A DNA stretch of 64,000 nt. Source: Thermoplasmata archaeon. Its GTDB lineage: Archaea > Thermoplasmatota > Thermoplasmata > Lutacidiplasmatales > SKW197. The stretch covers positions 134,886 to 198,885 of the forward strand of contig JAOAJK010000001.1 in the NCBI GenBank assembly GCA_026414225.1. The letters run 5' to 3'. Position 1 is the stretch's first letter. Every line of letters begins with the position of its first letter. Made by a program: the position numbers and the translations under genes. Below, one piece after another: positions 1 to 64,000 of the stretch. The notes below the pieces were generated by a model. The model saw nothing but the letters and a program-made list of their open reading frames with translations, did no database searches and was not told where the DNA came from.

Positions 1-1
1 G

Positions 2-160
2 CTGGATTTTGCAATCTTTTTCTTAGTGAAGGATTACAACCAGAAATACAGGGTTGAGTCTGAGATCCGCACGAATCTGTTTGCACGGTTCAAGAAAGAG
101 GGCATAGAGATTCCGTTCCCGCAGCTCGATGTCCACATAAAAAACGGGAAAGGTGGTTGA
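2..160 (+). CDS. C-terminal end of an MscS-type mechanosensitive channel (partial)
   Basis: The window opens inside this gene; 52 codons remain before a TGA at 158-160. The reading ends with FKKEGIEIPFPQLDVHIK, which matches the conserved C-terminal part of the small-conductance mechanosensitive channel family, where the cytoplasmic alpha/beta domain carries a (K/E)xGIxIPFPQxxVH signature. Such channels release solutes through the cytoplasmic membrane on hypo-osmotic shock. The membrane helices lie outside the window, so size and subfamily cannot be judged. The gene abuts the triosephosphate isomerase gene, whose likely ribosome binding site lies in these last codons. The family call rests on this short motif alone. 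Confidence 0.75.
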   Translation: MDFAIFFLVKDYNQKYRVESEIRTNLFARFKKEGIEIPFPQLDVHIKNGKGG

Positions 161-161
161 A

Positions 162-839
162 GTGCTGAAAACACCGGTGCTTGTGGTAAACTACAAGATT
201 TACGATGTAAGCTACGGACATAAAGCCCTTGAACTCACGAAGGTGCTTGAAAGAATTGCTGATGAAACCGGGATTGAAATTGCTGCAGCGGTAACCCTTC
301 CTGACATAAGGTTGATTGCCCCAAAAACCAAAATCGCAGTTTTGAGCCAGCATGCCGATGCAATTGAGTTCGGTAGCCACACTGGATTCACACCCCTTGA
401 AAATCTGAAGGATGCTGGCGCTGTGGGCACACTTATTAATCACTCCGAGCACAGATTGAGGCTTGCTGAAATTGAGTTTCTTGTTGAAAAATGCAGGAAA
501 CTAGGGATGGTTTCAATTGTATGCACCAACAATGTTGCCACGAGCTGTGCCGCGGCTGCCCTTGAGCCCGACTTCGTGGCGGTTGAGCCCCCAGAGCTTA
601 TCGGCGGAGATATTGCGGTCTCCACAGCAAAACCTGAGGTCATTTCTGGGACTGTAGAAAAGGTGAAAAGGGTTTCAAGCAGGGTTAAGGTGCTCTGCGG
701 CGCCGGGGTGAAAACAGGCAAGGATGTGTCTAAGGCGATTGAGCTTGGCTCGGAGGGAATTTTGCTTGCAAGCGGAATAGTGAAGGCGAAGGACTGGGAG
801 AGGGCAACGAGGGACATTGTGTCGGGAATGTTAAAATGA
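162..839 (+). CDS. tpiA: Archaeal-type triosephosphate isomerase
   Basis: It interconverts dihydroxyacetone phosphate and glyceraldehyde 3-phosphate in glycolysis and gluconeogenesis. The protein is about 225 residues, the short archaeal length rather than the roughly 250 of bacterial enzymes. Visible catalytic elements are the N-terminal VVNYK (catalytic Lys), LINHSEHR (catalytic His) and VEPPELIGG (catalytic Glu and loop 6), followed by phosphate-binding segments CGAGVKTGKD and GSEGILLASGIV. I chose the GTG at 162 because AGGTGG lies five bases upstream and because archaeal homologues begin only a few residues before the VVNYK strand; an in-frame GTG at 153 is the alternative. Its last codons overlap the queA start by four bases, so the two are probably co-translated. 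Confidence 0.93.
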   Translation: MLKTPVLVVNYKIYDVSYGHKALELTKVLERIADETGIEIAAAVTLPDIRLIAPKTKIAVLSQHADAIEFGSHTGFTPLENLKDAGAVGTLINHSEHRLRLAEIEFLVEKCRKLGMVSIVCTNNVATSCAAAALEPDFVAVEPPELIGGDIAVSTAKPEVISGTVEKVKRVSSRVKVLCGAGVKTGKDVSKAIELGSEGILLASGIVKAKDWERATRDIVSGMLK

Positions 840-1840
840 AGCTCAGCGAGTTTGATTTTGCTCTTCCCAAGGAATTGATTGCCCAAGAACCGGCTGAACC
901 GAGGGATAGTGCAAGGTTGCTCTGCGTGTGGAAGCGGAGCGGCAGGATAGAGCACCGCATTTTCAGGGAACTCCCCGAATATTTTGAGATGGGAGATGTG
1001 ATAGTCCTCAATGACACGAAGGTGATTCCGGCAAAAATTACCGTAACGAAAAGCACTGGGGGTAGGGTAAAACTTCTATTTGTAAAAAAGGTAGGGGATG
1101 GAAAATGGGAGGTGCTCGCCTCTGGGAAGCTAAGGGGGGAGAGGTATGAGGTGTTTACTGGTAGGCACAGAATGGAACTTGTGAGGGAGAACAACAGCTG
1201 GATATGCGTTTCACCCGAAATTGAGGAAATTCTGAAGACCCATGGAAATATGCCCTTGCCCCCTTACATTAAAAAGGAGATTAAGCATCCTGATGATTAC
1301 CAGACCGTTTATGCAAGAAAGGAGGGTTCAATTGCTGCTCCGACCGCCGGACTCCACTTTACCGAAGAGTTGCTTAACTGCCTTGAAAACAAGGGTGTGA
1401 AAATTGTTTTTCTAACCCTCCATGTAGGCTACGGCACATTTCACATGCCCCAGTGTGAGGAGGTTGAGGCACATAAGATGGAGGAGGAGTGGTATTCTAT
1501 TACCACCGAGGTGGCTGATGCGGTGAACCTTGCAAGAGAGAGGGGAAAGAAGGTGTGCGGTGTGGGCACCACCACAATGCGTGCCCTTGAAAGTGCATCC
1601 AAGAATGGCAAAGTCACTCCCTCATCGGGGGAGACCGAGCTTTTCATCTATCCTGGCTATAAATTCCAGAGCCCTGTAAATGCGTTTATCACGAATTTTC
1701 ACCTTCCGAAATCCACACCCCTTCTTCTCACTTCAGCCGTCGTTGGAAGGGAGTTTCTGATGGAAATTTACAGGATTGCGGTAGAGCAACGATACAGGTT
1801 TTTCAGCTTCGGGGATGCGATGGCTGTGTGGGACATATAA
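836..1840 (+). CDS. queA: S-adenosylmethionine:tRNA ribosyltransferase-isomerase (QueA)
   Basis: In bacteria QueA moves the ribose part of SAM onto preQ1 in tRNA to give epoxyqueuosine. The 334-residue protein is full length and carries family signatures along its whole length: an N-terminal FDFALPKELIAQEPAEPRDS, VLNDTKVIPA, MPLPPYI, AAPTAGLHFTEELL, TLHVGYGTF, GTTTMRALESA, LFIYPGYKF, ITNFHLPKSTPLLL and a final RYRFFSFGDAM. The start overlaps the tpiA stop in an ATGA arrangement. QueA is unusual in an archaeon, since archaea normally turn preQ0 into archaeosine at tRNA position 15. A queC gene lies at 29435, but no QueF, QueG, QueH or TGT is in the window. The protein family is certain; the physiological substrate is not. 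Confidence 0.93.
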   Translation: MKLSEFDFALPKELIAQEPAEPRDSARLLCVWKRSGRIEHRIFRELPEYFEMGDVIVLNDTKVIPAKITVTKSTGGRVKLLFVKKVGDGKWEVLASGKLRGERYEVFTGRHRMELVRENNSWICVSPEIEEILKTHGNMPLPPYIKKEIKHPDDYQTVYARKEGSIAAPTAGLHFTEELLNCLENKGVKIVFLTLHVGYGTFHMPQCEEVEAHKMEEEWYSITTEVADAVNLARERGKKVCGVGTTTMRALESASKNGKVTPSSGETELFIYPGYKFQSPVNAFITNFHLPKSTPLLLTSAVVGREFLMEIYRIAVEQRYRFFSFGDAMAVWDI

Positions 1841-1857
1841 GGAGTATCACCGTTATG

Positions 1858-1866
1858 TTTATCTAT
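1858..1866 (+). promoter_or_regulatory. TATA box of the tupABC operon
   Basis: TTTATCTAT is centred about 26 bases before the GTG start of tupA, the expected archaeal TATA-to-transcription-start distance. This suggests that the transcript starts at or next to the start codon and is leaderless. Confidence 0.5.
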
Positions 1867-1887
1867 TCATAACGATTTGGGCTTGGC

Positions 1888-2727
1888 GTGAACGGAAAAA
1901 GAACAGCGGTTGCCGCTGTTGCACTGGCTCTTGCTCTCTGTATCTCCGTAATTGCGGTTTTCTGGCAGGTGAGCAGCAATCAGCCCGTCCTTTACCTAGC
2001 GACTACAACCTCCCTCCATGATTCCGGATTGCTCTCAAAACTTCTCCCGGAATTTGAAAGAGCCAGCAATACAAGGGTTTATGTGATTGCCGCTGGCACA
2101 GGCCAGGCACTGGAGTACGGTAAGCGGGGCGATGCGGACCTGCTCATGGTGCACGCCCCGGAGATAGAGATGGAATTCATGAATGCTGGCCATGGCGTGG
2201 AGCGCAAGGAGCTTTTCTACAGCGAATTTGTAATTGTGGGGCCGAAAACAAATCCAGCTGGGATTTCCGCCAATGATACTATCACACTGGCATTCTGGAA
2301 AATCTATAACTCGGGTTCAAAATTTGTTTCGAGGGGGGATTTTTCCGGCACAAATCTGAGGGAATTGCAAATCTGGACACAGCTTGGCATTTCTCCGCAG
2401 GAATTGAAATCGAGACCCTGGTATCTCAACGGGAGCGGGAGCATGAGTACCGCCCTGATGCTGGCTAATGAGAAAGAGGCCTACACACTGGGCGACCTAG
2501 CAACCTGGACATTTATGAAGTTGAAGCTGCGGAATCTTGTGAAATTTGAGGTGGAGAAAACAGGAGAACTGGTAAATGTTTACTCGTTGATAATCACAAA
2601 ATCCGGCTTTGAGAAAAAGGGTGAACCTGTTGTCAAATTCAAGACCTGGCTCGAAAGCAGGGAAACCCTTTCCGAGATTGAGAATTACACCATAAATTCG
2701 GAACAGGTATTCTGGGTGAGGTGGTGA
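1888..2727 (+). CDS. tupA: Tungstate-type ABC transporter, substrate-binding protein
   Basis: This is the extracellular solute-binding component of a TupABC/WtpABC-like oxyanion importer. The N-terminus is a single hydrophobic segment (about residues 6-28) that can act as signal or anchor. The TupA hallmark runs follow: LATTTSLHDSGLL, AGTGQALEYGKRGDADLLMV and FVIVGPKTNPAGI; the TTTS and GTGQ loops contact the oxyanion in the family. Length (279 residues) is typical. Start is a GTG preceded by a TATA box at leaderless distance. The permease gene follows after three bases. Tungstate would supply tungstopterin enzymes such as aldehyde:ferredoxin oxidoreductases or formate dehydrogenase. Molybdate or sulfate cannot be excluded from sequence alone, but the motifs fit tungstate best. 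Confidence 0.87.
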   Translation: MNGKRTAVAAVALALALCISVIAVFWQVSSNQPVLYLATTTSLHDSGLLSKLLPEFERASNTRVYVIAAGTGQALEYGKRGDADLLMVHAPEIEMEFMNAGHGVERKELFYSEFVIVGPKTNPAGISANDTITLAFWKIYNSGSKFVSRGDFSGTNLRELQIWTQLGISPQELKSRPWYLNGSGSMSTALMLANEKEAYTLGDLATWTFMKLKLRNLVKFEVEKTGELVNVYSLIITKSGFEKKGEPVVKFKTWLESRETLSEIENYTINSEQVFWVRW

Positions 2728-2730
2728 AGG

Positions 2731-3369
2731 ATGTGGGAAAGCGTTTTGGGGGACACAGTTCGCTCCCTTCTTGTTTCCGGTTGTGCCACGCTGCTTGCCT
2801 CTGCTGCGGGAATCCCGCTCGGGGTTTATCTTGGACTTAAGAAAATCCGTGGCAAACCAGTGCTCAAAACTGTAATCTACACCTTCTACGGCTTTCCTCC
2901 GGTGGTAATGGGATTACTGGTCTACCTTCTCCTTTCCTCGTCCGGAGCACTTGGCTTTCTCCACATGCTCTTCACGGTCCCCGCAATGATTCTGGCGGAG
3001 TTCCTGCTTGCGTTTCCGCTCATACTGGGCATTACGATGATGTCTGTCGCCTCCATCCCAAAAGAAGTATCCGATGCAATCAATGTGCTGGGCTGCAGCA
3101 GATGGCAGACACTCTATCTGCACCTGCGCGAGGCCAGAAATGGAATTCTCGCGGCCGTGATGGTCGGCTTTGGCTCCGCAATCAGCGAGGTGGGTGCCGC
3201 AATGATTGTTGGAGGCAACATCGAGGGCCATACCAGTGTGCTCACAACCTCAATTATGGTGTCAACCAGAACAGGAAATTTCGAGCTGGCACTCTGGCTT
3301 TCGCTCGTGCTCCTCCTTCTCTGCCTGGCAGTTTACGCGGTTCTCGCTAAACTGGAGGAGGGAAAATGA
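2731..3369 (+). CDS. tupB: Tungstate-type ABC transporter, permease
   Basis: A 212-residue integral membrane protein of the binding-protein-dependent transport permease family. Several hydrophobic helices are evident, with the cytoplasmic EAA-type coupling loop around residues 115-140 (DAINVLGCSRWQTLYLHLR) that docks onto the ATPase. The segment GSAISEVGAAMIVGGNI matches TupB proteins, in which this stretch is conserved. The gene lies between tupA and tupC, three bases after the former and overlapping the latter by four, so the three form one operon. It is predicted to form a homodimeric channel in the cytoplasmic membrane. Confidence 0.87.
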   Translation: MWESVLGDTVRSLLVSGCATLLASAAGIPLGVYLGLKKIRGKPVLKTVIYTFYGFPPVVMGLLVYLLLSSSGALGFLHMLFTVPAMILAEFLLAFPLILGITMMSVASIPKEVSDAINVLGCSRWQTLYLHLREARNGILAAVMVGFGSAISEVGAAMIVGGNIEGHTSVLTTSIMVSTRTGNFELALWLSLVLLLLCLAVYAVLAKLEEGK

Positions 3370-4088
3370 GGCTTGCTTGCGCGGAAATTTCGAAGAAATT
3401 CGATGGTAAAACCGTGCTTTCTTCCATCTCGTTGAATTTAAGGGAAGGGGAGATTCTTTCTGTGATTGGTCCGAGCGGTTCAGGCAAGACCACGCTCGTG
3501 AGGGTCCTTTCAACCCTTGAGAAACCAGATAGAGGGACACTGGCATTGTTCGGGAAAGAAATCAGGTGGGACAGTGAGCTGATTGAGGTGCGGAGGAAAA
3601 TCGGGTATGTCCAGCAGAAACAGGTCCTGCTTGCTGGCACCGTGTATGACAATATTGCAATTCCTCTTCTGCTCAGAAACCTTGAGGGAGAGAAGGTTGA
3701 GAGGAAGGTTGAGAGGATTGCTGACATGCTGGGAATAAGGGGGATTCTGAAGAAAAATGTGCGGATGCTCTCCGGAGGTGAAGCCCAGCGGGTGGCTTTT
3801 GCAAGGGGAGTGGTCGGAGAACCAGAACTGCTGTTTCTTGATGAGTTCACTGCCAATCTCGACTACCGAAACGCCGGAATTCTGGAAAATCAGGTGAAGG
3901 AGTTCTGCGATGCGGGAGGGAGCGTGCTGATGGTCTCGCATAATTTATTCCAGGTGAGAAGGATGGCAACCAGGGTTGCAATTCTGATTGATGGGAAAAT
4001 TGTGGAAGAGGGAGAGACAGAAAAGGTCCTGGAAAACCCGCGGACAGAGCTCGGAAACCAGTTTGTGTCAGGGAAGATGCCCTGGTAG
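3366..4088 (+). CDS. tupC: Tungstate-type ABC transporter, ATP-binding protein
   Basis: A 240-residue ABC ATPase that energises the TupB channel. Walker A is GPSGSGKTT, the Q-loop lies in YVQQKQVLL, the signature is LSGGEAQRVAFARG, Walker B reads LLFLDEFTANLD and the H-loop is VSHN. The usual DEPT after Walker B is DEFT here, a mild deviation that leaves the catalytic Glu in place. Start overlaps the tupB stop (ATGA). No C-terminal regulatory domain of the ModC type is present, which agrees with a TupC assignment. Confidence 0.88.
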   Translation: MRLACAEISKKFDGKTVLSSISLNLREGEILSVIGPSGSGKTTLVRVLSTLEKPDRGTLALFGKEIRWDSELIEVRRKIGYVQQKQVLLAGTVYDNIAIPLLLRNLEGEKVERKVERIADMLGIRGILKKNVRMLSGGEAQRVAFARGVVGEPELLFLDEFTANLDYRNAGILENQVKEFCDAGGSVLMVSHNLFQVRRMATRVAILIDGKIVEEGETEKVLENPRTELGNQFVSGKMPW

Positions 4089-4165
4089 TGATGCTAAAGA
4101 TTGCACCAACCTCAACTACCAAAAAATTAATACCCTGCGGTCATATGCGTGTCTGAGTTGATGCG

Positions 4166-5473
4166 ATGAATAGGAAACAGAAGCTATTTCTCACCACTGT
4201 ATCTATTATAGTATCCTGCCTCGTAATAGCGGGAGCTTTCATGACTTCAACACGGATGCCCTCGGAAAAGCTGCAGGTCGTGGCCACCTTCTATCCCCTT
4301 TACTTCTTTGCATCAGAGATTGGTAAAGAGAAGGTGGAGGTGAGCATGCTCATCCCTGAGAACGCGGAGGTGCATTCCTGGCAACCAGGGATTTCGGATA
4401 TGCTGAAGATGGAGAAGGCAAGAATTTTCATCTACAACGGTGCAGGACTTGAACCCTGGGTTGCGGACTTTATGGGGGCCGTAAAAAATAAGCCGGTGAT
4501 TGTGGATACAAGTCAAAACATTTCTCTTGCCCTTTCGCCGCATCTCCAGGAAGTCCTTGCCACAGCATCTGGACTTCTCTCAGGGAACTGTACCGAAATT
4601 TCCATTCCATCAGCAGTGCCAGTTCAACCCAGCAACACCACGGCCTACTGTCTTGTCCTGAACCAGAGCAAGAATTCCTCAGCAAGCTTTGGGCTCAACC
4701 TCTCACACCCCTGTAAAATTTTAGTTGGTTTTGCAGAAAATCTGGATTTTATTCTAGAAAACACAACCAGGATTTCTCCCGACATAACCCTCAATCAAGC
4801 TGAACTTGCTGAACACCCCCCAGTGAGCATAGCGCATCTCTACCATCTGGATGCTGGCACCTACAATGTAACCTTCAACGCCACTTCCGACAGGATGCAC
4901 CTTGTCCTGCTGGAGTTAGAGGTGGAAGGTGAGGAGCACGAGCACGGGATTTATGATCCGCATATCTGGCTAGATCCACTGCTTGCAAAAGTTCAGGTGA
5001 GAAACATCCTGGCTGGTTTTAAAGCCGCAGACCCGCAGAATGCAAGCTTCTACGAGGCAAATGCCGAGGCCTTGCTCAAAAAACTGGATAAACTTCATTC
5101 GGATTTTTCCACGGGGCTGAAAAACAGAACCAGGAACGCCATCATCTGCGCCCATCTTGCATTCAACTACCTGGGAAAGCGGTATGGCTTCAACATTTAC
5201 GCAGCCCTTGGAGTCACGGCGGACAAGGAGCCCTCCCCATCTGAACTAGCACAGCTTGCTGACCTGATTACCACACTCCAGATTCGCTATGTCTTCGTGG
5301 AGCCCGGTTACCCGGATAGATACATGCATACCATCGCAAACCAGACAGGTGCCGGTATTCTGGTGCTGGATGCGGTTCATGGCAGGACTGGGGAACACGC
5401 AAACATGGACTATTTCCAGATAATGTACGAGAATCTGAAGAACTTGAGGATAGGACTGGGGGTAGTGAATTGA
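4166..5473 (+). CDS. Zinc/manganese-type ABC transporter binding protein with a large insertion
   Basis: A cluster A-I metal-binding protein of the ZnuA/TroA/MntC family. The start region has a hydrophobic segment with a lipobox-like IVSC (Cys18), so it may be a lipoprotein. The first lobe is recognised by VATFYPLYFFASEIG and metal ligand His70 in AEVHSWQP; the second by the ligand motif DPHIWLDP (His266), AHLAFNYLGKRYG and FVEPGYPDRYMH. At 435 residues it is about 130 longer than usual. The extra length lies at about residues 122-255, where family members have only a short His-rich loop. This insertion contains three cysteines (142, 162, 183) and many possible N-glycosylation sites, and ends in EGEEHEHG, a remnant of the His-rich loop. 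The ATPase gene overlaps the stop. Metal specificity is unknown. Confidence 0.85.
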   Translation: MNRKQKLFLTTVSIIVSCLVIAGAFMTSTRMPSEKLQVVATFYPLYFFASEIGKEKVEVSMLIPENAEVHSWQPGISDMLKMEKARIFIYNGAGLEPWVADFMGAVKNKPVIVDTSQNISLALSPHLQEVLATASGLLSGNCTEISIPSAVPVQPSNTTAYCLVLNQSKNSSASFGLNLSHPCKILVGFAENLDFILENTTRISPDITLNQAELAEHPPVSIAHLYHLDAGTYNVTFNATSDRMHLVLLELEVEGEEHEHGIYDPHIWLDPLLAKVQVRNILAGFKAADPQNASFYEANAEALLKKLDKLHSDFSTGLKNRTRNAIICAHLAFNYLGKRYGFNIYAALGVTADKEPSPSELAQLADLITTLQIRYVFVEPGYPDRYMHTIANQTGAGILVLDAVHGRTGEHANMDYFQIMYENLKNLRIGLGVVN

Positions 5474-6249
5474 AAGTGGAACCGGTGATTGAGGTTGAAA
5501 ATCTTGAGGTGAAGAGGGGTGCCAGCACCGTGGTAAGCGAGGCATCCTTCAAAATAGCCAGTGGAGAGTATGTTGGCATTGTCGGACCAAACGGGGGAGG
5601 AAAAACCACGCTCGTTGAGGCAGTTCTGGGTCTCCTGCCGAAGACGAAGGGCACGGTCAAAATCTTCGGACGGCCCATTGAGGATTTCGACCAGTGGGAA
5701 AGAATTGCGTATGTGCCCCAGCATGCCACGAATTTCGATGAACTGTTTCCGTTAACGGTGAGAGAACTTGTTGCCCAGGGGAGAATTGGGAGGGCGAAAA
5801 TGGGCAGGAAGCTAAGAAGGGAGGACTGGGAGAAAGTTACGGAGGCAATGGAGTTTCTCGAGATTTCTCATCTTGCAGGTAAGAGAATTGGCAAACTCTC
5901 GGGAGGACAGAAGCAGCGTGCATTCATTGCAAGGGCTATCGCTAGAGAACCAGAAATTCTGGTTCTTGATGAGCCAGTTGCAGGTGTGGACCCGAGTGTG
6001 CAGGAAAAATTCTACAAATTGCTCAGTGACCTGAACCTCAAGAAGGGGACCACGATAATCTCGGTTTCCCACGACCTCTCGGTGGTGTTCTGCAGGATGT
6101 CGCGGGTAATCTGCGTGAACCAGCGCACCTATTCCTGCGAGGTGAACGAGGGGACAGACCCGGAGAAGGTCCTGAGACAGGTATACGGGGAGCACTTCCA
6201 CTTCGTATTTCACAGGCACGAGTGCAGGGGTGTGTTCGGAAATGAGTGA
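5470..6249 (+). CDS. Zinc/manganese-type ABC transporter, ATP-binding protein
   Basis: A 259-residue ABC ATPase of the ZnuC/MntB group. Walker A is GPNGGGKTT, the Q-loop lies in YVPQHATNF, the signature is LSGGQKQRAFIARAI, Walker B is ILVLDEPVAGVD and the H-loop is SVSHDL. The YVPQ Q-loop and DEPxxGVD Walker B are typical of metal-importer ATPases. Translation appears to start at a TTG overlapping the stop codon of the binding-protein gene, so the two are coupled. The C-terminus has His and Cys residues (HFHFVFHRHEC) that could sense metal; that is speculation. Confidence 0.88.
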   Translation: MKVEPVIEVENLEVKRGASTVVSEASFKIASGEYVGIVGPNGGGKTTLVEAVLGLLPKTKGTVKIFGRPIEDFDQWERIAYVPQHATNFDELFPLTVRELVAQGRIGRAKMGRKLRREDWEKVTEAMEFLEISHLAGKRIGKLSGGQKQRAFIARAIAREPEILVLDEPVAGVDPSVQEKFYKLLSDLNLKKGTTIISVSHDLSVVFCRMSRVICVNQRTYSCEVNEGTDPEKVLRQVYGEHFHFVFHRHECRGVFGNE

Positions 6250-7060
6250 TTTTTCCTCGCTCGCCAGCCTGTTTTCCTACCAGTTCTTCCAGTTTGCAAT
6301 TCTCGGTGGAATTCTGGCAGGAAGTGCGTGTGCAATGACCGGTGTATTCATCGTGCTGAAAAAGCAGTCGATGCTAGGTGATGGGTTAGCCCATGCCTCT
6401 TTCGGTGGCATTGCTCTCGGGCTTTTCCTCGGCCTTTTCCCGTTGCTGACGGCCCTCCTCGTATCTATACTTACAGTGCTGGCAATTTCATATATGCGAA
6501 GACAGGGAATTGCACCGTCAGATGCCTCGATTGCGGTCTTCCTTGCACTGGGGTTTGCTACAGGTCTCGTGCTGATAAGCTTGAGCGGGGGTTTCAGCGT
6601 CGACCTCTTTTCCTACCTCTTCGGCTCAATTCTCACGATCAACACCACTGACCTGATGATGATAGTTCTGCTGGGGCTGAGCATAATCCTTTTCGTGCTT
6701 GTATTTTACAAGGAAATTGTGGTCCTTTGTTTTGATGAAAATTTTGCGAAGCTCTCCGGAATCCCTGTCACGGCCTTCAACCTTGTTTTCGATGTGCTCG
6801 TAGCAATCACAATTGTGATTTCAATAAAGATAGTGGGCGTGATTCTTGTATCCGCCCTGATTGTAATCCCGGCACTCTCCGCACTACAGCTGGACCTTTC
6901 CTTCAGGAGAACGATGATTGTGAGTGTTGCGATAGCGGCGGTGAGCGTGTTCACTGGAATTATCACTTCAGCAGTTTTCGGTGTTGCCACGAGTGGAATG
7001 ATTGTCTTCACAGCAGGGGCGATTTTCGTGATTGCTGCTGTATATAAGAAACTGGAGTGA
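6230..7060 (+). CDS. Zinc/manganese-type ABC transporter, permease
   Basis: A 276-residue very hydrophobic protein of the ABC-3 permease family (ZnuB/TroC/MntC). Family landmarks are the early GxxxGxxCAMTGVFIVLKKQSMLGDGLAHAS segment (split here across residues 25-55) and the conserved later run SIKIVGVILVSALIVIPA. It should form the metal channel with the preceding ATPase and binding protein. An ATG at 6242 is an alternative to the GTG at 6230; both overlap the ATPase gene. The gene converges on the Lrp-like regulator, with 33 bases between them that show nothing notable. Confidence 0.87.
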   Translation: MCSEMSDFSSLASLFSYQFFQFAILGGILAGSACAMTGVFIVLKKQSMLGDGLAHASFGGIALGLFLGLFPLLTALLVSILTVLAISYMRRQGIAPSDASIAVFLALGFATGLVLISLSGGFSVDLFSYLFGSILTINTTDLMMIVLLGLSIILFVLVFYKEIVVLCFDENFAKLSGIPVTAFNLVFDVLVAITIVISIKIVGVILVSALIVIPALSALQLDLSFRRTMIVSVAIAAVSVFTGIITSAVFGVATSGMIVFTAGAIFVIAAVYKKLE

Positions 7061-7093
7061 AAGCAAGGACAAACGGGTTTGTGTGGCTTCCTC

Positions 7094-7624
7094 TCACGGT
7101 ACCATCTGGGTGAGATTTTCAAGTTCTGGATTTGTTTTACCTTCACGAACAAGAAACATATTCACATCTAGGAGCACTGGTTTCTCGATGAGAAATTCGT
7201 CGTAGGTCAGCCTCAAGCTTTCATAGTATTTCTTTGCATGTAATCTATCAGGCGCTGAAAAAAGCACAATCCAATCAAAGTCCCCGTTCACATACATCAC
7301 ATTGATTAACCGAACTCTGTACTTTGCTGGCTCACCCTGTCTTATCCTCCTTATCATCAGAGAGGCGAGTTTTTCACTCATCGGTTTGAGCTTGAGCAGA
7401 ATTAGATACTGCCCATACCCGAATTTTTCTTCAGCCAGCACTGGAGTATATCCCCAAATTGCTTTTTCTTCTTCAAGCCTCTTTTTCAATCTCCAAACAC
7501 CCTGTCTGTAGGTCCCAGACCTCCTTGCAATTTCATTGATGCCCCTTGTAGGGTCCCTCAGTAACTCCTGCAGCACAGGATTATGTAACAAATCTTTGTT
7601 ACCTTCTCGAGGTTTTTGTAGCAT
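7094..7624 (-). CDS. Lrp/AsnC-like transcriptional regulator
   Basis: A 176-residue protein with an N-terminal winged-helix part (about residues 15-60; INEIARRSGTYRQGVWRLKK fits a helix-turn-helix) and a C-terminal alpha/beta part resembling the Lrp/AsnC effector domain (about 65-160, including YGQYLILLKLKP and GDFDWIVLFSA). Regulators of this size are archaeal transcription factors often tied to amino acid metabolism. It is transcribed away from a small gene and the ADP-forming acyl-CoA synthetase genes, and palindromic sites sit both in the divergent promoter and inside its first codons, so it probably represses itself and possibly the neighbour operon. The regulated genes are inferred, and the Lrp family call is by domain pattern. 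Confidence 0.75.
   Translation of the reverse strand: MLQKPREGNKDLLHNPVLQELLRDPTRGINEIARRSGTYRQGVWRLKKRLEEEKAIWGYTPVLAEEKFGYGQYLILLKLKPMSEKLASLMIRRIRQGEPAKYRVRLINVMYVNGDFDWIVLFSAPDRLHAKKYYESLRLTYDEFLIEKPVLLDVNMFLVREGKTNPELENLTQMVP
7585..7602. promoter_or_regulatory. Perfect palindrome in the first codons of the Lrp-like regulator
   Basis: GTAACAAATCTTTGTTAC has two perfect eight-base arms around a two-base centre. It lies in codons 8-13 of the regulator, near the predicted transcription start of that gene. The half-site resembles the operator-like pair at 7637-7658, which suggests an autoregulatory binding site. Confidence 0.55.
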
Positions 7625-7636
7625 ATATCTATCACC

Positions 7637-7658
7637 TTGTTACAGTAATGCGTTACAA
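7637..7658. promoter_or_regulatory. Operator-like inverted repeat in the divergent promoter
   Basis: TTGTTAC, an eight-base spacer, then GTTACAA; six of seven arm positions are complementary. It sits between the shared TATA region (7661-7669) and the regulator's start, where a bound repressor would block transcription. Confidence 0.55.
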
Positions 7659-7660
7659 AG

Positions 7661-7669
7661 CTATATTTA
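7661..7669. promoter_or_regulatory. TATA region shared by divergent genes
   Basis: CTATATTTA can be read as a TATA element on either strand. On the plus strand it precedes the GGAGGT ribosome binding site (7692-7697) and ATG at 7704; on the minus strand it lies about 40 bases before the regulator's ATG. A second AT-rich run, TATATAGATAT at 7680-7690, is an alternative plus-strand box. Confidence 0.45.
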
Positions 7670-7703
7670 TGTTGCAGTATATATAGATATCGGAGGTAAG
7701 AAA

Positions 7704-7859
7704 ATGAAAGGCAACGGGCGAAATCTTTCTGAAATATATGCGAAGGAATGCTTCGAAAAGATAGTGATTTACCCAGGTGACTACGACGAAGAAAGGATGA
7801 AAAAGCTCTACAAGGCGCTGGAGAAACTGCAAATTTCGTTTGACTACGAGGCATATTGA
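7704..7859 (+). CDS. Small conserved-looking protein, 51 residues, unknown function
   Basis: The reading starts at an ATG with a strong ribosome binding site (GGAGGTAAG) eight bases upstream, which is why I prefer it to a longer frame starting at 7536 inside the regulator gene. The product is hydrophilic, with a central ECFEKIVIYPGDYDEERMKK and a predicted helix after it. I do not recognise the family. Its stop overlaps the presumed TTG start of the acyl-CoA synthetase alpha gene, so it is probably the first gene of that operon. Confidence 0.6.
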   Translation: MKGNGRNLSEIYAKECFEKIVIYPGDYDEERMKKLYKALEKLQISFDYEAY

Positions 7860-9370
7860 GCGTATCTGACGGTGGTCCTGTGACCCTGAATGCCCTCTCG
7901 ATGCACGCGGCACCTGGAGAGATTAGAAAAACCCTGGCTTTTTCATCGAGACGAAATCATGAGGACGGAGAACGCATATGGGCACTGGGAAAGCTGTTTA
8001 AACCCAGGACCGTTGCAGTGATTGGCGCTAGTGCAAACCCGCTTAAACCAGGTTCTAGAATCTGCGAAAATCTGAGCTCAAACCCGAACATAATTCTCTA
8101 CCCAGTAAATCCAAAGTACGGAAGTTTGGCCGGGCATAGATGCTATGCCCGCATCTCTGATATACCCGGAAAAATTGACCTCGCAGTAATTTCTGTGCCT
8201 GCGAATTTAGTGCAGAATGCCGTTGAAGACTGCATTAAGTCGGGCATCAAGAATTTGCTGATAATCTCCTCGGGTTTCTCAGAGGTCGGCGCTGCTGGGC
8301 TGGAAATGGAGAAAAAACTAGAGGAAGTGGTGAGCAAAAATGGAATTCGTGTTCTAGGACCGAATACACTGGGTTATGTCAATACCCATGAAGGAATAGA
8401 TGTAATTTTCCTAAGCAAGACCGCTTTCCAGAGGCCATTACCTGGGTGCGTCTCCATGATTTCCCAAAGCGGTTCCCTTGCCGTAGATTTCATGGAAGAA
8501 CTGGCATACCATGGGACCGGGCTTTCATATTTTATAGGCCTGGGTAACAAGATAGATATTACAGAAGTAGAGGCACTGGAATACCTGCGCACAGATTTAC
8601 ACACCCGTGTGGTTGCACTCTACCTCGAAAATCTATCTCGCGGAAATGAATTTTTTGCGGCATGTAAAAATTATCCCCATCCCATAGTTCTGCTCAAGGG
8701 GGGAAGGAGCAGTAAGGGTTCGCGGGCAGCGGTGCTTCACACTGGTAGAATGGGCGGAAATTACAAAATATTAAAAGGGGTAATGGAACAGTTGAATCTA
8801 GTTCTCGCCTCCGATGAGGTTGAACTCCTCGATTATACCCGTGCCTTTGTATGTCCCTATCCTCCGAATGGAAGAAGGGTGGTTATCATCACAAACGGTG
8901 GTGGAAATGGAATAATTGCGGCGGACCTCATTGAAGAGAGATGGAACGAAATGATGGAGGTTGTGGAACTTCCTTCAAGTGTGAAAAGAAAACTTGGGTC
9001 CAAGCTTCCCGCATACATTTCCCCGAGCAACCCCGTGGATTTAACCTCTGAAAGCACGAATGAACACTATCTCTCTGTTATTGAAATGCTGGCCGAAGAA
9101 AGGATTTGTGATATTCTTCTCTTCGGCATCACCCCGAACGAACATTTGAACGCAAATGTGGTGCGGGGGATTGCAGAAGTATGCAAGAAATATCGGATCC
9201 CGGCATTCGGTTATGTAAAATGCCCAAGCTTGCAGATGGGGCTGATAAAGAAATTTGCCAGTGAGAATATCCCCGTGTATCCAAGTGTTTCCCGTGCGGT
9301 TAACGCAACTGGCACATTTGCAAAATGGCATTTTGAGAGGTGCAGAGAACATGCTGGAAACCGAGCATGA
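7856..9370 (+). CDS. acdA: ADP-forming acyl-CoA synthetase, alpha subunit
   Basis: This subunit has the CoA-binding and ligase domains of the acetate/acyl-CoA ligase (ADP-forming), which makes ATP from acyl-CoA at the end of sugar or amino acid fermentation. LFKPRTVAVIGAS opens the CoA-binding Rossmann domain; LGPNTLGYVNT and SMISQSGSLAVDFM belong to the succinyl-CoA-ligase-like domain. AAVLHTGRMGG contains the His that is phosphorylated in the family (usually within a SHTGxxAG run), so the site is kept with a changed surrounding. The start is uncertain: about 46 residues precede the conserved domain. A TTG at 7856 overlapping the previous stop, with GAGG upstream, is one choice, and an ATG at 7901 another. 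The beta subunit gene overlaps the end. Acyl specificity is unknown. Confidence 0.85.
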   Translation: MSVSDGGPVTLNALSMHAAPGEIRKTLAFSSRRNHEDGERIWALGKLFKPRTVAVIGASANPLKPGSRICENLSSNPNIILYPVNPKYGSLAGHRCYARISDIPGKIDLAVISVPANLVQNAVEDCIKSGIKNLLIISSGFSEVGAAGLEMEKKLEEVVSKNGIRVLGPNTLGYVNTHEGIDVIFLSKTAFQRPLPGCVSMISQSGSLAVDFMEELAYHGTGLSYFIGLGNKIDITEVEALEYLRTDLHTRVVALYLENLSRGNEFFAACKNYPHPIVLLKGGRSSKGSRAAVLHTGRMGGNYKILKGVMEQLNLVLASDEVELLDYTRAFVCPYPPNGRRVVIITNGGGNGIIAADLIEERWNEMMEVVELPSSVKRKLGSKLPAYISPSNPVDLTSESTNEHYLSVIEMLAEERICDILLFGITPNEHLNANVVRGIAEVCKKYRIPAFGYVKCPSLQMGLIKKFASENIPVYPSVSRAVNATGTFAKWHFERCREHAGNRA

Positions 9371-9980
9371 GGTAAAGCAACTCCTCGAAAACTATGGAAT
9401 AAAAAGGCCAGAATACTGGATTGTTCCGCAGTCAGAATTTTCAGATATACAGGGAATCCTGCCACCTGAGAAGCGATTTGTTCTCAAGGTGCTTGACGCA
9501 AACATAAAGCACAAGAGCGAAATAGGGGCACTGGTCGTAGATGTATCGCGAGATGATGTCGGGCGTGTTCTCGAGAATCTGCGGTGCAGATTTGGAGAGA
9601 AACCAGTTCTTATAGAAGAATACATCCCTCACTCCATTGAGTTTATTCTAGGTGCTAAAAAAGATGAGGATTTTGAGGGCGTTGTGGGTTTCGGTGGAGG
9701 TGGTTTTTTAACTGAACTTTATGGAGACATTGTATTCAGGAAGATGCCACTCACCAGGGAGGAGATTGTCAAAATGGTCAATTCAACCAGAATTTCGGCT
9801 GTTTTTAAGGGTTTCAGAAATCTGAATTACGACTACGAACCGGTTATCAAAGCAGTACTGGGAATCCAGAGGATTTTCGATGAAAAGGGCGCCGTGATAT
9901 CGGAGCTTGAAATCAATCCCCTGATAATCAGCGATTCAGAACCGGTTGCACTGGACGCTAAAATAATTCTTAACAAGTAG
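9351..9980 (+). CDS. acdB: ADP-forming acyl-CoA synthetase, beta subunit
   Basis: A 209-residue ATP-grasp domain protein that pairs with the preceding alpha subunit. Recognisable runs are RFVLKVLDANIKHKSEIGAL (nucleotide-binding lysine and the KHK(S/T)(E/D)xGGV-like motif), VLIEEYIPHSIEFILGAK, FGGGGFLTELYGDIVFRKMP and the metal-binding SELEINPLII. The ATG at 9351 overlaps the alpha gene by 20 bases; in-frame codons upstream belong to the alpha gene region and are not conserved. In many archaea alpha and beta are separate genes, as here, while bacteria and some archaea have a fused protein. Confidence 0.87.
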   Translation: MLETEHEVKQLLENYGIKRPEYWIVPQSEFSDIQGILPPEKRFVLKVLDANIKHKSEIGALVVDVSRDDVGRVLENLRCRFGEKPVLIEEYIPHSIEFILGAKKDEDFEGVVGFGGGGFLTELYGDIVFRKMPLTREEIVKMVNSTRISAVFKGFRNLNYDYEPVIKAVLGIQRIFDEKGAVISELEINPLIISDSEPVALDAKIILNK

Positions 9981-10031
9981 ATACATCACTCCACCGATAC
10001 CTTTATTTCCGATGAAGCCATCCCTTCCTCG

Positions 10032-13013
10032 GTGATTGAGATGAAAAAAGCGTTGCTGGCTTTAGTCACAGTCCTGCTTGTTTTCTCGATTTTTGGTTCT
10101 GGCAAGGGAGAAGTGGTTGTTCCGAAGAATCTGACGCCCCACAGTCCAATCCACATTTCCAGCGATGCCGATTTCAACGCCTCCAATGGTGTAAGCGGGG
10201 GCAGTGGAACCGCAGCAGACCCCTACATCATCTCTGACCTCGAAATTGATGCCCAGGGAGGTGCCTTCGGGATATATGTCGAATTCACGAATGCGCATTT
10301 CAGAATTGTTAACTGTACGGTTTACAATGCAACAAAATGCGTGATTTCTCCCTACGGCTGTGGAATTGCCTTCAACTCTGTTTCAAATGGAACAATCACC
10401 AGCTGCACTGTTTACGCAAATAAATACAACGGCATCTGGGTAAGGGGCTCAACACTTGTGAACATTTCTGGCAATTATGTTCATCACAATACCCAGAACG
10501 GGGTACTGATTGCAAATTCCGACGGTATCCTTGTCACGGGCAACAATGTAGTTGACAATGGAGAGGCAGGAATTCTGCTCCAGAACGCCCTGAACATCAC
10601 AGTCACGAACAATACTCTCAGCAAGAATGATATTCAGATTTCTGGGGATGCAGCAAACTACTGGGCTGCCCACACCATTGACAGCAATCTTGTTAACGGA
10701 AAACCCGCGGTCTACATAAAGTCGCAGAGCGGATTGACCTTGAATGCGGACTACGGGCAGATAATTATTGCAAACAGCACATCAATAAATGTGAGCAGCA
10801 TTACGATCAAAAATGCCTCAATCGCGGTACAAATCGGTTTTTCCAGCGATATCAAAATTACCACTTCCAGATTAACTGAGAACAAACTGTATGGAATCTA
10901 CACCTACAAATCCACAAATCTAGATATAATGAACTGTACGATAACATCAAACGGAAAACATGGTCTGTTTGCAGATGGTTCCACGGCCCTCGCCATCCAC
11001 CAGTGTTATGTTGGAGGTAACGGGGAAAATGGAATTCATTTGATGGAAACCCTGGAATCCCGTATTACAGAAAACCAGTTCGTAGCCAATAGCCAGTACG
11101 GGGTTTACATCACCTTTGGCTCAATCTCTAACGAAATCCATCACAACGACTTCACTGGAAATAACGGGGCAACGGGGACCTACGACGCTAACCATACCCA
11201 GGCATACGACAGCACAGGTGGAAACTCCTGGTGTCCAGATAATTATGGAAACTACTGGGCGGACTGGATGACACCGGATGCGGATAACAATTTTGTGGTG
11301 GATTCCCCTTACCAGCTGGATGGAACAGCGGGTGTGAAGGACGATTTTCCGCTTGTGAGCCAGCACAACTTCATCTGGATATACCACACTCCGATTAAGT
11401 ATGCGGAGGAAAACTCGGAAATCAAGGTGAACGCCGTGGTGCATACAATTGCGGCAGTGTCCGGCGTGGAATTAAAGTACCTTCCTCTCCAGGGCGGACA
11501 GTACCTTAGCATCCAGATGAGCCGTGTTTCAGGAAACTCGACCGATGGCACATACGAGGGCACGATTCCAGTCCAGAGTGGCACGGGCTATCTGAAGTAT
11601 TACATTGCTGCCAGTGTGCCTAGTGCCTCAATGCGGACGCCCGTATATGTTTGCATTGTTGGCGAACTTGTTATGAGCGTCAACCTCTCGCTTTCACATA
11701 CCCAGATTAGCCCCGGTGGAACAACCACGGTGATGGTCAGTGTGAAAGATGCAAGTACCCAGGCAGTTCTAGGTGGCGCAGAAGTAATCCTGGGAGCGAT
11801 GAACCTCGCGGGGAGTTTTGACAAGCAAGCTGGTTACACAGACAGTAACGGGATTTTCGTTGCCAACTTCACAGCTGACAGTGGGTCCACAGGGAGCACA
11901 GGAAAGATTCTGGCAAATGTGAGTGCCGGTGGATACAAGCCAGGCAGTGCAGAAGTTTCCCTCACTATCACCTCCGCGGCTGGAACTCCGTCCGCACCCA
12001 CGAATCTTGCGGCTACCCCGGGCGACCAGAAGGTCACTCTCACCTGGCAACCACCCGCAAACGATGGCGGCTCTCCAGTCACGGATTACAAAGTTTACTG
12101 GGGCACAATCAGCGGGTCATACACGAACAGCCAGAATACGGGAAATCAGCTTACCTTCACCGTAACTGGATTAACTAACGGACAGACCTACTACTTTGCG
12201 GTAAGTGCAATAAATGCGGTGGGAGAAGGTGCAAAGAGCCCCGAGGTGAGCGCGACCCCCACCGGAGGACAACAGCAGTTGTATAACTTAACCGTGACTA
12301 TTTCACTCTCCAAAACCCAGATTACCGCAGGTAACTCTACTACTGTCACGGTCCTGGTGAAAAATGCAAGCAGCGGAGGTGCTGTGACAAATGCCCTGGT
12401 TAGCTTGAGTGCTGATGGCGTGCCTGGAACATTTGAACACCCTAGCGGCTACACAGGCAGTAATGGAGAGTTCATAACGAACTTCACAGCCGGAGATGTT
12501 TCAGAGAACACCACAGGGAAAATCGTTGCGAACGCGAGTGCTGGCGGATACAACCCTGCAAGCGTGCAGAAATTCATCACGGTGTACCCTTCCTGGATTT
12601 CACTCCATACGATGAATGTGAATGTTGAGGTAAGCAGTGCTGAAGTCAAGGCGGGGGAAACCATTGCGATTACCGTAACAGTTACAGACGAAAACGGTCA
12701 GCCCGTTTCTGGGGTGAATGCAAGCATAGAACTGATACCTGTGGCAGGAACACTTGATGCACCTGCAAAAACCACGGATAATTCTGGCCGTGCTACATTT
12801 GCATTTACTGGAAAGGCAGACCTGGAAAAGGATACGCTGGTTACAGTTAAGGTGAAGGCGACAAAACCAGGATACTCGGATGCTGAAAAGTCGGCGACAA
12901 TCTCGGTGAAAAAGAAGGTGGAACCAAAGCCAACACCCGGATTTGAATTCCTGCTCCTCGGGGCTGCAATTGTTACTGGCACGATATACTTTGCCAGGAA
13001 GAAGTTACAGTGA
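10032..13013 (+). CDS. Beta-helix surface protein with FN3 and Ig-like domains and a PGF-CTERM-like end
   Basis: A secreted 993-residue protein (990 if the ATG at 10041 is used). A signal peptide (residues 4-27) precedes a NosD-type right-handed beta-helix (about 40-450) rich in N-x-(T/S) sites and ending in the recurring WADWMTPDADNNFVVDSPY element. Then follow an HTP-type module shared with two other proteins here (about 452-540), an Ig-like repeat (about 545-645), an FN3 domain (about 650-745), two more Ig-like repeats, and a C-terminal PTPGFEFLLLGAAIVTG helix ending in basic residues. TPGF before a helix and RKK after it fit the PGF-CTERM signal, which archaeosortase A cuts and couples to lipid. 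A TATA-like CTTTATTTC at 10000-10008 lies upstream. The role is probably cell-surface binding or structure. Confidence 0.8.
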   Translation: MIEMKKALLALVTVLLVFSIFGSGKGEVVVPKNLTPHSPIHISSDADFNASNGVSGGSGTAADPYIISDLEIDAQGGAFGIYVEFTNAHFRIVNCTVYNATKCVISPYGCGIAFNSVSNGTITSCTVYANKYNGIWVRGSTLVNISGNYVHHNTQNGVLIANSDGILVTGNNVVDNGEAGILLQNALNITVTNNTLSKNDIQISGDAANYWAAHTIDSNLVNGKPAVYIKSQSGLTLNADYGQIIIANSTSINVSSITIKNASIAVQIGFSSDIKITTSRLTENKLYGIYTYKSTNLDIMNCTITSNGKHGLFADGSTALAIHQCYVGGNGENGIHLMETLESRITENQFVANSQYGVYITFGSISNEIHHNDFTGNNGATGTYDANHTQAYDSTGGNSWCPDNYGNYWADWMTPDADNNFVVDSPYQLDGTAGVKDDFPLVSQHNFIWIYHTPIKYAEENSEIKVNAVVHTIAAVSGVELKYLPLQGGQYLSIQMSRVSGNSTDGTYEGTIPVQSGTGYLKYYIAASVPSASMRTPVYVCIVGELVMSVNLSLSHTQISPGGTTTVMVSVKDASTQAVLGGAEVILGAMNLAGSFDKQAGYTDSNGIFVANFTADSGSTGSTGKILANVSAGGYKPGSAEVSLTITSAAGTPSAPTNLAATPGDQKVTLTWQPPANDGGSPVTDYKVYWGTISGSYTNSQNTGNQLTFTVTGLTNGQTYYFAVSAINAVGEGAKSPEVSATPTGGQQQLYNLTVTISLSKTQITAGNSTTVTVLVKNASSGGAVTNALVSLSADGVPGTFEHPSGYTGSNGEFITNFTAGDVSENTTGKIVANASAGGYNPASVQKFITVYPSWISLHTMNVNVEVSSAEVKAGETIAITVTVTDENGQPVSGVNASIELIPVAGTLDAPAKTTDNSGRATFAFTGKADLEKDTLVTVKVKATKPGYSDAEKSATISVKKKVEPKPTPGFEFLLLGAAIVTGTIYFARKKLQ

Positions 13014-13044
13014 CAAGCACTTTCACTCACCCCTCCCTTTTACC

Positions 13045-13053
13045 TTTAAATAC
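13045..13053 (+). promoter_or_regulatory. TATA box of the mre11-rad50-xseAB operon
   Basis: TTTAAATAC is centred about 26 bases before the ATG at 13075, giving a leaderless start. This supports 13075 over an upstream in-frame start inside the previous gene. Confidence 0.55.
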
Positions 13054-13074
13054 CCCCCGAACATTCTTTTAATC

Positions 13075-14466
13075 ATGAGTTTGTTTGACTTCGGACGGAA
13101 TGACGCCCTGGGAGAAAAGGTGAACCAGCGGACGGTAAAAATCCAGGAAAGAAGCACAAAAAACCTGAGGGCTCCACCACCCGAAATTCCAGAAAAAAAG
13201 AAAGTGAGATTTGTGCATCTGGCAGATGTGCATCTGGGTGCGTTCAAGGCCCAGCATGAAGTTCTGAGGGAAGCGTCAGCAAAACTTCTGAGGATGGTCG
13301 TTGAGTTCTGTAAAAAATACGATGTGGACTTCATTCTGGTTGCGGGCGACCTCTTTCATGGGAATGTAGTGAAAATCGAAATTCAGAAGGAGTGTGCAGC
13401 CATTCTGACAGATGCGGATGAAAGCGGAATCAGAGTTTATGCGGTGTATGGTTCGCACGATGCAAGCCCGACCCATAGCTCATCTGTGGATGTGCTGGCC
13501 GCGGCGAAGAGAATTACCCTCGTTGAGGTCATGGCATGGAACGAAAACGAAAAGATCAACCTCCTGCCTGTTGTGGACAGATCTGGTGTCTCTCTGGTAG
13601 GAGTTAGTGGAAGAAAACGGGAGATTGAGATAGAATATCTAGATAAGCTGGATTTTGAGACGCTAGAAAAAATCCCAAGGCCGAAGATTTTTATGTTGCA
13701 TTCCACGGTTGCAGAACTCCGCCCAGAATTTTTAAAAGAAGCGGAGGGAGTTTCCTTTGCCCTCCTGCCGAGAAATTTCGATTACTATGCGTGTGGACAT
13801 GTGCACATGAGGAGCGTTAATTTTGCGGAGGACTACGGATTGTTCGTGTATCCTGGGCCCCTGTTTGCCTCAAGTGTGAAGGACCTCGAGGAGAATACAG
13901 AGAGGTTACCTGGCTTTTATCTCGTTGACTTTGATGAGAAGATAACGGAGGAGAACCTTACATTTGTCGATATCTATTCGCTCCAGGCACTGACGGGCCA
14001 CAACGGAGAAATCCCGGACATTGTGTTCGCACAGTTTTCCTTCGGAAATACAACTCCAGGGGAGGTCGAAGACCAACTTAAGAACTGGATTGAAAACAGG
14101 GATTTGAGAAATTCTGTCGTGTATCTAAAACTTGAGGGAAAACTCGTTGAGGGAAAACGCTCGAAGATACCGTTCGAAGAGATTGCGGGGGAGGGTGTTG
14201 CACTGGGAGCACTTGATGTGCTCATAAACAGGGAGGGGCTTGCTGATGCTGAGGTTGACCTGGAGCATGTAGTCCATGGTGAAAGTATCGAGGAAATTGA
14301 AAGAAAGGTTGCAGAGGTTTTTTTTCAGGACGCGGAGGAGGCGAATGAGGCAATAAGGTTAATAGGGATTCTCGGGGCTGAGAAGCTCGAGGGAGAAAGC
14401 AATGAGGCGTATCACACGAGAATTGAGGAAAATGTGAAGAAAAACCTTGACCTGGGAGGCGGGTGA
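13075..14466 (+). CDS. mre11: DNA double-strand break repair nuclease Mre11
   Basis: A 463-residue Mn-dependent nuclease that, with Rad50, recognises and trims DNA ends. The phosphoesterase motifs are present: HLADVHLG, VAGDLFH, YGSHDAS (in place of GNHD), MLHST and YACGHVHMRS. About 45 residues precede motif I, a basic, Pro-containing N-terminal extension that is longer than in typical archaeal homologues. The C-terminal half should hold the capping and Rad50-binding regions. The start follows a TATA box at leaderless distance, and rad50 begins at the base after the stop. It is the first gene of the operon mre11-rad50-xseA-xseB-DUF447; no herA or nurA is adjacent, although these usually accompany mre11 in thermophilic archaea. 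Confidence 0.92.
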   Translation: MSLFDFGRNDALGEKVNQRTVKIQERSTKNLRAPPPEIPEKKKVRFVHLADVHLGAFKAQHEVLREASAKLLRMVVEFCKKYDVDFILVAGDLFHGNVVKIEIQKECAAILTDADESGIRVYAVYGSHDASPTHSSSVDVLAAAKRITLVEVMAWNENEKINLLPVVDRSGVSLVGVSGRKREIEIEYLDKLDFETLEKIPRPKIFMLHSTVAELRPEFLKEAEGVSFALLPRNFDYYACGHVHMRSVNFAEDYGLFVYPGPLFASSVKDLEENTERLPGFYLVDFDEKITEENLTFVDIYSLQALTGHNGEIPDIVFAQFSFGNTTPGEVEDQLKNWIENRDLRNSVVYLKLEGKLVEGKRSKIPFEEIAGEGVALGALDVLINREGLADAEVDLEHVVHGESIEEIERKVAEVFFQDAEEANEAIRLIGILGAEKLEGESNEAYHTRIEENVKKNLDLGGG

Positions 14467-16977
14467 ATGCGAATAAAGAAGATTGTGCTTGAGAACATAA
14501 GGAGCTATGTCCATGAGGAAATTGAGTTTGGCAAAGGTCTGAGCTTCTTCGAGGGCGACATCGGGGCAGGAAAGAGCACAATTTTGATGGCAGTAAAATT
14601 TGCATTGTTCGGGAAGAGCAGGGGCCTGGAGTATCTACAGCTTCTGAGGGAGGGGGCCAGGGAGGGTTCTGTAAGATTGACATTTCTTGTGGACGGGAAG
14701 GAATACATCATATCAAGGGTGTTGCGGAGGAAAACACCGAGAAAAAAAGGAGAGGTTGTGGAGGTGATTGAACAGGAGAAGGTGGTGATTGAGGATGAAA
14801 ATACGAAACAGGAACTCGCACCCAGAGACGCAGACGAGAGAATTCTGAAGATTCTCGGAGCCGGTAGAAGGCTGAGAAAGCAAACCTTCTCAAAGATGTA
14901 TGAGTACGCCCTCTATGTGCCGCAGGAAGAGATGAAGGCGATCCTCGCAGACCTGAAGCAGGACAGAGAGGCAAAGAGGAAAACCATCTCCCATCTTTTT
15001 GGTTGCGAGGTTTATGGAGTTGCGAGGGAGAATGCGAATGTGGTCAGAAAGGCGATGGAGAAGGAAATTGAACTTGCAATGGCAAAGCTCGGAGAGAATT
15101 GTGTCGAGATAGACAAGAAGGAGCAGGAGCTCGCTCAGGAGCGAAAGGAATTGGAGCAAAAAGGGGCAGAAGCTAGTAGGATTGAAGAAGAAATCGCGGA
15201 ATTAAATAGGAAAGTCACAGAGCTGAAGGTCCAAGTTGAAACCTTCGAGAAATTACGGAAAGAAAGGGAGGGGCTGGAGGGAAAAAAGAGAGAACTTCGG
15301 GTAAAGAAGGAGCAGATTAGCAAAGAGATTGGGAGACACAAGGAAGAGATTGCAGGGTGTCTCGGGGAGATTGAGACGAAAAAGGGGAGACAGGAGGAGC
15401 TGAAGCCCCACTACGAGAATTTTGTTTGCCTTTCTAAGAGAGTTGAAGAGGGGAGGATGAAGAAGAAAAAGGTGGAAAAAATTGAGGAGCAGATAAATAA
15501 AAAACAGGGAAGTGCCGAGGAAATAAGGAAACAGATTACGGAGCTGGAAGAGAGGATTAAAGGGGCTGACGAAATCAGAAGAAAGCTTGAAAGTTTTGGG
15601 GATTTAGAAAAGGATCTGGAAGTTCTAGAACAGGAGAAAGCCGAGAACACCGAGAAAATTTCCGTGCTGAGGACAGAAATTGAGGGGTTGAAGAAGGAAA
15701 TTGGGGAGAGTGAAAAGGAGAAAGCGGAGATGACTGGGCTTGCGGGTCTCCAGGTGTGTCCGAAGTGCAGGCAGCCGTTAACAAAAGACCACATAGACCG
15801 GATGCGCAGGGAAATCGAGGAAAAAGTGGTGGAAAAGACAAAGGCCATAAAAGAGAATGAAGCCATCGCAAGCAGGATAAAGGCAAGACAGGTATTCGTG
15901 GAGAACCAGATAAAGGAGAAGAGGAAAATCCTGAAGGAGAAGGAGAAACTCCAGCATTCGCTCGAGGAAATTGAGCGGAAGAGAGCGGAAATGGCAGAAG
16001 CGAAAAAGAGGGTTGCGGCGATCGAGGCCGAAATTGAACATCTCAAAAAAGAGGTGGCGGCCACGGGATTTGACAGGCAGCAGTTTGCCGAGATTGAGAG
16101 GCAGCACCAGGAACTGAAACCGTTTGATGAAGAGTGGAAAGGCCTCACCGCGGAGATTAGAGAAAAGGAGAAGCAGCTTGAAATTTTAAGTAAAAAATTG
16201 GGAGAATATGAGAAAGACTACCAGGATGTTTGCACGGAGCTCGAGGCAGTGGAGGCGAAACTCGAGGAAATTGTGTACGATGAACACGAGGATAAAAAAA
16301 CCCGTGAAAACTTTACAGAGATATCCAAGGAACTTGCTGCGAAGAAGGAGGGGGTTGCCAGGATTATGGAGCAGATGAAGGAGAAGAAGAAGAGGATTGG
16401 AGAGATTGAAAAGGAACTTGAGGAACTGAGAAGAATCAAGGAAAGGATGGAGAAATGCAGGGGTTATGTGGAATGGTTCGAAAAACTGGCGAAGTGCTAT
16501 GAGGAGATTGAAAAAAATGTGCTTAGAGAGGCAAGATACCTGCTGGAGGAGGAACTCCGCGCTCTCTTCAACGAGTTGATGGAAAACGCAGAGATGGATA
16601 TTACTTTGGACGAAAATTTTACACCGGAAATCAGTGTCGGTGATGGTTACATCAGGCCCTTCGAAAATCTGAGTGGTGGCGAGGGCACCGCGCTCGCGCT
16701 CGCTTACCGTCTGGCATTAAACAGGGTGATTACAAGGAGTTTCTTCGGCGAGAATGCCCTGCTCATCCTCGATGAACCCACGGATGGGTTCTCAAGTGAA
16801 CAGATAAACTCGCTCAGGGAATTGCTTGGAAGGATAAAGGAGAACTATGCGGATGGCCAGATTTTTGTGGTCTCGCATGAGCAGGAGCTTGAGGGCGTCG
16901 CGGATGTGGTTTATGAGGTTACCCAAACTGGCAATGGCACGAAAGTTAAAATGAGGGGTGCCGATGCAAACATCTGA
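14467..16977 (+). CDS. rad50: DNA double-strand break repair ATPase Rad50
   Basis: An 836-residue SMC-like ATPase. The N-terminal ATPase half has Walker A GDIGAGKST; a long coiled coil then runs to and from a zinc hook with CPKC at residues 431-434, which dimerises through a shared zinc ion. The C-terminal half has the signature LSGGEGTALALAYRLAL, Walker B ALLILDEPTDGFSSEQ and a final VVSHEQEL. Length is normal for archaeal Rad50. It should form the Mre11-Rad50 end-processing complex with the upstream gene. Its end overlaps xseA by 20 bases, a strong sign that exonuclease VII is made together with it. Confidence 0.95.
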   Translation: MRIKKIVLENIRSYVHEEIEFGKGLSFFEGDIGAGKSTILMAVKFALFGKSRGLEYLQLLREGAREGSVRLTFLVDGKEYIISRVLRRKTPRKKGEVVEVIEQEKVVIEDENTKQELAPRDADERILKILGAGRRLRKQTFSKMYEYALYVPQEEMKAILADLKQDREAKRKTISHLFGCEVYGVARENANVVRKAMEKEIELAMAKLGENCVEIDKKEQELAQERKELEQKGAEASRIEEEIAELNRKVTELKVQVETFEKLRKEREGLEGKKRELRVKKEQISKEIGRHKEEIAGCLGEIETKKGRQEELKPHYENFVCLSKRVEEGRMKKKKVEKIEEQINKKQGSAEEIRKQITELEERIKGADEIRRKLESFGDLEKDLEVLEQEKAENTEKISVLRTEIEGLKKEIGESEKEKAEMTGLAGLQVCPKCRQPLTKDHIDRMRREIEEKVVEKTKAIKENEAIASRIKARQVFVENQIKEKRKILKEKEKLQHSLEEIERKRAEMAEAKKRVAAIEAEIEHLKKEVAATGFDRQQFAEIERQHQELKPFDEEWKGLTAEIREKEKQLEILSKKLGEYEKDYQDVCTELEAVEAKLEEIVYDEHEDKKTRENFTEISKELAAKKEGVARIMEQMKEKKKRIGEIEKELEELRRIKERMEKCRGYVEWFEKLAKCYEEIEKNVLREARYLLEEELRALFNELMENAEMDITLDENFTPEISVGDGYIRPFENLSGGEGTALALAYRLALNRVITRSFFGENALLILDEPTDGFSSEQINSLRELLGRIKENYADGQIFVVSHEQELEGVADVVYEVTQTGNGTKVKMRGADANI

Positions 16978-18196
16978 GGACATAAAAGTTTACACTGTAA
17001 CCGAATTTGCCTCAAAAATAAAAGGGCACATTAAATCGGAGAAGAGTTTCCAGGATGTGTATGTGCGGGGAGAAGTAAGCAATTTCGGTGGGAATGCCCA
17101 GCGGGTTTACTTTGATATTAAAGACGAATTTTCAAGAGTGCATGTGGTGATGTTCGACACTTCAGAGGCCCTTTCACAACTTAAGGACGGGCTGAGCGTG
17201 GTAGTCCACGGGAAGCTGGATTTCTACCAGCGAGATGGAAAATTGAATTTGATTGCGGATAGCTTTTTTGCTGGTGGCATAGGTGAGGTTTATCTGAGAC
17301 TTGAGAGGTTGAAGGAGCGGCTGCGGGCCGAGGGGCTTTTCGCACCGGAGGTGAAGAAGCCAGTTCCGAAGTATATTTTCAGGGTCGGAATTGCAACCTC
17401 GCTCAAGGGTGCGGCGGTGCATGACATTCTTCACGCCCTCCAGAATGCAAAGGGACTTGAGATATACATTGTGGACACGGTCGTCCAGGGTGAAGGAGCA
17501 AAGGACAGTATCGTAAGGTCAATCAGGACCCTGAACTCTCTCGGTGTGGATGTAATTCTGGTTGCAAGGGGAGGGGGAAGCATTGAGGACCTGTGGGCAT
17601 TCAACGAGGAGGTGGTAGTTAGAGCAATCAGGAATTCAAGGGTGCCGGTGATCACAGGCATCGGGCATGAGACTGACAGAACCCTCGCAGACATGGCCGC
17701 AGACAGGGAATTTCCGACACCTTCGTATGCGGGTAAATTTATCTACGAGCAATGGAAAAATGGATGCGATTTCGTCGAAAGAGAGAGGACCGAGCTTACG
17801 AATGCGGTTCAATCCTACCTGCAGGAGTTGTATGTTTCGCTGGATTTGATCGCGTCAAAAATCTCAAAGGAGGAATTCCACCGTATTGTTCTGGTTTACA
17901 AGACACGGCTGGAGATGCTCTCAACCGGCCTGCGAAATGCGGTCTTTGATTGTGTCCAGTATAAAAAAATGCAGGTGGAGAACGCGGAAACGCTGCTCAC
18001 CTCACTGAACCCGGAGGCAATTTTGAAGCAGGGGTATGTCTACATTACGAAGGAGGACAGGGTTGTTGTGACGGGTTCAGAACTCGAGAGGGAGGATTGT
18101 GTCAAGATTCATTTTACTGATGTGGTTGTGGAGGCAAAGGTGCTTGAAAAAGAGGTGAAAGAATGGAAGCTGGAAAAAGTTTTGAAGAGAAGTTGA
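16958..18196 (+). CDS. xseA: Exodeoxyribonuclease VII large subunit
   Basis: The catalytic subunit of exonuclease VII, which cuts single-stranded DNA from both ends into oligonucleotides without metal. The 412-residue protein has the N-terminal OB fold (YVRGEVSNFGG, YFDIKDEFSRVHVVMF) and the conserved catalytic block: VGIATSLKGAAVHDILHAL, ILVARGGGSIEDLWAFNEE, TGIGHETDRTLADMAAD and PTPSYAGKF. A C-terminal helical region follows, then the segment LNPEAILKQGYVYI that is typical of XseA. Translation begins inside rad50 (GTG at 16958 or ATG at 16964), and the end overlaps xseB by 34 bases. Exonuclease VII is mainly bacterial and patchy in archaea. Confidence 0.93.
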   Translation: MPMQTSEDIKVYTVTEFASKIKGHIKSEKSFQDVYVRGEVSNFGGNAQRVYFDIKDEFSRVHVVMFDTSEALSQLKDGLSVVVHGKLDFYQRDGKLNLIADSFFAGGIGEVYLRLERLKERLRAEGLFAPEVKKPVPKYIFRVGIATSLKGAAVHDILHALQNAKGLEIYIVDTVVQGEGAKDSIVRSIRTLNSLGVDVILVARGGGSIEDLWAFNEEVVVRAIRNSRVPVITGIGHETDRTLADMAADREFPTPSYAGKFIYEQWKNGCDFVERERTELTNAVQSYLQELYVSLDLIASKISKEEFHRIVLVYKTRLEMLSTGLRNAVFDCVQYKKMQVENAETLLTSLNPEAILKQGYVYITKEDRVVVTGSELEREDCVKIHFTDVVVEAKVLEKEVKEWKLEKVLKRS

Positions 18197-18390
18197 AGCG
18201 CGTAGAAGAGATAATTGCAAAGATACAGAAGAGAGAGGTGTCGTTGAACGAGATGCTCGCCTACTTTGAGGAAGGTACGAAGATTCTAAAGGAGTGCAGG
18301 GAAGAACTGACAGAAGTTGAAAACAGAATAAAGTATTTGATTGACGAGGAAAACCAGGTAAAGGAGATAAAACCGGATGAGGGTCATTGA
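18163..18390 (+). CDS. xseB: Exodeoxyribonuclease VII small subunit
   Basis: A 75-residue helical protein matching XseB: SFEEKLKRVEEIIAKIQKRE, then VSLNEMLAYFEEGTKILKEC, the two-helix pattern of the family, in which several copies bind each XseA. The ATG lies within the end of xseA, and its stop overlaps the DUF447 gene by 14 bases. Its presence beside xseA shows that a complete exonuclease VII is encoded, not a stray XseA homologue. Confidence 0.88.
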   Translation: MEAGKSFEEKLKRVEEIIAKIQKREVSLNEMLAYFEEGTKILKECREELTEVENRIKYLIDEENQVKEIKPDEGH

Positions 18391-18958
18391 AGCCGTTGTG
18401 GTCACGAAAAATTCGCACATAAATGCTGCAGCGATAGGTGTCTGGTATGAGGGAGAGTTCTATCGATTGCGGGTTTTCGAAAACTCAAACACTTATGCGA
18501 ACCTCATCAAGGATGAGAATTTTTCAATAAATTTTGTTTCTCCGGAGCAACTTGACATTCTGGTCCGCTGTGCACTCGCCGGGCATAACAATCAGGTGCA
18601 GGAACTCGCGGACGATGCTTTTTTGTTCTGGCATGGTGTGCCATATCTCAAAGGGACATTCAGCGTGATTGCAAAGGTGGACCGGAGGGAATTTCTGGTT
18701 GTTGAGGACTGGGTGGGGAAGTCAAAGTGCCTTCTGGTCGAGGCAAGTGAGGTTCAGAGGTGTGGGGAATTGAGAGGTACGATTACGAGGGAGGAATTTA
18801 ATCCCTTGCTAGAATCCGCTGTGCTTGCAACAAAGTATTTTGATGCCAGTGCTGAGGCGAAGGTTGAAATAAGGAGAAGGGTTGAGGCCTTGCTTCCATT
18901 AATCGAGGGATTTGAGGAGGAGGTCGGATGGATAAGGGAGATTGTGGAAATTAAGTGA
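18377..18958 (+). CDS. DUF447 family protein (predicted flavin-binding split barrel)
   Basis: A 193-residue protein matching the archaeal DUF447 family, whose members have a split beta-barrel fold related to FMN-binding proteins. The N-terminal half reads VIEAVVVTKNSHINAAAIGVW, like the strand pattern of pyridoxamine-oxidase-like flavoproteins, and the C-terminal half is helical. Biochemical function is unknown. The gene overlaps xseB and ends the operon, so it is made with the DNA-end-processing proteins; whether it takes part in DNA repair is open. Confidence 0.8.
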   Translation: MRVIEAVVVTKNSHINAAAIGVWYEGEFYRLRVFENSNTYANLIKDENFSINFVSPEQLDILVRCALAGHNNQVQELADDAFLFWHGVPYLKGTFSVIAKVDRREFLVVEDWVGKSKCLLVEASEVQRCGELRGTITREEFNPLLESAVLATKYFDASAEAKVEIRRRVEALLPLIEGFEEEVGWIREIVEIK

Positions 18959-18995
18959 AGATATGAAAAGAAATACTGGAACCCACAGATTACCT

Positions 18996-19020
18996 AAAAA
19001 ATATAAAAAATATTATATAC
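18996..19020 (+). promoter_or_regulatory. AT-rich promoter of the large beta-helix gene
   Basis: A 25-base run of almost only A and T contains two possible TATA boxes (ATATAAAAA at 19001 and ATTATATAC at 19012). The ATG at 19051 is preceded by GGTGA, so a short leader is likely. Confidence 0.5.
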
Positions 19021-19050
19021 ACGGACGCGATAAAGCACCGTGGTGAAAAT

Positions 19051-22000
19051 ATGAATTTAGAGGGGAGAAAATCCAAATCCCAGATAGTATGGGAAAGGTC
19101 TGTAAGCCCACGACGGGTCAATTATGGGACTATAGATGCACATGCAGGTAGGAACAGGTCTGGGGTGAATTTACTGGATAGTAAAGATAGAGGACTGTTC
19201 AGAAAGGCTGGAGTGGCTGTTATGATTGCTGTGATTATCGTGAGCTTTCTGGCAGCTTATGGACTCCGGACAAACAATGCGATTGCAATCAAGGTCGATG
19301 GAATTTTTGAGGACTGGCAGGGTGTGGCAAAGACCACGAAGGCAAGGGACGGAAATGTGCCAGAAAACATAGATATTGCTGAATATGCAACCGCTGATAC
19401 GGGTAAAAATGTAGCTTTTTATGCAAAGGTGTATGGAACCATCCTTGCAGGGGATTCTAGATATACAGTGGAAACCAGCACAGCAAGTTCTGTGTACGTG
19501 GCAAACCAGAGGGAGACCTCAATTCCGAATGCCAACGGCAGGGATGTGGCATATGTTTTTATCGATACTGACAACAACCCGGAGACAGGATTCAAACCTT
19601 CTCCAAATTTTGTAGTCGGTGCAGACAAAGCCATCGAGATTTTTGGGAAGAACGGAAAGATAGAGGCGAGCAGGGTGCTTTCGTTCTCAGGCGCTGTCCA
19701 GCAGGAGTGGGCATGGAACATAGGGGAGAGCGTGGCGGCGGCAACGAATGGCAAAGAAATGGAAACAATGACAGGAAAAAATTTGCTGGGAACCGGCGAG
19801 AGATACACAGTTTACTTCTACATGATAGACTGGGAGGGGAAGGACTGCAGGGTTGAAAACGCACTGAGGTGTGATGGTGCAGGGTTTTTATTGGCTGAGC
19901 ATCATCTTGACAGAGCAATTGAGCTAAAGGAAGCAAGTGCGGAAGTGGAAACAAAAGGCACGCCTAGAACTCCAATCTCCATCACAAGCAACAGTGGCTT
20001 CACAGCAGGTAACGGTGTCGTTGGTGGAAGTGGAACAGAGATTGACCCCTACATTATTTCTGGCTGGGACATCAATGCGAGCGGGTATGCATATGGAATC
20101 TACATTGTGAATACGGACAGGTACTTTGTCATCCGGAACTGCACGGTCTGGGGTGCATCGGTTTCCACCTCAGAGCCGTATGGGGCATCGATTGCCTTCA
20201 AAAACTTGAAAAATGGTGGGATTGACAATTGCACGCTAAATACCAGCATGTGTGGACTGTGGCTCAATTATTCTTCGAACATTTTTATAAAAAACACCAA
20301 TGTTTCCAACAATACTGTTACAGGTGGAAATTATGGGGTGTTTATAAATGCCTCAGCCAACATCACAATCATTAATTCGCTGATATCTTACAATAGGGTG
20401 TCTGGAAACAGCCCGGTTGGAGGAACATTCTATAGATACGGCATGTTCATTAACACCTCTCAGAATCTGAGTTTGACCGGAACTACCATAAGATATAACG
20501 GTGCCTACAACGGTGTAGGCGCGTCAAAAGGATACGGGCTTTACATGAGCTCTGTGAAAAATTCCACGGTTTCCTCCTGCCAGATCGTTTTTAACTACGG
20601 CGATGGTACCTCAGGATATACTGGAGTTGGATACGGGGTGTACCTTACAGGTTCCGAAAATAATTCATTTGAGGCCTCCAATGTCAGCAACAATTCAGGT
20701 ACCGGATCGGGTGGGTCAGCAACAGGTGAAGGATACGGTTTTTACATTGCCTCGTCTAATAGCACAATCCTGCGGTATAACACGGTTACTGGGAACAGTG
20801 CTTCCGCGCCCTGGACTTGCTATGGCTATGGCATCTATGTGGAGGTAAATACAAATCGGACCGAAATGGTGGGTAACAATGTGACCAACAACTATGCCAG
20901 TTCTGGGACAACAGGTGCCTATGCGATGGGTTACGGTATCTATCTTTCCTCCAACTATGCGTACATTGCAGACAACAACCTCTCAGAAAACTATGGGAGG
21001 ACTTCCAATGCGGGAGGACTCGGGTTCGGGCACGGGATTGTTGCCCAGACATCGTATTCTACCATAGTGAATAATACAATCACCGGGAATAATGGACAAG
21101 GTTTTACATCTGCCACTGGAAGAGGACGCGGGATTTATCTCTCGGGAAGCCAGAACTTCATCGCCTGCAACAACATTACAGGGAACTGGGGAGGGGTTTC
21201 TTACGGGACAGGTGCTGGTTATGGAATCTACGCTTATTCCGCATCCAACAACACGATACAATGGAACACCATCAGGAATAATTACGGCTATGCTGTGTCT
21301 GGATATGTGGGTACCAAATCTGGATACGGATACGGGCTTTATTTTGACCAGGCGAACAATAACACAATTGAGAAAAATATAGTAACAGGGTCTAATGCTA
21401 CTGCATCTACCACGGCAACTGCGTACAACCTTTATCTCTATAACTCAACCGGAAACACGGTATGGATGAACAACATTTCATATGCCTATATCTCAGGAAC
21501 AACATCCGGTTTAGCGGCAGGTGCCAATCTCTCATATGCGGTGAACAATGTGATTTCGACAAACAATGTTTCACAGGCAGGCTATGGCATCATCCTTTAC
21601 AATTCAAGCAGCAACATTCTTTCCTATAACCAGATTGCTCTGAACACATACCATGGCATCAGAATCCACATAAACTCAACTGAAAACAGAATTGCCTACA
21701 ACAATTTCTGGCGAAACAACGGCGCTGGCAAGGGAGTAACTGGGAATGCACAGGCCTACGATGAGAATGCTAGCAATTACTGGCATGATTCCACTGCCAT
21801 GGAGGGTAACTACTGGAGTAACTGGAACGGTAATGACTGGGGGACTGTAAACGCCTATCCGCTTCAGGGTGGCGCCGGTGCCGCGGACGCCTATCCCATA
21901 AGGATTCCCGCCTTACCACCAATGCATGTCGCCGGAAATGGGAACCTCACATTTACCAGGTCCCTGTTTGGCTGGAGTGGCGATGGCAGCAGTGCAAGCT

Positions 22001-22914
22001 CCCCAGTGATAATAAACAGATACTATTTGAATGCTAACGGAATGAACGCTGGGGCTAGCTATGGCATCTGGATGGATTGTACTGGCCTGTATGTGCGAAT
22101 GAGCAATCTTACGGTCAGGAATTCTTCGTTATCTGCGAACTTCCCGAGTGGCTCTGGAATTGCGTTTGAAAATGCTACTAACGGGACACTGACTGACTGC
22201 AACATAACTGGTTGTAACTACGGGGTGAGCATAAAAAGCTCACAGGGAATCAAACTTACAAGGAACTACATAAGAGGAATCACCATGGTCGGGGTATATC
22301 TCTACAGCGCCTGTTATGTAAAAATTGAAAACAACACCGTCGTTGAGAATGCGATGAACGGGGTCTCGCTCTTCGAGGCATCAAACTGGAATGAAATCAA
22401 AAACAACACAATCAAACTGAACACATTCAGTGGGATAACCTTCACCGATGCAAATAACAACACGGTAGTTAACAATAACATTTCCCAGAATACCCTGTAT
22501 GGTATCCATCTCTACGCTTCAAAGGATAATAACATCTCAGCAAATTCCTTCTACAGGAATGCGGAGGAGGCAGTGTACCTCACGGCTGGCTCTACCAGGA
22601 ATACCCTTGTCCGTAACTATTTTATTGAGAACAACGGGGCAGGCAGAGGGGTGGTAGGCCCATGCCAGGCATACGATGAGGTCGGGGGGAACTACTGGTA
22701 TGATAACGGTGCCCAAGAAGGCAATTACTGGAGTAACTGGGATGGGAATGGCTGGGGCACAGCAAGTGCCTACCCAATTGATGGCGGTGCAGGTGCAAGT
22801 GACTGGTATCCGATACCTGAACTTTCTGCTGGATGTCTGGTGGTGTTATGTTTTGTGATTTTAGGGGTTCTCTCCACTTGGGCAAAGCGGAGGCCTACCA
22901 AAGAACAAAACTAA
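19051..22914 (+). CDS. Large beta-helix surface protein with a DGxFxDW domain
   Basis: A 1287-residue membrane-anchored protein. About 50 polar, basic residues precede an N-terminal helix (about 52-72; VAVMIAVIIVSFLAAYG), so it is an internal anchor rather than a normal short signal. Then comes a domain opening with KVDGIFEDWQGV (about 80-300), with DTDNNPETGF inside, resembling the carbohydrate-binding-like domains that begin 'IDGxFxDW'. Two NosD-type beta-helices follow (about 310-945 and 960-1250), very rich in N-x-T/S sites and GYGIY-type repeats; each ends with a GNYWSNW-plus-AYPxxGGAGAxD cap, so the two halves look duplicated. A C-terminal helix (GCLVVLCFVILGVLSTWAKR) precedes a basic tail; there is no PGF motif. 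Its ligand is unknown. Confidence 0.8.
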   Translation: MNLEGRKSKSQIVWERSVSPRRVNYGTIDAHAGRNRSGVNLLDSKDRGLFRKAGVAVMIAVIIVSFLAAYGLRTNNAIAIKVDGIFEDWQGVAKTTKARDGNVPENIDIAEYATADTGKNVAFYAKVYGTILAGDSRYTVETSTASSVYVANQRETSIPNANGRDVAYVFIDTDNNPETGFKPSPNFVVGADKAIEIFGKNGKIEASRVLSFSGAVQQEWAWNIGESVAAATNGKEMETMTGKNLLGTGERYTVYFYMIDWEGKDCRVENALRCDGAGFLLAEHHLDRAIELKEASAEVETKGTPRTPISITSNSGFTAGNGVVGGSGTEIDPYIISGWDINASGYAYGIYIVNTDRYFVIRNCTVWGASVSTSEPYGASIAFKNLKNGGIDNCTLNTSMCGLWLNYSSNIFIKNTNVSNNTVTGGNYGVFINASANITIINSLISYNRVSGNSPVGGTFYRYGMFINTSQNLSLTGTTIRYNGAYNGVGASKGYGLYMSSVKNSTVSSCQIVFNYGDGTSGYTGVGYGVYLTGSENNSFEASNVSNNSGTGSGGSATGEGYGFYIASSNSTILRYNTVTGNSASAPWTCYGYGIYVEVNTNRTEMVGNNVTNNYASSGTTGAYAMGYGIYLSSNYAYIADNNLSENYGRTSNAGGLGFGHGIVAQTSYSTIVNNTITGNNGQGFTSATGRGRGIYLSGSQNFIACNNITGNWGGVSYGTGAGYGIYAYSASNNTIQWNTIRNNYGYAVSGYVGTKSGYGYGLYFDQANNNTIEKNIVTGSNATASTTATAYNLYLYNSTGNTVWMNNISYAYISGTTSGLAAGANLSYAVNNVISTNNVSQAGYGIILYNSSSNILSYNQIALNTYHGIRIHINSTENRIAYNNFWRNNGAGKGVTGNAQAYDENASNYWHDSTAMEGNYWSNWNGNDWGTVNAYPLQGGAGAADAYPIRIPALPPMHVAGNGNLTFTRSLFGWSGDGSSASSPVIINRYYLNANGMNAGASYGIWMDCTGLYVRMSNLTVRNSSLSANFPSGSGIAFENATNGTLTDCNITGCNYGVSIKSSQGIKLTRNYIRGITMVGVYLYSACYVKIENNTVVENAMNGVSLFEASNWNEIKNNTIKLNTFSGITFTDANNNTVVNNNISQNTLYGIHLYASKDNNISANSFYRNAEEAVYLTAGSTRNTLVRNYFIENNGAGRGVVGPCQAYDEVGGNYWYDNGAQEGNYWSNWDGNGWGTASAYPIDGGAGASDWYPIPELSAGCLVVLCFVILGVLSTWAKRRPTKEQN

Positions 22915-22929
22915 CAACCCTCTCAAAGA

Positions 22930-22938
22930 TTATATATA
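22930..22938 (+). promoter_or_regulatory. TATA box of the KaiC-like gene
   Basis: ATTATATAT lies about 35 bases before the ATG at 22969, compatible with a leader of about ten bases. Confidence 0.5.
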
Positions 22939-22968
22939 CCACCGCACTATACTTGAAACGGGATTACC

Positions 22969-23652
22969 ATGATACCAAGAGTGAAGACATTTGTAAGGGG
23001 ACTGGACGAGATAATGGACGGTGGCATTCCCGAGGGCAGTGTAGTTCTGCTGCTCGGAAAGCCAGGCACAATGAAATCCTCGATCGCCTATTCCATAATC
23101 TACAAAAATGTGGAGGAGGCAGGAAGGAAGGCACTGTATGTGAGCCTGGAACAGAGTGCCTCTAGCCTGATTGAAAACATGGGAGGCATGGGATTTGCAC
23201 CGCCAGGCGTTGACTCAAATCTGAGTGTGCTTGACCTCGGGTTGCTCCGAAAGAAGATGACCCAGCTTACCCAGCAGGCGTGGATTGAGATTTTCAGAAT
23301 GTACATCCTCAATCTGAAGAGCAACTTCAATTTTGATCTGCTTGTGATTGACTCGCTGCCCGTGCTGGAAATGCTGGCAAAATTCAAGGAGCCAAGGGAC
23401 GAACTGTTCCAGTTGTTTGAATGGCTCCGTGACCTGAAGGTAACCACCTTCCTGATACACGAGGAGACAGGCGGCTCAATGAGTTATGGTGAGGATTTCC
23501 TCGCAGATGGAATTATCCATCTGGATTTACGTAGGGAAATGAATGCGGTCAATTTGTTCCTCAGCATAATGAAGATGCGGAGAACCAACCACAGGCGAGG
23601 TTACTTCCCGCTAATTTTCGAGCACGGAAACTTTGAGATTGTAACCGACTGA
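22969..23652 (+). CDS. KaiC/RAD55-like RecA-superfamily ATPase
   Basis: A 227-residue single-domain ATPase of the KaiC/GvpD/RAD55 group (COG0467 type). It opens with the family hallmark VRGLDEIMDGGIPEGSVVLL, followed by a Walker A GKPGTMKSS in which the residue before the lysine is Met instead of Gly; the same change occurs in other archaeal members of this group. Walker B is FDLLVIDSLP. Such proteins are thought to be ATP-dependent regulators or signalling switches; the partner is unknown. It has its own TATA box and stands between a surface-protein gene and the mevalonate-pathway genes, so the context gives no clear role. Confidence 0.82.
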   Translation: MIPRVKTFVRGLDEIMDGGIPEGSVVLLLGKPGTMKSSIAYSIIYKNVEEAGRKALYVSLEQSASSLIENMGGMGFAPPGVDSNLSVLDLGLLRKKMTQLTQQAWIEIFRMYILNLKSNFNFDLLVIDSLPVLEMLAKFKEPRDELFQLFEWLRDLKVTTFLIHEETGGSMSYGEDFLADGIIHLDLRREMNAVNLFLSIMKMRRTNHRRGYFPLIFEHGNFEIVTD

Positions 23653-23688
23653 ACTGGTTAAAACCTTATCCTCTTTCCTTATGCGGGA

Positions 23689-24885
23689 GTGGTAACTGTG
23701 CTTTTGACACGGGAGGAGGAGGCAATACTGGCTGGAGAGCATGGAGAGGTGCCCGAAAGAATGCTCCGCCTTCTGGTGCGTCTTGGCGAAATCTACAAGG
23801 CGGACAAAATGATTCCAGTGTCCTCGGCCCAGGTTGCGGGAGTTTCTTACAAATCAATCGGAGACCCGGGGCTTGAATTTCTCGAGGACATTGCGGGCAA
23901 GGGTGCCAGGGTTTCAGTATTAACATTCCTCAACCCGGCAGGAATGGACATTGAAAGCTGGAAGGAACTTGGATTTCCAGAGGATTTTGTTGAGAAACAG
24001 TTGAGGATCATCGAGGCGTTTAAAAAGATGGGGATCGTAATCTCCGCCACATGCACTCCGTACTTGAGCGGAAATCTCCCGCGGTTCAGGGAGCATGTTG
24101 CCTGGTCCGAGTCCTCTGCTGTTTCGTTTGCAAATTCCGTTCTCGGAGCGAGAACCAACAGGGAAGGTGGTCCCTCTGCCCTCGCCGCTGCAATTCTAGG
24201 CAGGACGCCAAACTACGGCTTTCATCTGGATGAAAATAGAAAACCGGATATGCATGTTGCGGTAAATGTGGAGCTGAGGACTGACGCTGACTTCGGTGCC
24301 CTGGGTTATTTCGTGGGCAAAATTGTGAAGGACAGGGTTCCGTATTTTACTGGAATAAAGCACGCAGGTGTGGATTCCCTCAAAGCCCTGGGTGCAGCAA
24401 TGGCTGCATCGGGTGCGGTTGCACTGTATCATGCTCACGGGTTGACACCTGAGGCAAAGGACTACTCACCAGAGGGACTCGACACAATCTCATTCGGGGA
24501 GAAGGAACTGACGGAAACCTACCAGAATTTGAATTCTGGCGAGGAGCCAGACATACTGATTCTTGGATGCCCCCATTCCTCGCTCAATGAAATAAGAACT
24601 GTTGCAATGCTGGTCGAAGGGAAGCGGTTGAGGAAACCGATGTGGGTCTGCACATCCAGGGCTGTGAAGGAACTTGCAATCAGAATGGGGTACGATGAGA
24701 TAATCCGTTCAGCAGGCGGAAAAATTGTCGCGGATACCTGCACCGTTGTTGCCCCTGTTGAGGAGATGGGTTTTAAAACAATCGCCGTGAACTCAGGAAA
24801 GGCAGCCAATTATCTACCGGGTTTCTGCAAGGCAAGGGTGATTTTTGGAGATACAGAAGGGTTGATCAGGAGGGTGATTGAATGA
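23689..24885 (+). CDS. Phosphomevalonate dehydratase large subunit (aconitase X)
   Basis: The large, iron-sulfur-binding subunit of the aconitase-X family enzyme that dehydrates 5-phosphomevalonate to trans-anhydromevalonate 5-phosphate in the archaeal mevalonate pathway for lipid precursors. The 398-residue protein carries family runs MIPVSSAQVAGVSYKSIGD, SATCTPYLSGNLP, VAWSESSAVSFANSVLGART, REGGPSALAAAI and LGCPHSSLNEI; Cys residues in CTPYL, GCPHSS and ADTCTVV are candidates for the cluster ligands. The start is a GTG with no strong ribosome binding site; a second GTG nine bases on is possible. The small subunit gene overlaps by four bases. Confidence 0.88.
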   Translation: MVTVLLTREEEAILAGEHGEVPERMLRLLVRLGEIYKADKMIPVSSAQVAGVSYKSIGDPGLEFLEDIAGKGARVSVLTFLNPAGMDIESWKELGFPEDFVEKQLRIIEAFKKMGIVISATCTPYLSGNLPRFREHVAWSESSAVSFANSVLGARTNREGGPSALAAAILGRTPNYGFHLDENRKPDMHVAVNVELRTDADFGALGYFVGKIVKDRVPYFTGIKHAGVDSLKALGAAMAASGAVALYHAHGLTPEAKDYSPEGLDTISFGEKELTETYQNLNSGEEPDILILGCPHSSLNEIRTVAMLVEGKRLRKPMWVCTSRAVKELAIRMGYDEIIRSAGGKIVADTCTVVAPVEEMGFKTIAVNSGKAANYLPGFCKARVIFGDTEGLIRRVIE

Positions 24886-25274
24886 TTATGCAGGGCAGGG
24901 GAATAAGCCCAGGGATAGTTGAAGGTACTGCGATAGTCTCTAAATCACCACTGAGCTTTTACGGTGGCATAGACCCGAAAACAGGCATCGTGATTGAGAA
25001 AGGGCATGAGCTCGAGGGAAAGTGCGTTTCTGGGAAGATTCTTGTGTTCCCCAACGGTAAGGGTTCTACTGTCGGCTCCTATGTGATTTACGGGCTGAAG
25101 AAGTACGGGAAAGAGCCGCTTGCAATAATAAACCAGAAGATGGAGACCATTGTTGCAACTGGGGTAATCCTGGCAGGAATTCCAGCTGTGGATTCGGTGG
25201 AGATTTCCCGAATAACGGAAGGGGCTGTGCTGAGGGTTGACGGAACAAAGGGGACTGTGGAAATTGTCGAGTGA
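24882..25274 (+). CDS. Phosphomevalonate dehydratase small subunit (aconitase X swivel domain)
   Basis: A 130-residue swivel domain that completes the aconitase-X enzyme with the preceding gene. RGISPGIVEGTAIVSKSPLSF starts the domain, and GKGSTVGSYVIYGL holds the family's catalytic Ser as known from the archaeal enzyme and cis-3-hydroxyproline dehydratase relatives. The start overlaps the large-subunit stop. Having both subunits side by side fits the archaeal mevalonate route rather than hydroxyproline breakdown, in which the subunits are often fused; this is inference from lineage. Confidence 0.88.
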   Translation: MIMQGRGISPGIVEGTAIVSKSPLSFYGGIDPKTGIVIEKGHELEGKCVSGKILVFPNGKGSTVGSYVIYGLKKYGKEPLAIINQKMETIVATGVILAGIPAVDSVEISRITEGAVLRVDGTKGTVEIVE

Positions 25275-25791
25275 AGGAATCCCTGATGAGAAAGCGTGCC
25301 TTGAGATTCTCAGAAAAGCAGGTTGCTCCCAGGAGGTAATTGCCCACACATTATTCGTGAAGGAAGTGGCTCTGAAAATTGCTGCCAGATGCAAGCAGAA
25401 TGTGAGAATCGACTTGGTGGTCGCCGGTGCGTTGCTCCATGACATTGGACGGGCGGTTACCCATGGCGTTGCTCATGGAGTGAGGGGTGGAGAAATTGCA
25501 AGAAATCTCGGTGTTGATGAGAGGATTGTGCGAATAATCGAGAGGCATGTGGGTGGCGGAATTACCCGCGAAGAGGCCGCCAAGCTTGGACTGGGAAACA
25601 GGCCACTGTCTCCAGAGACAATTGAGGAAAAAATTGTATGCATCGCGGATAAGCTCGTTGCCCATGATAGAATTGCAGGGGTTGAGGCAGAGGTGCGGAA
25701 GCTGGAGGAGAAGGGTCTCCACACTGCAGCGGAGAGGGTGAGAGCGCTGTACAACGAGGTCGTTGATATCTGTGGCGGTTTAGATCTTTGA
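25264..25791 (+). CDS. HD-domain protein, TIGR00295-like
   Basis: A protein of about 175 residues with an HD metal-dependent phosphohydrolase domain. The ligand set is visible: HTLFVKEVALKIA (first His), GALLHDIGR (the HD pair), HGVAHGVRGGEIARN and later ADKLVAHDR. This order and length fit the archaeal family TIGR00295, of unknown substrate, with a resemblance to tRNA-processing and nucleotide-cleaving HD enzymes. Only TTG starts exist in frame; 25264 is chosen because homologues begin near the GIPDEKACLEIL helix, and 25237 is the alternative. It overlaps the small dehydratase subunit, so it belongs to that operon. The 3' end converges with the next minus-strand gene, overlapping by 12 bases. 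Confidence 0.75.
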   Translation: MSSEGIPDEKACLEILRKAGCSQEVIAHTLFVKEVALKIAARCKQNVRIDLVVAGALLHDIGRAVTHGVAHGVRGGEIARNLGVDERIVRIIERHVGGGITREEAAKLGLGNRPLSPETIEEKIVCIADKLVAHDRIAGVEAEVRKLEEKGLHTAAERVRALYNEVVDICGGLDL

Positions 25792-27942
25792 TTTGCGAGG
25801 TAGCAGGATAAGGAAAGTGCAAACCAGCACAATCAGAATGCTGGCGATTTCATGGACTGGAGAGGTTACCTGCACGGAATAAACAGGCGTCTGGGCTATG
25901 CTGTTCTTTTCATCGATGGCGGTCATGTAGTAATCCAGTGTGCCCGTAATGCTCTGCGAGGGAATTGTTGCCTGGTAAACGCCATCAGTCGCATTACCTG
26001 AGATGCGGGTCATTGTAAGGGCATACCAGGTGCTGCTCCCCACCGGGCGGTAGTAAACCTTTGCCTCTGAAATGTTATAGATGCTTTTTATCTCCGCAAC
26101 GACTGGAATTGGCTGGTTGATGTAGGCAATGCCGACCGGTGCGTGGGTGATACGAATTGCCGGGGCCTTAGCAACAAGAGGGTAGAAATCCTTTGCACCA
26201 GCAGTTCCGTTTACCGTATACGGGTTGTCCACGATTCCATCATGGTTTGCGTCCGGAGATGTCCAGTCATTCCAGAAATTTCCCGCTATGCTCGTGTTCC
26301 AGTAATTTGAGGTGCCATTGTCAGCACTCTGTTTAGACGGGAGGCCGTTGGAGATGAAGTTGTTTGTGTGAATTCTGTTGCTGGTTGAGCCCGTGGTTAT
26401 GTTCACCCCGAAAACTCCGTTGGCTAAAAACTCGTTGGTGGTTATTAAGTTTGTACTGGAAGACTGGACATGGACACCGATGTTATTGTTCGAGAGTGTG
26501 TTGGAGGAAATATTGTTGCTGTTTGAGTAGAGCAGGAAGACCCCGTAGTTGTTGTTAATTAAATTATTGCCTGTAATCTGGTTCGTATCGCAGGAGTAGT
26601 TGAGGTTGATACCCGCATTGCAGTTCATCGCGGTGTTGCCGGAGATTCTGTTGGAATTACCTCTGTAGAGACGGATACCCGCGGCGCAGTCGGAGGCATT
26701 GCAGCCCGCCACGCTGTTCTCATCCGAGTTTGTAAGGCCGATGCCATACCTTGCATTTCCGTTTGCGGTGCAGCCAGAGATTGTATTTCTGTGAGAGTAT
26801 ACACACTGGATTCCGTCTTCTCCGTTCTGGTTTACCTGGCTGTTGAGGATGTAATTGTCATAACTCTGGACAAGATTAATTCCTGCATTCTGATTTGAAC
26901 TAGCTTTTATTCCGGATAAGGTGTTATTGTTCGAGTTCATGAGAAGAATTCCCGTACCCTGGTTGCTCACCGCAGTGACCGTGTTAAACCTGTTCCAGTT
27001 TGAGTTTGTAAGCGCAACCCCGGAAATCCCGTTCTGGCTGGTGTTTGTGGCGTTTATCGTGTTGGCATTGCAGGCGTAGAGCTCAATTCCATAAAAACGG
27101 TTGTTTGAAAAATTGCAGTTCTCTATTTTGGTAGATGTGGTGAAGCCAGCAACGAGGGCGGTTGAGGTGCCGGTAATCACCAGATTCTTCACAGAAAAAC
27201 CAGTGCAGTTTGCAAGAATAATCTGTCCTGCAGAAGGAACCGTGATGCCGTTCGTGTTCGTGAAATAGTAAAGCGATTTTCCGTTCACGCTGTTGGTTGT
27301 GGGAATCGTGTGGGTATTCCAGTAATCAATGCTCTCGCCCCTAATTGCAACCCCATCATTCGAAAATGTGTTGCCAGCCAGGGTGCAGCCAATGGAGGAA
27401 TCAAGGAGAAGGCCGTAGGGGTTGTTTACAATACTGTTGTTGGATACCGTGAAAGCGTCAGAGAGGTAAAGCTGGACCCCTGCATCCGTGGACTGGCTGA
27501 TGGTGTTGCCAGTAATGGCATTCCCGCTTGAAAACACAGCGTAAATTCCGATTCCGTTGCTTGAAACCGTATTGGTCTCAATTTTTCCATTGATTACATT
27601 GTAAAGGTAGATGCCCGCGTTTTTTGTAAACTCCCCGCTGTTCCCGCCTGCATGGTGGATGTAGCAGTTTCTTACAATGAAATAATCTGTCGTATTGCCG
27701 ATGTAGATTCCAAAACCGTAGCCGGAACCGTTGATTTCCCAGCCATCTATTATGTATGGATTGGCAGCCGAGCCATTGCCTGCAACCACACCGTTCGAGG
27801 CGACGAAGCCGCTGTCACCGTTGATTCTAATCGGGGGTCGGAGCGTGAATTTTTCGGCAGCAGCGTTGCTGGAGACGAAAAAAATGGTTCCGAGAACCAG
27901 CACGGAGCAACATACCAGCATAATCCCTTTTTGAAGATGCAT
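25780..27942 (-). CDS. NosD-type beta-helix surface protein
   Basis: A 720-residue secreted protein. An N-terminal signal (about residues 5-28; IMLVCCSVLVLGTIFFVSS) precedes PIRINGDSGFVASNGVVAGN, the entry sequence of these beta-helices, and then about 20 short rungs with the N-x-I-x-x-N pattern (about 45-600). The helix closes with the WNDWTSPDANHDGIVDNPY element also present in the gene at 10032. An HTP-type module (about 615-700) and a C-terminal helix (IASILIVLVCTFLIL) with a short basic tail end the protein. It lacks a PGF motif. Its divergent neighbour is a zinc-ribbon gene; both promoters lie in 27943-28045. Confidence 0.8.
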   Translation of the reverse strand: MHLQKGIMLVCCSVLVLGTIFFVSSNAAAEKFTLRPPIRINGDSGFVASNGVVAGNGSAANPYIIDGWEINGSGYGFGIYIGNTTDYFIVRNCYIHHAGGNSGEFTKNAGIYLYNVINGKIETNTVSSNGIGIYAVFSSGNAITGNTISQSTDAGVQLYLSDAFTVSNNSIVNNPYGLLLDSSIGCTLAGNTFSNDGVAIRGESIDYWNTHTIPTTNSVNGKSLYYFTNTNGITVPSAGQIILANCTGFSVKNLVITGTSTALVAGFTTSTKIENCNFSNNRFYGIELYACNANTINATNTSQNGISGVALTNSNWNRFNTVTAVSNQGTGILLMNSNNNTLSGIKASSNQNAGINLVQSYDNYILNSQVNQNGEDGIQCVYSHRNTISGCTANGNARYGIGLTNSDENSVAGCNASDCAAGIRLYRGNSNRISGNTAMNCNAGINLNYSCDTNQITGNNLINNNYGVFLLYSNSNNISSNTLSNNNIGVHVQSSSTNLITTNEFLANGVFGVNITTGSTSNRIHTNNFISNGLPSKQSADNGTSNYWNTSIAGNFWNDWTSPDANHDGIVDNPYTVNGTAGAKDFYPLVAKAPAIRITHAPVGIAYINQPIPVVAEIKSIYNISEAKVYYRPVGSSTWYALTMTRISGNATDGVYQATIPSQSITGTLDYYMTAIDEKNSIAQTPVYSVQVTSPVHEIASILIVLVCTFLILLPRKSKI

Positions 27943-27972
27943 TTTGCCTCACCACTTGTAGAATGACACCAG

Positions 27973-27983
27973 GATATATAATG
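27973..27983 (-). promoter_or_regulatory. TATA box of the minus-strand beta-helix gene
   Basis: Read on the minus strand, ATTATATATCC lies about 35 bases before the ATG whose first base is 27942. Confidence 0.5.
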
Positions 27984-28013
27984 GTTTTTCCCGCTCATCC
28001 GGAAGTTACAGAA

Positions 28014-28022
28014 AAGTATATT
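28014..28022 (+). promoter_or_regulatory. TATA box of the small zinc-ribbon gene
   Basis: AGTATATTA is centred about 28 bases before the ATG at 28046, indicating a leaderless or nearly leaderless transcript. Confidence 0.5.
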
Positions 28023-28045
28023 AGGAGTTTGCCTAATCTCCATTC

Positions 28046-28294
28046 ATGGCAGCGCCTGTGCCCCTGTGCCAGTACTGTAAAACTCCCCTTCTGTGGCTCA
28101 ATGAAGCGAACCAGTGGTATTGTCCAAAATGCAGAATCTATCCATTTATCCAGCGAAAGGATGAACTCAGCTCTGTTTTTGACAACATCGGTTCTTCAAA
28201 CACCTATTACTGCCCCCACTGTGGACAAACAGCCCTGGTGTGGTATCCCCAGTATCAGAGGTGGTACTGCTTCGTGTGCAGGAACTACAAGTGA
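28046..28294 (+). CDS. Small protein with two zinc ribbons
   Basis: An 82-residue soluble protein with four CxxC pairs: CQYC and CPKC in the first half, CPHC and CFVC in the second. The spacing (about 15-18 residues between the pairs of each half) fits two consecutive zinc ribbons, and both halves share a W(L/Y)xxxNQWYC- or PQYQRWYC-like sequence, so the protein looks like an internal duplication. Function is unknown; candidate roles are nucleic-acid or protein binding. Several other genes in this window (28487, 31064, 59196, 62497) also carry zinc-ribbon or CxxC clusters, so the type is common here. Confidence 0.75.
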   Translation: MAAPVPLCQYCKTPLLWLNEANQWYCPKCRIYPFIQRKDELSSVFDNIGSSNTYYCPHCGQTALVWYPQYQRWYCFVCRNYK

Positions 28295-28299
28295 GAAAT

Positions 28300-28452
28300 C
28301 TTACACCGAGCGTAAGAATTCAGTAGTCTGAAGCACATGCATGAGCCAGTGGGTAAGAGCACTATCGTCTGAGGCAGGTAGTTAACCTATGCGAAAAAAT
28401 TACCTGGATAAATCTTCTCACTTCAGACCGCTGAACTCTTACCCACCGAGCG
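28300..28452. ncRNA. Candidate structured RNA with alternative stems
   Basis: This intergenic stretch has several perfect pairings. GTGGGTAAGAG (28349-28359) is the exact complement of CTCTTACCCAC (28436-28446). Inside it, GTCTGAGG (28367-28374) pairs with CTTCAGAC (28421-28428, one G-U), and AGGTA (28376-28380) with TACCT (28401-28405), giving a long nested hairpin with seven-base internal loops on each side. A second copy, GTCTGAAG (28326-28333), is a perfect partner for the same CTTCAGAC, so two folds compete. CTTAC/GTAAG closes a small hairpin at 28300-28316, and CACCGAGCG occurs twice (28304-28312, 28444-28452). The next gene has its own TATA box downstream, so the element is not its leader. 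No known RNA family was recognised; strand and expression are unknown. Confidence 0.5.
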
Positions 28453-28456
28453 ATAA

Positions 28457-28465
28457 TTTTATCTA
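28457..28465 (+). promoter_or_regulatory. TATA box of the membrane-protein / queC operon
   Basis: TTTTATCTA is centred about 26 bases before the GTG at 28487, so the transcript would be leaderless. Confidence 0.5.
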
Positions 28466-28486
28466 TTCTCCCATTTATTCTCAATC

Positions 28487-28882
28487 GTGAAATTGAGATT
28501 TCCACAAACCAAAGAGTCATTTATTATCCTGATGGTTGTGATGTTCGGGGCATCTGCATTTATAATTTTCATAATGCCTGCCTTTCTACCTGAAATTTTG
28601 CACAATGACTTCTACCCGGTTCTCACAAACATGATGGGAATCTTCGCAATTCTCTCGGCGGTGCTCTTTCTATACTGGGCATACATCACATCTAAAAAAA
28701 TTAGGGGTCAGAGCAGAGCCGCTGTCCAGCCCGATACCAAGGAGTTGATAGAGAACAACGACCATGGTGAGTTCATTTTTTGCACTGAATGCGAGCTGAT
28801 AGAAGGAAGAGCAAATATCTGCAAGGGCTGCCCGAAGGCAGGTGGGGGAAAAAATGGATTTTCAGGTAAGAAAACTTTTTGA
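28487..28882 (+). CDS. Small membrane protein with a C-terminal Cys cluster
   Basis: A 131-residue protein with two predicted membrane helices (about residues 12-33 and 47-66) and a cytoplasmic tail that ends in FCTECELIEGRANICKGCPK, two CxxC pairs that could bind zinc. I do not recognise a family. The GTG start lies at leaderless distance from a TATA box. It overlaps the next membrane-protein gene, and both precede queC and a tRNA thiolase gene with tight spacing, so all four may share one transcript; a functional link is not evident. Confidence 0.65.
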   Translation: MKLRFPQTKESFIILMVVMFGASAFIIFIMPAFLPEILHNDFYPVLTNMMGIFAILSAVLFLYWAYITSKKIRGQSRAAVQPDTKELIENNDHGEFIFCTECELIEGRANICKGCPKAGGGKNGFSGKKTF

Positions 28883-29438
28883 GTTTAAACCATCAGTAAA
28901 ATTTTCTATCGTGCTTCTCGGGCTCGGCATAATATTTACCGTGTTTGCCCTTCTGCTGGTAATCACGCCCTACATGCTTCCATCCAGCTCCCTGAATTTA
29001 GGTGAGAGAGGCAAGGTGAACATAATTGATTTTCAGAACGAGACAGGAAGAATGCCGGCCGGGGCAAGAGAAATTTATGCATTCGGAGACATAATGTGCC
29101 ACCAGCACGCTTCCCGTTCCTACTTCCTCAACGGGAACCAGATGCCATTCTGCGCAAGATGCACTGGCATTTTCTTCGGACTTGCAATCGGCACCCTGGT
29201 GCTCAGTTTTGTCAGCTTCGATATAAAAATCTGGCTTATCTTCCTACTTCTCGTGCCGATGGGGGTCGACGGTGTTGCCCAGGATTTCCTCACTTTTCTC
29301 CATTATGAAAGCACAAACCCGCTCAGGGTTCTAACAGGTTTCCTCGGTGGCATAGCCCTTGCCCTTGCTGTCGGATTCATAGTTCGCTCCATCGCCGAAA
29401 TATGGAAAATGGAGCAGGAGCTGAAGGTAAGAATATGA
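28854..29438 (+). CDS. DUF2085 family membrane protein
   Basis: A protein of about 194 residues with four or so membrane helices. The signature IMCHQHASRSYFLNGNQMPF followed by CARCTGIFFGLAIG is the DUF2085 hallmark (CHQ...RSFFIxGxQxPxCARCTGI), with the conserved Cys, His and Cys pair on the outer face or in a loop. Function is unknown; the Cys/His pattern suggests metal binding. I chose ATG 28854 because GGTGGGGG lies just upstream; a GTG at 28842 is the alternative. The end overlaps queC by four bases. Confidence 0.8.
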   Translation: MDFQVRKLFEFKPSVKFSIVLLGLGIIFTVFALLLVITPYMLPSSSLNLGERGKVNIIDFQNETGRMPAGAREIYAFGDIMCHQHASRSYFLNGNQMPFCARCTGIFFGLAIGTLVLSFVSFDIKIWLIFLLLVPMGVDGVAQDFLTFLHYESTNPLRVLTGFLGGIALALAVGFIVRSIAEIWKMEQELKVRI

Positions 29439-30118
29439 AGGCGGTGTTGCTTCTCTCTGGTGGTCTGGACTCTGCGACGGTGCTCGGGATTGCGAAGTCA
29501 GAGGGCTATGAAATTCATGCCCTTTCGTTTGTGTACGGACAGCGACATGGGAAAGAACTGGCGTCTGCGGAAAAGCTCTGTAAATATTTCGGTGTGAAAA
29601 ACCATGTGATAATTAAAATCAATCTTGATGAAATAGGTGGCTCCGCACTCACGGATAGGACTATCGATGTACCTGGTGCGAATGCGGAGAGTGGAAGGGC
29701 AATCCCTGTCACCTATGTTCCCGCAAGAAACCTCATTTTTCTCAGCATTGCTGGGGCTTATGCTGAAGTTATTGGAGCATCCACCATTTTTATCGGCGCA
29801 AACCAGGTAGATTTCAGTGGGTATCCTGACTGCAGGGAAGAGTTTTTAAAATCATTTGAGGAGACGCTGGCGAAAGGCACGAAGGCAGGAGTGTCTGGAA
29901 AAAGAATTAGGGTTGTCGCGCCCTTACTCCTTATGACAAAAGGGGAGATAATAAAGGAGGGAATGCGGCTGGGAGTCCCCTACGAACTCACATGGACCTG
30001 CTATAAGGGTGGAGAACTGGCATGTGGACAATGTGAGGCCTGCATACTCCGGTTAAAAGGATTCAGGGATGCTGGTTATGAGGACCCGCTCAAATACGAA
30101 ACTGGGCAGAAAATGTGA
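29435..30118 (+). CDS. queC: 7-cyano-7-deazaguanine (preQ0) synthase QueC
   Basis: It converts 7-carboxy-7-deazaguanine to preQ0 with ATP and ammonia, the shared precursor of queuosine and archaeosine. The 227-residue protein begins with the PP-loop LLLSGGLDSATVLGIA, has SFVYGQRHGKELASA, FIGANQVDFSGYPDCREEF and the zinc site TWTCYKGGELACGQCEACILR near the C-terminus. The ATG at 29435 overlaps the DUF2085 stop; longer readings run into that gene. It ends inside the tRNA thiolase gene. Together with queA at 836 it shows deazaguanine chemistry in this organism, although queD and queE are not in the window. Confidence 0.94.
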   Translation: MKAVLLLSGGLDSATVLGIAKSEGYEIHALSFVYGQRHGKELASAEKLCKYFGVKNHVIIKINLDEIGGSALTDRTIDVPGANAESGRAIPVTYVPARNLIFLSIAGAYAEVIGASTIFIGANQVDFSGYPDCREEFLKSFEETLAKGTKAGVSGKRIRVVAPLLLMTKGEIIKEGMRLGVPYELTWTCYKGGELACGQCEACILRLKGFRDAGYEDPLKYETGQKM

Positions 30119-31034
30119 TTTTTGCAACAAGGAGGCAGTTGAGTTTGTTCGATACAGCGGGGCCCATCTCTGTAGCCAGCACTTCGCAGAATTTTTTGAA
30201 CGCCGGGTGAAGCGTGAGATTGCAACCCAAATTGACATTGGAAAGAGAGCTGTGATAGGAGTCGGGCTGTCTGGTGGAAAGGACTCCTCGGTTTGCCTTT
30301 ACCTGATAAACAAAATTTTTTCAAGGCACAGGGCTGTCCGGATTGTCGCAATCACCGTGAATGAGGGGATTGAAGGTTATAGGGTGGAGACAATCGAAGC
30401 GGGGAAACAGCTCTGTAAGACACTTGGAGTGGAACATCACATCGTTTCATTCAAGGAACTCTTCAGCAGAGAGATGGATGAAATTGCGGGAAGGGACAGA
30501 AGAAGGGCCTGCACATACTGTGGAGTGCTGCGGAGAAAGGCCCTGAATTTGGCAAGCAAAAAACTCGGTTGCACCGTCCTTGCCACTGGTTTAAATCTGG
30601 ACGATACCGTGCAATCCATCCTGATGAACTTCACAAGGGGAGATGTGGAAAAACTGGCGAGGATGGCCCCGCATGTGCATGTCCAGCCCGGGCTTGTGCC
30701 GAGAATCCTCCCTTTGAGGAGCGTGCCAGAACGGGAGGTCTATCTGTATGCGTTGCTGAGTAAAATCCCTTTCTCCCATGCTGTTTGTCCCTATGCGGAC
30801 CTTGCATTGCGGAACCAGTACAGGGCCATAATTGAGATTCTGGACAAAGAAAATCCAAGCGTAAAATTCGGAATCCTTAAAAGCCATGACGAAATCCTTC
30901 CATTGCTGCGGGAAAAATACCAACAAAAGGAACTCCAGCCCTGCAAAATCTGCGGTGAACCTTCCATACGAGAGATATGCAAGAGTTGTGAATTGCTGGA
31001 AGGAAAAGTCAGAGATGAGATGGAGAGCATGTAA
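30069..31034 (+). CDS. tRNA 2-thiolation enzyme, TtuA/Ncs6 (TIGR00269) family
   Basis: A 321-residue adenylating PP-loop enzyme that puts sulfur on tRNA uridine, either at U54 (TtuA) or U34 (Ncs6/NcsA). An N-terminal CDFCNKEA zinc ribbon, the PP-loop GVGLSGGKDSSVCLYL, catalytic-region CTYCGVLRR, ATGLNLDDTVQSIL and a C-terminal CKICGEPSIREICKSC zinc ribbon are in the order of the archaeal TIGR00269 group. The start is ATG 30069 or ATG 30078, both inside queC. Sulfur would come from a small ubiquitin-like carrier not encoded here. U34 versus U54 specificity cannot be decided from sequence. Confidence 0.87.
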   Translation: MLVMRTRSNTKLGRKCDFCNKEAVEFVRYSGAHLCSQHFAEFFERRVKREIATQIDIGKRAVIGVGLSGGKDSSVCLYLINKIFSRHRAVRIVAITVNEGIEGYRVETIEAGKQLCKTLGVEHHIVSFKELFSREMDEIAGRDRRRACTYCGVLRRKALNLASKKLGCTVLATGLNLDDTVQSILMNFTRGDVEKLARMAPHVHVQPGLVPRILPLRSVPEREVYLYALLSKIPFSHAVCPYADLALRNQYRAIIEILDKENPSVKFGILKSHDEILPLLREKYQQKELQPCKICGEPSIREICKSCELLEGKVRDEMESM

Positions 31035-31045
31035 CTTATATATAC
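31035..31045 (+). promoter_or_regulatory. TATA box of the TPR-zinc ribbon giant gene
   Basis: CTTATATATAC is centred about 24 bases before the ATG at 31064, giving a leaderless transcript. A second TATATATA run overlaps the start codon region itself. Confidence 0.5.
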
Positions 31046-31063
31046 CCGAAGTCGGATATATAT

Positions 31064-34000
31064 ATGGACATGATGGGAAAAGAACCTCCTGAAATGAGAG
31101 AGATTTACAGAATGTACGAGAGGGCACTCTTCTTTTACTCCAATGGAGATTTTCACAATGCAGTCATCACGCTGAAAAATCTCCTGGCTCTCAATCCGGA
31201 ATTCAAGGAGGCATGGGAGCTTCTGGGAAACTGCTACAAGGCCCTTGGATATACTGATGCTGCCCAGCATTGCTTCCAGCAATCACAAAAACTCTCTTAC
31301 AGCGGACCTTTTACGTACTACTGTCCCTTCTGCGGCACTGTTGTGGGTGAAAAAGATTCCAGGTGCAGAAGTTGCGGAGTGGGCATCGTTAACACCGAAG
31401 AGGAGAAGACAAAACACAGGGGCTTCGTGCTCACGAGAAGCGAGCTGAAGGTCATGGGAAGGGTTGAAATTCCAGAAACTGGAGCCAGGGGCGTTCCCGA
31501 AAGCCAGGTTTTTGCAGAACCCCTGACCCGCCCAGCGCCTCCGACACCGCAGGAGTATCCCGTTTACGAGATTCCAGAGACAAATGGTAGAGAGTCACGG
31601 CCTCCCTACGAGTTCCCTACCTCCTCCGTGAAAACAGCGGCAAGGCTGGGATTTGCTGATACAAATGGCCTCACATTCGGCAGGAAAAAAATAGCAGGAT
31701 TTTCGCCGAAGGCGTACATCGTGCCCTTCCTTTTCCTGATGTTCCTTCTGGTTTCTATTTCCTCTGGACTTTATGACCTCAGCACCAAACCCCTGATGAA
31801 AGTGGACGGAATTTTCGAAGAGTGGAAGGGAATCGACAAGTCCTTCCAGCTTACCACTCACGCCCATGTAAACCCAAACATAAGAATCAGGGAATTTTCG
31901 TTTGCAGAGAAGGAGGAGGCCTACTTCGTTTACATTTCAGTTGAGGGCAGAATCCTGAACGGGAACCAGGACAGGATTGCGGACACTTTTCTTGTTTTTA
32001 TTGATACTGGGTCTGGGGGTTTCACCATCTCCGGAATAGATGCCGCCTACCATGTGCAGGTCTATGGCTGGAACAACGAGGTTTATTCCACAACCCTCTA
32101 CAGATACGATGGAACCACTCCATATTCCTGGCAGTGGATCCAGCCCATCTCAGTGCCTGCAGCGGTCTCGGAAAATCAGCTTGAAATTGAAATTAAGAAA
32201 TCCCTTCTTTCTGGCACCGATTTCAAGATTTTTATTGTCTCCCAGAGTTACGATGGTACCGTTGATATGGCGGATTATCCGGTTGGAAAAAAACCTACCC
32301 TTGTCCTTACAACCAGAACCCTACTTCAGGACATCACACAGCCGGGGAATGTGGAGGCAATGGATCTCGAATTCAAAGCTGTTCGCGGGAACTCGGAGAT
32401 CCGGGAGGTCACCGTGAATGTTGACGGGAACGCAACACCGCCGACAGCCACACTGAAAGGTACCCAGACACTCACCGCAGGGGTTGACGCTGGAGGATAC
32501 AGGTTCCAGCTGAACCGGGAATTGAGACAGGGAATGTCCGAAAAATTGGTTCTTACAGTCCCCGTCGATGCGAGCATGAGCACAGCCACCATTGGATTTT
32601 CAATCAAGGAAGGAGGGGTAAAGACCAATGCGATAGTTGTTCAGTGCGATGCTTCAGATAAATTCCATGCCAGAAAAAGTTATGTGGGTTCAGCCCCCTC
32701 CATCACAATAGACGGTGCCTTTGCCGACTGGGTTCCGATATCAAAGAAAGCTGATGCATCAGGGGATGTGTCAGACCCATCAACGGACCTCCAGGAATTT
32801 GCAATCGTGAGAACAGAAAATACCCTAGAATTTTACCTGAATGTTGAGAAATTTATTTTTGCAGGCGAGAAAGTTCCTTACAGAAACTACGTGACCGTGG
32901 GGGCTGTTTACTCCCCAGATACTGACAGGGATACAATGCCAGATAACTTAGACCCTCTGCCCTCCGACTTCAACAATGACGGAGTGCCAGACAGTCAGAC
33001 CAATAATGACCTTGACAGTGATGGGGTAAAGGATTACCCATACGGAGAAGATTATTATCTCAACACCACAATTCCAGACACTGCAGAATTCCCACTGGCA
33101 TACAGGGGCAAATTCGTGAGCGTATACATTGGCCCTGCAACTCCGGCAAAAAGTGAAAACAGGGGACTTGACTGGCTCAAAGTTTACCTTGATACCGATA
33201 ACAACGGAACCACCGGAATCCCGTGTGCCAGCATCGGCGCAGATTATCTGATTGAGTTTGGGGGGAGGGATGGTAACATTGTGGAGAAAAAAGCATGGCA
33301 TGCTGAGTATGGGGAATGGAGGGAAACAGGAGAGGAAGTTGGTGGAGCCACAGATTTCTACAGAATAGAATTTGAATTCGGTAAAACCCTTGAATCGAGC
33401 CCTGATGTGTATATTGAATTTGCGGATTTCTGGCAGAACAAGGATACTGCCTATTTTGAACATTCATTAACCGAGGTACATAGGGCTGCAGAGTGCACTT
33501 CTATGAGTGCAGAACAAAGAAACCTGATCAATCCCCAGGATCCAGAAAGAGCACAGTGCTTCCAAACTCCTCCTGATATTATCCCAATCCCCGATGCCTC
33601 GTCTCAACCCAGAGCGCTTGAACCCGTTGATGAGATTCTACCCAAATCTCTCTCATCTTCAACAATCACAGCAGAAACATTGTCTTACTATCTGAATGCT
33701 TCGAGGGAAAGACCCGTGAGAAAGGGTTTTGCCATCACGCCCCCTAAATCGGCTCCTGGTGGTGCTGCGGGTTCGGGATGGATTCCTGATGTAAATGTGA
33801 GCAAGGCAGCAAACTATCATGCATTTTCCCCAGTGATGGCAACGGACAGCGATAATTACATCTACACCGCTTTCATGTTCTGGAGTACTGCGGTATCTAG
33901 ATGGGGAATTGGGGTATTTCGCTCCACCGATTCCGGTCTTACCTGGAGTGGTCTATGGTGGTACTTTACAAACTATGATTGTGCTGACCCCTCGTTGGCA

Positions 34001-36733
34001 ATTTCTGGGAGTTCGGGCAGTTATGCTAACAGAATTTATCTTGCATTCACCCTCTACTCATCATCATACATGTTCATAGAGGTTGGCTATGTAGATAAGG
34101 CAAATTTTGCAACCTCCACCGCATGGCAGTGGAGACAAATCACCAGCACTTCAGAATACTGGGATATTCCATCCATCACGGTGATGGGAAACTCTGTAAA
34201 TTCGGTTTACATTGCGGCTAGATGGTGGTACGGGAATTTCGACAGGGACATCCTTGGTTTCCGATCGGACAATGGAGGGACTACGTGGAACGGATATAGT
34301 CCACCACTCACCTCCAATTACGCCTACCAGATAAGATACACATACGAAGATTCGGGTGTGGTTTACGGCCCGACCGTTGCATGGGGTACTGGTACCAACC
34401 TGTACTGTGCCTACGACGATATGGGGGTCACTGCTGCCCGCTGGGAATTCTGGACAAATGGAAATGCTGAGGGCTGGACCGTGGGAAATCATCTCACCGC
34501 ATTCAGTGTTTCTGGAGGGATTCTCTCAACAACGGCCACAGGTAGCGACCCGTTCATGTATAGTCCAACTTTAAGCATCCCTGCATCCAGTTATAGATAC
34601 ATTCATCTCTACATGCGTGCTACAGGAACTGGCACGACCACAAAGATTTACTTTATCACAAGCACAGATGGTGCATGGAACGAAGCAAAATCTGTAACCC
34701 TGAGCGTAACCGACCACTCCAACTATGTGTGGTATACATTCAACATGTCCCAGTGCGCTGGCTGGAGCGGAACAGTAACAAGGTTACGCCTTGACCCGAT
34801 AGACGCAGGTGCCCAGAGCGGAGATACCTATTCCATAGACATGATTTCCATCCAGTCCCAGCCGCTCAACTCCTTCGTCTGGAAATCAACGGACAATGGG
34901 GTCACATGGACTGCAGGTTATGTTTTGAGACCGCCAGGGCCAGATGTGACACCTTCGTTTGCTCCGTATGTAGCTGCGACCCACGGGGGCAACACCGTGG
35001 TGGTAGCGAGTGTATATTACAAATCAAGCATGGACTGGGATATCAACATCTCCTACAGCACAGATGCGATGGCTTCTATGTATGTTATGGCATTCAGTAC
35101 CGAGACCACTACCCAGGCATGGCCAGCGCTATGTTCAGACCCCGTGTATGGATTTTTCCATCTCGCATATTATGATTCGGGAAGTTATTCAACAAGGTAT
35201 GCAAAGGCATACTACACCACACCAAACTCCTGGAGCGTGCCCTATGCCACAAGCTATGTATCTGATGGAAACACGGGAGACCGGGAATACAGACCCGCCG
35301 TCACCTATCAATGGAGGGATGGTGGTGCTGGCTATTATCCCTGCGTCACCTGGGGCGATGCGAGGGGGAGTTACTGGAATGTATACTACTCCACGCCCGG
35401 TTCCCGCTGCACGATCACCACATCCCCTGCGGGCTTGCTTGTGGAGGTGGATAGCACCCAGTATACCGCACCTGTCTCGTTTACATGGATTGCCGGGTAT
35501 AACCATTATCTCTATGCCCCATCACCCCAGGGGAGCGACATTTACGCTCCGAGGTACCTCTTTTCCTCATGGAGCGATGGAGGTGCCCAAGGACACACCA
35601 TCACAGTGCTCGGATTTGACATGACCATAATCGCTTATTTTCAGACCCAGTACTATCTTAGGGTCATTTCCGTTTATGATAGTCCGACAGGCGAGGGCTG
35701 GTACAACGCTGGCAGCTCTGCTACCGCCTCGGTGACCTCCCCTGTCTCTGGTGGTCCTGGCATTCAGTATGCATGCACAGGTTACACGGGAACAGGTTCT
35801 GCACCGTCGGGCACAGGCACCAGCGTGTCATTTGCAATCAACGCACCTTCAAGTGTTACCTTCAACTGGAAAACTCAGTATCTCCTCACTGTCTTGACCC
35901 AGAATGTCACATCCACCTATCCCTCCTCCCTGCTCGTCAACGGTTCCTTTTACACCACAATCTACGATGGGTTTGCAGCTAACATCTGGCTTGATGCGAA
36001 TCTCGGCTATCAAATAGGGGTTTCATCTGAGGTCTCCGGCCCTCCAAACACAAGATGGGCTTTTTTCAGGTGGACATCAGGAAGCTCGGCAAACCCTCTT
36101 ACCGTGAACCTGAATGCGCCTACCCAGATAACTGCGGAATACCTTAAACAGTATTACTGCACTCTCACATTGAATGGACTTTCACCTTCTGCCCCGGCAA
36201 CCATCAACTATCAGGCCTTCCTCACACCCTACTCTGTTTATTCCTCAGGCACATGGAATGCATGGGTAGACCATGGTTCTACAATTACTGTCTCAAATGA
36301 GATATATGTGAGCGGCACCGAGCGATATAGGACCGTTGACCAGTATTCCTTTGTCGCAATAAGCAGTCCAATTTCGAGAACCCTCACTTACAGACATCAG
36401 TGGCACTCAACAATCACCCTTGCAGGCACGGATGCAAGCCACACCGTCTGGGCAAACTACACCCTTGACGGAATCTACTATTCACAGTCCGGCGTTTATG
36501 GGTCCTGGTCAAACTGGTGCGACCATGGGACCACCCTTTCGTTCAGTGATACTACTACAGGAACACCGCCCTACACCACAACAGATCCGCATTCATGGAC
36601 CGTTACAAGTGCAATTGTCGCAACCATCCATTACACCACGCCCGTGGAAGAAGGAAGTTCATTCAGTGTTCTGTGCTTGCTCGTTATCCTTTGCTCCCTG
36701 CTCTTCTCCACCAGATGGAAACTGTTTTGTTGA
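31064..36733 (+). CDS. Giant membrane protein: TPR and zinc-ribbon head, extracellular DGxFxDW, calcium-binding, propeller-like and PEGA-like parts
   Basis: An 1889-residue protein with an unusual order. Residues 10-80 form a TPR-like helical pair (ALFFYSNGDFHNAVITLKNL, CYKALGYTDAAQHCFQQSQ), and Cys 87, 90, 101 and 104 a zinc ribbon. A Pro-rich linker leads to a membrane helix (about 216-238). Outside come MKVDGIFEEWKGI (about 246), a second copy ITIDGAFADWVPI (about 548), and Asp-rich DSDGVKD and DTDRDTMPD runs typical of calcium-binding thrombospondin-type-3-like repeats. A long region with FRSTDSGLTW and YGFRSDNGGTTW-like motifs recalls sialidase/BNR propellers. PEGA-like Ig repeats and a C-terminal helix with few basic residues end it. 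With two membrane helices, both ends may face inward. The function is unknown; a surface sensor or assembly factor is conceivable. The last 75 bases overlap the convergent Pcc1-like gene. Confidence 0.75.
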   Translation: MDMMGKEPPEMREIYRMYERALFFYSNGDFHNAVITLKNLLALNPEFKEAWELLGNCYKALGYTDAAQHCFQQSQKLSYSGPFTYYCPFCGTVVGEKDSRCRSCGVGIVNTEEEKTKHRGFVLTRSELKVMGRVEIPETGARGVPESQVFAEPLTRPAPPTPQEYPVYEIPETNGRESRPPYEFPTSSVKTAARLGFADTNGLTFGRKKIAGFSPKAYIVPFLFLMFLLVSISSGLYDLSTKPLMKVDGIFEEWKGIDKSFQLTTHAHVNPNIRIREFSFAEKEEAYFVYISVEGRILNGNQDRIADTFLVFIDTGSGGFTISGIDAAYHVQVYGWNNEVYSTTLYRYDGTTPYSWQWIQPISVPAAVSENQLEIEIKKSLLSGTDFKIFIVSQSYDGTVDMADYPVGKKPTLVLTTRTLLQDITQPGNVEAMDLEFKAVRGNSEIREVTVNVDGNATPPTATLKGTQTLTAGVDAGGYRFQLNRELRQGMSEKLVLTVPVDASMSTATIGFSIKEGGVKTNAIVVQCDASDKFHARKSYVGSAPSITIDGAFADWVPISKKADASGDVSDPSTDLQEFAIVRTENTLEFYLNVEKFIFAGEKVPYRNYVTVGAVYSPDTDRDTMPDNLDPLPSDFNNDGVPDSQTNNDLDSDGVKDYPYGEDYYLNTTIPDTAEFPLAYRGKFVSVYIGPATPAKSENRGLDWLKVYLDTDNNGTTGIPCASIGADYLIEFGGRDGNIVEKKAWHAEYGEWRETGEEVGGATDFYRIEFEFGKTLESSPDVYIEFADFWQNKDTAYFEHSLTEVHRAAECTSMSAEQRNLINPQDPERAQCFQTPPDIIPIPDASSQPRALEPVDEILPKSLSSSTITAETLSYYLNASRERPVRKGFAITPPKSAPGGAAGSGWIPDVNVSKAANYHAFSPVMATDSDNYIYTAFMFWSTAVSRWGIGVFRSTDSGLTWSGLWWYFTNYDCADPSLAISGSSGSYANRIYLAFTLYSSSYMFIEVGYVDKANFATSTAWQWRQITSTSEYWDIPSITVMGNSVNSVYIAARWWYGNFDRDILGFRSDNGGTTWNGYSPPLTSNYAYQIRYTYEDSGVVYGPTVAWGTGTNLYCAYDDMGVTAARWEFWTNGNAEGWTVGNHLTAFSVSGGILSTTATGSDPFMYSPTLSIPASSYRYIHLYMRATGTGTTTKIYFITSTDGAWNEAKSVTLSVTDHSNYVWYTFNMSQCAGWSGTVTRLRLDPIDAGAQSGDTYSIDMISIQSQPLNSFVWKSTDNGVTWTAGYVLRPPGPDVTPSFAPYVAATHGGNTVVVASVYYKSSMDWDINISYSTDAMASMYVMAFSTETTTQAWPALCSDPVYGFFHLAYYDSGSYSTRYAKAYYTTPNSWSVPYATSYVSDGNTGDREYRPAVTYQWRDGGAGYYPCVTWGDARGSYWNVYYSTPGSRCTITTSPAGLLVEVDSTQYTAPVSFTWIAGYNHYLYAPSPQGSDIYAPRYLFSSWSDGGAQGHTITVLGFDMTIIAYFQTQYYLRVISVYDSPTGEGWYNAGSSATASVTSPVSGGPGIQYACTGYTGTGSAPSGTGTSVSFAINAPSSVTFNWKTQYLLTVLTQNVTSTYPSSLLVNGSFYTTIYDGFAANIWLDANLGYQIGVSSEVSGPPNTRWAFFRWTSGSSANPLTVNLNAPTQITAEYLKQYYCTLTLNGLSPSAPATINYQAFLTPYSVYSSGTWNAWVDHGSTITVSNEIYVSGTERYRTVDQYSFVAISSPISRTLTYRHQWHSTITLAGTDASHTVWANYTLDGIYYSQSGVYGSWSNWCDHGTTLSFSDTTTGTPPYTTTDPHSWTVTSAIVATIHYTTPVEEGSSFSVLCLLVILCSLLFSTRWKLFC

Positions 36734-36994
36734 AAGCCGGGCACTCTCAATCGCCAGATTCAGCCATCTAACATAGGAGTTCAGGCTGGCTCTCAAACTG
36801 CTCAGGTCCCTTGTATGAATTGTAAGGTAAAGTGTGCTCTTTCTGTAGTCGATCTTCAGCTCTGTGCGTGGCTCTGTTTCCCGCCCATCCACTAGCTCCA
36901 CACCAATGGCTTCCATAACCTGCCTGGCGGTTACTTCGTCAAGCTCAACTGAAATTGTAAGAGAACATTCCCTGGCCTCAGAATTCTTCCTCAT
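36659..36994 (-). CDS. KEOPS complex subunit Pcc1-like protein
   Basis: A protein of about 111 residues with the Pcc1 pattern: SLTISVELDEVTARQVMEAI, strand-forming LKIDYRKSTLYLTIH and the family run DLSSLRASLNSYVRWLNLA, which is usually (D/E)xxxLRAAxNSYLRW. In KEOPS, Pcc1 dimers join the complex that makes N6-threonylcarbamoyladenosine in tRNA. The start is taken at ATG 36994 with GAGGAAG just upstream rather than 37045, which lies deep in the RPA-associated gene; the overlap is then 17 bases. The C-terminal tail is polar and lies across the end of the convergent giant gene. It could also be a Pcc1 paralogue. Confidence 0.72.
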   Translation of the reverse strand: MRKNSEARECSLTISVELDEVTARQVMEAIGVELVDGRETEPRTELKIDYRKSTLYLTIHTRDLSSLRASLNSYVRWLNLAIESARLSTKQFPSGGEEQGAKDNEQAQNTE

Positions 36995-37970
36995 CCTCTT
37001 CCTCGCTGCCCACCGCTCTGTATCTACTTGGTTCTGGCTCGTCAACTAATCCTTTTTCGATAAGCGAGAGTGCGATATCCTCTATTTTCTCCGGTTCCAT
37101 CCCCGTAAGCTCCACCAGTTCATCCATAACAACGCCCTCTCTCTTGTAACTCTTTATCATCTCATAGAGGGTGCGTTCCTCGTCTCCAACCTCTGCTTCA
37201 AGTTCACTAATTTCAGCCTCAAATTCACTTTCCGCACCCCGACTCTCTTCTGGGGTTTCTTCAACTTCCTCGCCCATCACAATTCTTAGAGCCTCGACCG
37301 CCTTTTCCCTGTACCTCGCAATCCTTTCGATGTCAATTCCGTAGTATTTTTTCGCCCTGAACGCTGCCTCGGCTTCACTTCTGGTAAAACCGATTGCCAT
37401 CAGATTTTCAATGCTTTCTGGCTCCATCTTGGCCAATTCCTCTAGACATTCCAAGCGACGGAGCAGCAATTTTGCGGCTTGAACGAGCCAGTAATGATGC
37501 AACTCCTGAGTAGAATTGCAGAGCACTTCTGGCCTGATTGAGATATAGAATCTTGTTTCATCTGGCCTGTAGGTTCTTATCTTCCCTGTGAGAAAAATAA
37601 CCCTCGGCACATCATTAGGCCCTATACTCTTCACATAATTCACAATCTCGGAACGGAAGTTTGGGGTGAGAACGAAGACCTTGCCCAGGCTATCCCTCAC
37701 CTCAAATTTCCACATATCCTTTTCACCTATCTGCTTCGGCATACTGATTAGTTTACCAACAAGAAGGACTCGATTCACCCTCAAGCCAGTTGGAGTGATT
37801 ACATAGTTCGGGATTTTGCTCTGGTCTGAAAAGCTGGTGGCCTCCTCACCCGGAAACTCATTGCCTCTTTCTTCCACTGTGGTTTCATCAATTTCAAAAG
37901 AAAAAATTCGGTGGGCAACCTCCCTGCGGGTTGCCTTTTTTACTGTGCGTTGCTGGTCCTCCATATTCAT
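36978..37970 (-). CDS. RPA-associated OB-fold protein (COG3390 type)
   Basis: A 330-residue partner of archaeal replication protein A. The N-terminal part has an OB-fold region (about residues 60-170, VNRVLLVGKLISMPKQIGEK, VIFLTGKIRTYR), the middle is helical, and the end is an acidic stretch followed by a winged-helix-like part (DELVELTGMEPEKIEDIALS) and a poly-Glu tail. The order RPA, then COG3390, is a known euryarchaeal arrangement in which the two proteins bind single-stranded DNA together. The ATG at 37970 overlaps the RPA stop in an ATGA, so translation is coupled; an earlier in-frame start at 38012 is less likely. Confidence 0.83.
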   Translation of the reverse strand: MNMEDQQRTVKKATRREVAHRIFSFEIDETTVEERGNEFPGEEATSFSDQSKIPNYVITPTGLRVNRVLLVGKLISMPKQIGEKDMWKFEVRDSLGKVFVLTPNFRSEIVNYVKSIGPNDVPRVIFLTGKIRTYRPDETRFYISIRPEVLCNSTQELHHYWLVQAAKLLLRRLECLEELAKMEPESIENLMAIGFTRSEAEAAFRAKKYYGIDIERIARYREKAVEALRIVMGEEVEETPEESRGAESEFEAEISELEAEVGDEERTLYEMIKSYKREGVVMDELVELTGMEPEKIEDIALSLIEKGLVDEPEPSRYRAVGSEEEDEEEF

Positions 37971-39286
37971 ACCTCCATTTCCGAAAGCAAACTCTCCGCT
38001 TCTGCCTTGCAATCAATCTGGAGGTTCTGGGCATCCTTCACCAAGAATGTGGTTCCGAACTCCCCGGTGCTTACATTACCCCTGAGATTGAATGCTCTTC
38101 CCAGCAACCTCTCGTTAATATCCCAGAGGGCAGGGTTCACCACACCGTTTTTTCCTACCAGTGAAATGTAGTCCCCGACACCCTTTCCAAGCAGTTTTTC
38201 GCATACTTCTTGCGGAAAGATCGCAATGATAGCACCGGTACCATCATCCACAACACCTTTGATTCTCAGGTCCGTCCTGCTCTCTTTCACCTTCCCATGG
38301 GTTTTGCACATGCCCTTGTCTAGCACCATTCCACAATCAGCGCATCGATACACGAGCCCTGAGGTCTCCTTCACCTCAATCAAAAAACCCTCAATCTGGA
38401 CATTGGACATAAAGCCCTCTCCTTCCTCATAGATGTCCTCTATCAGCACTTCTTTTGGTGCCAGCAATTGGGTTGCGGGGGGAAGTTTCGAACTGTCCAA
38501 TCGCTCTACAGTGGTTTTCTCATCGAGCACCACTGAATGCATGTCCTTCCAGATTTTCTTGTATGCCCCGTTAATTTTCACCACCTCGTCCTCCTTCAAA
38601 TTGAAGTCCTTCCACGCGGTAAAATGCACATGCCCGGTTTCGTCTGCAAGTATCCCTGTGAACAGTATCTTTTCCTCGTCCCCTACTTTCACTGTCTTTT
38701 TTTCTACTGAAATCACTCTTGCAGATAGGGTTACAGGAAATCTGACCCCAGGCAAATCCTTTATCTTTACAGGAGTTCCCAACCTGACATTGGGAAGCTG
38801 GTCCTCGCTCACGGAAGTTATCTCTGTAACTTCTGATGTGTTTATCTGGGGTTCTCCCTGCCATTCCGTAGTGTAGATATTTTTAAACGATAGCACAGCG
38901 CCTTTCTCAATAATGCCCGGGTATTTTTCAGGATTCCACACAACAAAATTAAGCTTCTTTGTGTTGTCGGTAATCAATCCCTTTAGCACCCTCTTTTCGC
39001 TTCCGTCCTTCATCTTAAGGGGCCCATCACTTACAAAAAGGATTTTACCCATCACTGACACATTTCTCATCCCTGCTCTCAATCTAGAAAGATTTACAGG
39101 TTCTCCACCTATTTCCTTCTGAGGTGCCAGCCTGTTGAGCACCACCTCTCTGATTTCGTTGGGTTGGAGGGAGAGTTTCCCAACTATCTCGTTCACGGTC
39201 GCTTCTATCTGTTCTCGGGGCACGTCTTTCATTTCTGGCATCCTGGCGATTTCATCAATCAAGGATGCGATTTTTTCTTTCTGCAT
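37967..39286 (-). CDS. rpa: Replication protein A, single-stranded DNA-binding protein
   Basis: A 439-residue RPA of the euryarchaeal large type. It has an N-terminal helical part, at least three OB folds (MGKILFVSDGPLKMKDGSEK; VTLSARVISVEKKTVKVGDE; a third near FMSNVQIEGFLIEVKET) and a C-terminal zinc finger CADCGMVLDKGMCKTHGKV, as in the related archaeal proteins. It coats single-stranded DNA in replication and repair. ATG 39286 has GAGGTG seven bases upstream and is preferred to a GTG at 39295. A TATA box on the minus strand (39333-39342) lies about 50 bases upstream, leaving a leader of about 25 bases. Confidence 0.9.
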   Translation of the reverse strand: MQKEKIASLIDEIARMPEMKDVPREQIEATVNEIVGKLSLQPNEIREVVLNRLAPQKEIGGEPVNLSRLRAGMRNVSVMGKILFVSDGPLKMKDGSEKRVLKGLITDNTKKLNFVVWNPEKYPGIIEKGAVLSFKNIYTTEWQGEPQINTSEVTEITSVSEDQLPNVRLGTPVKIKDLPGVRFPVTLSARVISVEKKTVKVGDEEKILFTGILADETGHVHFTAWKDFNLKEDEVVKINGAYKKIWKDMHSVVLDEKTTVERLDSSKLPPATQLLAPKEVLIEDIYEEGEGFMSNVQIEGFLIEVKETSGLVYRCADCGMVLDKGMCKTHGKVKESRTDLRIKGVVDDGTGAIIAIFPQEVCEKLLGKGVGDYISLVGKNGVVNPALWDINERLLGRAFNLRGNVSTGEFGTTFLVKDAQNLQIDCKAEAESLLSEMEV

Positions 39287-39332
39287 CGTTTTCACCTCGT
39301 GCCTTTCGGCAACGGAGGAATTTGTGCAGAAG

Positions 39333-39342
39333 CATATATACT
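39333..39342 (-). promoter_or_regulatory. TATA box of the rpa operon
   Basis: Read on the minus strand AGTATATATG lies about 50 bases before the rpa start, allowing a leader of about 25 bases with a GAGGTG ribosome binding site. Confidence 0.5.
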
Positions 39343-39385
39343 TTTAGGGGAGGGGGGAGTGAAAGTGAAGGAGGCGAGAGCGAGG

Positions 39386-39394
39386 TTAATATAT
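39386..39394 (+). promoter_or_regulatory. TATA box of the repeat surface protein gene
   Basis: TTAATATAT is centred about 25 bases before the ATG at 39415, which supports this start and leaderless transcription. Confidence 0.55.
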
Positions 39395-39414
39395 CCCCTT
39401 GGCTATTCAGCACC

Positions 39415-41184
39415 ATGAAGAGTGAAAGTGTTCATGTGAGAGATATTCCCCTTCTCTTCTTCATATTATTAATTATATTCCTACAGGTCCTGCATTCGCC
39501 AGTTGAGGGGAGAAATAACGGACCATTGGCAGCAGTTATCGACGGACATGTAGTCAATGCCACCTCGTTTGCTCCTGTATCGGGAGCGAGCATACACATA
39601 TACCCTGGAAATCTAAGTGCTGAAACGGATTTCAACGGCTCCTTCTCCATCTCTGTTCCCTCCGCAGGAAATTACACCATCAATGCAAGTGCGGACGGCT
39701 ACATTTCTTCAGAGGAAACCATTTACTGTCCCGAAAATCAGCAAACCCACATAGACATTCTTCTCTTTCCAGTTGGAACTTCCTTTGAAAACGGAACGCT
39801 TTTTGGATATGTGGTTGATGGAATGACAGGGTTGCCAGTAACTTCTGCGAACATCTCAATCGTACCGGGAAATCTATCCGCAATAACTGACTTCAGAGGA
39901 TTCTATGCTGTTTCTGCGAGGGGAAGCACCTATTATACAATCACCGCAAATGCCACTGGCTACTACAACGCTTCGACATTCGTTTTTCTGGAACCAAATG
40001 GCTCTACAAATGCATCCTTCTTCCTAACACCGCTGGAGGAAAGATATAGCTGGATATATGGATACATTTACGATGCAAACACCGGGACGAGAATTGCAGA
40101 TGCATCCGTATCCGTAAGCCCTGGAGGGAACACCACATATTCTGATGGCCAGGGTTATTACAACTTCACGGTCGTGGGCGATGTGACCTATGTAGTACAG
40201 GCAATTGCGGATGGGTATCAGACAGGAAGTAAAACCGTTCAGGCCCTGTCTGGCAAAGCTACGAGGGCAGACATTTCTCTGATGCCTGTTTCGTCCGCCA
40301 CATCCAGAATTGAGGGGTATGTCTATGATGTTTACTCCCTCGCACCAGTACAGTCAGCAATGATTGTAGCAACGCCAGGGAACTTATCTGCGGTCACGAA
40401 CTCGAGCGGCTACTTCTACCTAGAACTTGCACCCGGTGTGAATTACACGATACGGTGCACCGCAGAGGGTTACATTGAAAATCATACATTTGCTCTACTG
40501 GCACCGGATGAGATGAGGCAAATTGTGTTCTATTTGTGTCCTGAGTATGAGAATGGCAGAGTTTATGGAAAAGTTGTGGACATTACAAATCAGATGCCAC
40601 TGGCCGGTGCCCTTATAGTCGTGGAGCCAGAGGGCGTCAGCACATACACGAATATAAGTGGAGAATACGAATTTCTTCTCAGAAAAGGTTTTGATTACCG
40701 GATTTCGGTGAGCCACGACAATTACACATCCCAGACCCACACCTTCTTCCTGAACGATACCGAGCTCCAGCTGAGTTTTTATATGTATCCACGGATTTAC
40801 AACCTGACGGTGAACATTACTGGTGTGGTTAGAGACCCTGCAGGTAACCCTGTTGAGGGGGCTGAAGTCACATTACGCTCAACCGATGGAATGTTGCTCA
40901 AAACCAATTATACTGACTCAAACGGGAACTTTCATTTCTTAAATTTACCCGTAATCCTGAACTATTCCCTCACAATTTCTGCAGATGGTTATGTGAAGAA
41001 AGTAATAATGCTGAGAAGTGAGAACTTCACTTCCGACACTTACACCGTGCCCCAGGCACTTACAAAACTTGATCGCGTGCAGACAGAAAGTATGGATTAC
41101 ATGCCCTTCATAATCGCCAGTGTTTTAATAACTGCAGTGGCAACCGCGTTTGTAGTCCTCTATTCCATAATGCGGAGGAGATAA
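39415..41184 (+). CDS. Surface protein with six carboxypeptidase-regulatory-like repeats
   Basis: A 589-residue protein anchored outside the cell. A signal peptide (about residues 11-32; IPLLFFILLIIFLQVL) is followed by six repeats of 75-80 residues, each with a GxVxD...P(V/L)xGAxIxV...G.Y.F.L...Y.IxxxADGY pattern, the carboxypeptidase-D regulatory-like Ig fold. A C-terminal helix (FIIASVLITAVATAFVVLYS) ends with RRR inside the cell. Many N-x-T/S sites suggest glycosylation. The start is set by the TATA box; an in-frame ATG at 39265 lies in the rpa gene region and is rejected. Such repeats usually act as stalks or protein-contact modules. It converges with the gene at 41308. Confidence 0.78.
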   Translation: MKSESVHVRDIPLLFFILLIIFLQVLHSPVEGRNNGPLAAVIDGHVVNATSFAPVSGASIHIYPGNLSAETDFNGSFSISVPSAGNYTINASADGYISSEETIYCPENQQTHIDILLFPVGTSFENGTLFGYVVDGMTGLPVTSANISIVPGNLSAITDFRGFYAVSARGSTYYTITANATGYYNASTFVFLEPNGSTNASFFLTPLEERYSWIYGYIYDANTGTRIADASVSVSPGGNTTYSDGQGYYNFTVVGDVTYVVQAIADGYQTGSKTVQALSGKATRADISLMPVSSATSRIEGYVYDVYSLAPVQSAMIVATPGNLSAVTNSSGYFYLELAPGVNYTIRCTAEGYIENHTFALLAPDEMRQIVFYLCPEYENGRVYGKVVDITNQMPLAGALIVVEPEGVSTYTNISGEYEFLLRKGFDYRISVSHDNYTSQTHTFFLNDTELQLSFYMYPRIYNLTVNITGVVRDPAGNPVEGAEVTLRSTDGMLLKTNYTDSNGNFHFLNLPVILNYSLTISADGYVKKVIMLRSENFTSDTYTVPQALTKLDRVQTESMDYMPFIIASVLITAVATAFVVLYSIMRRR

Positions 41185-41190
41185 TCTGTA

Positions 41191-41261
41191 CCCCATCTTG
41201 TGGTTATCCGCTCATTACTCAGCGCTGCATCAGTGTTTACGGATAGCATGGCCTGATGGGG
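41191..41261. ncRNA. Candidate H/ACA-like hairpin in a convergent intergenic region
   Basis: Outer stem CCCCATC (41191-41197) pairs with GATGGGG (41255-41261), inner stem TATCCG (41205-41210) pairs with CGGATA (41240-41245). Between the stems are internal loops of seven (left) and nine (right) bases, and the tip holds about 29 bases. A two-stem hairpin with a large asymmetric inner pocket resembles an archaeal H/ACA pseudouridylation guide, but the 3' side reads CAGAAG rather than a clear ACA. It lies between two convergent genes. It could instead be a terminator-like structure; strand and expression are unknown. Confidence 0.4.
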
Positions 41262-41307
41262 CAGAAGAGTAAACCCATACCCTGTATTTAGGCTTTGGCT
41301 TACCGAT

Positions 41308-43719
41308 TCATTTCCTTTTCCTGGTTACACCGATATAGATGCCTGAAACCGTGGAAGAGATGAAGAAAATTATCAGAAGGATACCGTAAAGATAAAACGG
41401 GATTTCGCGCTCTGGGTGCTCGCATTCGATGCTCCCTGTGGTCCGGACCTTCAATGGTTCGGAAATGCTCTTCTGTTCAAAGATATCCACCAACACTATT
41501 CTCACATAGTAGTCAACATCTGGTGTGAGACCGTAAATTACATGTGTGGTCTCTCCCTGCGTGCAAATGGTGCACAACAATGTCTTGTCTGTGGGTGTGA
41601 AGTCCTTCTCAAGCGATAGATGAATTTCAAGGCGCGAGAAATAGCCGTAATCTGTAGGTGGGAAATAAATTCTTACTGATGTGATATTCAGGATTTCATA
41701 CTTTGTAATCGAAACTTCGGGAAGCACAGGAAGATATGTAGTGTTGGAAACAATGTTGGACTCCGCGGACTGCCATAGGGTGTTGTAGATAATGGTTCCA
41801 AAGTAGAATGTGGTATTCATCTTCTCCAATCTTATTTGGAGCGTGGACACCGAAGGGTCGTATATCGTAGTGATGATGGATGCTGATTCGAAAACGGTGC
41901 TTATATTTGTGGAAGCATAAACTTCCATTTTCTCAAAAAAGGAGACCCCTGGTTTTTGCCAGTAGATTGTAATTTCGTCCACATTTACCTCTGCCCTCAA
42001 TATTTCTGGTTTTGTCAGAACTGAAATTATCTGCGAATCGGCATACTCTCCGTAAAACCCAGTACTTCTCACAAAAACGAAGTATGTGGTGCCTGGCTCG
42101 AGAGAATCGAAAGTGTATGAAGTTGTAGTATTGTTCAGTTCTACTACGGTCTCTTCACCGAACCCTGGTGTTGAACTGAAATGTACCTCAAATTTTTCAC
42201 AATTTTTTTGTTCCCAGGAGACGGTAAATCTATCGGAACCCACATCAGATACGGTAGTGTTCACCTGTTCCACTGGCGCTGGGGTTTTATAGGCAACAGA
42301 GTTGGAGATAAGGATTTCATCTCCGGTGAACCGCACAACTACAAGGAAAAAGAATTCCTTCCCTAGTTCCAGATTTTCTACACTCTCCTCGGTTTGCTCG
42401 CTGTCGTAAATTGTAGAATAAAGGGTTGCTAGCGACGGGGTGAAGTTTGCCACACTAGAACAATGTACCTCATAAATTGCAAAGTCCTCATCATAGCACC
42501 TGGACCATCCTAGCGTGACTGTTGTAGGCGTGGTCCCTATGATTGCTAGCTGGACCTCATCCCTGCTGATTTCAAAGATTTTATAGTGGAGATAGCCGTT
42601 TTCAATGATTAGAGTATGCAATTTACCCGGTTCTGCAAACACCCCGCATATTTTGCCAAGACCGAGCGGTTGGACGGCAGCAAGCTCCCCTCCTACAACT
42701 TTCCCTGCTCTTCCTGTCAAATTGCCGGAAAGGTCGTTTTCGCTCCATGTTACATAAAGTGTTTTTGAGCCGGATTGTGCGATATACACCCTCTCAGTGA
42801 AATAGAGGTCCTCCTTGGTAACCTGGGCGGATGTGGAGAGGGACATGATTTCTATCTCCCCGATACTTCCATTCAGTCCAATCTCTCCTCTTCCCAGCAT
42901 TGCATACAGTGACTGGCCCCTAAACGCCATGAAACCAAGGAAACACTGGTTGTTTACGAATCTCAGATTCACTTCAGAGGCAGCGGTCAAGTTCGTGCCA
43001 AGTTTTTCATGCTGCCATGCAGTTCCGTTTGAGTAGTAGTGCTCAATCTCTGAGTAATTTGTGAGAAACACATGGGCGTGTCCGTAAATATCATACCCGC
43101 AAGCAGGTTTCCTAGGCTTCTGGGAGTCGAGTGAAAGGGTACCCAGCGTTGTCATCTGGAGATTCCCGTTTTCATCCCTCTCTACGCAAACAAGTGTAGC
43201 ATTTTCCGTCTGGTTGCCGCAAACGAAAGTCACCATTACCTTTTTTCCAAATGCAGCAATGGACGGAGCGTGGTAGTAGTTGGCAATGTTCCCAATTCTA
43301 GTGGTATTTGTAAGAGTGCCGCCCTCAATTACCGAGAAAACAATTCCTTCTTTTTCAGACCATCCTGCGTAAATTGAATTGTTGTGCGACGCGATTGCAG
43401 GTGCGGTGGTCTCTTCTGTCAGATTTTCCGGACTTACTGTCCCAGCTGTAATGTTGACGAATGAGATGGATGTGAGATTGATTAGAGATACTGTAACGAT
43501 TGCACTACCGCCCACCTCTATTTTTCCATATACAGAGAATACTTGATTCCCGTAGCCGTAGAGAGCAGGAAAATCCCCTTCGTAGGCTGCAGCCAGAATA
43601 ATGTCCTGACTTTCTTCATAACCATTTATGTCATTGGGACTACCCATTTCTATTCCACCTGCCGCTACGGAGACCAGCATCAGCACAATCCCCAGATGCC
43701 ACAAATCGCTCCACTTCAT
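41308..43719 (-). CDS. FN3-repeat surface protein
   Basis: An 803-residue membrane-anchored protein. The N-terminal signal (about residues 5-22; DLWHLGIVLMLVSVAAGG) leads to a region of about 330 residues with repeated short beta-strand blocks (for example HSKxxxxVTWSENDLSG, YGHAHVFLTNYSE) that may form a propeller. Four FN3-like domains follow (about 375-770), recognised by TVTLGWSRCYDEDFAIYEVH, FTVSWEQ, SYTFDSLEPGTTYFVFVRS and YGLTPDVDYYVRIVL. The C-terminal helix (YGILLIIFFISSTVSGIYIG) is followed by TRKRK. The promoter on the minus strand is a TATA box at 43742-43750, about 27 bases upstream. The binding partner is unknown. Confidence 0.75.
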   Translation of the reverse strand: MKWSDLWHLGIVLMLVSVAAGGIEMGSPNDINGYEESQDIILAAAYEGDFPALYGYGNQVFSVYGKIEVGGSAIVTVSLINLTSISFVNITAGTVSPENLTEETTAPAIASHNNSIYAGWSEKEGIVFSVIEGGTLTNTTRIGNIANYYHAPSIAAFGKKVMVTFVCGNQTENATLVCVERDENGNLQMTTLGTLSLDSQKPRKPACGYDIYGHAHVFLTNYSEIEHYYSNGTAWQHEKLGTNLTAASEVNLRFVNNQCFLGFMAFRGQSLYAMLGRGEIGLNGSIGEIEIMSLSTSAQVTKEDLYFTERVYIAQSGSKTLYVTWSENDLSGNLTGRAGKVVGGELAAVQPLGLGKICGVFAEPGKLHTLIIENGYLHYKIFEISRDEVQLAIIGTTPTTVTLGWSRCYDEDFAIYEVHCSSVANFTPSLATLYSTIYDSEQTEESVENLELGKEFFFLVVVRFTGDEILISNSVAYKTPAPVEQVNTTVSDVGSDRFTVSWEQKNCEKFEVHFSSTPGFGEETVVELNNTTTSYTFDSLEPGTTYFVFVRSTGFYGEYADSQIISVLTKPEILRAEVNVDEITIYWQKPGVSFFEKMEVYASTNISTVFESASIITTIYDPSVSTLQIRLEKMNTTFYFGTIIYNTLWQSAESNIVSNTTYLPVLPEVSITKYEILNITSVRIYFPPTDYGYFSRLEIHLSLEKDFTPTDKTLLCTICTQGETTHVIYGLTPDVDYYVRIVLVDIFEQKSISEPLKVRTTGSIECEHPEREIPFYLYGILLIIFFISSTVSGIYIGVTRKRK

Positions 43720-43741
43720 AAGAGGGAGATTGTTTCCTGCT

Positions 43742-43750
43742 TTTTATTGT
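43742..43750 (-). promoter_or_regulatory. TATA box of the FN3 surface protein gene
   Basis: Minus-strand AATAAAAAG (the complement of a TTTTTATTG-type run) lies about 27 bases before the ATG at 43719. Confidence 0.45.
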
Positions 43751-43862
43751 TTTTGCTTCTTGGAATCAAGGTGCATCCGCAGGTGACCCGTAAACATTCC
43801 TATCTAGTTTTACTTGTTCACGAGAAGGGTCAATGTTACACCACAGCCCAAACCACCCCAAT

Positions 43863-43871
43863 TTATTTATA
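43863..43871 (+). promoter_or_regulatory. TATA box of the giant protease gene
   Basis: TTATTTATA lies about 49 bases before the ATG at 43916, and GGAGGG at 43903-43908 acts as a ribosome binding site. So this gene, unlike many neighbours, should have a leader of about 25 bases. Confidence 0.55.
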
Positions 43872-43915
43872 ATGGTATAGGTATGCAGGGCGGAAAACAC
43901 ACGGAGGGTATATAC

Positions 43916-46900
43916 ATGAATATAGAAAGATGGCGAAAAATATTTGGGCTCGGAATAGCGATTGTGATACTTGTATCGGGGTTTGTAATTCTTGCAAGCT
44001 CCGGAAGCAGCGAGATACCTGGAAAACGTACATTTGTGATGATGTTACCTGCAAAAGTAGCAAGTGCTAACCAGTGGGTGGAAATTGTTGAGGATTATGG
44101 TGAGATGAAGATTGTAAAGATAAGCCAAAGGGAGAAGGCATTCCTCGAAGCTACCGGCGTGGTGCTGATTGACGCTACATACATGAATTACATCGGACTT
44201 GACGCTGGCACTTTTGACCCACTTCAAGCTGGAAAATCTGGGGAATTGACTGGGAAATATTTCCTCTGGCAGTTCGGGAAAATGCCGAAGGCGGAGGACC
44301 TTGAAAAGTTGACTTCAACTGGTGTAAAGGTGCTCATGTATCTCCCCTATAACACCTATCTTATCTACGGTGATGCGAATGCAGTGAAGGCGGCATCGGC
44401 AATTCTCAAACCAAGATGGGTTGGTAACTATGAAACTGCCTACAAGGTACACCCATCGCTCCTCCAGAAAAGTGGAAAATACGGGATTACAATTCAGATT
44501 TACCCCGACGAAAATCTGAAGTCCACATTGCGGGAAATTACCAGTCAGGCGGAAAATCTGTTCGCAAGATACGAAAAGCGTGGCTTCTGGATTGTGAAGG
44601 CGGAAATTTCACACATGGTATTGAGAAAGATTGTAGCAATCGAAAATGTTCTCTGGGTAGAGCCTTTTGTGATCCCACAGCTCTTTGACGAAGTTGGGGT
44701 TGAGATTCATAGCGGGGCTTATGCTGGGGCAGGAGGCTACATTCAGTCACTTGGCTGGCAGGGTGAAGGAGTGGTCGTGGGGCTTGCAGATACCGGACTT
44801 GATGATGGAGATTTGACCACGATGCACCCAGACCTTTACGGAAGGGTTGTTGGACTTATTGATTATACCGAGACCTACACCGGAGATGGGGTTGCGGAAG
44901 ATGCTTACGGACATGGAACCCACTGTGCCGGCATAATTGCAGGCAATGGTGCAACAGGCATAACAGATGAAAATGGGTATCTGTACGGTTATGGGGTTGC
45001 CCCGAAAGCCAGTGTAATGATGCAGAGGTTGTTCGATGACTATGGGTACTGGGGCTATTCTTACCCTGTTTCCGTTATGACCAGCGCCGCAGCCAACTAC
45101 AGTGTGAAGATTCATAGCAATTCGTGGGGCGCCGCAGTTGCCGGTGATTACGATGATTACTCCCAGGACTTCGACTGGGCGGTGAGGGATGCTAACCCGT
45201 ACAATACGGGAATAGAGCAGATAACCTATGTGTTTGCTGCAGGCAACTCGGGTCCAAGCACCCAGACCGTCGGGAGCCCCGGCACTGCTAAGAATGTTTT
45301 AACCGTTGCTGCCTCCGAAATTTACAGGCCAGATCTGGGCAGTTATGGAGATAACCCCGAAGAAATTGCTGGCTTCAGTTCCAGGGGTCCCACTGCTGAC
45401 GGGAGATGGAAACCAGAAATTACGGGTGTTGGTACCTGGGTGGCTTCTGCCCTCTCCTCATCAGCATCGCCTGGTTGGGGCTGGGGAAACATTAACGAAT
45501 ATTACGAGTGGTGTGGGGGCACGAGCATGGCAACACCCCATGTGGCCGGGGGCGCAGTCCTGTTCTTTGAATACTACTCGAAGACCTTTGGAAAGGATCC
45601 GTCGCCAGCACTCGTGAAAGCCGCATTGATAAACGGGGCCGATGATATGCTGGGTGGTCCAAACGGGGGAAGCGCGCCTGTCCCGAACAAGGACGAGGGC
45701 TGGGGCAGGATGAACCTTACGAAGGTAATCCAGCCGGATTTCGGTGTGGTTTATGTTGACGGGGACTACAACCTGAAAACAGGTGAAATCTACGAAAAGG
45801 ATGTGAAGGTGATTGACGCTTCGAAACCTCTGAAGGTGACCATGAGTTACCTGGACATACCGGGAGCGATCTCCGCAAATCCCACGCTTGTAAATGACCT
45901 GAACCTAATTGTGATCGCACCTGACAACACAATGTACTATGGCAATGCGTTTGCAAATGGGTGGAGCATGCCTGCCATTGGGAGCCCTGATAACAAAAAC
46001 AACCTTGAGAATGTGTTTATTAAGCAACCAATGCCTGGCACATACAGAATTATCGTTTCAGCTTTAAATGTGCCCCAGGATGCGGTGAATGGAACACCTG
46101 AGATGGACCAGGACTTTGCCCTTGCAGTAAGCGGAAACATTGAGGCAGAGCATCCGGGTACAATCCGGCTTGACAAGGAGTACTACCAGCCAACCGGAAC
46201 TGTAAAGATCACGGTAGTGGACCAGGACCTCAACACCAATCCCTCCCAGCCAGAAACTGTAAGCGTCAAGATAGAAAGCATGAAGGAACCTTACGGGGAG
46301 ACAATTATTCTCACCGAAGATGGGGCTAACACAGGAAGATTTACGGGTACAATCCCGATGAGGGTAGGAGTAAGCGCACCAGGTAACGGTTATCTTGAGG
46401 TGGGGTTGATTGATAACCTTGTAGCAAGATACATGGACCTGGCACCGATGGGTGAACGCACAGCAAAAGCATTTGTGGACGGTTTCTCCCCCGCAATCTG
46501 GGGTGTGGGTGTTACCTCACTGACTTCAAAGAAAGCCACAATAGAATGGATGACTGATGAGCCAGCCACGAGCGTGGTTTATTACTGGGAGGAAGGCAAT
46601 CCTGTTCCTGTGAAGACACACGGCAAAGCAAGCAACCTGAAGAGAGGATTCTATGACGCTCTTGCAGAGGCCCAGGCAACCCCGGGCAAGGATAAAACAT
46701 CGCTCAGAAATGAAATGGGGATTAAGGTTGTGCCCTCTGCTACCAGTGTAATTACTATGCCTGGCTATGTAACCCACCACATTGTTGAGTTAAAGAACCT
46801 GAAACCAGAAACAAAGTACTTCTTCTATGTGGAGTCAGTTGACCAGGCGGGCAACAGTGCAATGGACAACAACAACTCCAAGAACTACACATTCACCACA

Positions 46901-49900
46901 TCATCACCAGCAACCATTCTCCTGGTAGACGATGACCTCGGGGCGAATTATGAGGTGTACTTTACAAAACCACTCACATTGGCTGGCTACTCCTTCGATG
47001 TCTGGGATGTCTATGTGGATGGAAGTCCAGGCATTGACACCCTTAATCAATACGAGGTTGTAATATGGACTACAGGGGACGATTGGTATAGTACCCTCTC
47101 GGCCTCCGATGAGGCAAATCTTGGAGAGTATCTTGACGGTGGCGGTAAACTCTTCCTTTCATCCCAAGACTATCTCTATGATGCTGGTCTCACATCATTC
47201 GGGATGGACTATCTGCACATTGGAGCGTACGACGATGACTATGGAGCCACATATGTAGTCGGGGTTTCAGGTGACCCGATAAGTGGTGGGCTGGGCACTG
47301 TCCGTCTCTTGTACCCGTACTGGGACTTTACAGATCATGTGGAACCAGATGCAACTGCCTTCACAGTGTTCAAAAGCAACTATGGATATCCATGTGCAAT
47401 CAGGTATGAGGATCCAGATGGCTTCAGGACCGTATTCTTCGGTTTCCCGTTTGAGGCAATTTCCAACCAGAACATAACAAATGGCACTGTGGTCATCGAC
47501 AGAATCATAAAGTGGCTCAATCCACCCCAGCAGCACGACCTCGTAGCTACATCTTTAGCCACAAACAGGTCATGGTCACAACCAGGTGAAAGTGTAACAA
47601 TTACCGCCAAAGTCAAGAACAAGGGTTTGCAGGCAGAGACCAACATTGAGGTGAAGTTCTACGCAGATGGAAATGTGATTGATGTGAAGTACATTCCAAC
47701 GCTTGCACCCGGCAAAGAAACCTCCCTGAACACCTCATTCACCTTCCCTGTTGAGGGGGTTAGACCAATTGCGGTGGAAATAACTCCAGTAACTGGAGAG
47801 AACCTTACCGGAAACAACATCAAGCAGGGCAAGGCGTATGTCCGGGTGCCAACCGGTCCAATCAAAATCGGTGTGGTGGACTCGTTTGGGGCCGATAATT
47901 CACCCTACATGGTGTGGGCAGAGCTCGAAAACACATGGTACAGGTACAGCAACTACATGTTCGAATTTGATGTGGACTCGCTGAACATTGAAGATATAAC
48001 ACTGGATGACCTCATTGAAACCAATGCGGATGTCCTGTTCATCTCCGATGCCTGGTACAATGGCTATGGCTGGGAATTCACGGATGCCGAAATCCAGGCG
48101 ATCAAAACCTACGCAATGATGGCCCACGGAATTATTGCGACGAGCGGCACATTCGGAGATAGCGTGCCGAACAACATGAAGCTTGCGGATGCTTTCGGGT
48201 TTGACACAACCCATATGGGATACTGGGCAGATACAATTGCTTCTCCATTTACCTTCAGCGACCCTACACATCCACTGTTCAATGACATGACAGCCCCCTA
48301 CATGCCTGGACTCCTGTATGCCTGCGTTCTCCTCTCCCCGACAAACGCGACAGTCCTTGGTGTCGCTGATACTTATTCCGACTATGCGTACATCACAGAG
48401 TACAAATACGCTGCTGCAGAAGCAATCTACTTTGGCCACATTCCTGAGTACGCTGGCGGTGCCAACGCCCAAGATGTGCAACTCGTGGCAAACGCAATAA
48501 TCTGGGCATACAAAAACACCTCCCGCCTCGCCCATGACCTGTTCCCCACATCTCTGACTTTGCCCGACTATGCAGTTCCAGGCCAGCAGGTGTACCTAAA
48601 TACAACGGTTATGAACGCAGGCACAAGCGCCGAAACCAATGTTGTGGTGGACCTGATTGTGAACTCTGTTGTGGTGGGAACCAAAGTGATTTCGTCGATT
48701 GCCCCTGGAGCTCTGGAGGGGGTATCATTCTCCTGGTCACCGACAGCCGAAGGGATATATCAGATCCAGATTTATGTGCACGAGGTTGCAGGAGAAACCG
48801 TCAGCTGGAACAACAGAATTAACGGAGAGGTGTATGTGGTGACCCCGAAGGGACCGATCAAAGTGGCGATGGTAGATAGCTGGGGATTGGACAACAGGGG
48901 TTATACGATCTTCTCAGAGCTCGAGCAGAACTGGTACAAATTTGGAAGCTATATGATTGAATTTGACTTCGCCTCATTGAACAAGGAGGCTATCACATCG
49001 AAAGACCTCATCTCCACCGAGAGCCATGTGGTGTTCATCTCCAATGCATGGGATGACGGTACCTATACTGGACAGAACTGGGAGTTCACAGATGCAGAAA
49101 TTCAGGCGCTGAAGGATTTCATCTACTACGGCCATGGTGCGGTGGCAACTTCGGGCACCTTCGGAGATACCGCAACAAACAACATGAAGCTTGCACCTGC
49201 ATTCGGAATTGCCCAGTCGCCAAGTGGTTTCTGGGCCGACGTTGTACTCTCTCCGCCTGGCTTTACCGTGCTTGCACCCACCCATCCAGTGTTTACAGGA
49301 ATTTCCAATCCATACCTTACAGGAGAGGAGGCAGGAGGTAACTATGTTAACTCCCGCCTTACACTGGCAGGTGCTACCAAGCTCGCAAATGCAACCACCT
49401 CCTACTCCTACGAGGCAGTGATTGTAAACTACACCTACGGTTACGGGGCTACCGTCTATACCTCCAACATCGCGGAATACACTGGCCTTGCGTGCAAAGC
49501 TGATAAGCAGCTCATTTACAACGCAATCGTCTATGCGTTCAGAAACACCACCTACTTACCGTTGCTCCTCCACACACCAGTAATCTCCGCAGCCCCGAAT
49601 GCACCGATCCCGATAAGCGTTGTTGCTAAGGAATTTGACGACGGGGTGAAGAATGTCACGCTCTACTACACCAATGTGGGCTCTTCCACATACAACGCGG
49701 TGCAGATGGTGCGGACAAGCGGGGATAGCTTCAATGGTACTTGGAATGCTACTATTCCGAGCCAGACGGTTTCAGGAGATGTGCGATACTACTTTGTGGC
49801 TTACGACAACGGGGGCCATTCTATATCCCTGCCGATTGGTGCACCCGGAACCTACTACACGATAGTAATTGATGCTACACCCCCTGTGATCACACACACG

Positions 49901-52774
49901 CCTCCAGCATCGATAGAAGTCGGTACAGGATGTGGAATCACTGCAACGGTTACAGACAACGGAGAGCTTAAGTCCGCCTACCTTAACTACACTGATGTGA
50001 ACGGGAACAACTACAATGTGAGCATGTACTGGATGGGTGGAAACACCTACACTTACTTCCTCCCGCTCCAGAACAAAACAGGTACCGTGTGGTATAAGAT
50101 TGCTGCCGTGGACAAAATCGGTAACTGGAATTTCACGCCTATGTACTCCGTACCCGTTGTAGATTCCCAGGAACCAGTTATCCAGCATCTACCAGTGCAG
50201 AGAGCCGACGCGATGGTGCCGTTCGATATCATCTGCAAGGTGACGGATAACTATGGTGTGCAGACCGTGAAGCTGAGGTACACAACACCCACAGGTCAGA
50301 CCGCTAATGTCACAATGAGCATGTTTTCATCTAATTACTACAAATACACGGTACCTGGCCAGCCACTAGGGGACTTCAAGTACTACATCTATGCGGTGGA
50401 TAAAGCAGGTAACGATGCCATCACACCAGAGTACACAGTGCCCGTGGTTGATATAGTGCCACCTGTCATCCGTCTGCTTTATCCGACACCTGTTGTGAAT
50501 ACCTCCCATCTCACAATCTTCGCATACTGCGACGACTCCATGGGTTACAGCGGCCTTCTTACAGCCTTTGTACACCTTGACTACATTGACTTCACAAACC
50601 TCATAGTATACGATGGCGATTACATCAATTGCACAATTCCATTCTCATTGAACGACGGGACCCACATTCTCCAGATTCAGATGTTCGATAAATTCTACAA
50701 CTACGCCATCCTTACCACTACTTTTGAGGTGGACTCGACAGCACCCTCTCTTACAGTCACAAACCCACTGAACGGGGCCGTGCTCCCCGTTAGCGATGTG
50801 AATGTCACGGGCCACTCTGAACCCGGTGCGACGGTCACCGTCAACGGAAACGCTGCCACAGTTCTGCCTTCTGGAGATTTCTACTGCGAAATTACCCTGA
50901 ACGAGGGTGCTAACACAATCACGGTGATTTCGGCAGACAGTGCTGGCAACACCAACAAACAGCAGCTGGATGTGATTGTGGACACAATTGACCCTGTCGT
51001 GACGATTTACACCCCATCAGATAATGCAGTCCTGAACAGCGGAGAAGTGCTGGTTACCGGAAAAGTGGTAGAGGCAAACCTGGACAAGGTTGAAGTGAAT
51101 GGAATAATGGTTGATGTGGCTACCGACGGAAGCTTTGCCAAGGTACTCTACCTTGGAGAGGGAAGCCATACAATAAGTGTAAAAGCGCTGGATAGGGCAG
51201 GGCATCAAGTCACCGAAACCGTATCAATATCCATAGATTCCATTGCGCCAGCAATCACCGTAACCAATCCTCTGCAGGGCACCTACATGGCAACCACGAG
51301 CATCAATGTTACAGGAACAACTGAACCTGGAGCCGCAGTTAAGGTAAACGGCTACAATGCTACGGTGTTTTCTGATGGCACATTCTACTATGTACTCAGC
51401 GTTTCTGACGGCCCGCTGACAATCACTGTGGTGAGTATAGATGCTGCTGGCAACACCAACACCAAACAGATAAATGTGGTCGTGGATGCCACGGCACCAG
51501 TGATAACCATTGCAAACCCGCCAAACAACAGCGTTTTCAACAAATCCACGGTGCTTGTAAGTGGCACAATCGTTGAAGCCAATCTCAAGGCCCTCAGCAT
51601 AAACGGCATCGGTGTGAGCGTTGGCACTGGTGGAACCTTCGGCTACTATCTCACACTTGCAGACGGAACCCATGAAATCTCGGTTGTTGCTGAGGACCTC
51701 GCTGGGAACAAGGTCACGGTGAAACGCACGGTGATTGTGGACACCACAGCCCCAACAATAACGGTGGCAACTCCCGCTGATGCCGCCTATCTCGGTAACA
51801 AATCTGTAGTTGTCTCGGGAACTACCGAGCCAGGTGCAACCTTGAAGGTGAACGGAAACACAATTCAGGTCTCATCAGGTGGAAGCTTCAGCGCTGAAAT
51901 CACTCTGGCAGAGGGAACAAATGAGATTCTGTTCTTTGCGGAGGATGTAGCCCACAATACCTACACCGCGAAGATAAAGGTGATTGTGGACACGATTGCA
52001 CCCGTGGTAACCATCGCACAACCGGGCGATAATTCACTGATTAACACCACCACAGTCATGGTCTACGGCTCAGTCAACGATGCAAATCTGAAGAGTGTTA
52101 AGGTCAATGGAGTCCAGTGCCTATACACCACTCAGGGAGAATTCCTCTCCACGGTCGCGCTTAGCGAGGGAGACAACACAATCCGTGTGGTGGCCGAGGA
52201 CTGGGCTGGACACACCACTACAGAGGAACTAACCGTAACGGTCGATATTACACCTCCTTTGCTGAGAGCCACAGTGCCTGCCGCAACCTCCGAAACCCGG
52301 TGTAATGTGAACGGAACCACGGAACCTGGTGCGGAATTGTATATCAACGGCGAGCGCGTTAACGTGGGTGTGGATGGTAGCTTCTCCAAGACCATTGACC
52401 TCAAGGACGGTTCCAACCTGGTGGTGATAAAAGCGATAGATGCCGCGGGCAATGTCAACACCCTGACCTACACGGTACTCTGCACAAAGTCAACATCCGA
52501 CCAGTTTGACAACCTCAACAAGACAATCGATGACCAGAAGAACTTGATTGACAGGCTAAAGGATGACCTGAACAACCTCGGAACCCAGCTGTTGCTCGCA
52601 GTGGTCGGTCTCCTCGTGGGGATAATAATTGCAGTCCTTGTGCTCCTCCTGCTGATGCGGAGACGGGGACCGGCAGCTGAACTCCCGGCGAGCGAACCTG
52701 CACATCCGGAGGAAAGCGGTACCTCCGAAGGTTCCTCGACCCCTCAAGAGACCACGGATGAACTAAAGATGTAA
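43916..52774 (+). CDS. Giant subtilisin-like (S8) surface protease with duplicated and Ig-like repeats
   Basis: A 2952-residue membrane-anchored protease. A signal or anchor helix (about residues 9-29) and a propeptide-like region (about 30-270) precede the S8 domain with Asp292 (GLADTGLDDGD), His333 (YGHGTHCAGI) and Ser537 (GGTSMATPHVAGG); FAAGNSGPS carries the oxyanion Asn. After it come a beta-sandwich like the P or PPC domain, an FN3-like domain, and a domain beginning ILLVDDDLG. Then a unit of a CARDB domain plus an alpha/beta domain (KIGVVDSFG, LFISDAWYN, WEFTDAEIQAIK) occurs twice in tandem. Further Ig-like domains and seven roughly 85-residue repeats lead to a coiled coil (NKTIDDQKNLIDRL), one membrane helix and an acidic cytoplasmic tail. 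A GGAGGG site sets ATG 43916. It probably digests external protein. Confidence 0.85.
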   Translation: MNIERWRKIFGLGIAIVILVSGFVILASSGSSEIPGKRTFVMMLPAKVASANQWVEIVEDYGEMKIVKISQREKAFLEATGVVLIDATYMNYIGLDAGTFDPLQAGKSGELTGKYFLWQFGKMPKAEDLEKLTSTGVKVLMYLPYNTYLIYGDANAVKAASAILKPRWVGNYETAYKVHPSLLQKSGKYGITIQIYPDENLKSTLREITSQAENLFARYEKRGFWIVKAEISHMVLRKIVAIENVLWVEPFVIPQLFDEVGVEIHSGAYAGAGGYIQSLGWQGEGVVVGLADTGLDDGDLTTMHPDLYGRVVGLIDYTETYTGDGVAEDAYGHGTHCAGIIAGNGATGITDENGYLYGYGVAPKASVMMQRLFDDYGYWGYSYPVSVMTSAAANYSVKIHSNSWGAAVAGDYDDYSQDFDWAVRDANPYNTGIEQITYVFAAGNSGPSTQTVGSPGTAKNVLTVAASEIYRPDLGSYGDNPEEIAGFSSRGPTADGRWKPEITGVGTWVASALSSSASPGWGWGNINEYYEWCGGTSMATPHVAGGAVLFFEYYSKTFGKDPSPALVKAALINGADDMLGGPNGGSAPVPNKDEGWGRMNLTKVIQPDFGVVYVDGDYNLKTGEIYEKDVKVIDASKPLKVTMSYLDIPGAISANPTLVNDLNLIVIAPDNTMYYGNAFANGWSMPAIGSPDNKNNLENVFIKQPMPGTYRIIVSALNVPQDAVNGTPEMDQDFALAVSGNIEAEHPGTIRLDKEYYQPTGTVKITVVDQDLNTNPSQPETVSVKIESMKEPYGETIILTEDGANTGRFTGTIPMRVGVSAPGNGYLEVGLIDNLVARYMDLAPMGERTAKAFVDGFSPAIWGVGVTSLTSKKATIEWMTDEPATSVVYYWEEGNPVPVKTHGKASNLKRGFYDALAEAQATPGKDKTSLRNEMGIKVVPSATSVITMPGYVTHHIVELKNLKPETKYFFYVESVDQAGNSAMDNNNSKNYTFTTSSPATILLVDDDLGANYEVYFTKPLTLAGYSFDVWDVYVDGSPGIDTLNQYEVVIWTTGDDWYSTLSASDEANLGEYLDGGGKLFLSSQDYLYDAGLTSFGMDYLHIGAYDDDYGATYVVGVSGDPISGGLGTVRLLYPYWDFTDHVEPDATAFTVFKSNYGYPCAIRYEDPDGFRTVFFGFPFEAISNQNITNGTVVIDRIIKWLNPPQQHDLVATSLATNRSWSQPGESVTITAKVKNKGLQAETNIEVKFYADGNVIDVKYIPTLAPGKETSLNTSFTFPVEGVRPIAVEITPVTGENLTGNNIKQGKAYVRVPTGPIKIGVVDSFGADNSPYMVWAELENTWYRYSNYMFEFDVDSLNIEDITLDDLIETNADVLFISDAWYNGYGWEFTDAEIQAIKTYAMMAHGIIATSGTFGDSVPNNMKLADAFGFDTTHMGYWADTIASPFTFSDPTHPLFNDMTAPYMPGLLYACVLLSPTNATVLGVADTYSDYAYITEYKYAAAEAIYFGHIPEYAGGANAQDVQLVANAIIWAYKNTSRLAHDLFPTSLTLPDYAVPGQQVYLNTTVMNAGTSAETNVVVDLIVNSVVVGTKVISSIAPGALEGVSFSWSPTAEGIYQIQIYVHEVAGETVSWNNRINGEVYVVTPKGPIKVAMVDSWGLDNRGYTIFSELEQNWYKFGSYMIEFDFASLNKEAITSKDLISTESHVVFISNAWDDGTYTGQNWEFTDAEIQALKDFIYYGHGAVATSGTFGDTATNNMKLAPAFGIAQSPSGFWADVVLSPPGFTVLAPTHPVFTGISNPYLTGEEAGGNYVNSRLTLAGATKLANATTSYSYEAVIVNYTYGYGATVYTSNIAEYTGLACKADKQLIYNAIVYAFRNTTYLPLLLHTPVISAAPNAPIPISVVAKEFDDGVKNVTLYYTNVGSSTYNAVQMVRTSGDSFNGTWNATIPSQTVSGDVRYYFVAYDNGGHSISLPIGAPGTYYTIVIDATPPVITHTPPASIEVGTGCGITATVTDNGELKSAYLNYTDVNGNNYNVSMYWMGGNTYTYFLPLQNKTGTVWYKIAAVDKIGNWNFTPMYSVPVVDSQEPVIQHLPVQRADAMVPFDIICKVTDNYGVQTVKLRYTTPTGQTANVTMSMFSSNYYKYTVPGQPLGDFKYYIYAVDKAGNDAITPEYTVPVVDIVPPVIRLLYPTPVVNTSHLTIFAYCDDSMGYSGLLTAFVHLDYIDFTNLIVYDGDYINCTIPFSLNDGTHILQIQMFDKFYNYAILTTTFEVDSTAPSLTVTNPLNGAVLPVSDVNVTGHSEPGATVTVNGNAATVLPSGDFYCEITLNEGANTITVISADSAGNTNKQQLDVIVDTIDPVVTIYTPSDNAVLNSGEVLVTGKVVEANLDKVEVNGIMVDVATDGSFAKVLYLGEGSHTISVKALDRAGHQVTETVSISIDSIAPAITVTNPLQGTYMATTSINVTGTTEPGAAVKVNGYNATVFSDGTFYYVLSVSDGPLTITVVSIDAAGNTNTKQINVVVDATAPVITIANPPNNSVFNKSTVLVSGTIVEANLKALSINGIGVSVGTGGTFGYYLTLADGTHEISVVAEDLAGNKVTVKRTVIVDTTAPTITVATPADAAYLGNKSVVVSGTTEPGATLKVNGNTIQVSSGGSFSAEITLAEGTNEILFFAEDVAHNTYTAKIKVIVDTIAPVVTIAQPGDNSLINTTTVMVYGSVNDANLKSVKVNGVQCLYTTQGEFLSTVALSEGDNTIRVVAEDWAGHTTTEELTVTVDITPPLLRATVPAATSETRCNVNGTTEPGAELYINGERVNVGVDGSFSKTIDLKDGSNLVVIKAIDAAGNVNTLTYTVLCTKSTSDQFDNLNKTIDDQKNLIDRLKDDLNNLGTQLLLAVVGLLVGIIIAVLVLLLLMRRRGPAAELPASEPAHPEESGTSEGSSTPQETTDELKM

Positions 52775-52788
52775 CCCTGAAACCCTCT

Positions 52789-52812
52789 TTCCTTTTTTTA
52801 GTTTTTTATTTT
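52789..52812 (+). terminator. T-rich terminator after the giant protease gene
   Basis: Two thymine-rich runs (TTTCCTTTTTTTA, then GTTTTTTATTTTG) lie 15-38 bases after the stop. Oligo-T stretches without a hairpin are the usual archaeal termination signal. Confidence 0.5.
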
Positions 52813-52834
52813 GTGTTCTTCCCTTCAGGCAACC

Positions 52835-52843
52835 TTAAATATA
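52835..52843 (+). promoter_or_regulatory. TATA box of the VCBS/cadherin-like surface gene
   Basis: TTAAATATA is centred about 25 bases before the ATG at 52864, giving a leaderless start and deciding against the in-frame start at 52813. Confidence 0.55.
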
Positions 52844-52863
52844 TCGTTTCCATTATTAGGGCG

Positions 52864-55800
52864 ATGCTCCCCCGCTGGTGTGTGCTGTTCGTTGGATTGA
52901 TTATTCTCGCGTGCCCTGCACTCGGGATTCCATTTCAGCCAACCGAACCGAATGAGAACCGGGAAAAACTGGAAGAAAGACAGGATGTCCATGAAACCGG
53001 AGGGATATTCTGGCAGAATTTTTCTCTGCCAGTTGTAAAAAGAGGAACCGTGGGCAACACCTCAATCACATTTTCTTCGAACTCTACACCAATACCTGAA
53101 AACCCGATATTGTATGTTGGTGGAAAGAAAATTTGGGAGTTTGGTGGAGAATTCGGGAAATACCAGAACTTCACAACACCCCTTACCGTTGATTTTTCCA
53201 CAAATTCCAGCTATCAAACTGAAATCCTGGTTCCTCATGGAAGGGTGAACAGCGCCGCCATTTCTGTGGCGAGCAATGTAACCCAGTTGAACTATGATTT
53301 TCAGTTTTACACAGGAAATAGAAAGGTATGGGAACGAAACACAAGCTCCCAGATTTTCGTTGATGGTAGAACCATTGCCACGAGCAACCTTGACCTATAT
53401 GGAACTGAAGCAGAAGACCTGAACAATGATGGAAAGATGGACATGATTGTGCTTGACCGCTCAGGGAACATGCTGGTTCTCGAAAATGGCGGGGACACAA
53501 ATTTCACGCCGCATCATGTGCCTGTGCTGGATTACCAGGACCATCCTGCAAAGAAAGCGATGTTCAGGAGAGGAAGCTCTGGCTATGTCGACATTTACTT
53601 CCAGTTCTCTGACTGCATCTTGGCCGTGAAAAACTACGGTAATTTCACATTCAGCCGGGCAATTTCCGTGGCCTCGCCGGGTGACGGAGTAAGTGATTTT
53701 ATCGTGAACGAAACCAATCTTTTCGTGAGCAAGAACACGGGCCTGGTTTATGTGTACAACTTTACTGGGGACGCCGTTTCATTTTCTCACAGCTTCCAGG
53801 GAGCAGGTGATAGTGTAGATGCCATCGCCCTTTCAAATGGAGAATTGATATGGGGTGCCGCAGATGGGTGCCTGTATTTCGAGAATGGGACATCGATTTC
53901 CGTTTCCAGTTTTCCGTTATCCGCGCTCGCTGTGCTCCAGAATAACCGAATTCTCGCAGGGGATACCAATGGGACTCTGTATATGATTACACCCTCTCTC
54001 GGAGTAAGTCAGATAATCCAGAAACCCTGGAAAAAAATCAACAGGATTGTGAGTTCGGACCTGAACGGTGACGGAATCGAGGACATTGGTTTTTCAACAA
54101 TGACCGGTAGTTTCTATGTGCTGCTAGGAAAAGGCACCGACTATGAAGAGGTTTTTTCTGGTGCAGGATACTGGTGCACCTTTGCAGATGTGGATTCCGA
54201 TGGAACGGATGCGGTTGCTGCCTCTTCCCAGAAAGTTTATCTGTACAGAAATAATAGAAATGTGTTCATAGAGAATGTGAATCTGACCGGCGCGCTAAAC
54301 GAATGTCTGGATTCCTCTACCCCGCTTACGGATAGCTGGGGCAACAGATTTGTAAAGTTAAATCTTACATTTTATGGAATACCGCCAGCAAAACTTACTG
54401 TGTCAATGCTCTCAATAGATTACAACTATACTGTGACTCTCCCCATTACCGACCGCGTGACGGAGTATGTGGGCGTGACAGCGCCAAACGAGACCGGATT
54501 TGTGAATGTGCCAGTATGTTTTTCCAGCACACAGGAGTTTGCAGTTCTACCAGTGTTGAAACTGAACTACGTGAAATGCCCTCCGTTTCTGAAGAAATTG
54601 ATTCCTGACCTCGCTTTTGATGAGGATTCTTTTCCAGTGAGTGGAATCAACCTTCTCGACCTCTCTGAGATTTTTGGAGATGAAAGGGATAAGGTCCTCA
54701 GCTACAGAATTGTATATATGGAGAAGCCAGAGATACTCAAGGCCGAAATTTCCGGAAACTTTATGAGCTTTTACCCCGCAGAAAACTGGTATGGAAGGGC
54801 AATGTTCTGCGTGGCTGCCTCGGACAGCGAAAATCAGGAAACCAGGAGCAACTACTTCAATGTGACTGTGATGGAGGTGAACGACCCCCCAACCATCTGC
54901 CAGATACCACCTGTGAGGGTTAACAAGGATGCGGATTACTACCTGAATCTAACTGATAAAATCAATGATGTGGATAGCAGAGAATTTATGCTCTCCACGG
55001 ATTCAGAGCATGTTGAAGTTTTGAACCAGAACCTTTCCCTCCGCCTCAGATTCCCTGACATCGGAAATTACACGGTGAACTTGAGCGTTTCTGACGGAAT
55101 TGCTGCAACAAACACATCCTTTGATGTGGAAGTGCTGCCCTACGGTTTTCCACTCTGGAAACCACTGCCTGTAATTTATACCCAAAAAAACAGAAACATT
55201 TCCTCAAGCGCTGGGGTCAATCTGCTTGATTATGTGATTGATGTGGATACTCCGGCCCAGAACCTCAAGTTCAGGGTTGTAAGCCAAACAAATAGGGACA
55301 TAAATGTGAGCGTCATAGGAACAAGGGTCCAGGTAAACATCACCTACAACTATGTGGGGAGAGGAAATGTGACCCTCGCGGTGAATGACGGGGTCTTTGA
55401 GAACTATGCAAATCTTATGGTGATTGTGAATGAAACCAATTATCCACCGGTTTACCTTGGAGGGCTGGAGCCCGCCTACATCGTATATGAAGATACCCAG
55501 CTTGTGCTAGACCTCGCCAAGCACTTCTTTGATGTTGAGGATGGAGCTGCCCTTACCTACGGCTGCACAAATTCCGCTGTGGTGATAAATGGCTCGATCG
55601 CCCTCTACATGCCCAGGCACGGGAGTGCCAACCTCTCGGTTCAGTTCTTTGCACTGGACTCTGCTGGTCAGAATGCATTCTCACCCCTAATAAACCTCAC
55701 TTTCGTGGAGGTAAATGACCCCCCTGTCTATCTCGGGGGCCTGAATAACATCACCCTCCTTGTAAACCAGACCATGACCATAGAACTTGACAAATACTTC

Positions 55801-56358
55801 TGGGATGAGGAAGCTTCTTTGAGTTTCGGGGTGAGCAATCCGTCAGTGAAGATAAAAAACAACACCGCCGAATTCTCTTTTGAAGGCCCGGCAAGCTTCA
55901 TGTTCAACTTCAGCGCCAGCGACGGAGAATATACAGTATACTCTCAGAATCTCACCCTCACGGTGCTTCCTCTAAACCAGAGGCCGGTGGCTAAAATTGA
56001 GAGAATCTCCCATTACAAAGCATACACGAACACCGAGATTGAATTCAGGGGCAGTGGAACCGATGTGGATGGCAACATCACCGCCTACCTTTGGGTTTCA
56101 AGCATTGATGGAGTCCTCTCCACCGAATCAAACTTCACCAAAAAGCTGAGCAAGGGGCAGCACATAATAAAATTCAGGGTCCAGGACAACAACGAGACCT
56201 GGAGCGAGGATGTGGAGAAGGTGATTGTGGTGGAAGACCCGCCGGTCATAGTCAACCCTGTCGTGGGGTATCTTCCAACAGCCGGGATCTCTGCACTCGT
56301 GCTCGGGCTCGTCTTCAATATTTCCGGGAGAATTCTGATGAAGCGGAGGACGCTATAA
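52864..56358 (+). CDS. Surface protein with FG-GAP/VCBS-like, cadherin-like and PKD-like domains
   Basis: An 1164-residue secreted, anchored protein. The signal peptide (about residues 4-22; WCVLFVGLIILACPALG) is followed by a beta-rich part and a region of FG-GAP/VCBS-like blades with DLNNDGKMDMI, DLNGDGIEDIG and DVDSDGTD calcium-binding-like loops (about 180-460), which suggests a seven-bladed integrin-type propeller. Several cadherin-like or Ig-like domains follow (LAFDEDSFPVSGINL, VNDPPTICQIPPVRVN, NDPPVYLGGLNNITLLVN) and a PKD-like domain near the end (AYLWVSSIDGVLSTESNFTK). A final helix (ISALVLGLVFNISGRIL) and a KRR tail anchor it. The 3' end overlaps the DHH gene by one base. Its ligand is unknown. 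Confidence 0.77.
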   Translation: MLPRWCVLFVGLIILACPALGIPFQPTEPNENREKLEERQDVHETGGIFWQNFSLPVVKRGTVGNTSITFSSNSTPIPENPILYVGGKKIWEFGGEFGKYQNFTTPLTVDFSTNSSYQTEILVPHGRVNSAAISVASNVTQLNYDFQFYTGNRKVWERNTSSQIFVDGRTIATSNLDLYGTEAEDLNNDGKMDMIVLDRSGNMLVLENGGDTNFTPHHVPVLDYQDHPAKKAMFRRGSSGYVDIYFQFSDCILAVKNYGNFTFSRAISVASPGDGVSDFIVNETNLFVSKNTGLVYVYNFTGDAVSFSHSFQGAGDSVDAIALSNGELIWGAADGCLYFENGTSISVSSFPLSALAVLQNNRILAGDTNGTLYMITPSLGVSQIIQKPWKKINRIVSSDLNGDGIEDIGFSTMTGSFYVLLGKGTDYEEVFSGAGYWCTFADVDSDGTDAVAASSQKVYLYRNNRNVFIENVNLTGALNECLDSSTPLTDSWGNRFVKLNLTFYGIPPAKLTVSMLSIDYNYTVTLPITDRVTEYVGVTAPNETGFVNVPVCFSSTQEFAVLPVLKLNYVKCPPFLKKLIPDLAFDEDSFPVSGINLLDLSEIFGDERDKVLSYRIVYMEKPEILKAEISGNFMSFYPAENWYGRAMFCVAASDSENQETRSNYFNVTVMEVNDPPTICQIPPVRVNKDADYYLNLTDKINDVDSREFMLSTDSEHVEVLNQNLSLRLRFPDIGNYTVNLSVSDGIAATNTSFDVEVLPYGFPLWKPLPVIYTQKNRNISSSAGVNLLDYVIDVDTPAQNLKFRVVSQTNRDINVSVIGTRVQVNITYNYVGRGNVTLAVNDGVFENYANLMVIVNETNYPPVYLGGLEPAYIVYEDTQLVLDLAKHFFDVEDGAALTYGCTNSAVVINGSIALYMPRHGSANLSVQFFALDSAGQNAFSPLINLTFVEVNDPPVYLGGLNNITLLVNQTMTIELDKYFWDEEASLSFGVSNPSVKIKNNTAEFSFEGPASFMFNFSASDGEYTVYSQNLTLTVLPLNQRPVAKIERISHYKAYTNTEIEFRGSGTDVDGNITAYLWVSSIDGVLSTESNFTKKLSKGQHIIKFRVQDNNETWSEDVEKVIVVEDPPVIVNPVVGYLPTAGISALVLGLVFNISGRILMKRRTL

Positions 56359-57254
56359 TGTACATAATCACCCATCACGATGCCGATGGCATTCTCTCCG
56401 CTGCAACCCTGATGAAGGCAATTCCCCAGAAGTTCTGGGTCTATTTCTCCTCTCCGAACCGCCTCACCAACACCATCTGCTCTACAATTCTCAACACCGA
56501 TGGCAGGGACTCTCTCTACATCTGCGACATCAGCGGGAACCGGAAAAGTGTTGGGTGTGCGGCAGTTTACGATAGGGTCGTGTGGCTTGACCACCATGTC
56601 TGGGAAGATTTTTGTGTGCCGGAAAATATCAACCTCGTGGTCGATCCGAAAAGCAAATCTGCCACAAGGGTAACTGGAATACACACTGGAATTCTTGATT
56701 TTGCAGAGATTGCGGATGAAATTGATACAAACAATGTGGTCACTGAGACGGCCGAGCGTTTCAGAACCATTACATTCGCTATAAAGATTCTTTACCCGCG
56801 GCAGGAGGTTTACCGTGCCCTCTATGACCTGACAGCGACAATCGCCGAAAAAGGCCTGGGCGTGATTTACAGGCCCATTTTTGACGAGATGGTTGCAAGG
56901 TACAATGTGGTTATTGAAGCGGCAATAAGCAAGGCACTCTCAACCAAACAGGATTTCACGGTCGGAGACACGAAGGTGTCGATAATTTCGATGCCTGACT
57001 CCATCCCGATTGCACCCCTGTTCAACAGGATTGAAAATGCCGGAATTGATGTGCTTGTTTTCATGAATCAGCGAATTGATGAAAGCAGCGGCGCGCGGAC
57101 AAAACTAGAATTCAGAACCCAGACAGAATTTGATGTGCTTAAAATTGCGAGAGCATTTGGTGGTGGGGGACACCTATTTGCAAGTGGGGCTACGGTAACC
57201 GGCCCTCTTGGAATTGAGCAGATTCTTGAAAAAATAAAGGTCACTTACGGGTGA
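56358..57254 (+). CDS. DHH-family phosphoesterase
   Basis: A 298-residue metal-dependent phosphoesterase of the DHH/DHHA1 superfamily. ITHHDADGILSAA gives the N-terminal metal-binding aspartates, CDISGN the second motif, VVWLDHHVW the DHH motif, and GGGGHLFASGA near the end the substrate-binding GGGH of DHHA1. Relatives are oligoribonucleases (NrnA-type), RecJ-like nucleases and cyclic-dinucleotide phosphodiesterases; an archaeal single-protein version of this size could be any of them. The ATG shares one base with the previous stop, and the next gene overlaps by four bases, so it is the first cytosolic enzyme of a short operon. Substrate is undetermined. Confidence 0.85.
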   Translation: MYIITHHDADGILSAATLMKAIPQKFWVYFSSPNRLTNTICSTILNTDGRDSLYICDISGNRKSVGCAAVYDRVVWLDHHVWEDFCVPENINLVVDPKSKSATRVTGIHTGILDFAEIADEIDTNNVVTETAERFRTITFAIKILYPRQEVYRALYDLTATIAEKGLGVIYRPIFDEMVARYNVVIEAAISKALSTKQDFTVGDTKVSIISMPDSIPIAPLFNRIENAGIDVLVFMNQRIDESSGARTKLEFRTQTEFDVLKIARAFGGGGHLFASGATVTGPLGIEQILEKIKVTYG

Positions 57255-57943
57255 GAAAGTTGCGAATTGCATTCATTTCAGATGTTCATGCGAATCTACC
57301 TGCGCTTCTTGCGTTCCTTGAAAGAGCGAAGGAGCAAAAGGTTGAAAAAATATACTGCGCTGGTGATATTGTGGGTTACAATCCCTATCCTGCAGAAGTG
57401 GTTGAGATTTTCATGAGAGAAAAAATTCATGCAATCGCCGGAAACCATGATGTAGGTGTGAGCAAAGGTGATTTTACACACTTTAACTGGATGGCTGTGA
57501 TTGCAGGAAGATGGACCCGTGGGCAGTTAAGCCCTGACCATCTGGAATACCTTGGATCACTCCCCGAGATGCTGCGGTTTGAGTGCTTCGGAAAGAGAAT
57601 TTGCATCCACCATGGGAGCCCTTACGACAGAAATGAATATGTATATCCAAAGGATGTAAGTCAAGACATGCTGAGGGATGCAGATGCCGATATTCTGATT
57701 TTGGGCCATACACATGTTCAGTTTCTCCTTCCGTATGGAGAAAAAGCAATCGTTAACCCTGGAAGCATTGGGCAGCCGAGGGACGGAAGGTGGCAACCGG
57801 GTTATGCGCTCCTGGATATAGATGAGGACTCATACTCCACCGTGCTTCTGAGATTTGATTACCCGGTAAAAGAAGTTGTGGAAAAATTCAGGGGTACTGG
57901 GTTACCAGAGTTTCTTGCAAACAGGTTACTTGAGGGAAGGTAG
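57251..57943 (+). CDS. Metallophosphoesterase, YfcE/MJ0936-like
   Basis: A 230-residue calcineurin-like phosphoesterase. The motifs are complete: FISDVHANLPAL (D-x-H), CAGDIVGYNPYP (GD), IAGNHDVGV (GNHD), CIHHGSPYDR and ILGHTHVQF (GHTH), plus VNPGSIGQPRDGR, which is common in YfcE-type proteins. These are two-metal enzymes with phosphodiesterase activity in vitro and unclear cellular substrates. Starts at a GTG overlapping the DHH gene's stop; its stop is five bases before the folP start, so the three genes appear co-transcribed. Confidence 0.88.
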   Translation: MRKLRIAFISDVHANLPALLAFLERAKEQKVEKIYCAGDIVGYNPYPAEVVEIFMREKIHAIAGNHDVGVSKGDFTHFNWMAVIAGRWTRGQLSPDHLEYLGSLPEMLRFECFGKRICIHHGSPYDRNEYVYPKDVSQDMLRDADADILILGHTHVQFLLPYGEKAIVNPGSIGQPRDGRWQPGYALLDIDEDSYSTVLLRFDYPVKEVVEKFRGTGLPEFLANRLLEGR

Positions 57944-57947
57944 GAAA

Positions 57948-59132
57948 ATGCATGCAAGATTCCTCTCCAAAAATGCAGACCTTGCGGATGTGTTCGGTAA
58001 AATCGGTGTGCACCCTGAAGGAATAGAAATACTGAGGAGGAAGGCGGAAACCTACAGAATTTATGTTTCTGGGATTAATCCAACCTGTGCCAACATAATA
58101 AAGCAGGAAATGCTGGCCGCTGGGGGAGATGCCGCAATTCCGATGGAAGCGATAACGGGCAAGGGCGGAAACTGTGATGTGGTCTTACTGGGAACAGAAA
58201 AGTGTCTCAAAATTTTTCTTGGGAAGCTGAGGAAACAGCCATTTAACCTAAGCGCCCTCGCAACGCAGATTGAAAGGATGCTGGAAGCCAGAAGAAATGC
58301 ACTGAACGGAACATGGAAGACATCAAAAAGAATTTTGAAGACAGAGATCCCTTTAATAATGGGAATTCTCAACATTACTCCTGACTCCTTTTCAGATGGT
58401 GGGTGTTTCTTGAAACCGGAGAGGGCAATCGAGCGCGCAAAGCAAATGATTCAGGAGGGGGCGGACATAATAGATGTGGGTGCGGAATCCACAAGGCCTG
58501 GTTCTGAGCCGGTTTCTGCTGAGGAGGAGATAAAACGGCTTTCTGCCGTGCTCGATGAAATCATTTCGCTGGGCAAACCTGTCTCGGTGGATACATACAA
58601 GCCAGAGGTTGCTAAATTCGCGCTTGAAAGGGGTGCAGAGATAATCAACGATGTTTATGGCCTGCGAAGGGAGGGGATGGCCGAGGTAGTTGCACGGTAT
58701 GGTGCCGGCGTCTGTATAATGCACATGCTGGGTGAACCCAAAACGATGCAGGAAAACCCTGTTTATACTGACTTGATTGCTGACATCTACAGGTTTCTCG
58801 GAGAGAGGATTGAATTTGCAGAGGGGAAGGGCATAGCACAGGAGAGAATGGTGATAGACCCCGGAATTGGCTTCGGAAAAACCGTGGCACAGAATTACGA
58901 GATAGTAGCGCGGCTGGAGGAATTTCTATCTCTGGGATGTCCCCTGCTTCTCGGAACCTCCAGAAAATCGTTTATAGGAAAGGTCATTGATGTCCCGCCT
59001 GCCGGGCGAATTTGCGGAACAGTTGCAATCAACATGGTAGCTTTAATGAACGGCGCCCGGATTCTCAGGGTCCATGATGTGAGGGAACACGCGGAACTGG
59101 TAGAACTGTATAAAATGCTCGCAGTCAGGTAG
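57948..59132 (+). CDS. folP: Dihydropteroate synthase with an N-terminal extension
   Basis: It joins a pterin pyrophosphate to 4-aminobenzoate in folate synthesis. The catalytic TIM barrel (about residues 135-394) has MGILNITPDSFSDGG, ADIIDVGAESTRPGSEPV, SVDTYKPEVAKFAL, INDVYGL and LLGTSRKSFIG. About 115 extra residues precede it, with IGVHPEGIEIL, CANIIKQEMLAAGGDAAIP and GTEKCLKIFLGKLRKQPFNL; this N-terminal domain is familiar from Clostridia- and Thermotogae-type enzymes and absent from the minimal E. coli one. The ATG at 57948 follows a GGGAAGG-type ribosome binding site. The pterin substrate in archaea can differ (methanopterin or folate-like). Confidence 0.88.
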   Translation: MHARFLSKNADLADVFGKIGVHPEGIEILRRKAETYRIYVSGINPTCANIIKQEMLAAGGDAAIPMEAITGKGGNCDVVLLGTEKCLKIFLGKLRKQPFNLSALATQIERMLEARRNALNGTWKTSKRILKTEIPLIMGILNITPDSFSDGGCFLKPERAIERAKQMIQEGADIIDVGAESTRPGSEPVSAEEEIKRLSAVLDEIISLGKPVSVDTYKPEVAKFALERGAEIINDVYGLRREGMAEVVARYGAGVCIMHMLGEPKTMQENPVYTDLIADIYRFLGERIEFAEGKGIAQERMVIDPGIGFGKTVAQNYEIVARLEEFLSLGCPLLLGTSRKSFIGKVIDVPPAGRICGTVAINMVALMNGARILRVHDVREHAELVELYKMLAVR

Positions 59133-59195
59133 GGACCAAGGGAACAAGCAAAAACAAGAAAGGGAAAAATTATTAAAAAAGTGATTGAAAAGGTT

Positions 59196-59657
59196 TTACT
59201 CGGTTTTCTCTTCGGTTTTCTCTTCTTCCTTTGCCTCACCAGACGGTGCACTCTTCTTCATGCCCATCAGCATCATCACAACACCGACAATACCGATGAC
59301 TATGCCGATCACTGCAACAGTCATGTTAAGCCAGCCGAATGCGTCAAAATTCTTGCCAATAATTTCCCACTTGAAGGCATCGTGTGCCCAGGAAATTATA
59401 GGCCCACCAAGGAATCCGACGATTGCCAGGATTACACCCAGCCAGAACATCATCGGACTGCGTTCTCCCGCTGGCTCCTCTGCGGGTGCTTCGGTTTCTG
59501 TCACTGCTTCTTCCTTTGGCTGCTCCTCACTGGGTGCCGCTGCTGTTTCCTCCGCCGCAGCCGGAAGTTTTTCGCCACATTCTGGGCACTCGGTTGCACC
59601 TGCAGGAAGTTCTGCACCGCATGTTGGGCATCTCTCTTCCTCTGGAATATTTATCAC
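59196..59657 (-). CDS. Zinc-ribbon membrane protein with two helices
   Basis: A 153-residue protein. Residues 10-30 are a zinc ribbon (CPTCGAELPAGATECPECGE), followed by a Glu/Ala/Pro-rich linker, two membrane helices (about 69-89 and 108-133) and an acidic tail. The type, a zinc ribbon plus helices, is common in Thermoplasmatota and other archaea, with unknown role. It starts at a GTG (first base 59657); a minus-strand TATA box lies about 25 bases upstream. The plus-strand folP gene converges, with T-rich minus-strand sequence (the complement of TTATTAAAAAAG at 59171-59182) as a possible terminator between them. Confidence 0.72.
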   Translation of the reverse strand: MINIPEEERCPTCGAELPAGATECPECGEKLPAAAEETAAAPSEEQPKEEAVTETEAPAEEPAGERSPMMFWLGVILAIVGFLGGPIISWAHDAFKWEIIGKNFDAFGWLNMTVAVIGIVIGIVGVVMMLMGMKKSAPSGEAKEEEKTEEKTE

Positions 59658-59677
59658 CGCTACCCTGATAGGTGTTC

Positions 59678-59686
59678 TTATTTATA
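59678..59686 (-). promoter_or_regulatory. TATA box of the zinc-ribbon membrane protein gene
   Basis: TATAAATAA on the minus strand is centred about 25 bases before the GTG at 59657. The rest of 59658-59882, a 225-base gap, holds a plus-strand TATA-like CTTATAAAA near 59746 but no convincing gene. Confidence 0.5.
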
Positions 59687-59882
59687 TTGTTTTCGCTTTT
59701 ACCTGACTGCAAGCACATTTCAAGTTTAAATGTTTACTGCTTGTTCTTATAAAAAAGTCGGTGTTATGCGCAAACTGTGAGCAGAATATTATGTTTTTTA
59801 TTTCATTCTTCATTCGCCCTTCAGAGTATGTCATCAACTAGCATCCAAAAAAGCATAAAAAAATTGTTGGATGGAAAGAAAT

Positions 59883-62342
59883 TTACGCTCGTGGAGGATT
59901 CTGCTGCTGGCCTGGGTTCTGCGGTGTCTGCTGGCTCTGTGGGGACTGCGGCGGCTTCTGTTCCTGCCGATAATTCGCGAGTGATAGCCGCCTGTACAGG
60001 AGGATGAAGAATACCACTGTAAGCACCAGCGTGAGAATCACAAGAATGAGGAGAATCCAGTCCATTGCTCTCAATCCCCCAAGATTCAGGTCTGCAGCAG
60101 AAGGGTCTTTGGTTACCGATACCGTGGTCCAGCTATACAAAGTGCCCGAGTAGGTAGAATTCACCTGGCAGGTAACCAGAAGCATGTAGGTGCCCCTTTC
60201 AAGGTTCGACGGGAGGGTGTAGGCAATAATCCCGCTCATTTCCTGGGTCTCGATAATCTTGGCATCTGACTGGGTTGTGTACACACCGACAGAAATCTTT
60301 ATGGATTGAGGCATGGAAACATTTTCCTTTGGTTTCAGGTTGTATGTGATGAAGATTGTTTCGCCCGGCCTGTAAACATTTGTGGTATATGCGGATGCAG
60401 ATAGCGAGACCGTGAATTCATAGCCCGAGAACCTGGTTATCGTCAGGTAGTCGGTAGCCGTAAACCCGTTCTCCTGGGCAACTATTCTAATTGTATACTG
60501 GTCTGCTGGATACTGGGGTATCTGGATTTCAAAGCTCCCATTCACGACCCTTTTATTCATAATGTCTCTACCGTAATTATCCGTTACTGTCACAAAGCAT
60601 TCCGGATTTTTCATCATGTTTGAAAGAACCTCATATGAAAAGACCAGGGTTTCTCCAGGTAAATACAATGTTCTGTCAGCCGAGAGGAGAATAACCGCAT
60701 AGTCCACACCTACACTTTTCGTCACCAGCGTGGAGTTGCCCATGTCGTCCGCAATCTGCACATAGTACCAAAGTGTGCCGTAGAAGTTTGCCGGGGGGGT
60801 GTAGATGAAATCCGGGGACCTTGAGGCGCTCATTGCCAGAAGGTTTGTGCCAGCGGCATCCCTGTACACCCTGTATACATACGAGAAATTGCCGGAACTG
60901 CCATCTCTGTAAGTTGCAGCCACATGGAGCGAAATATTCTCTCCTGTAAGGTAGCTCTGCCTGTTAAATTCCAGCACCGCATTAATTCCCTGGACAGTTG
61001 ATTTCGTGACTGTAATTGCCACTGATTTCGAAACCACTGCATCCTCCTTGGACGCGGTGATGTTGAATTCAAGTATTGTGCCTTCCGTCATTGTTTCAGG
61101 GATTGGCCAGTTGTAGGTCATGTAACCCCCGTAGTCAGTAACAAAATTCTTTGTCAGGACTGTATCATCACCCTTCTTTATGTTCAGCTTAATGCCCACT
61201 TCGGGCAGGTTGCCCATATCTGTACCCGTCCCACTTCTGGCAACAAAGGTTTTCAAGCTGAGGGTCACGATTTCCCCCGCCTCTGCGAAGCCCCCGTTGA
61301 TAGGTGAGTAAATGTAGACCCCGAGATTTCCGCAGTAAATCGAGGTTGTGGTCATATCCCACCTATCCGGTTCTGTGACAGTTGCTGAGTCGTTGTAGTA
61401 AGTGACTACATTGTAATAGCCCAGGTCTGCTGCATTTCCGAGTTTGAATGAGAACTCGCCAATCGATTTTCTGAAGGTGCTGGGTTGCTGCAGTGCAGTG
61501 CCTGAAGGGGTAAGAACATACCAGGTCCCGAAAAGGTCCTCTGCCACCGGTGTAGAGTTTTTGAGGTAAAGGACTGCATACTTTATTAGCACGACTTCAC
61601 CCGGGATGTATACATTTCTGGATGAAGCGGCGTAAATTTCATACAGCCGGACATCGTATCTTATTCTATCAATCCTCGTGGTTCCGTTGTAAAGTTCCAC
61701 GCTGTATCGCGTGCCATCCGGTCTGGGTGAATCAGGTGCGTTTTCAGGAATTGTATAGTTCAGGAAATAGTTTCCATTTGCATCCACTGTGAGGTTTCTT
61801 TCGTACTTCACATTCGTGCCAAGCATGATTTTCAGGGTGTAGTTTCCGAGTGGGGTGCAATCATGGATTGAGATGCGGAGGGTCTCTCCAGGAACAAAGG
61901 TGAGGGATTTTGTGTAGATGCTCTGCTGGAGGGTGAGGGCCCCGCTTACCACACCTCCACCAGCAACTGAGAAGGTCTTGAACCCGAGCATGTTCGAGGT
62001 GTTGGTATCGAGGACATAGATGTAGCCAGTACCATTCGCACTGTACGGAATTTCTATATTCTGGTTCCAGACCCGTGCTACCCGGATTCCTGTATCCGAA
62101 AAAATTTCCATGTAACTAGTGGTGTTTACCACATAAACATAAACATCGATGTAATTGTCATTCGGATTACTATCGCTGTCCGTGCCTTCCACTGTGAGAT
62201 GGATTGTTTCCCCTGCATAATAACTGCTCTTGTCCGTTGTGATTGTCACGGTTGAGAAACCGCTCCCAGACACTGTGCCCGTGGGCACCGCAATCACCGC
62301 ACAAACCAACATAACCAAACACACTACTATGGATTTTTTCAT
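59883..62342 (-). CDS. Ig-like repeat surface protein with a Pro/Gln-rich cytoplasmic tail
   Basis: An 819-residue membrane-anchored surface protein. Signal peptide: KKSIVVCLVMLVCAVIAVP. The body is a chain of beta-sandwich domains, each starting with a pattern like TDKSSYYAGETIHLTVEGTD, NVYIPGEVVLIKYAVLY, RQSYLTGENISLHV or RTLYLPGETLVFSYEV; this 'Y.PGE.v.l' signature is that of macroglobulin MG2-like domains. A C-terminal helix (WILLILVILTLVLTVVFFILL) is followed by a tail rich in Pro and Gln (for example PPQSPQSQQTPQNPGQQ). I chose ATG 62342 because the signal peptide follows immediately and a minus-strand TATA box lies about 34 bases upstream; longer readings run into the divergent gene. 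Likely a structural or adhesive surface protein. Confidence 0.77.
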   Translation of the reverse strand: MKKSIVVCLVMLVCAVIAVPTGTVSGSGFSTVTITTDKSSYYAGETIHLTVEGTDSDSNPNDNYIDVYVYVVNTTSYMEIFSDTGIRVARVWNQNIEIPYSANGTGYIYVLDTNTSNMLGFKTFSVAGGGVVSGALTLQQSIYTKSLTFVPGETLRISIHDCTPLGNYTLKIMLGTNVKYERNLTVDANGNYFLNYTIPENAPDSPRPDGTRYSVELYNGTTRIDRIRYDVRLYEIYAASSRNVYIPGEVVLIKYAVLYLKNSTPVAEDLFGTWYVLTPSGTALQQPSTFRKSIGEFSFKLGNAADLGYYNVVTYYNDSATVTEPDRWDMTTTSIYCGNLGVYIYSPINGGFAEAGEIVTLSLKTFVARSGTGTDMGNLPEVGIKLNIKKGDDTVLTKNFVTDYGGYMTYNWPIPETMTEGTILEFNITASKEDAVVSKSVAITVTKSTVQGINAVLEFNRQSYLTGENISLHVAATYRDGSSGNFSYVYRVYRDAAGTNLLAMSASRSPDFIYTPPANFYGTLWYYVQIADDMGNSTLVTKSVGVDYAVILLSADRTLYLPGETLVFSYEVLSNMMKNPECFVTVTDNYGRDIMNKRVVNGSFEIQIPQYPADQYTIRIVAQENGFTATDYLTITRFSGYEFTVSLSASAYTTNVYRPGETIFITYNLKPKENVSMPQSIKISVGVYTTQSDAKIIETQEMSGIIAYTLPSNLERGTYMLLVTCQVNSTYSGTLYSWTTVSVTKDPSAADLNLGGLRAMDWILLILVILTLVLTVVFFILLYRRLSLANYRQEQKPPQSPQSQQTPQNPGQQQNPPRA

Positions 62343-62371
62343 GGTCTCACGGAAAGGTAAATTCCCTGAAC

Positions 62372-62380
62372 CTATATAAA
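62372..62380 (-). promoter_or_regulatory. TATA box of the Ig-like surface protein gene
   Basis: TTTATATAG read on the minus strand lies about 34 bases before the ATG at 62342, so the leader should be short. Confidence 0.45.
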
Positions 62381-62466
62381 CATTGTTTAACACAATCAAA
62401 AATTTCTTCCATGTTGACAGGTTCCTTCCCGAGAATTTACAGGATGCTGGAGAATAAAATAAGAAT

Positions 62467-62475
62467 GTATAAATA
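62467..62475 (+). promoter_or_regulatory. TATA box of the C-terminal zinc-ribbon gene
   Basis: GTATAAATA is centred about 26 bases before the ATG at 62497, which favours this start over the GTG at 62491 and indicates a leaderless transcript. Confidence 0.55.
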
Positions 62476-62496
62476 CTCCATCTGCAATCTGTGACC

Positions 62497-63045
62497 ATGT
62501 TTGAAAAACGGGAGCAAAGGGTCTTCGCGAACGCGGACCTTTCAGTGATGTATGCAAAAAGCATGGAGTTCTGGAGAGCCCAGGGTTTCAATCTGATGGA
62601 ATTCGGAAACAGCACATTCGCCGGAGAGCATTTCACCTCAAAGCTCGGATTGAAAAGGAAGGTGCAGATACAACTTCTGAAGCCAGGGGAGAATGTTCTT
62701 GTGGATGCTACATTCTGCGCAGAAATTACTGAAACAGGGGCTGTCGCTGGCGCAATAGGGGCTGTGCTCCTCTTCCCCGTTGCGGTCGCGGTGGGGGCGG
62801 TGAGCTATTTTGAGTATGAAAATGATGCGGACAATCTGATGAGAGCTTTCTGGCAGTATCTGTACCTTATCGCTGCTTCTCCAGACAAAAATATTTTACC
62901 GCCCGTGCTACCCACCCCTGAGCAGCAAATGGCTACCACTGCATCAATCACCTCGTCGCAGAGCCAGCAGGTCTACTGCAAGCACTGCGGGGCAAAAATA
63001 GAAACGGATAGCAAATTCTGCAGGTACTGCGGCGGCAAACAGTAA
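62497..63045 (+). CDS. Protein of unknown function with a C-terminal zinc ribbon
   Basis: A 182-residue protein (two more if the GTG at 62491 is used). The first 80 residues are mixed alpha/beta and not recognised; a hydrophobic Gly/Ala-rich stretch (GAVAGAIGAVLLFPVAVAVG, about residues 82-102) may be a membrane hairpin or buried core; the C-terminus is a zinc ribbon CKHCGAKIETDSKFCRYCGG. The layout (unknown domain, hydrophobic segment, zinc ribbon) is common among uncharacterised archaeal proteins. It is divergent from the Ig-like surface gene and converges on proS. Confidence 0.65.
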   Translation: MFEKREQRVFANADLSVMYAKSMEFWRAQGFNLMEFGNSTFAGEHFTSKLGLKRKVQIQLLKPGENVLVDATFCAEITETGAVAGAIGAVLLFPVAVAVGAVSYFEYENDADNLMRAFWQYLYLIAASPDKNILPPVLPTPEQQMATTASITSSQSQQVYCKHCGAKIETDSKFCRYCGGKQ

Positions 63046-63055
63046 GGGCATTTTT

Positions 63056-64000
63056 TCACAGGCTCCTACCTGCGTCCGCAATCATCTCTGTGGGCTTTCC
63101 GCAGACAATGCATCTCCCGCTCCTCGCATTCACATTCAGGGGAATTCCCAGAATCGATACATCCAGTCCTTTCTCAATTCCCATTCCGCAGTCCTCGGAA
63201 CCGCACCAGTTGAACCTGAGGATTCCTCTTCTGTTCCTTCCCTCCTCGATGGAAGTTATCCAGTGAATGTTTGCCTCCAGGGCTTTCGCGGCCCTTTCGT
63301 ACAGGTCCGCCTGTACCTTGGTAAGCAGCGACTTTACTACATCCGCAAGTCCTTCCCTGGCAATCGTTATTTTTTCCCTCGTGTCCCTCCTTACCGCGGT
63401 AACTGTACCCCCTGCACTTTCCCTCTCACCGACCTCTATCCTGAGAGGGACGCCCTTCAACTCCCAGTCATAGTACTTGTTTCCAGGGCGGAGGTCCCTG
63501 AGGTCCAGATGTACCCGGATTCCGGCATCCATCAGGAGTTTTTGAATTTCCATAGCATATCCCTCAACAACCTCTTTCTTCTCTTTTTTCGGTACCGGGA
63601 CAATCACCACCTGATAAGGTGCGATCTCTGGCGGGAGGATGAGCCCCGAGTTATCGCCATGCACCCCGACGACCGCACCCACCAGCCGTTCCGATAACCC
63701 GAATGTTGTCTGATGGGCATGCCTGTGGGTTCCATCTTTATCTTCGAAAAGAATGTTATACGCCTTCGCAAAATTTTCATGGTACTGATGGATTGTCCCG
63801 ATCTGGAGCGCCTTTTCTCCGGCAAGAAGGTCCGCGCCCAAACTGTAAACTGCACCCGCGAATTTATCCCAGTCAGGTCGTTTATGGAGGATGTAGGGCA
63901 ATGCAAGGGCTTTTCCCAAGTTCTCCATTATCTGAATATCCTCCTTTATCTGTCCCTCTGAGCCCTCTGCATCCGCATGACATGTGTGGGCTTCAAAAAA
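63056..64000 (-). CDS. proS: Prolyl-tRNA synthetase, archaeal type (partial)
   Basis: It charges tRNA(Pro) with proline. The minus-strand frame stays open to the right edge, so the 5' part lies outside; 314 codons are seen. Evidence: class II motif region FEAHTCHADAEG, TTFGLSERLVGAVVGVHGDN (motif 3 area), then the anticodon-binding domain (VIVPVPKKEKKEVVEGYAME, IRVHLDLRDLRPGNKYYDWE) and the C-terminal zinc-binding domain of eukaryote/archaea-like ProRS (FNWCGSEDCG, GRCIVCGKPTEM). An internal ATG at 63928 is not the start because conserved sequence lies before it. The protein ends RSL, whereas many archaeal-type enzymes end in a Tyr; this is a small deviation. Confidence 0.92.
   Translation of the reverse strand, partial: FFEAHTCHADAEGSEGQIKEDIQIMENLGKALALPYILHKRPDWDKFAGAVYSLGADLLAGEKALQIGTIHQYHENFAKAYNILFEDKDGTHRHAHQTTFGLSERLVGAVVGVHGDNSGLILPPEIAPYQVVIVPVPKKEKKEVVEGYAMEIQKLLMDAGIRVHLDLRDLRPGNKYYDWELKGVPLRIEVGERESAGGTVTAVRRDTREKITIAREGLADVVKSLLTKVQADLYERAAKALEANIHWITSIEEGRNRRGILRFNWCGSEDCGMGIEKGLDVSILGIPLNVNARSGRCIVCGKPTEMIADAGRSL

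Follow-up and report, generated by a model that had tools for sequence, protein, structure and literature searches.

The window analyzed here (the whole stretch of 64,000 nt, on contig C11 of the 1.9-Mb, 84-contig genome G000 of a Thermoplasmata archaeon) carries the genes for exonuclease VII (ExoVII) directly behind mre11 and rad50. This arrangement raises the question of whether ExoVII takes the place of HerA-NurA beside Mre11-Rad50, belongs to archaeal recombination in some other way, or lies there as the result of a neutral rearrangement.

Structure and conservation of the operon

An earlier note had described five genes that follow each other with zero spacing or overlaps of 14-34 bases behind one TATA box. 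Our analysis confirmed their coordinates and the single TATA box ahead of them; the four successive spacings are 0, -14, -34, and -14.

13045..13052, + strand: TATA box TTTAAATA, 30 bases before the mre11 ATG; spacing kept in the sister species
13075..14466, + strand: mre11; 463 aa; Pfam Metallophos; best NCBIfam match Mre11, below the equivalog cut-off; PDB Mre11 1ii7, E=2e-19
14467..16977, + strand: rad50; 836 aa; NCBIfam Rad50, E=5e-62, below the equivalog cut-off; Walker A/B, signature LSGGE, CPKC zinc hook
16964..18196, + strand: xseA, ExoVII large subunit; 410 aa; TIGR00237, 366 bits (cut-off 180); PDB 8txr, E=6e-53
18163..18390, + strand: xseB, ExoVII small subunit; 75 aa; TIGR01280, 59.8 bits (cut-off 35)
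18377..18958, + strand: DUF447 protein, predicted FMN-binding split barrel; 193 aa; PF04289

Since the ATG lies so close downstream of the TATA box, the mre11 mRNA is probably leaderless. The earlier description of the exonuclease as complete held up: both subunits scored above their NCBIfam equivalog cut-offs, and the XseA equivalents of D155, R205, H238, and D241, which we take (partly from the literature) to be the catalytic residues of the E. coli enzyme, were kept, with the motifs GAAVHDIL, ARGGGSIEDLW, and GHETD. ExoVII is a metal-independent exonuclease of single-stranded DNA, and the enzyme encoded here would be predicted to act in this way. In contrast to bacterial ExoVII, the large subunit is shorter than the E. 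coli chain (410 versus 456 aa), is co-transcribed with mre11-rad50, and sits on a long stem in a 76-sequence tree, which favored neither a bacterial nor an archaeal origin for XseA.

Mre11 and Rad50 matched their own families over the catalytic parts, and the phosphoesterase motifs of the former and the Walker, signature, and zinc-hook motifs of the latter were all found. The canonical motif III of Mre11 is GNHD; the protein encoded here has GSHD instead (window positions 13450-13464) and an extension of 44 residues N-terminal of motif I, and both features were present in every Thermoplasmatota-type Mre11 orthologue that we looked at. The change from the metal-binding Asn to Ser was seen in the orthologues of loci L016-L044 and L126-L142, and GSHD also occurs in the Mre11 of a classical nurA-herA-mre11-rad50 operon (locus L128).

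The last gene had been called that of a putative flavoprotein, and the predicted structure agrees with this: the AlphaFold model, built from 12 sequences, had a pLDDT of 92, and its best Foldseek matches were the FMN-bound structure 2ptf (E=6e-12) and 2nr4. By its family and modeled fold, the protein resembles the archaeal FMN-binding DUF447 proteins MTH_863 and MM1853, from which it differs in its diverged C-terminal sequence and its location in a repair operon. A role for it in repair was not supported. We rejected DUF447 as a member of the system; elsewhere the neighbors of its gene are a PHP-domain gene and an unknown gene rather than mre11 or xseA, and in family f20 it is found in such an unrelated PHP-domain cluster. 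It is probably a passenger in the operon.

In the sister species (G002, of the same genus), the operon is found again with all five genes, an unchanged set of four spacings, and the same promoter, which indicates that the operon is more than a chance arrangement. The proteins are 71% (Mre11), 62% (Rad50), 75% (XseA), 88% (XseB), and 73% (DUF447) identical, and the base changes fall mostly at third codon positions. However, approximately 24 kb surrounding the operon are collinear between the two species except for two gene insertions, so that the conservation of the operon alone is only weak-to-moderate evidence. The insertions, a TPR-protein gene directly upstream in G002 and a NosD-type gene directly downstream in the window, struck both flanks of the operon and spared its interior. 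The five-gene operon is real, and it combines known parts in a new way.

A KaiC-like ATPase gene (window 22969-23652) encodes a protein that is 100% identical in the two species, with 79 base differences between the genes, 73 of them at third positions; the proteins of its neighbors are 62-91% identical. This gene directly follows DUF447 in G002, 76 bases downstream.

HerA-NurA and ExoVII

The operon resembles the nurA-herA-mre11-rad50 operon of thermophilic archaea, which occurs in its four-gene form in the relative G446, whose xseA is separate, in that mre11-rad50 is co-transcribed with end-processing genes; it differs in having xseA-xseB-DUF447 after rad50, with nurA-herA elsewhere in the genome. 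The earlier note had drawn on this position of xseAB, which in lineages such as that of G446 belongs to herA-nurA, and had proposed that ExoVII replaces HerA-NurA and forms a self-contained resection machine with Mre11-Rad50. We found, however, an adjacent and intact nurA-herA pair on contig C22 of the source genome, and the pair is likewise adjacent and far from mre11 in G002. The presence of this pair in both species of the genus argues that the replacement of HerA-NurA by ExoVII is wrong. Moreover, f20 species have xseA together with nurA-herA-mre11-rad50 in the same genomes, and ExoVII, as a single-strand exonuclease, would depend on a helicase, whereas the operon encodes none. A self-contained machine of this kind is therefore very improbable. 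ExoVII has taken only the position of HerA-NurA in the operon.

Distribution of xseA and its linkage to mre11

A match to xseA was found in 153 of the 390 genomes of our phylum sample, and ExoVII is thus ordinary in the phylum; within the order, xseA was present in only 4 of 106 genomes, and NurA and DUF447 in 2 of 106 each. The gene order mre11-rad50-xseA-xseB was sought in relatives and occurred in the sister species only. None of the 21 genomes outside the genus with xseA and a clear Mre11 match (E below 1e-13) showed adjacency, xseA lay on another contig in all 21, and the gene after rad50 was never xseA in those relatives where both neighborhoods were read. A scan of named genomes with XseA matched bacteria and a few archaea and returned no relatives of the operon. 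The linkage of mre11 and xse is confined to one genus.

In family f4, xseA lies 11-20 kb from a gene for an Mre11-like protein. We did not count this as the same linkage because the Mre11-like proteins are distant and SbcD-like (GNHD, 3 substitutions per site away) and because the intervening genes include those for a P-type ATPase and URO-D. In the f4 genome G374, xseA is divergent to an AddAB-like gene pair (L138:7895-13467, - strand), which encodes a UvrD helicase with a PD-(D/E)XK nuclease and a second PD-(D/E)XK protein; a distant mre11/rad50-like pair lies 10 kb from these genes.

According to the earlier note, relatives with xseA away from mre11, together with herA-nurA elsewhere in this genome, would make the linkage accidental, and we found both. 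It may be that xseAB-DUF447 came to lie behind rad50 through a rearrangement in the genus ancestor and that the proteins work independently; the restriction to one genus with no adjacency in the 21 other genomes, the unrelated DUF447 cluster in f20, and the collinearity of the surrounding 24 kb all agree with such a neutral linkage. We nevertheless regard it as rather unlikely, and the linkage as probably not accidental, since a promoter element ties xseA to radA and to an RPA/SSB gene and recurs before unlinked xseA operons.

A promoter element shared with radA and the RPA/SSB gene

The element precedes the mre11 TATA box and three further promoters of the source genome.

13020..13037, + strand: promoter element CTTTCACTCACCCCTCCC, 18 bp (with flanking bases CACTTTCACTCACCCCTCCC); identical in G002
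39348..39365, - strand: second window copy, upstream of the RPA/SSB gene; 1 mismatch
37967..39295, - strand: RPA/SSB gene, predicted regulon member; ATG at 39286; NCBIfam single-stranded DNA-binding protein / replication factor A; Sulfolobus SSB structure match, E=1.5e-8
G000:C1, L224:6272-7216, - strand: radA; TIGR02236, 507 bits
L222:1641-1736, + strand: 31-codon ORF MQEEFDWCSWEEIYRALGVEVYPAEEAETAE, with the fourth copy upstream; orthologous place in L223

The element of the mre11 promoter is identical in G002 although the rest of the promoter has diverged and the upstream genes differ. A scan of the source genome that allowed up to 3 mismatches returned four places, all with 0-1 mismatch and all with a downstream TATA box, 25 bases from where the element begins: those before mre11, radA, the RPA/SSB gene, and a 31-codon ORF that precedes tRNA-Phe. 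The same scan of the sister genome gave five places, comprising the same four orthologous targets and one place with 3 mismatches. The reversed pattern, used as a control, gave one place in each of the two genomes, and the chance expectation for the window, again at up to 3 mismatches, was 0.13. An ACTTTC core was present in all eight element promoters of the genus. The nurA-herA promoter was without the 18-bp element.

The 31-codon ORF, whose stop lies approximately 120 bases before tRNA-Phe, had no Pfam match; its coding pattern indicates that it is real, with 29 of 31 residues the same in the sister species and 11 of 15 base changes at third positions.

The element before unlinked xseA operons

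Using a pattern derived from the source genus, we found the element before xseA in other families, where xseA is not beside mre11, in 14 of 29 genomes and 6 of 16 families; these counts refer to a limit of 5 mismatches that was picked after the matches had been seen, and genomes within one family are not independent. A TATA box lay 22-31 bases from the element start in 13 of the 14 genomes; the exception was f21, which lacks a TATA box at this spacing, leaving five other families with the element at TATA spacing. The best of 1000 shuffled patterns of the same composition reached 7 genomes and 5 families. The xseA promoters of f3 and f4 were without the element, save for one weak match in f4 (L064, 5 mismatches).

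Within the same loci, the element preceded 14 of 34 xseA operons versus 9 of 310 other operons (Fisher p=2e-10). One of the nine is in fact an xseA operon of f12 that had been misassigned by the operon rule. Of the remaining eight, just two have a TATA box at the proper position, and both are recombinase-PolB operons. In these two (L156:7900-11053, - strand, in f19, and L159:1679-4873, + strand, in f12), the element is followed by a Rad51-like gene and then by a gene for a family-B DNA polymerase, a pair that resembles a damage-inducible polymerase cassette.

Among the mre11 promoters examined outside the genus, the element was found only in G139 and G121, and in none of those from f3 or f20. 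In G139 (f41, another class), a related element occurs before mre11 (5 mismatches) and before the unlinked xseA (6 mismatches); G121 (f24) has a related element in its mre11 promoter.

The diverged element before unlinked xseA operons and two recombinase-PolB operons makes ExoVII look like a member of a recombination regulon. The view of the earlier note that ExoVII belongs with recombination thus gains from the element common to the mre11-xse, radA, and RPA/SSB promoters and from its diverged copies elsewhere. The predicted co-regulation of ExoVII with RadA and RPA/SSB does not depend on gene neighborhood and is well supported by these promoter sequences; it is our best evidence for a function of ExoVII in recombination in these archaea.

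Possible role of ExoVII and comparison with the Sulfolobus damage element

We prefer to interpret the locus as a recombination-repair operon with a shared-element promoter, in which Mre11-Rad50 and ExoVII act alongside HerA-NurA, and we give this explanation as a whole about an even chance. One promoter would yield Mre11-Rad50, a complete ExoVII, and an FMN-binding protein together. Most likely, the element is bound by a regulator common to mre11-xse, radA, the RPA/SSB gene, and the 31-codon ORF, which may raise the expression of these genes jointly upon DNA breaks or blocked replication. Mre11-Rad50 would open or nick blocked or broken ends, and ExoVII could then digest single-stranded flaps and tails of either polarity, perhaps including 5' ends that bear a topoisomerase tyrosine. 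This clearing would let RPA and RadA load, and HerA-NurA would retain processive resection. Both the enzymatic cooperation of ExoVII with Mre11-Rad50 and the removal of tyrosyl adducts are presumed steps. The limitation of adjacency to one genus, the small number of mre11 promoters outside it that carry the element, and the lack of the element before nurA-herA weigh against this explanation.

Mre11-Rad50 cleaves blocked ends, and gyrase A is present in the source genome. The operon might accordingly serve the repair of DNA-protein crosslinks, with Mre11-Rad50 nicking beside trapped gyrase or other covalent proteins, ExoVII removing the tyrosyl-bearing strand, and the resection of double-strand breaks not being the main task. 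In bacteria, 5' tyrosyl adducts of the kind that gyrase leaves are removed by ExoVII (PMC11077951, citing Huang 2021). However, the presence of xseA did not track gyrase, which was found in 66 of 68 sampled genomes with or without xseA and, being nearly universal in the phylum, does not explain which genomes have xseA. The presence of the element before radA and the RPA/SSB gene as well speaks for recombination in general, and we consider a dedicated crosslink-repair unit unlikely.

Among the damage regulons of archaea, that of Sulfolobus, with Orc1-2 and the sequence ANTTTC, has been studied best. This hexamer (5'-ANTTTC-3'), the DNA damage response element (DDRE), is bound by Orc1-2 (PMC5817253; PMC9738581) and occupies positions of about -44 to -39 relative to the start site (PMC5817253). 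The element described here likewise has an ACTTTC core upstream of the TATA box and before repair genes; however, it is 18-20 bp long with a C-rich second half, occurs in a different phylum, and has its ACTTTC at about -56 to -51 relative to the inferred start site, approximately 26 bases before the TATA box. Because the spacing to the TATA box differs by approximately 12-14 bases, common descent with the DDRE is only a lead.

On balance we lean slightly towards the existence, in Thermoplasmatota-type archaea, of a recombination/DNA-damage regulon that can be recognized by CACTTTCACTCACCCCTCCC at constant spacing to the TATA box. Its members would be xseA, the most widely conserved of them, mre11-rad50, radA, RPA/SSB, and the recombinase-PolB cassette, and its element would have the core in common with the Sulfolobus damage element. 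If so, a bacterial-type nuclease would be wired into archaeal recombination with ExoVII as a core member, and a candidate regulon would be defined in a phylum other than that of Sulfolobus. The regulator would become searchable with the 18-bp element as bait, and the common ACTTTC core raises the possibility of an old archaeal damage-response element. The literature that we searched, with partial coverage, contained neither a combined Mre11-Rad50-ExoVII system nor a Thermoplasmatota damage motif, which suggests that the predicted regulon, more interesting than the operon itself, is undescribed.

Two further gene arrangements were observed among the relatives. In f19 and f12, the first gene of the xseA operon encodes a small protein with a HARP domain, related to annealing helicases (L156:4598-5083 and L159:6753-7250, - strand), and a radA/rad51 gene lies directly upstream of mre11-rad50 in G132 of family f36 (L130:5298-10084).
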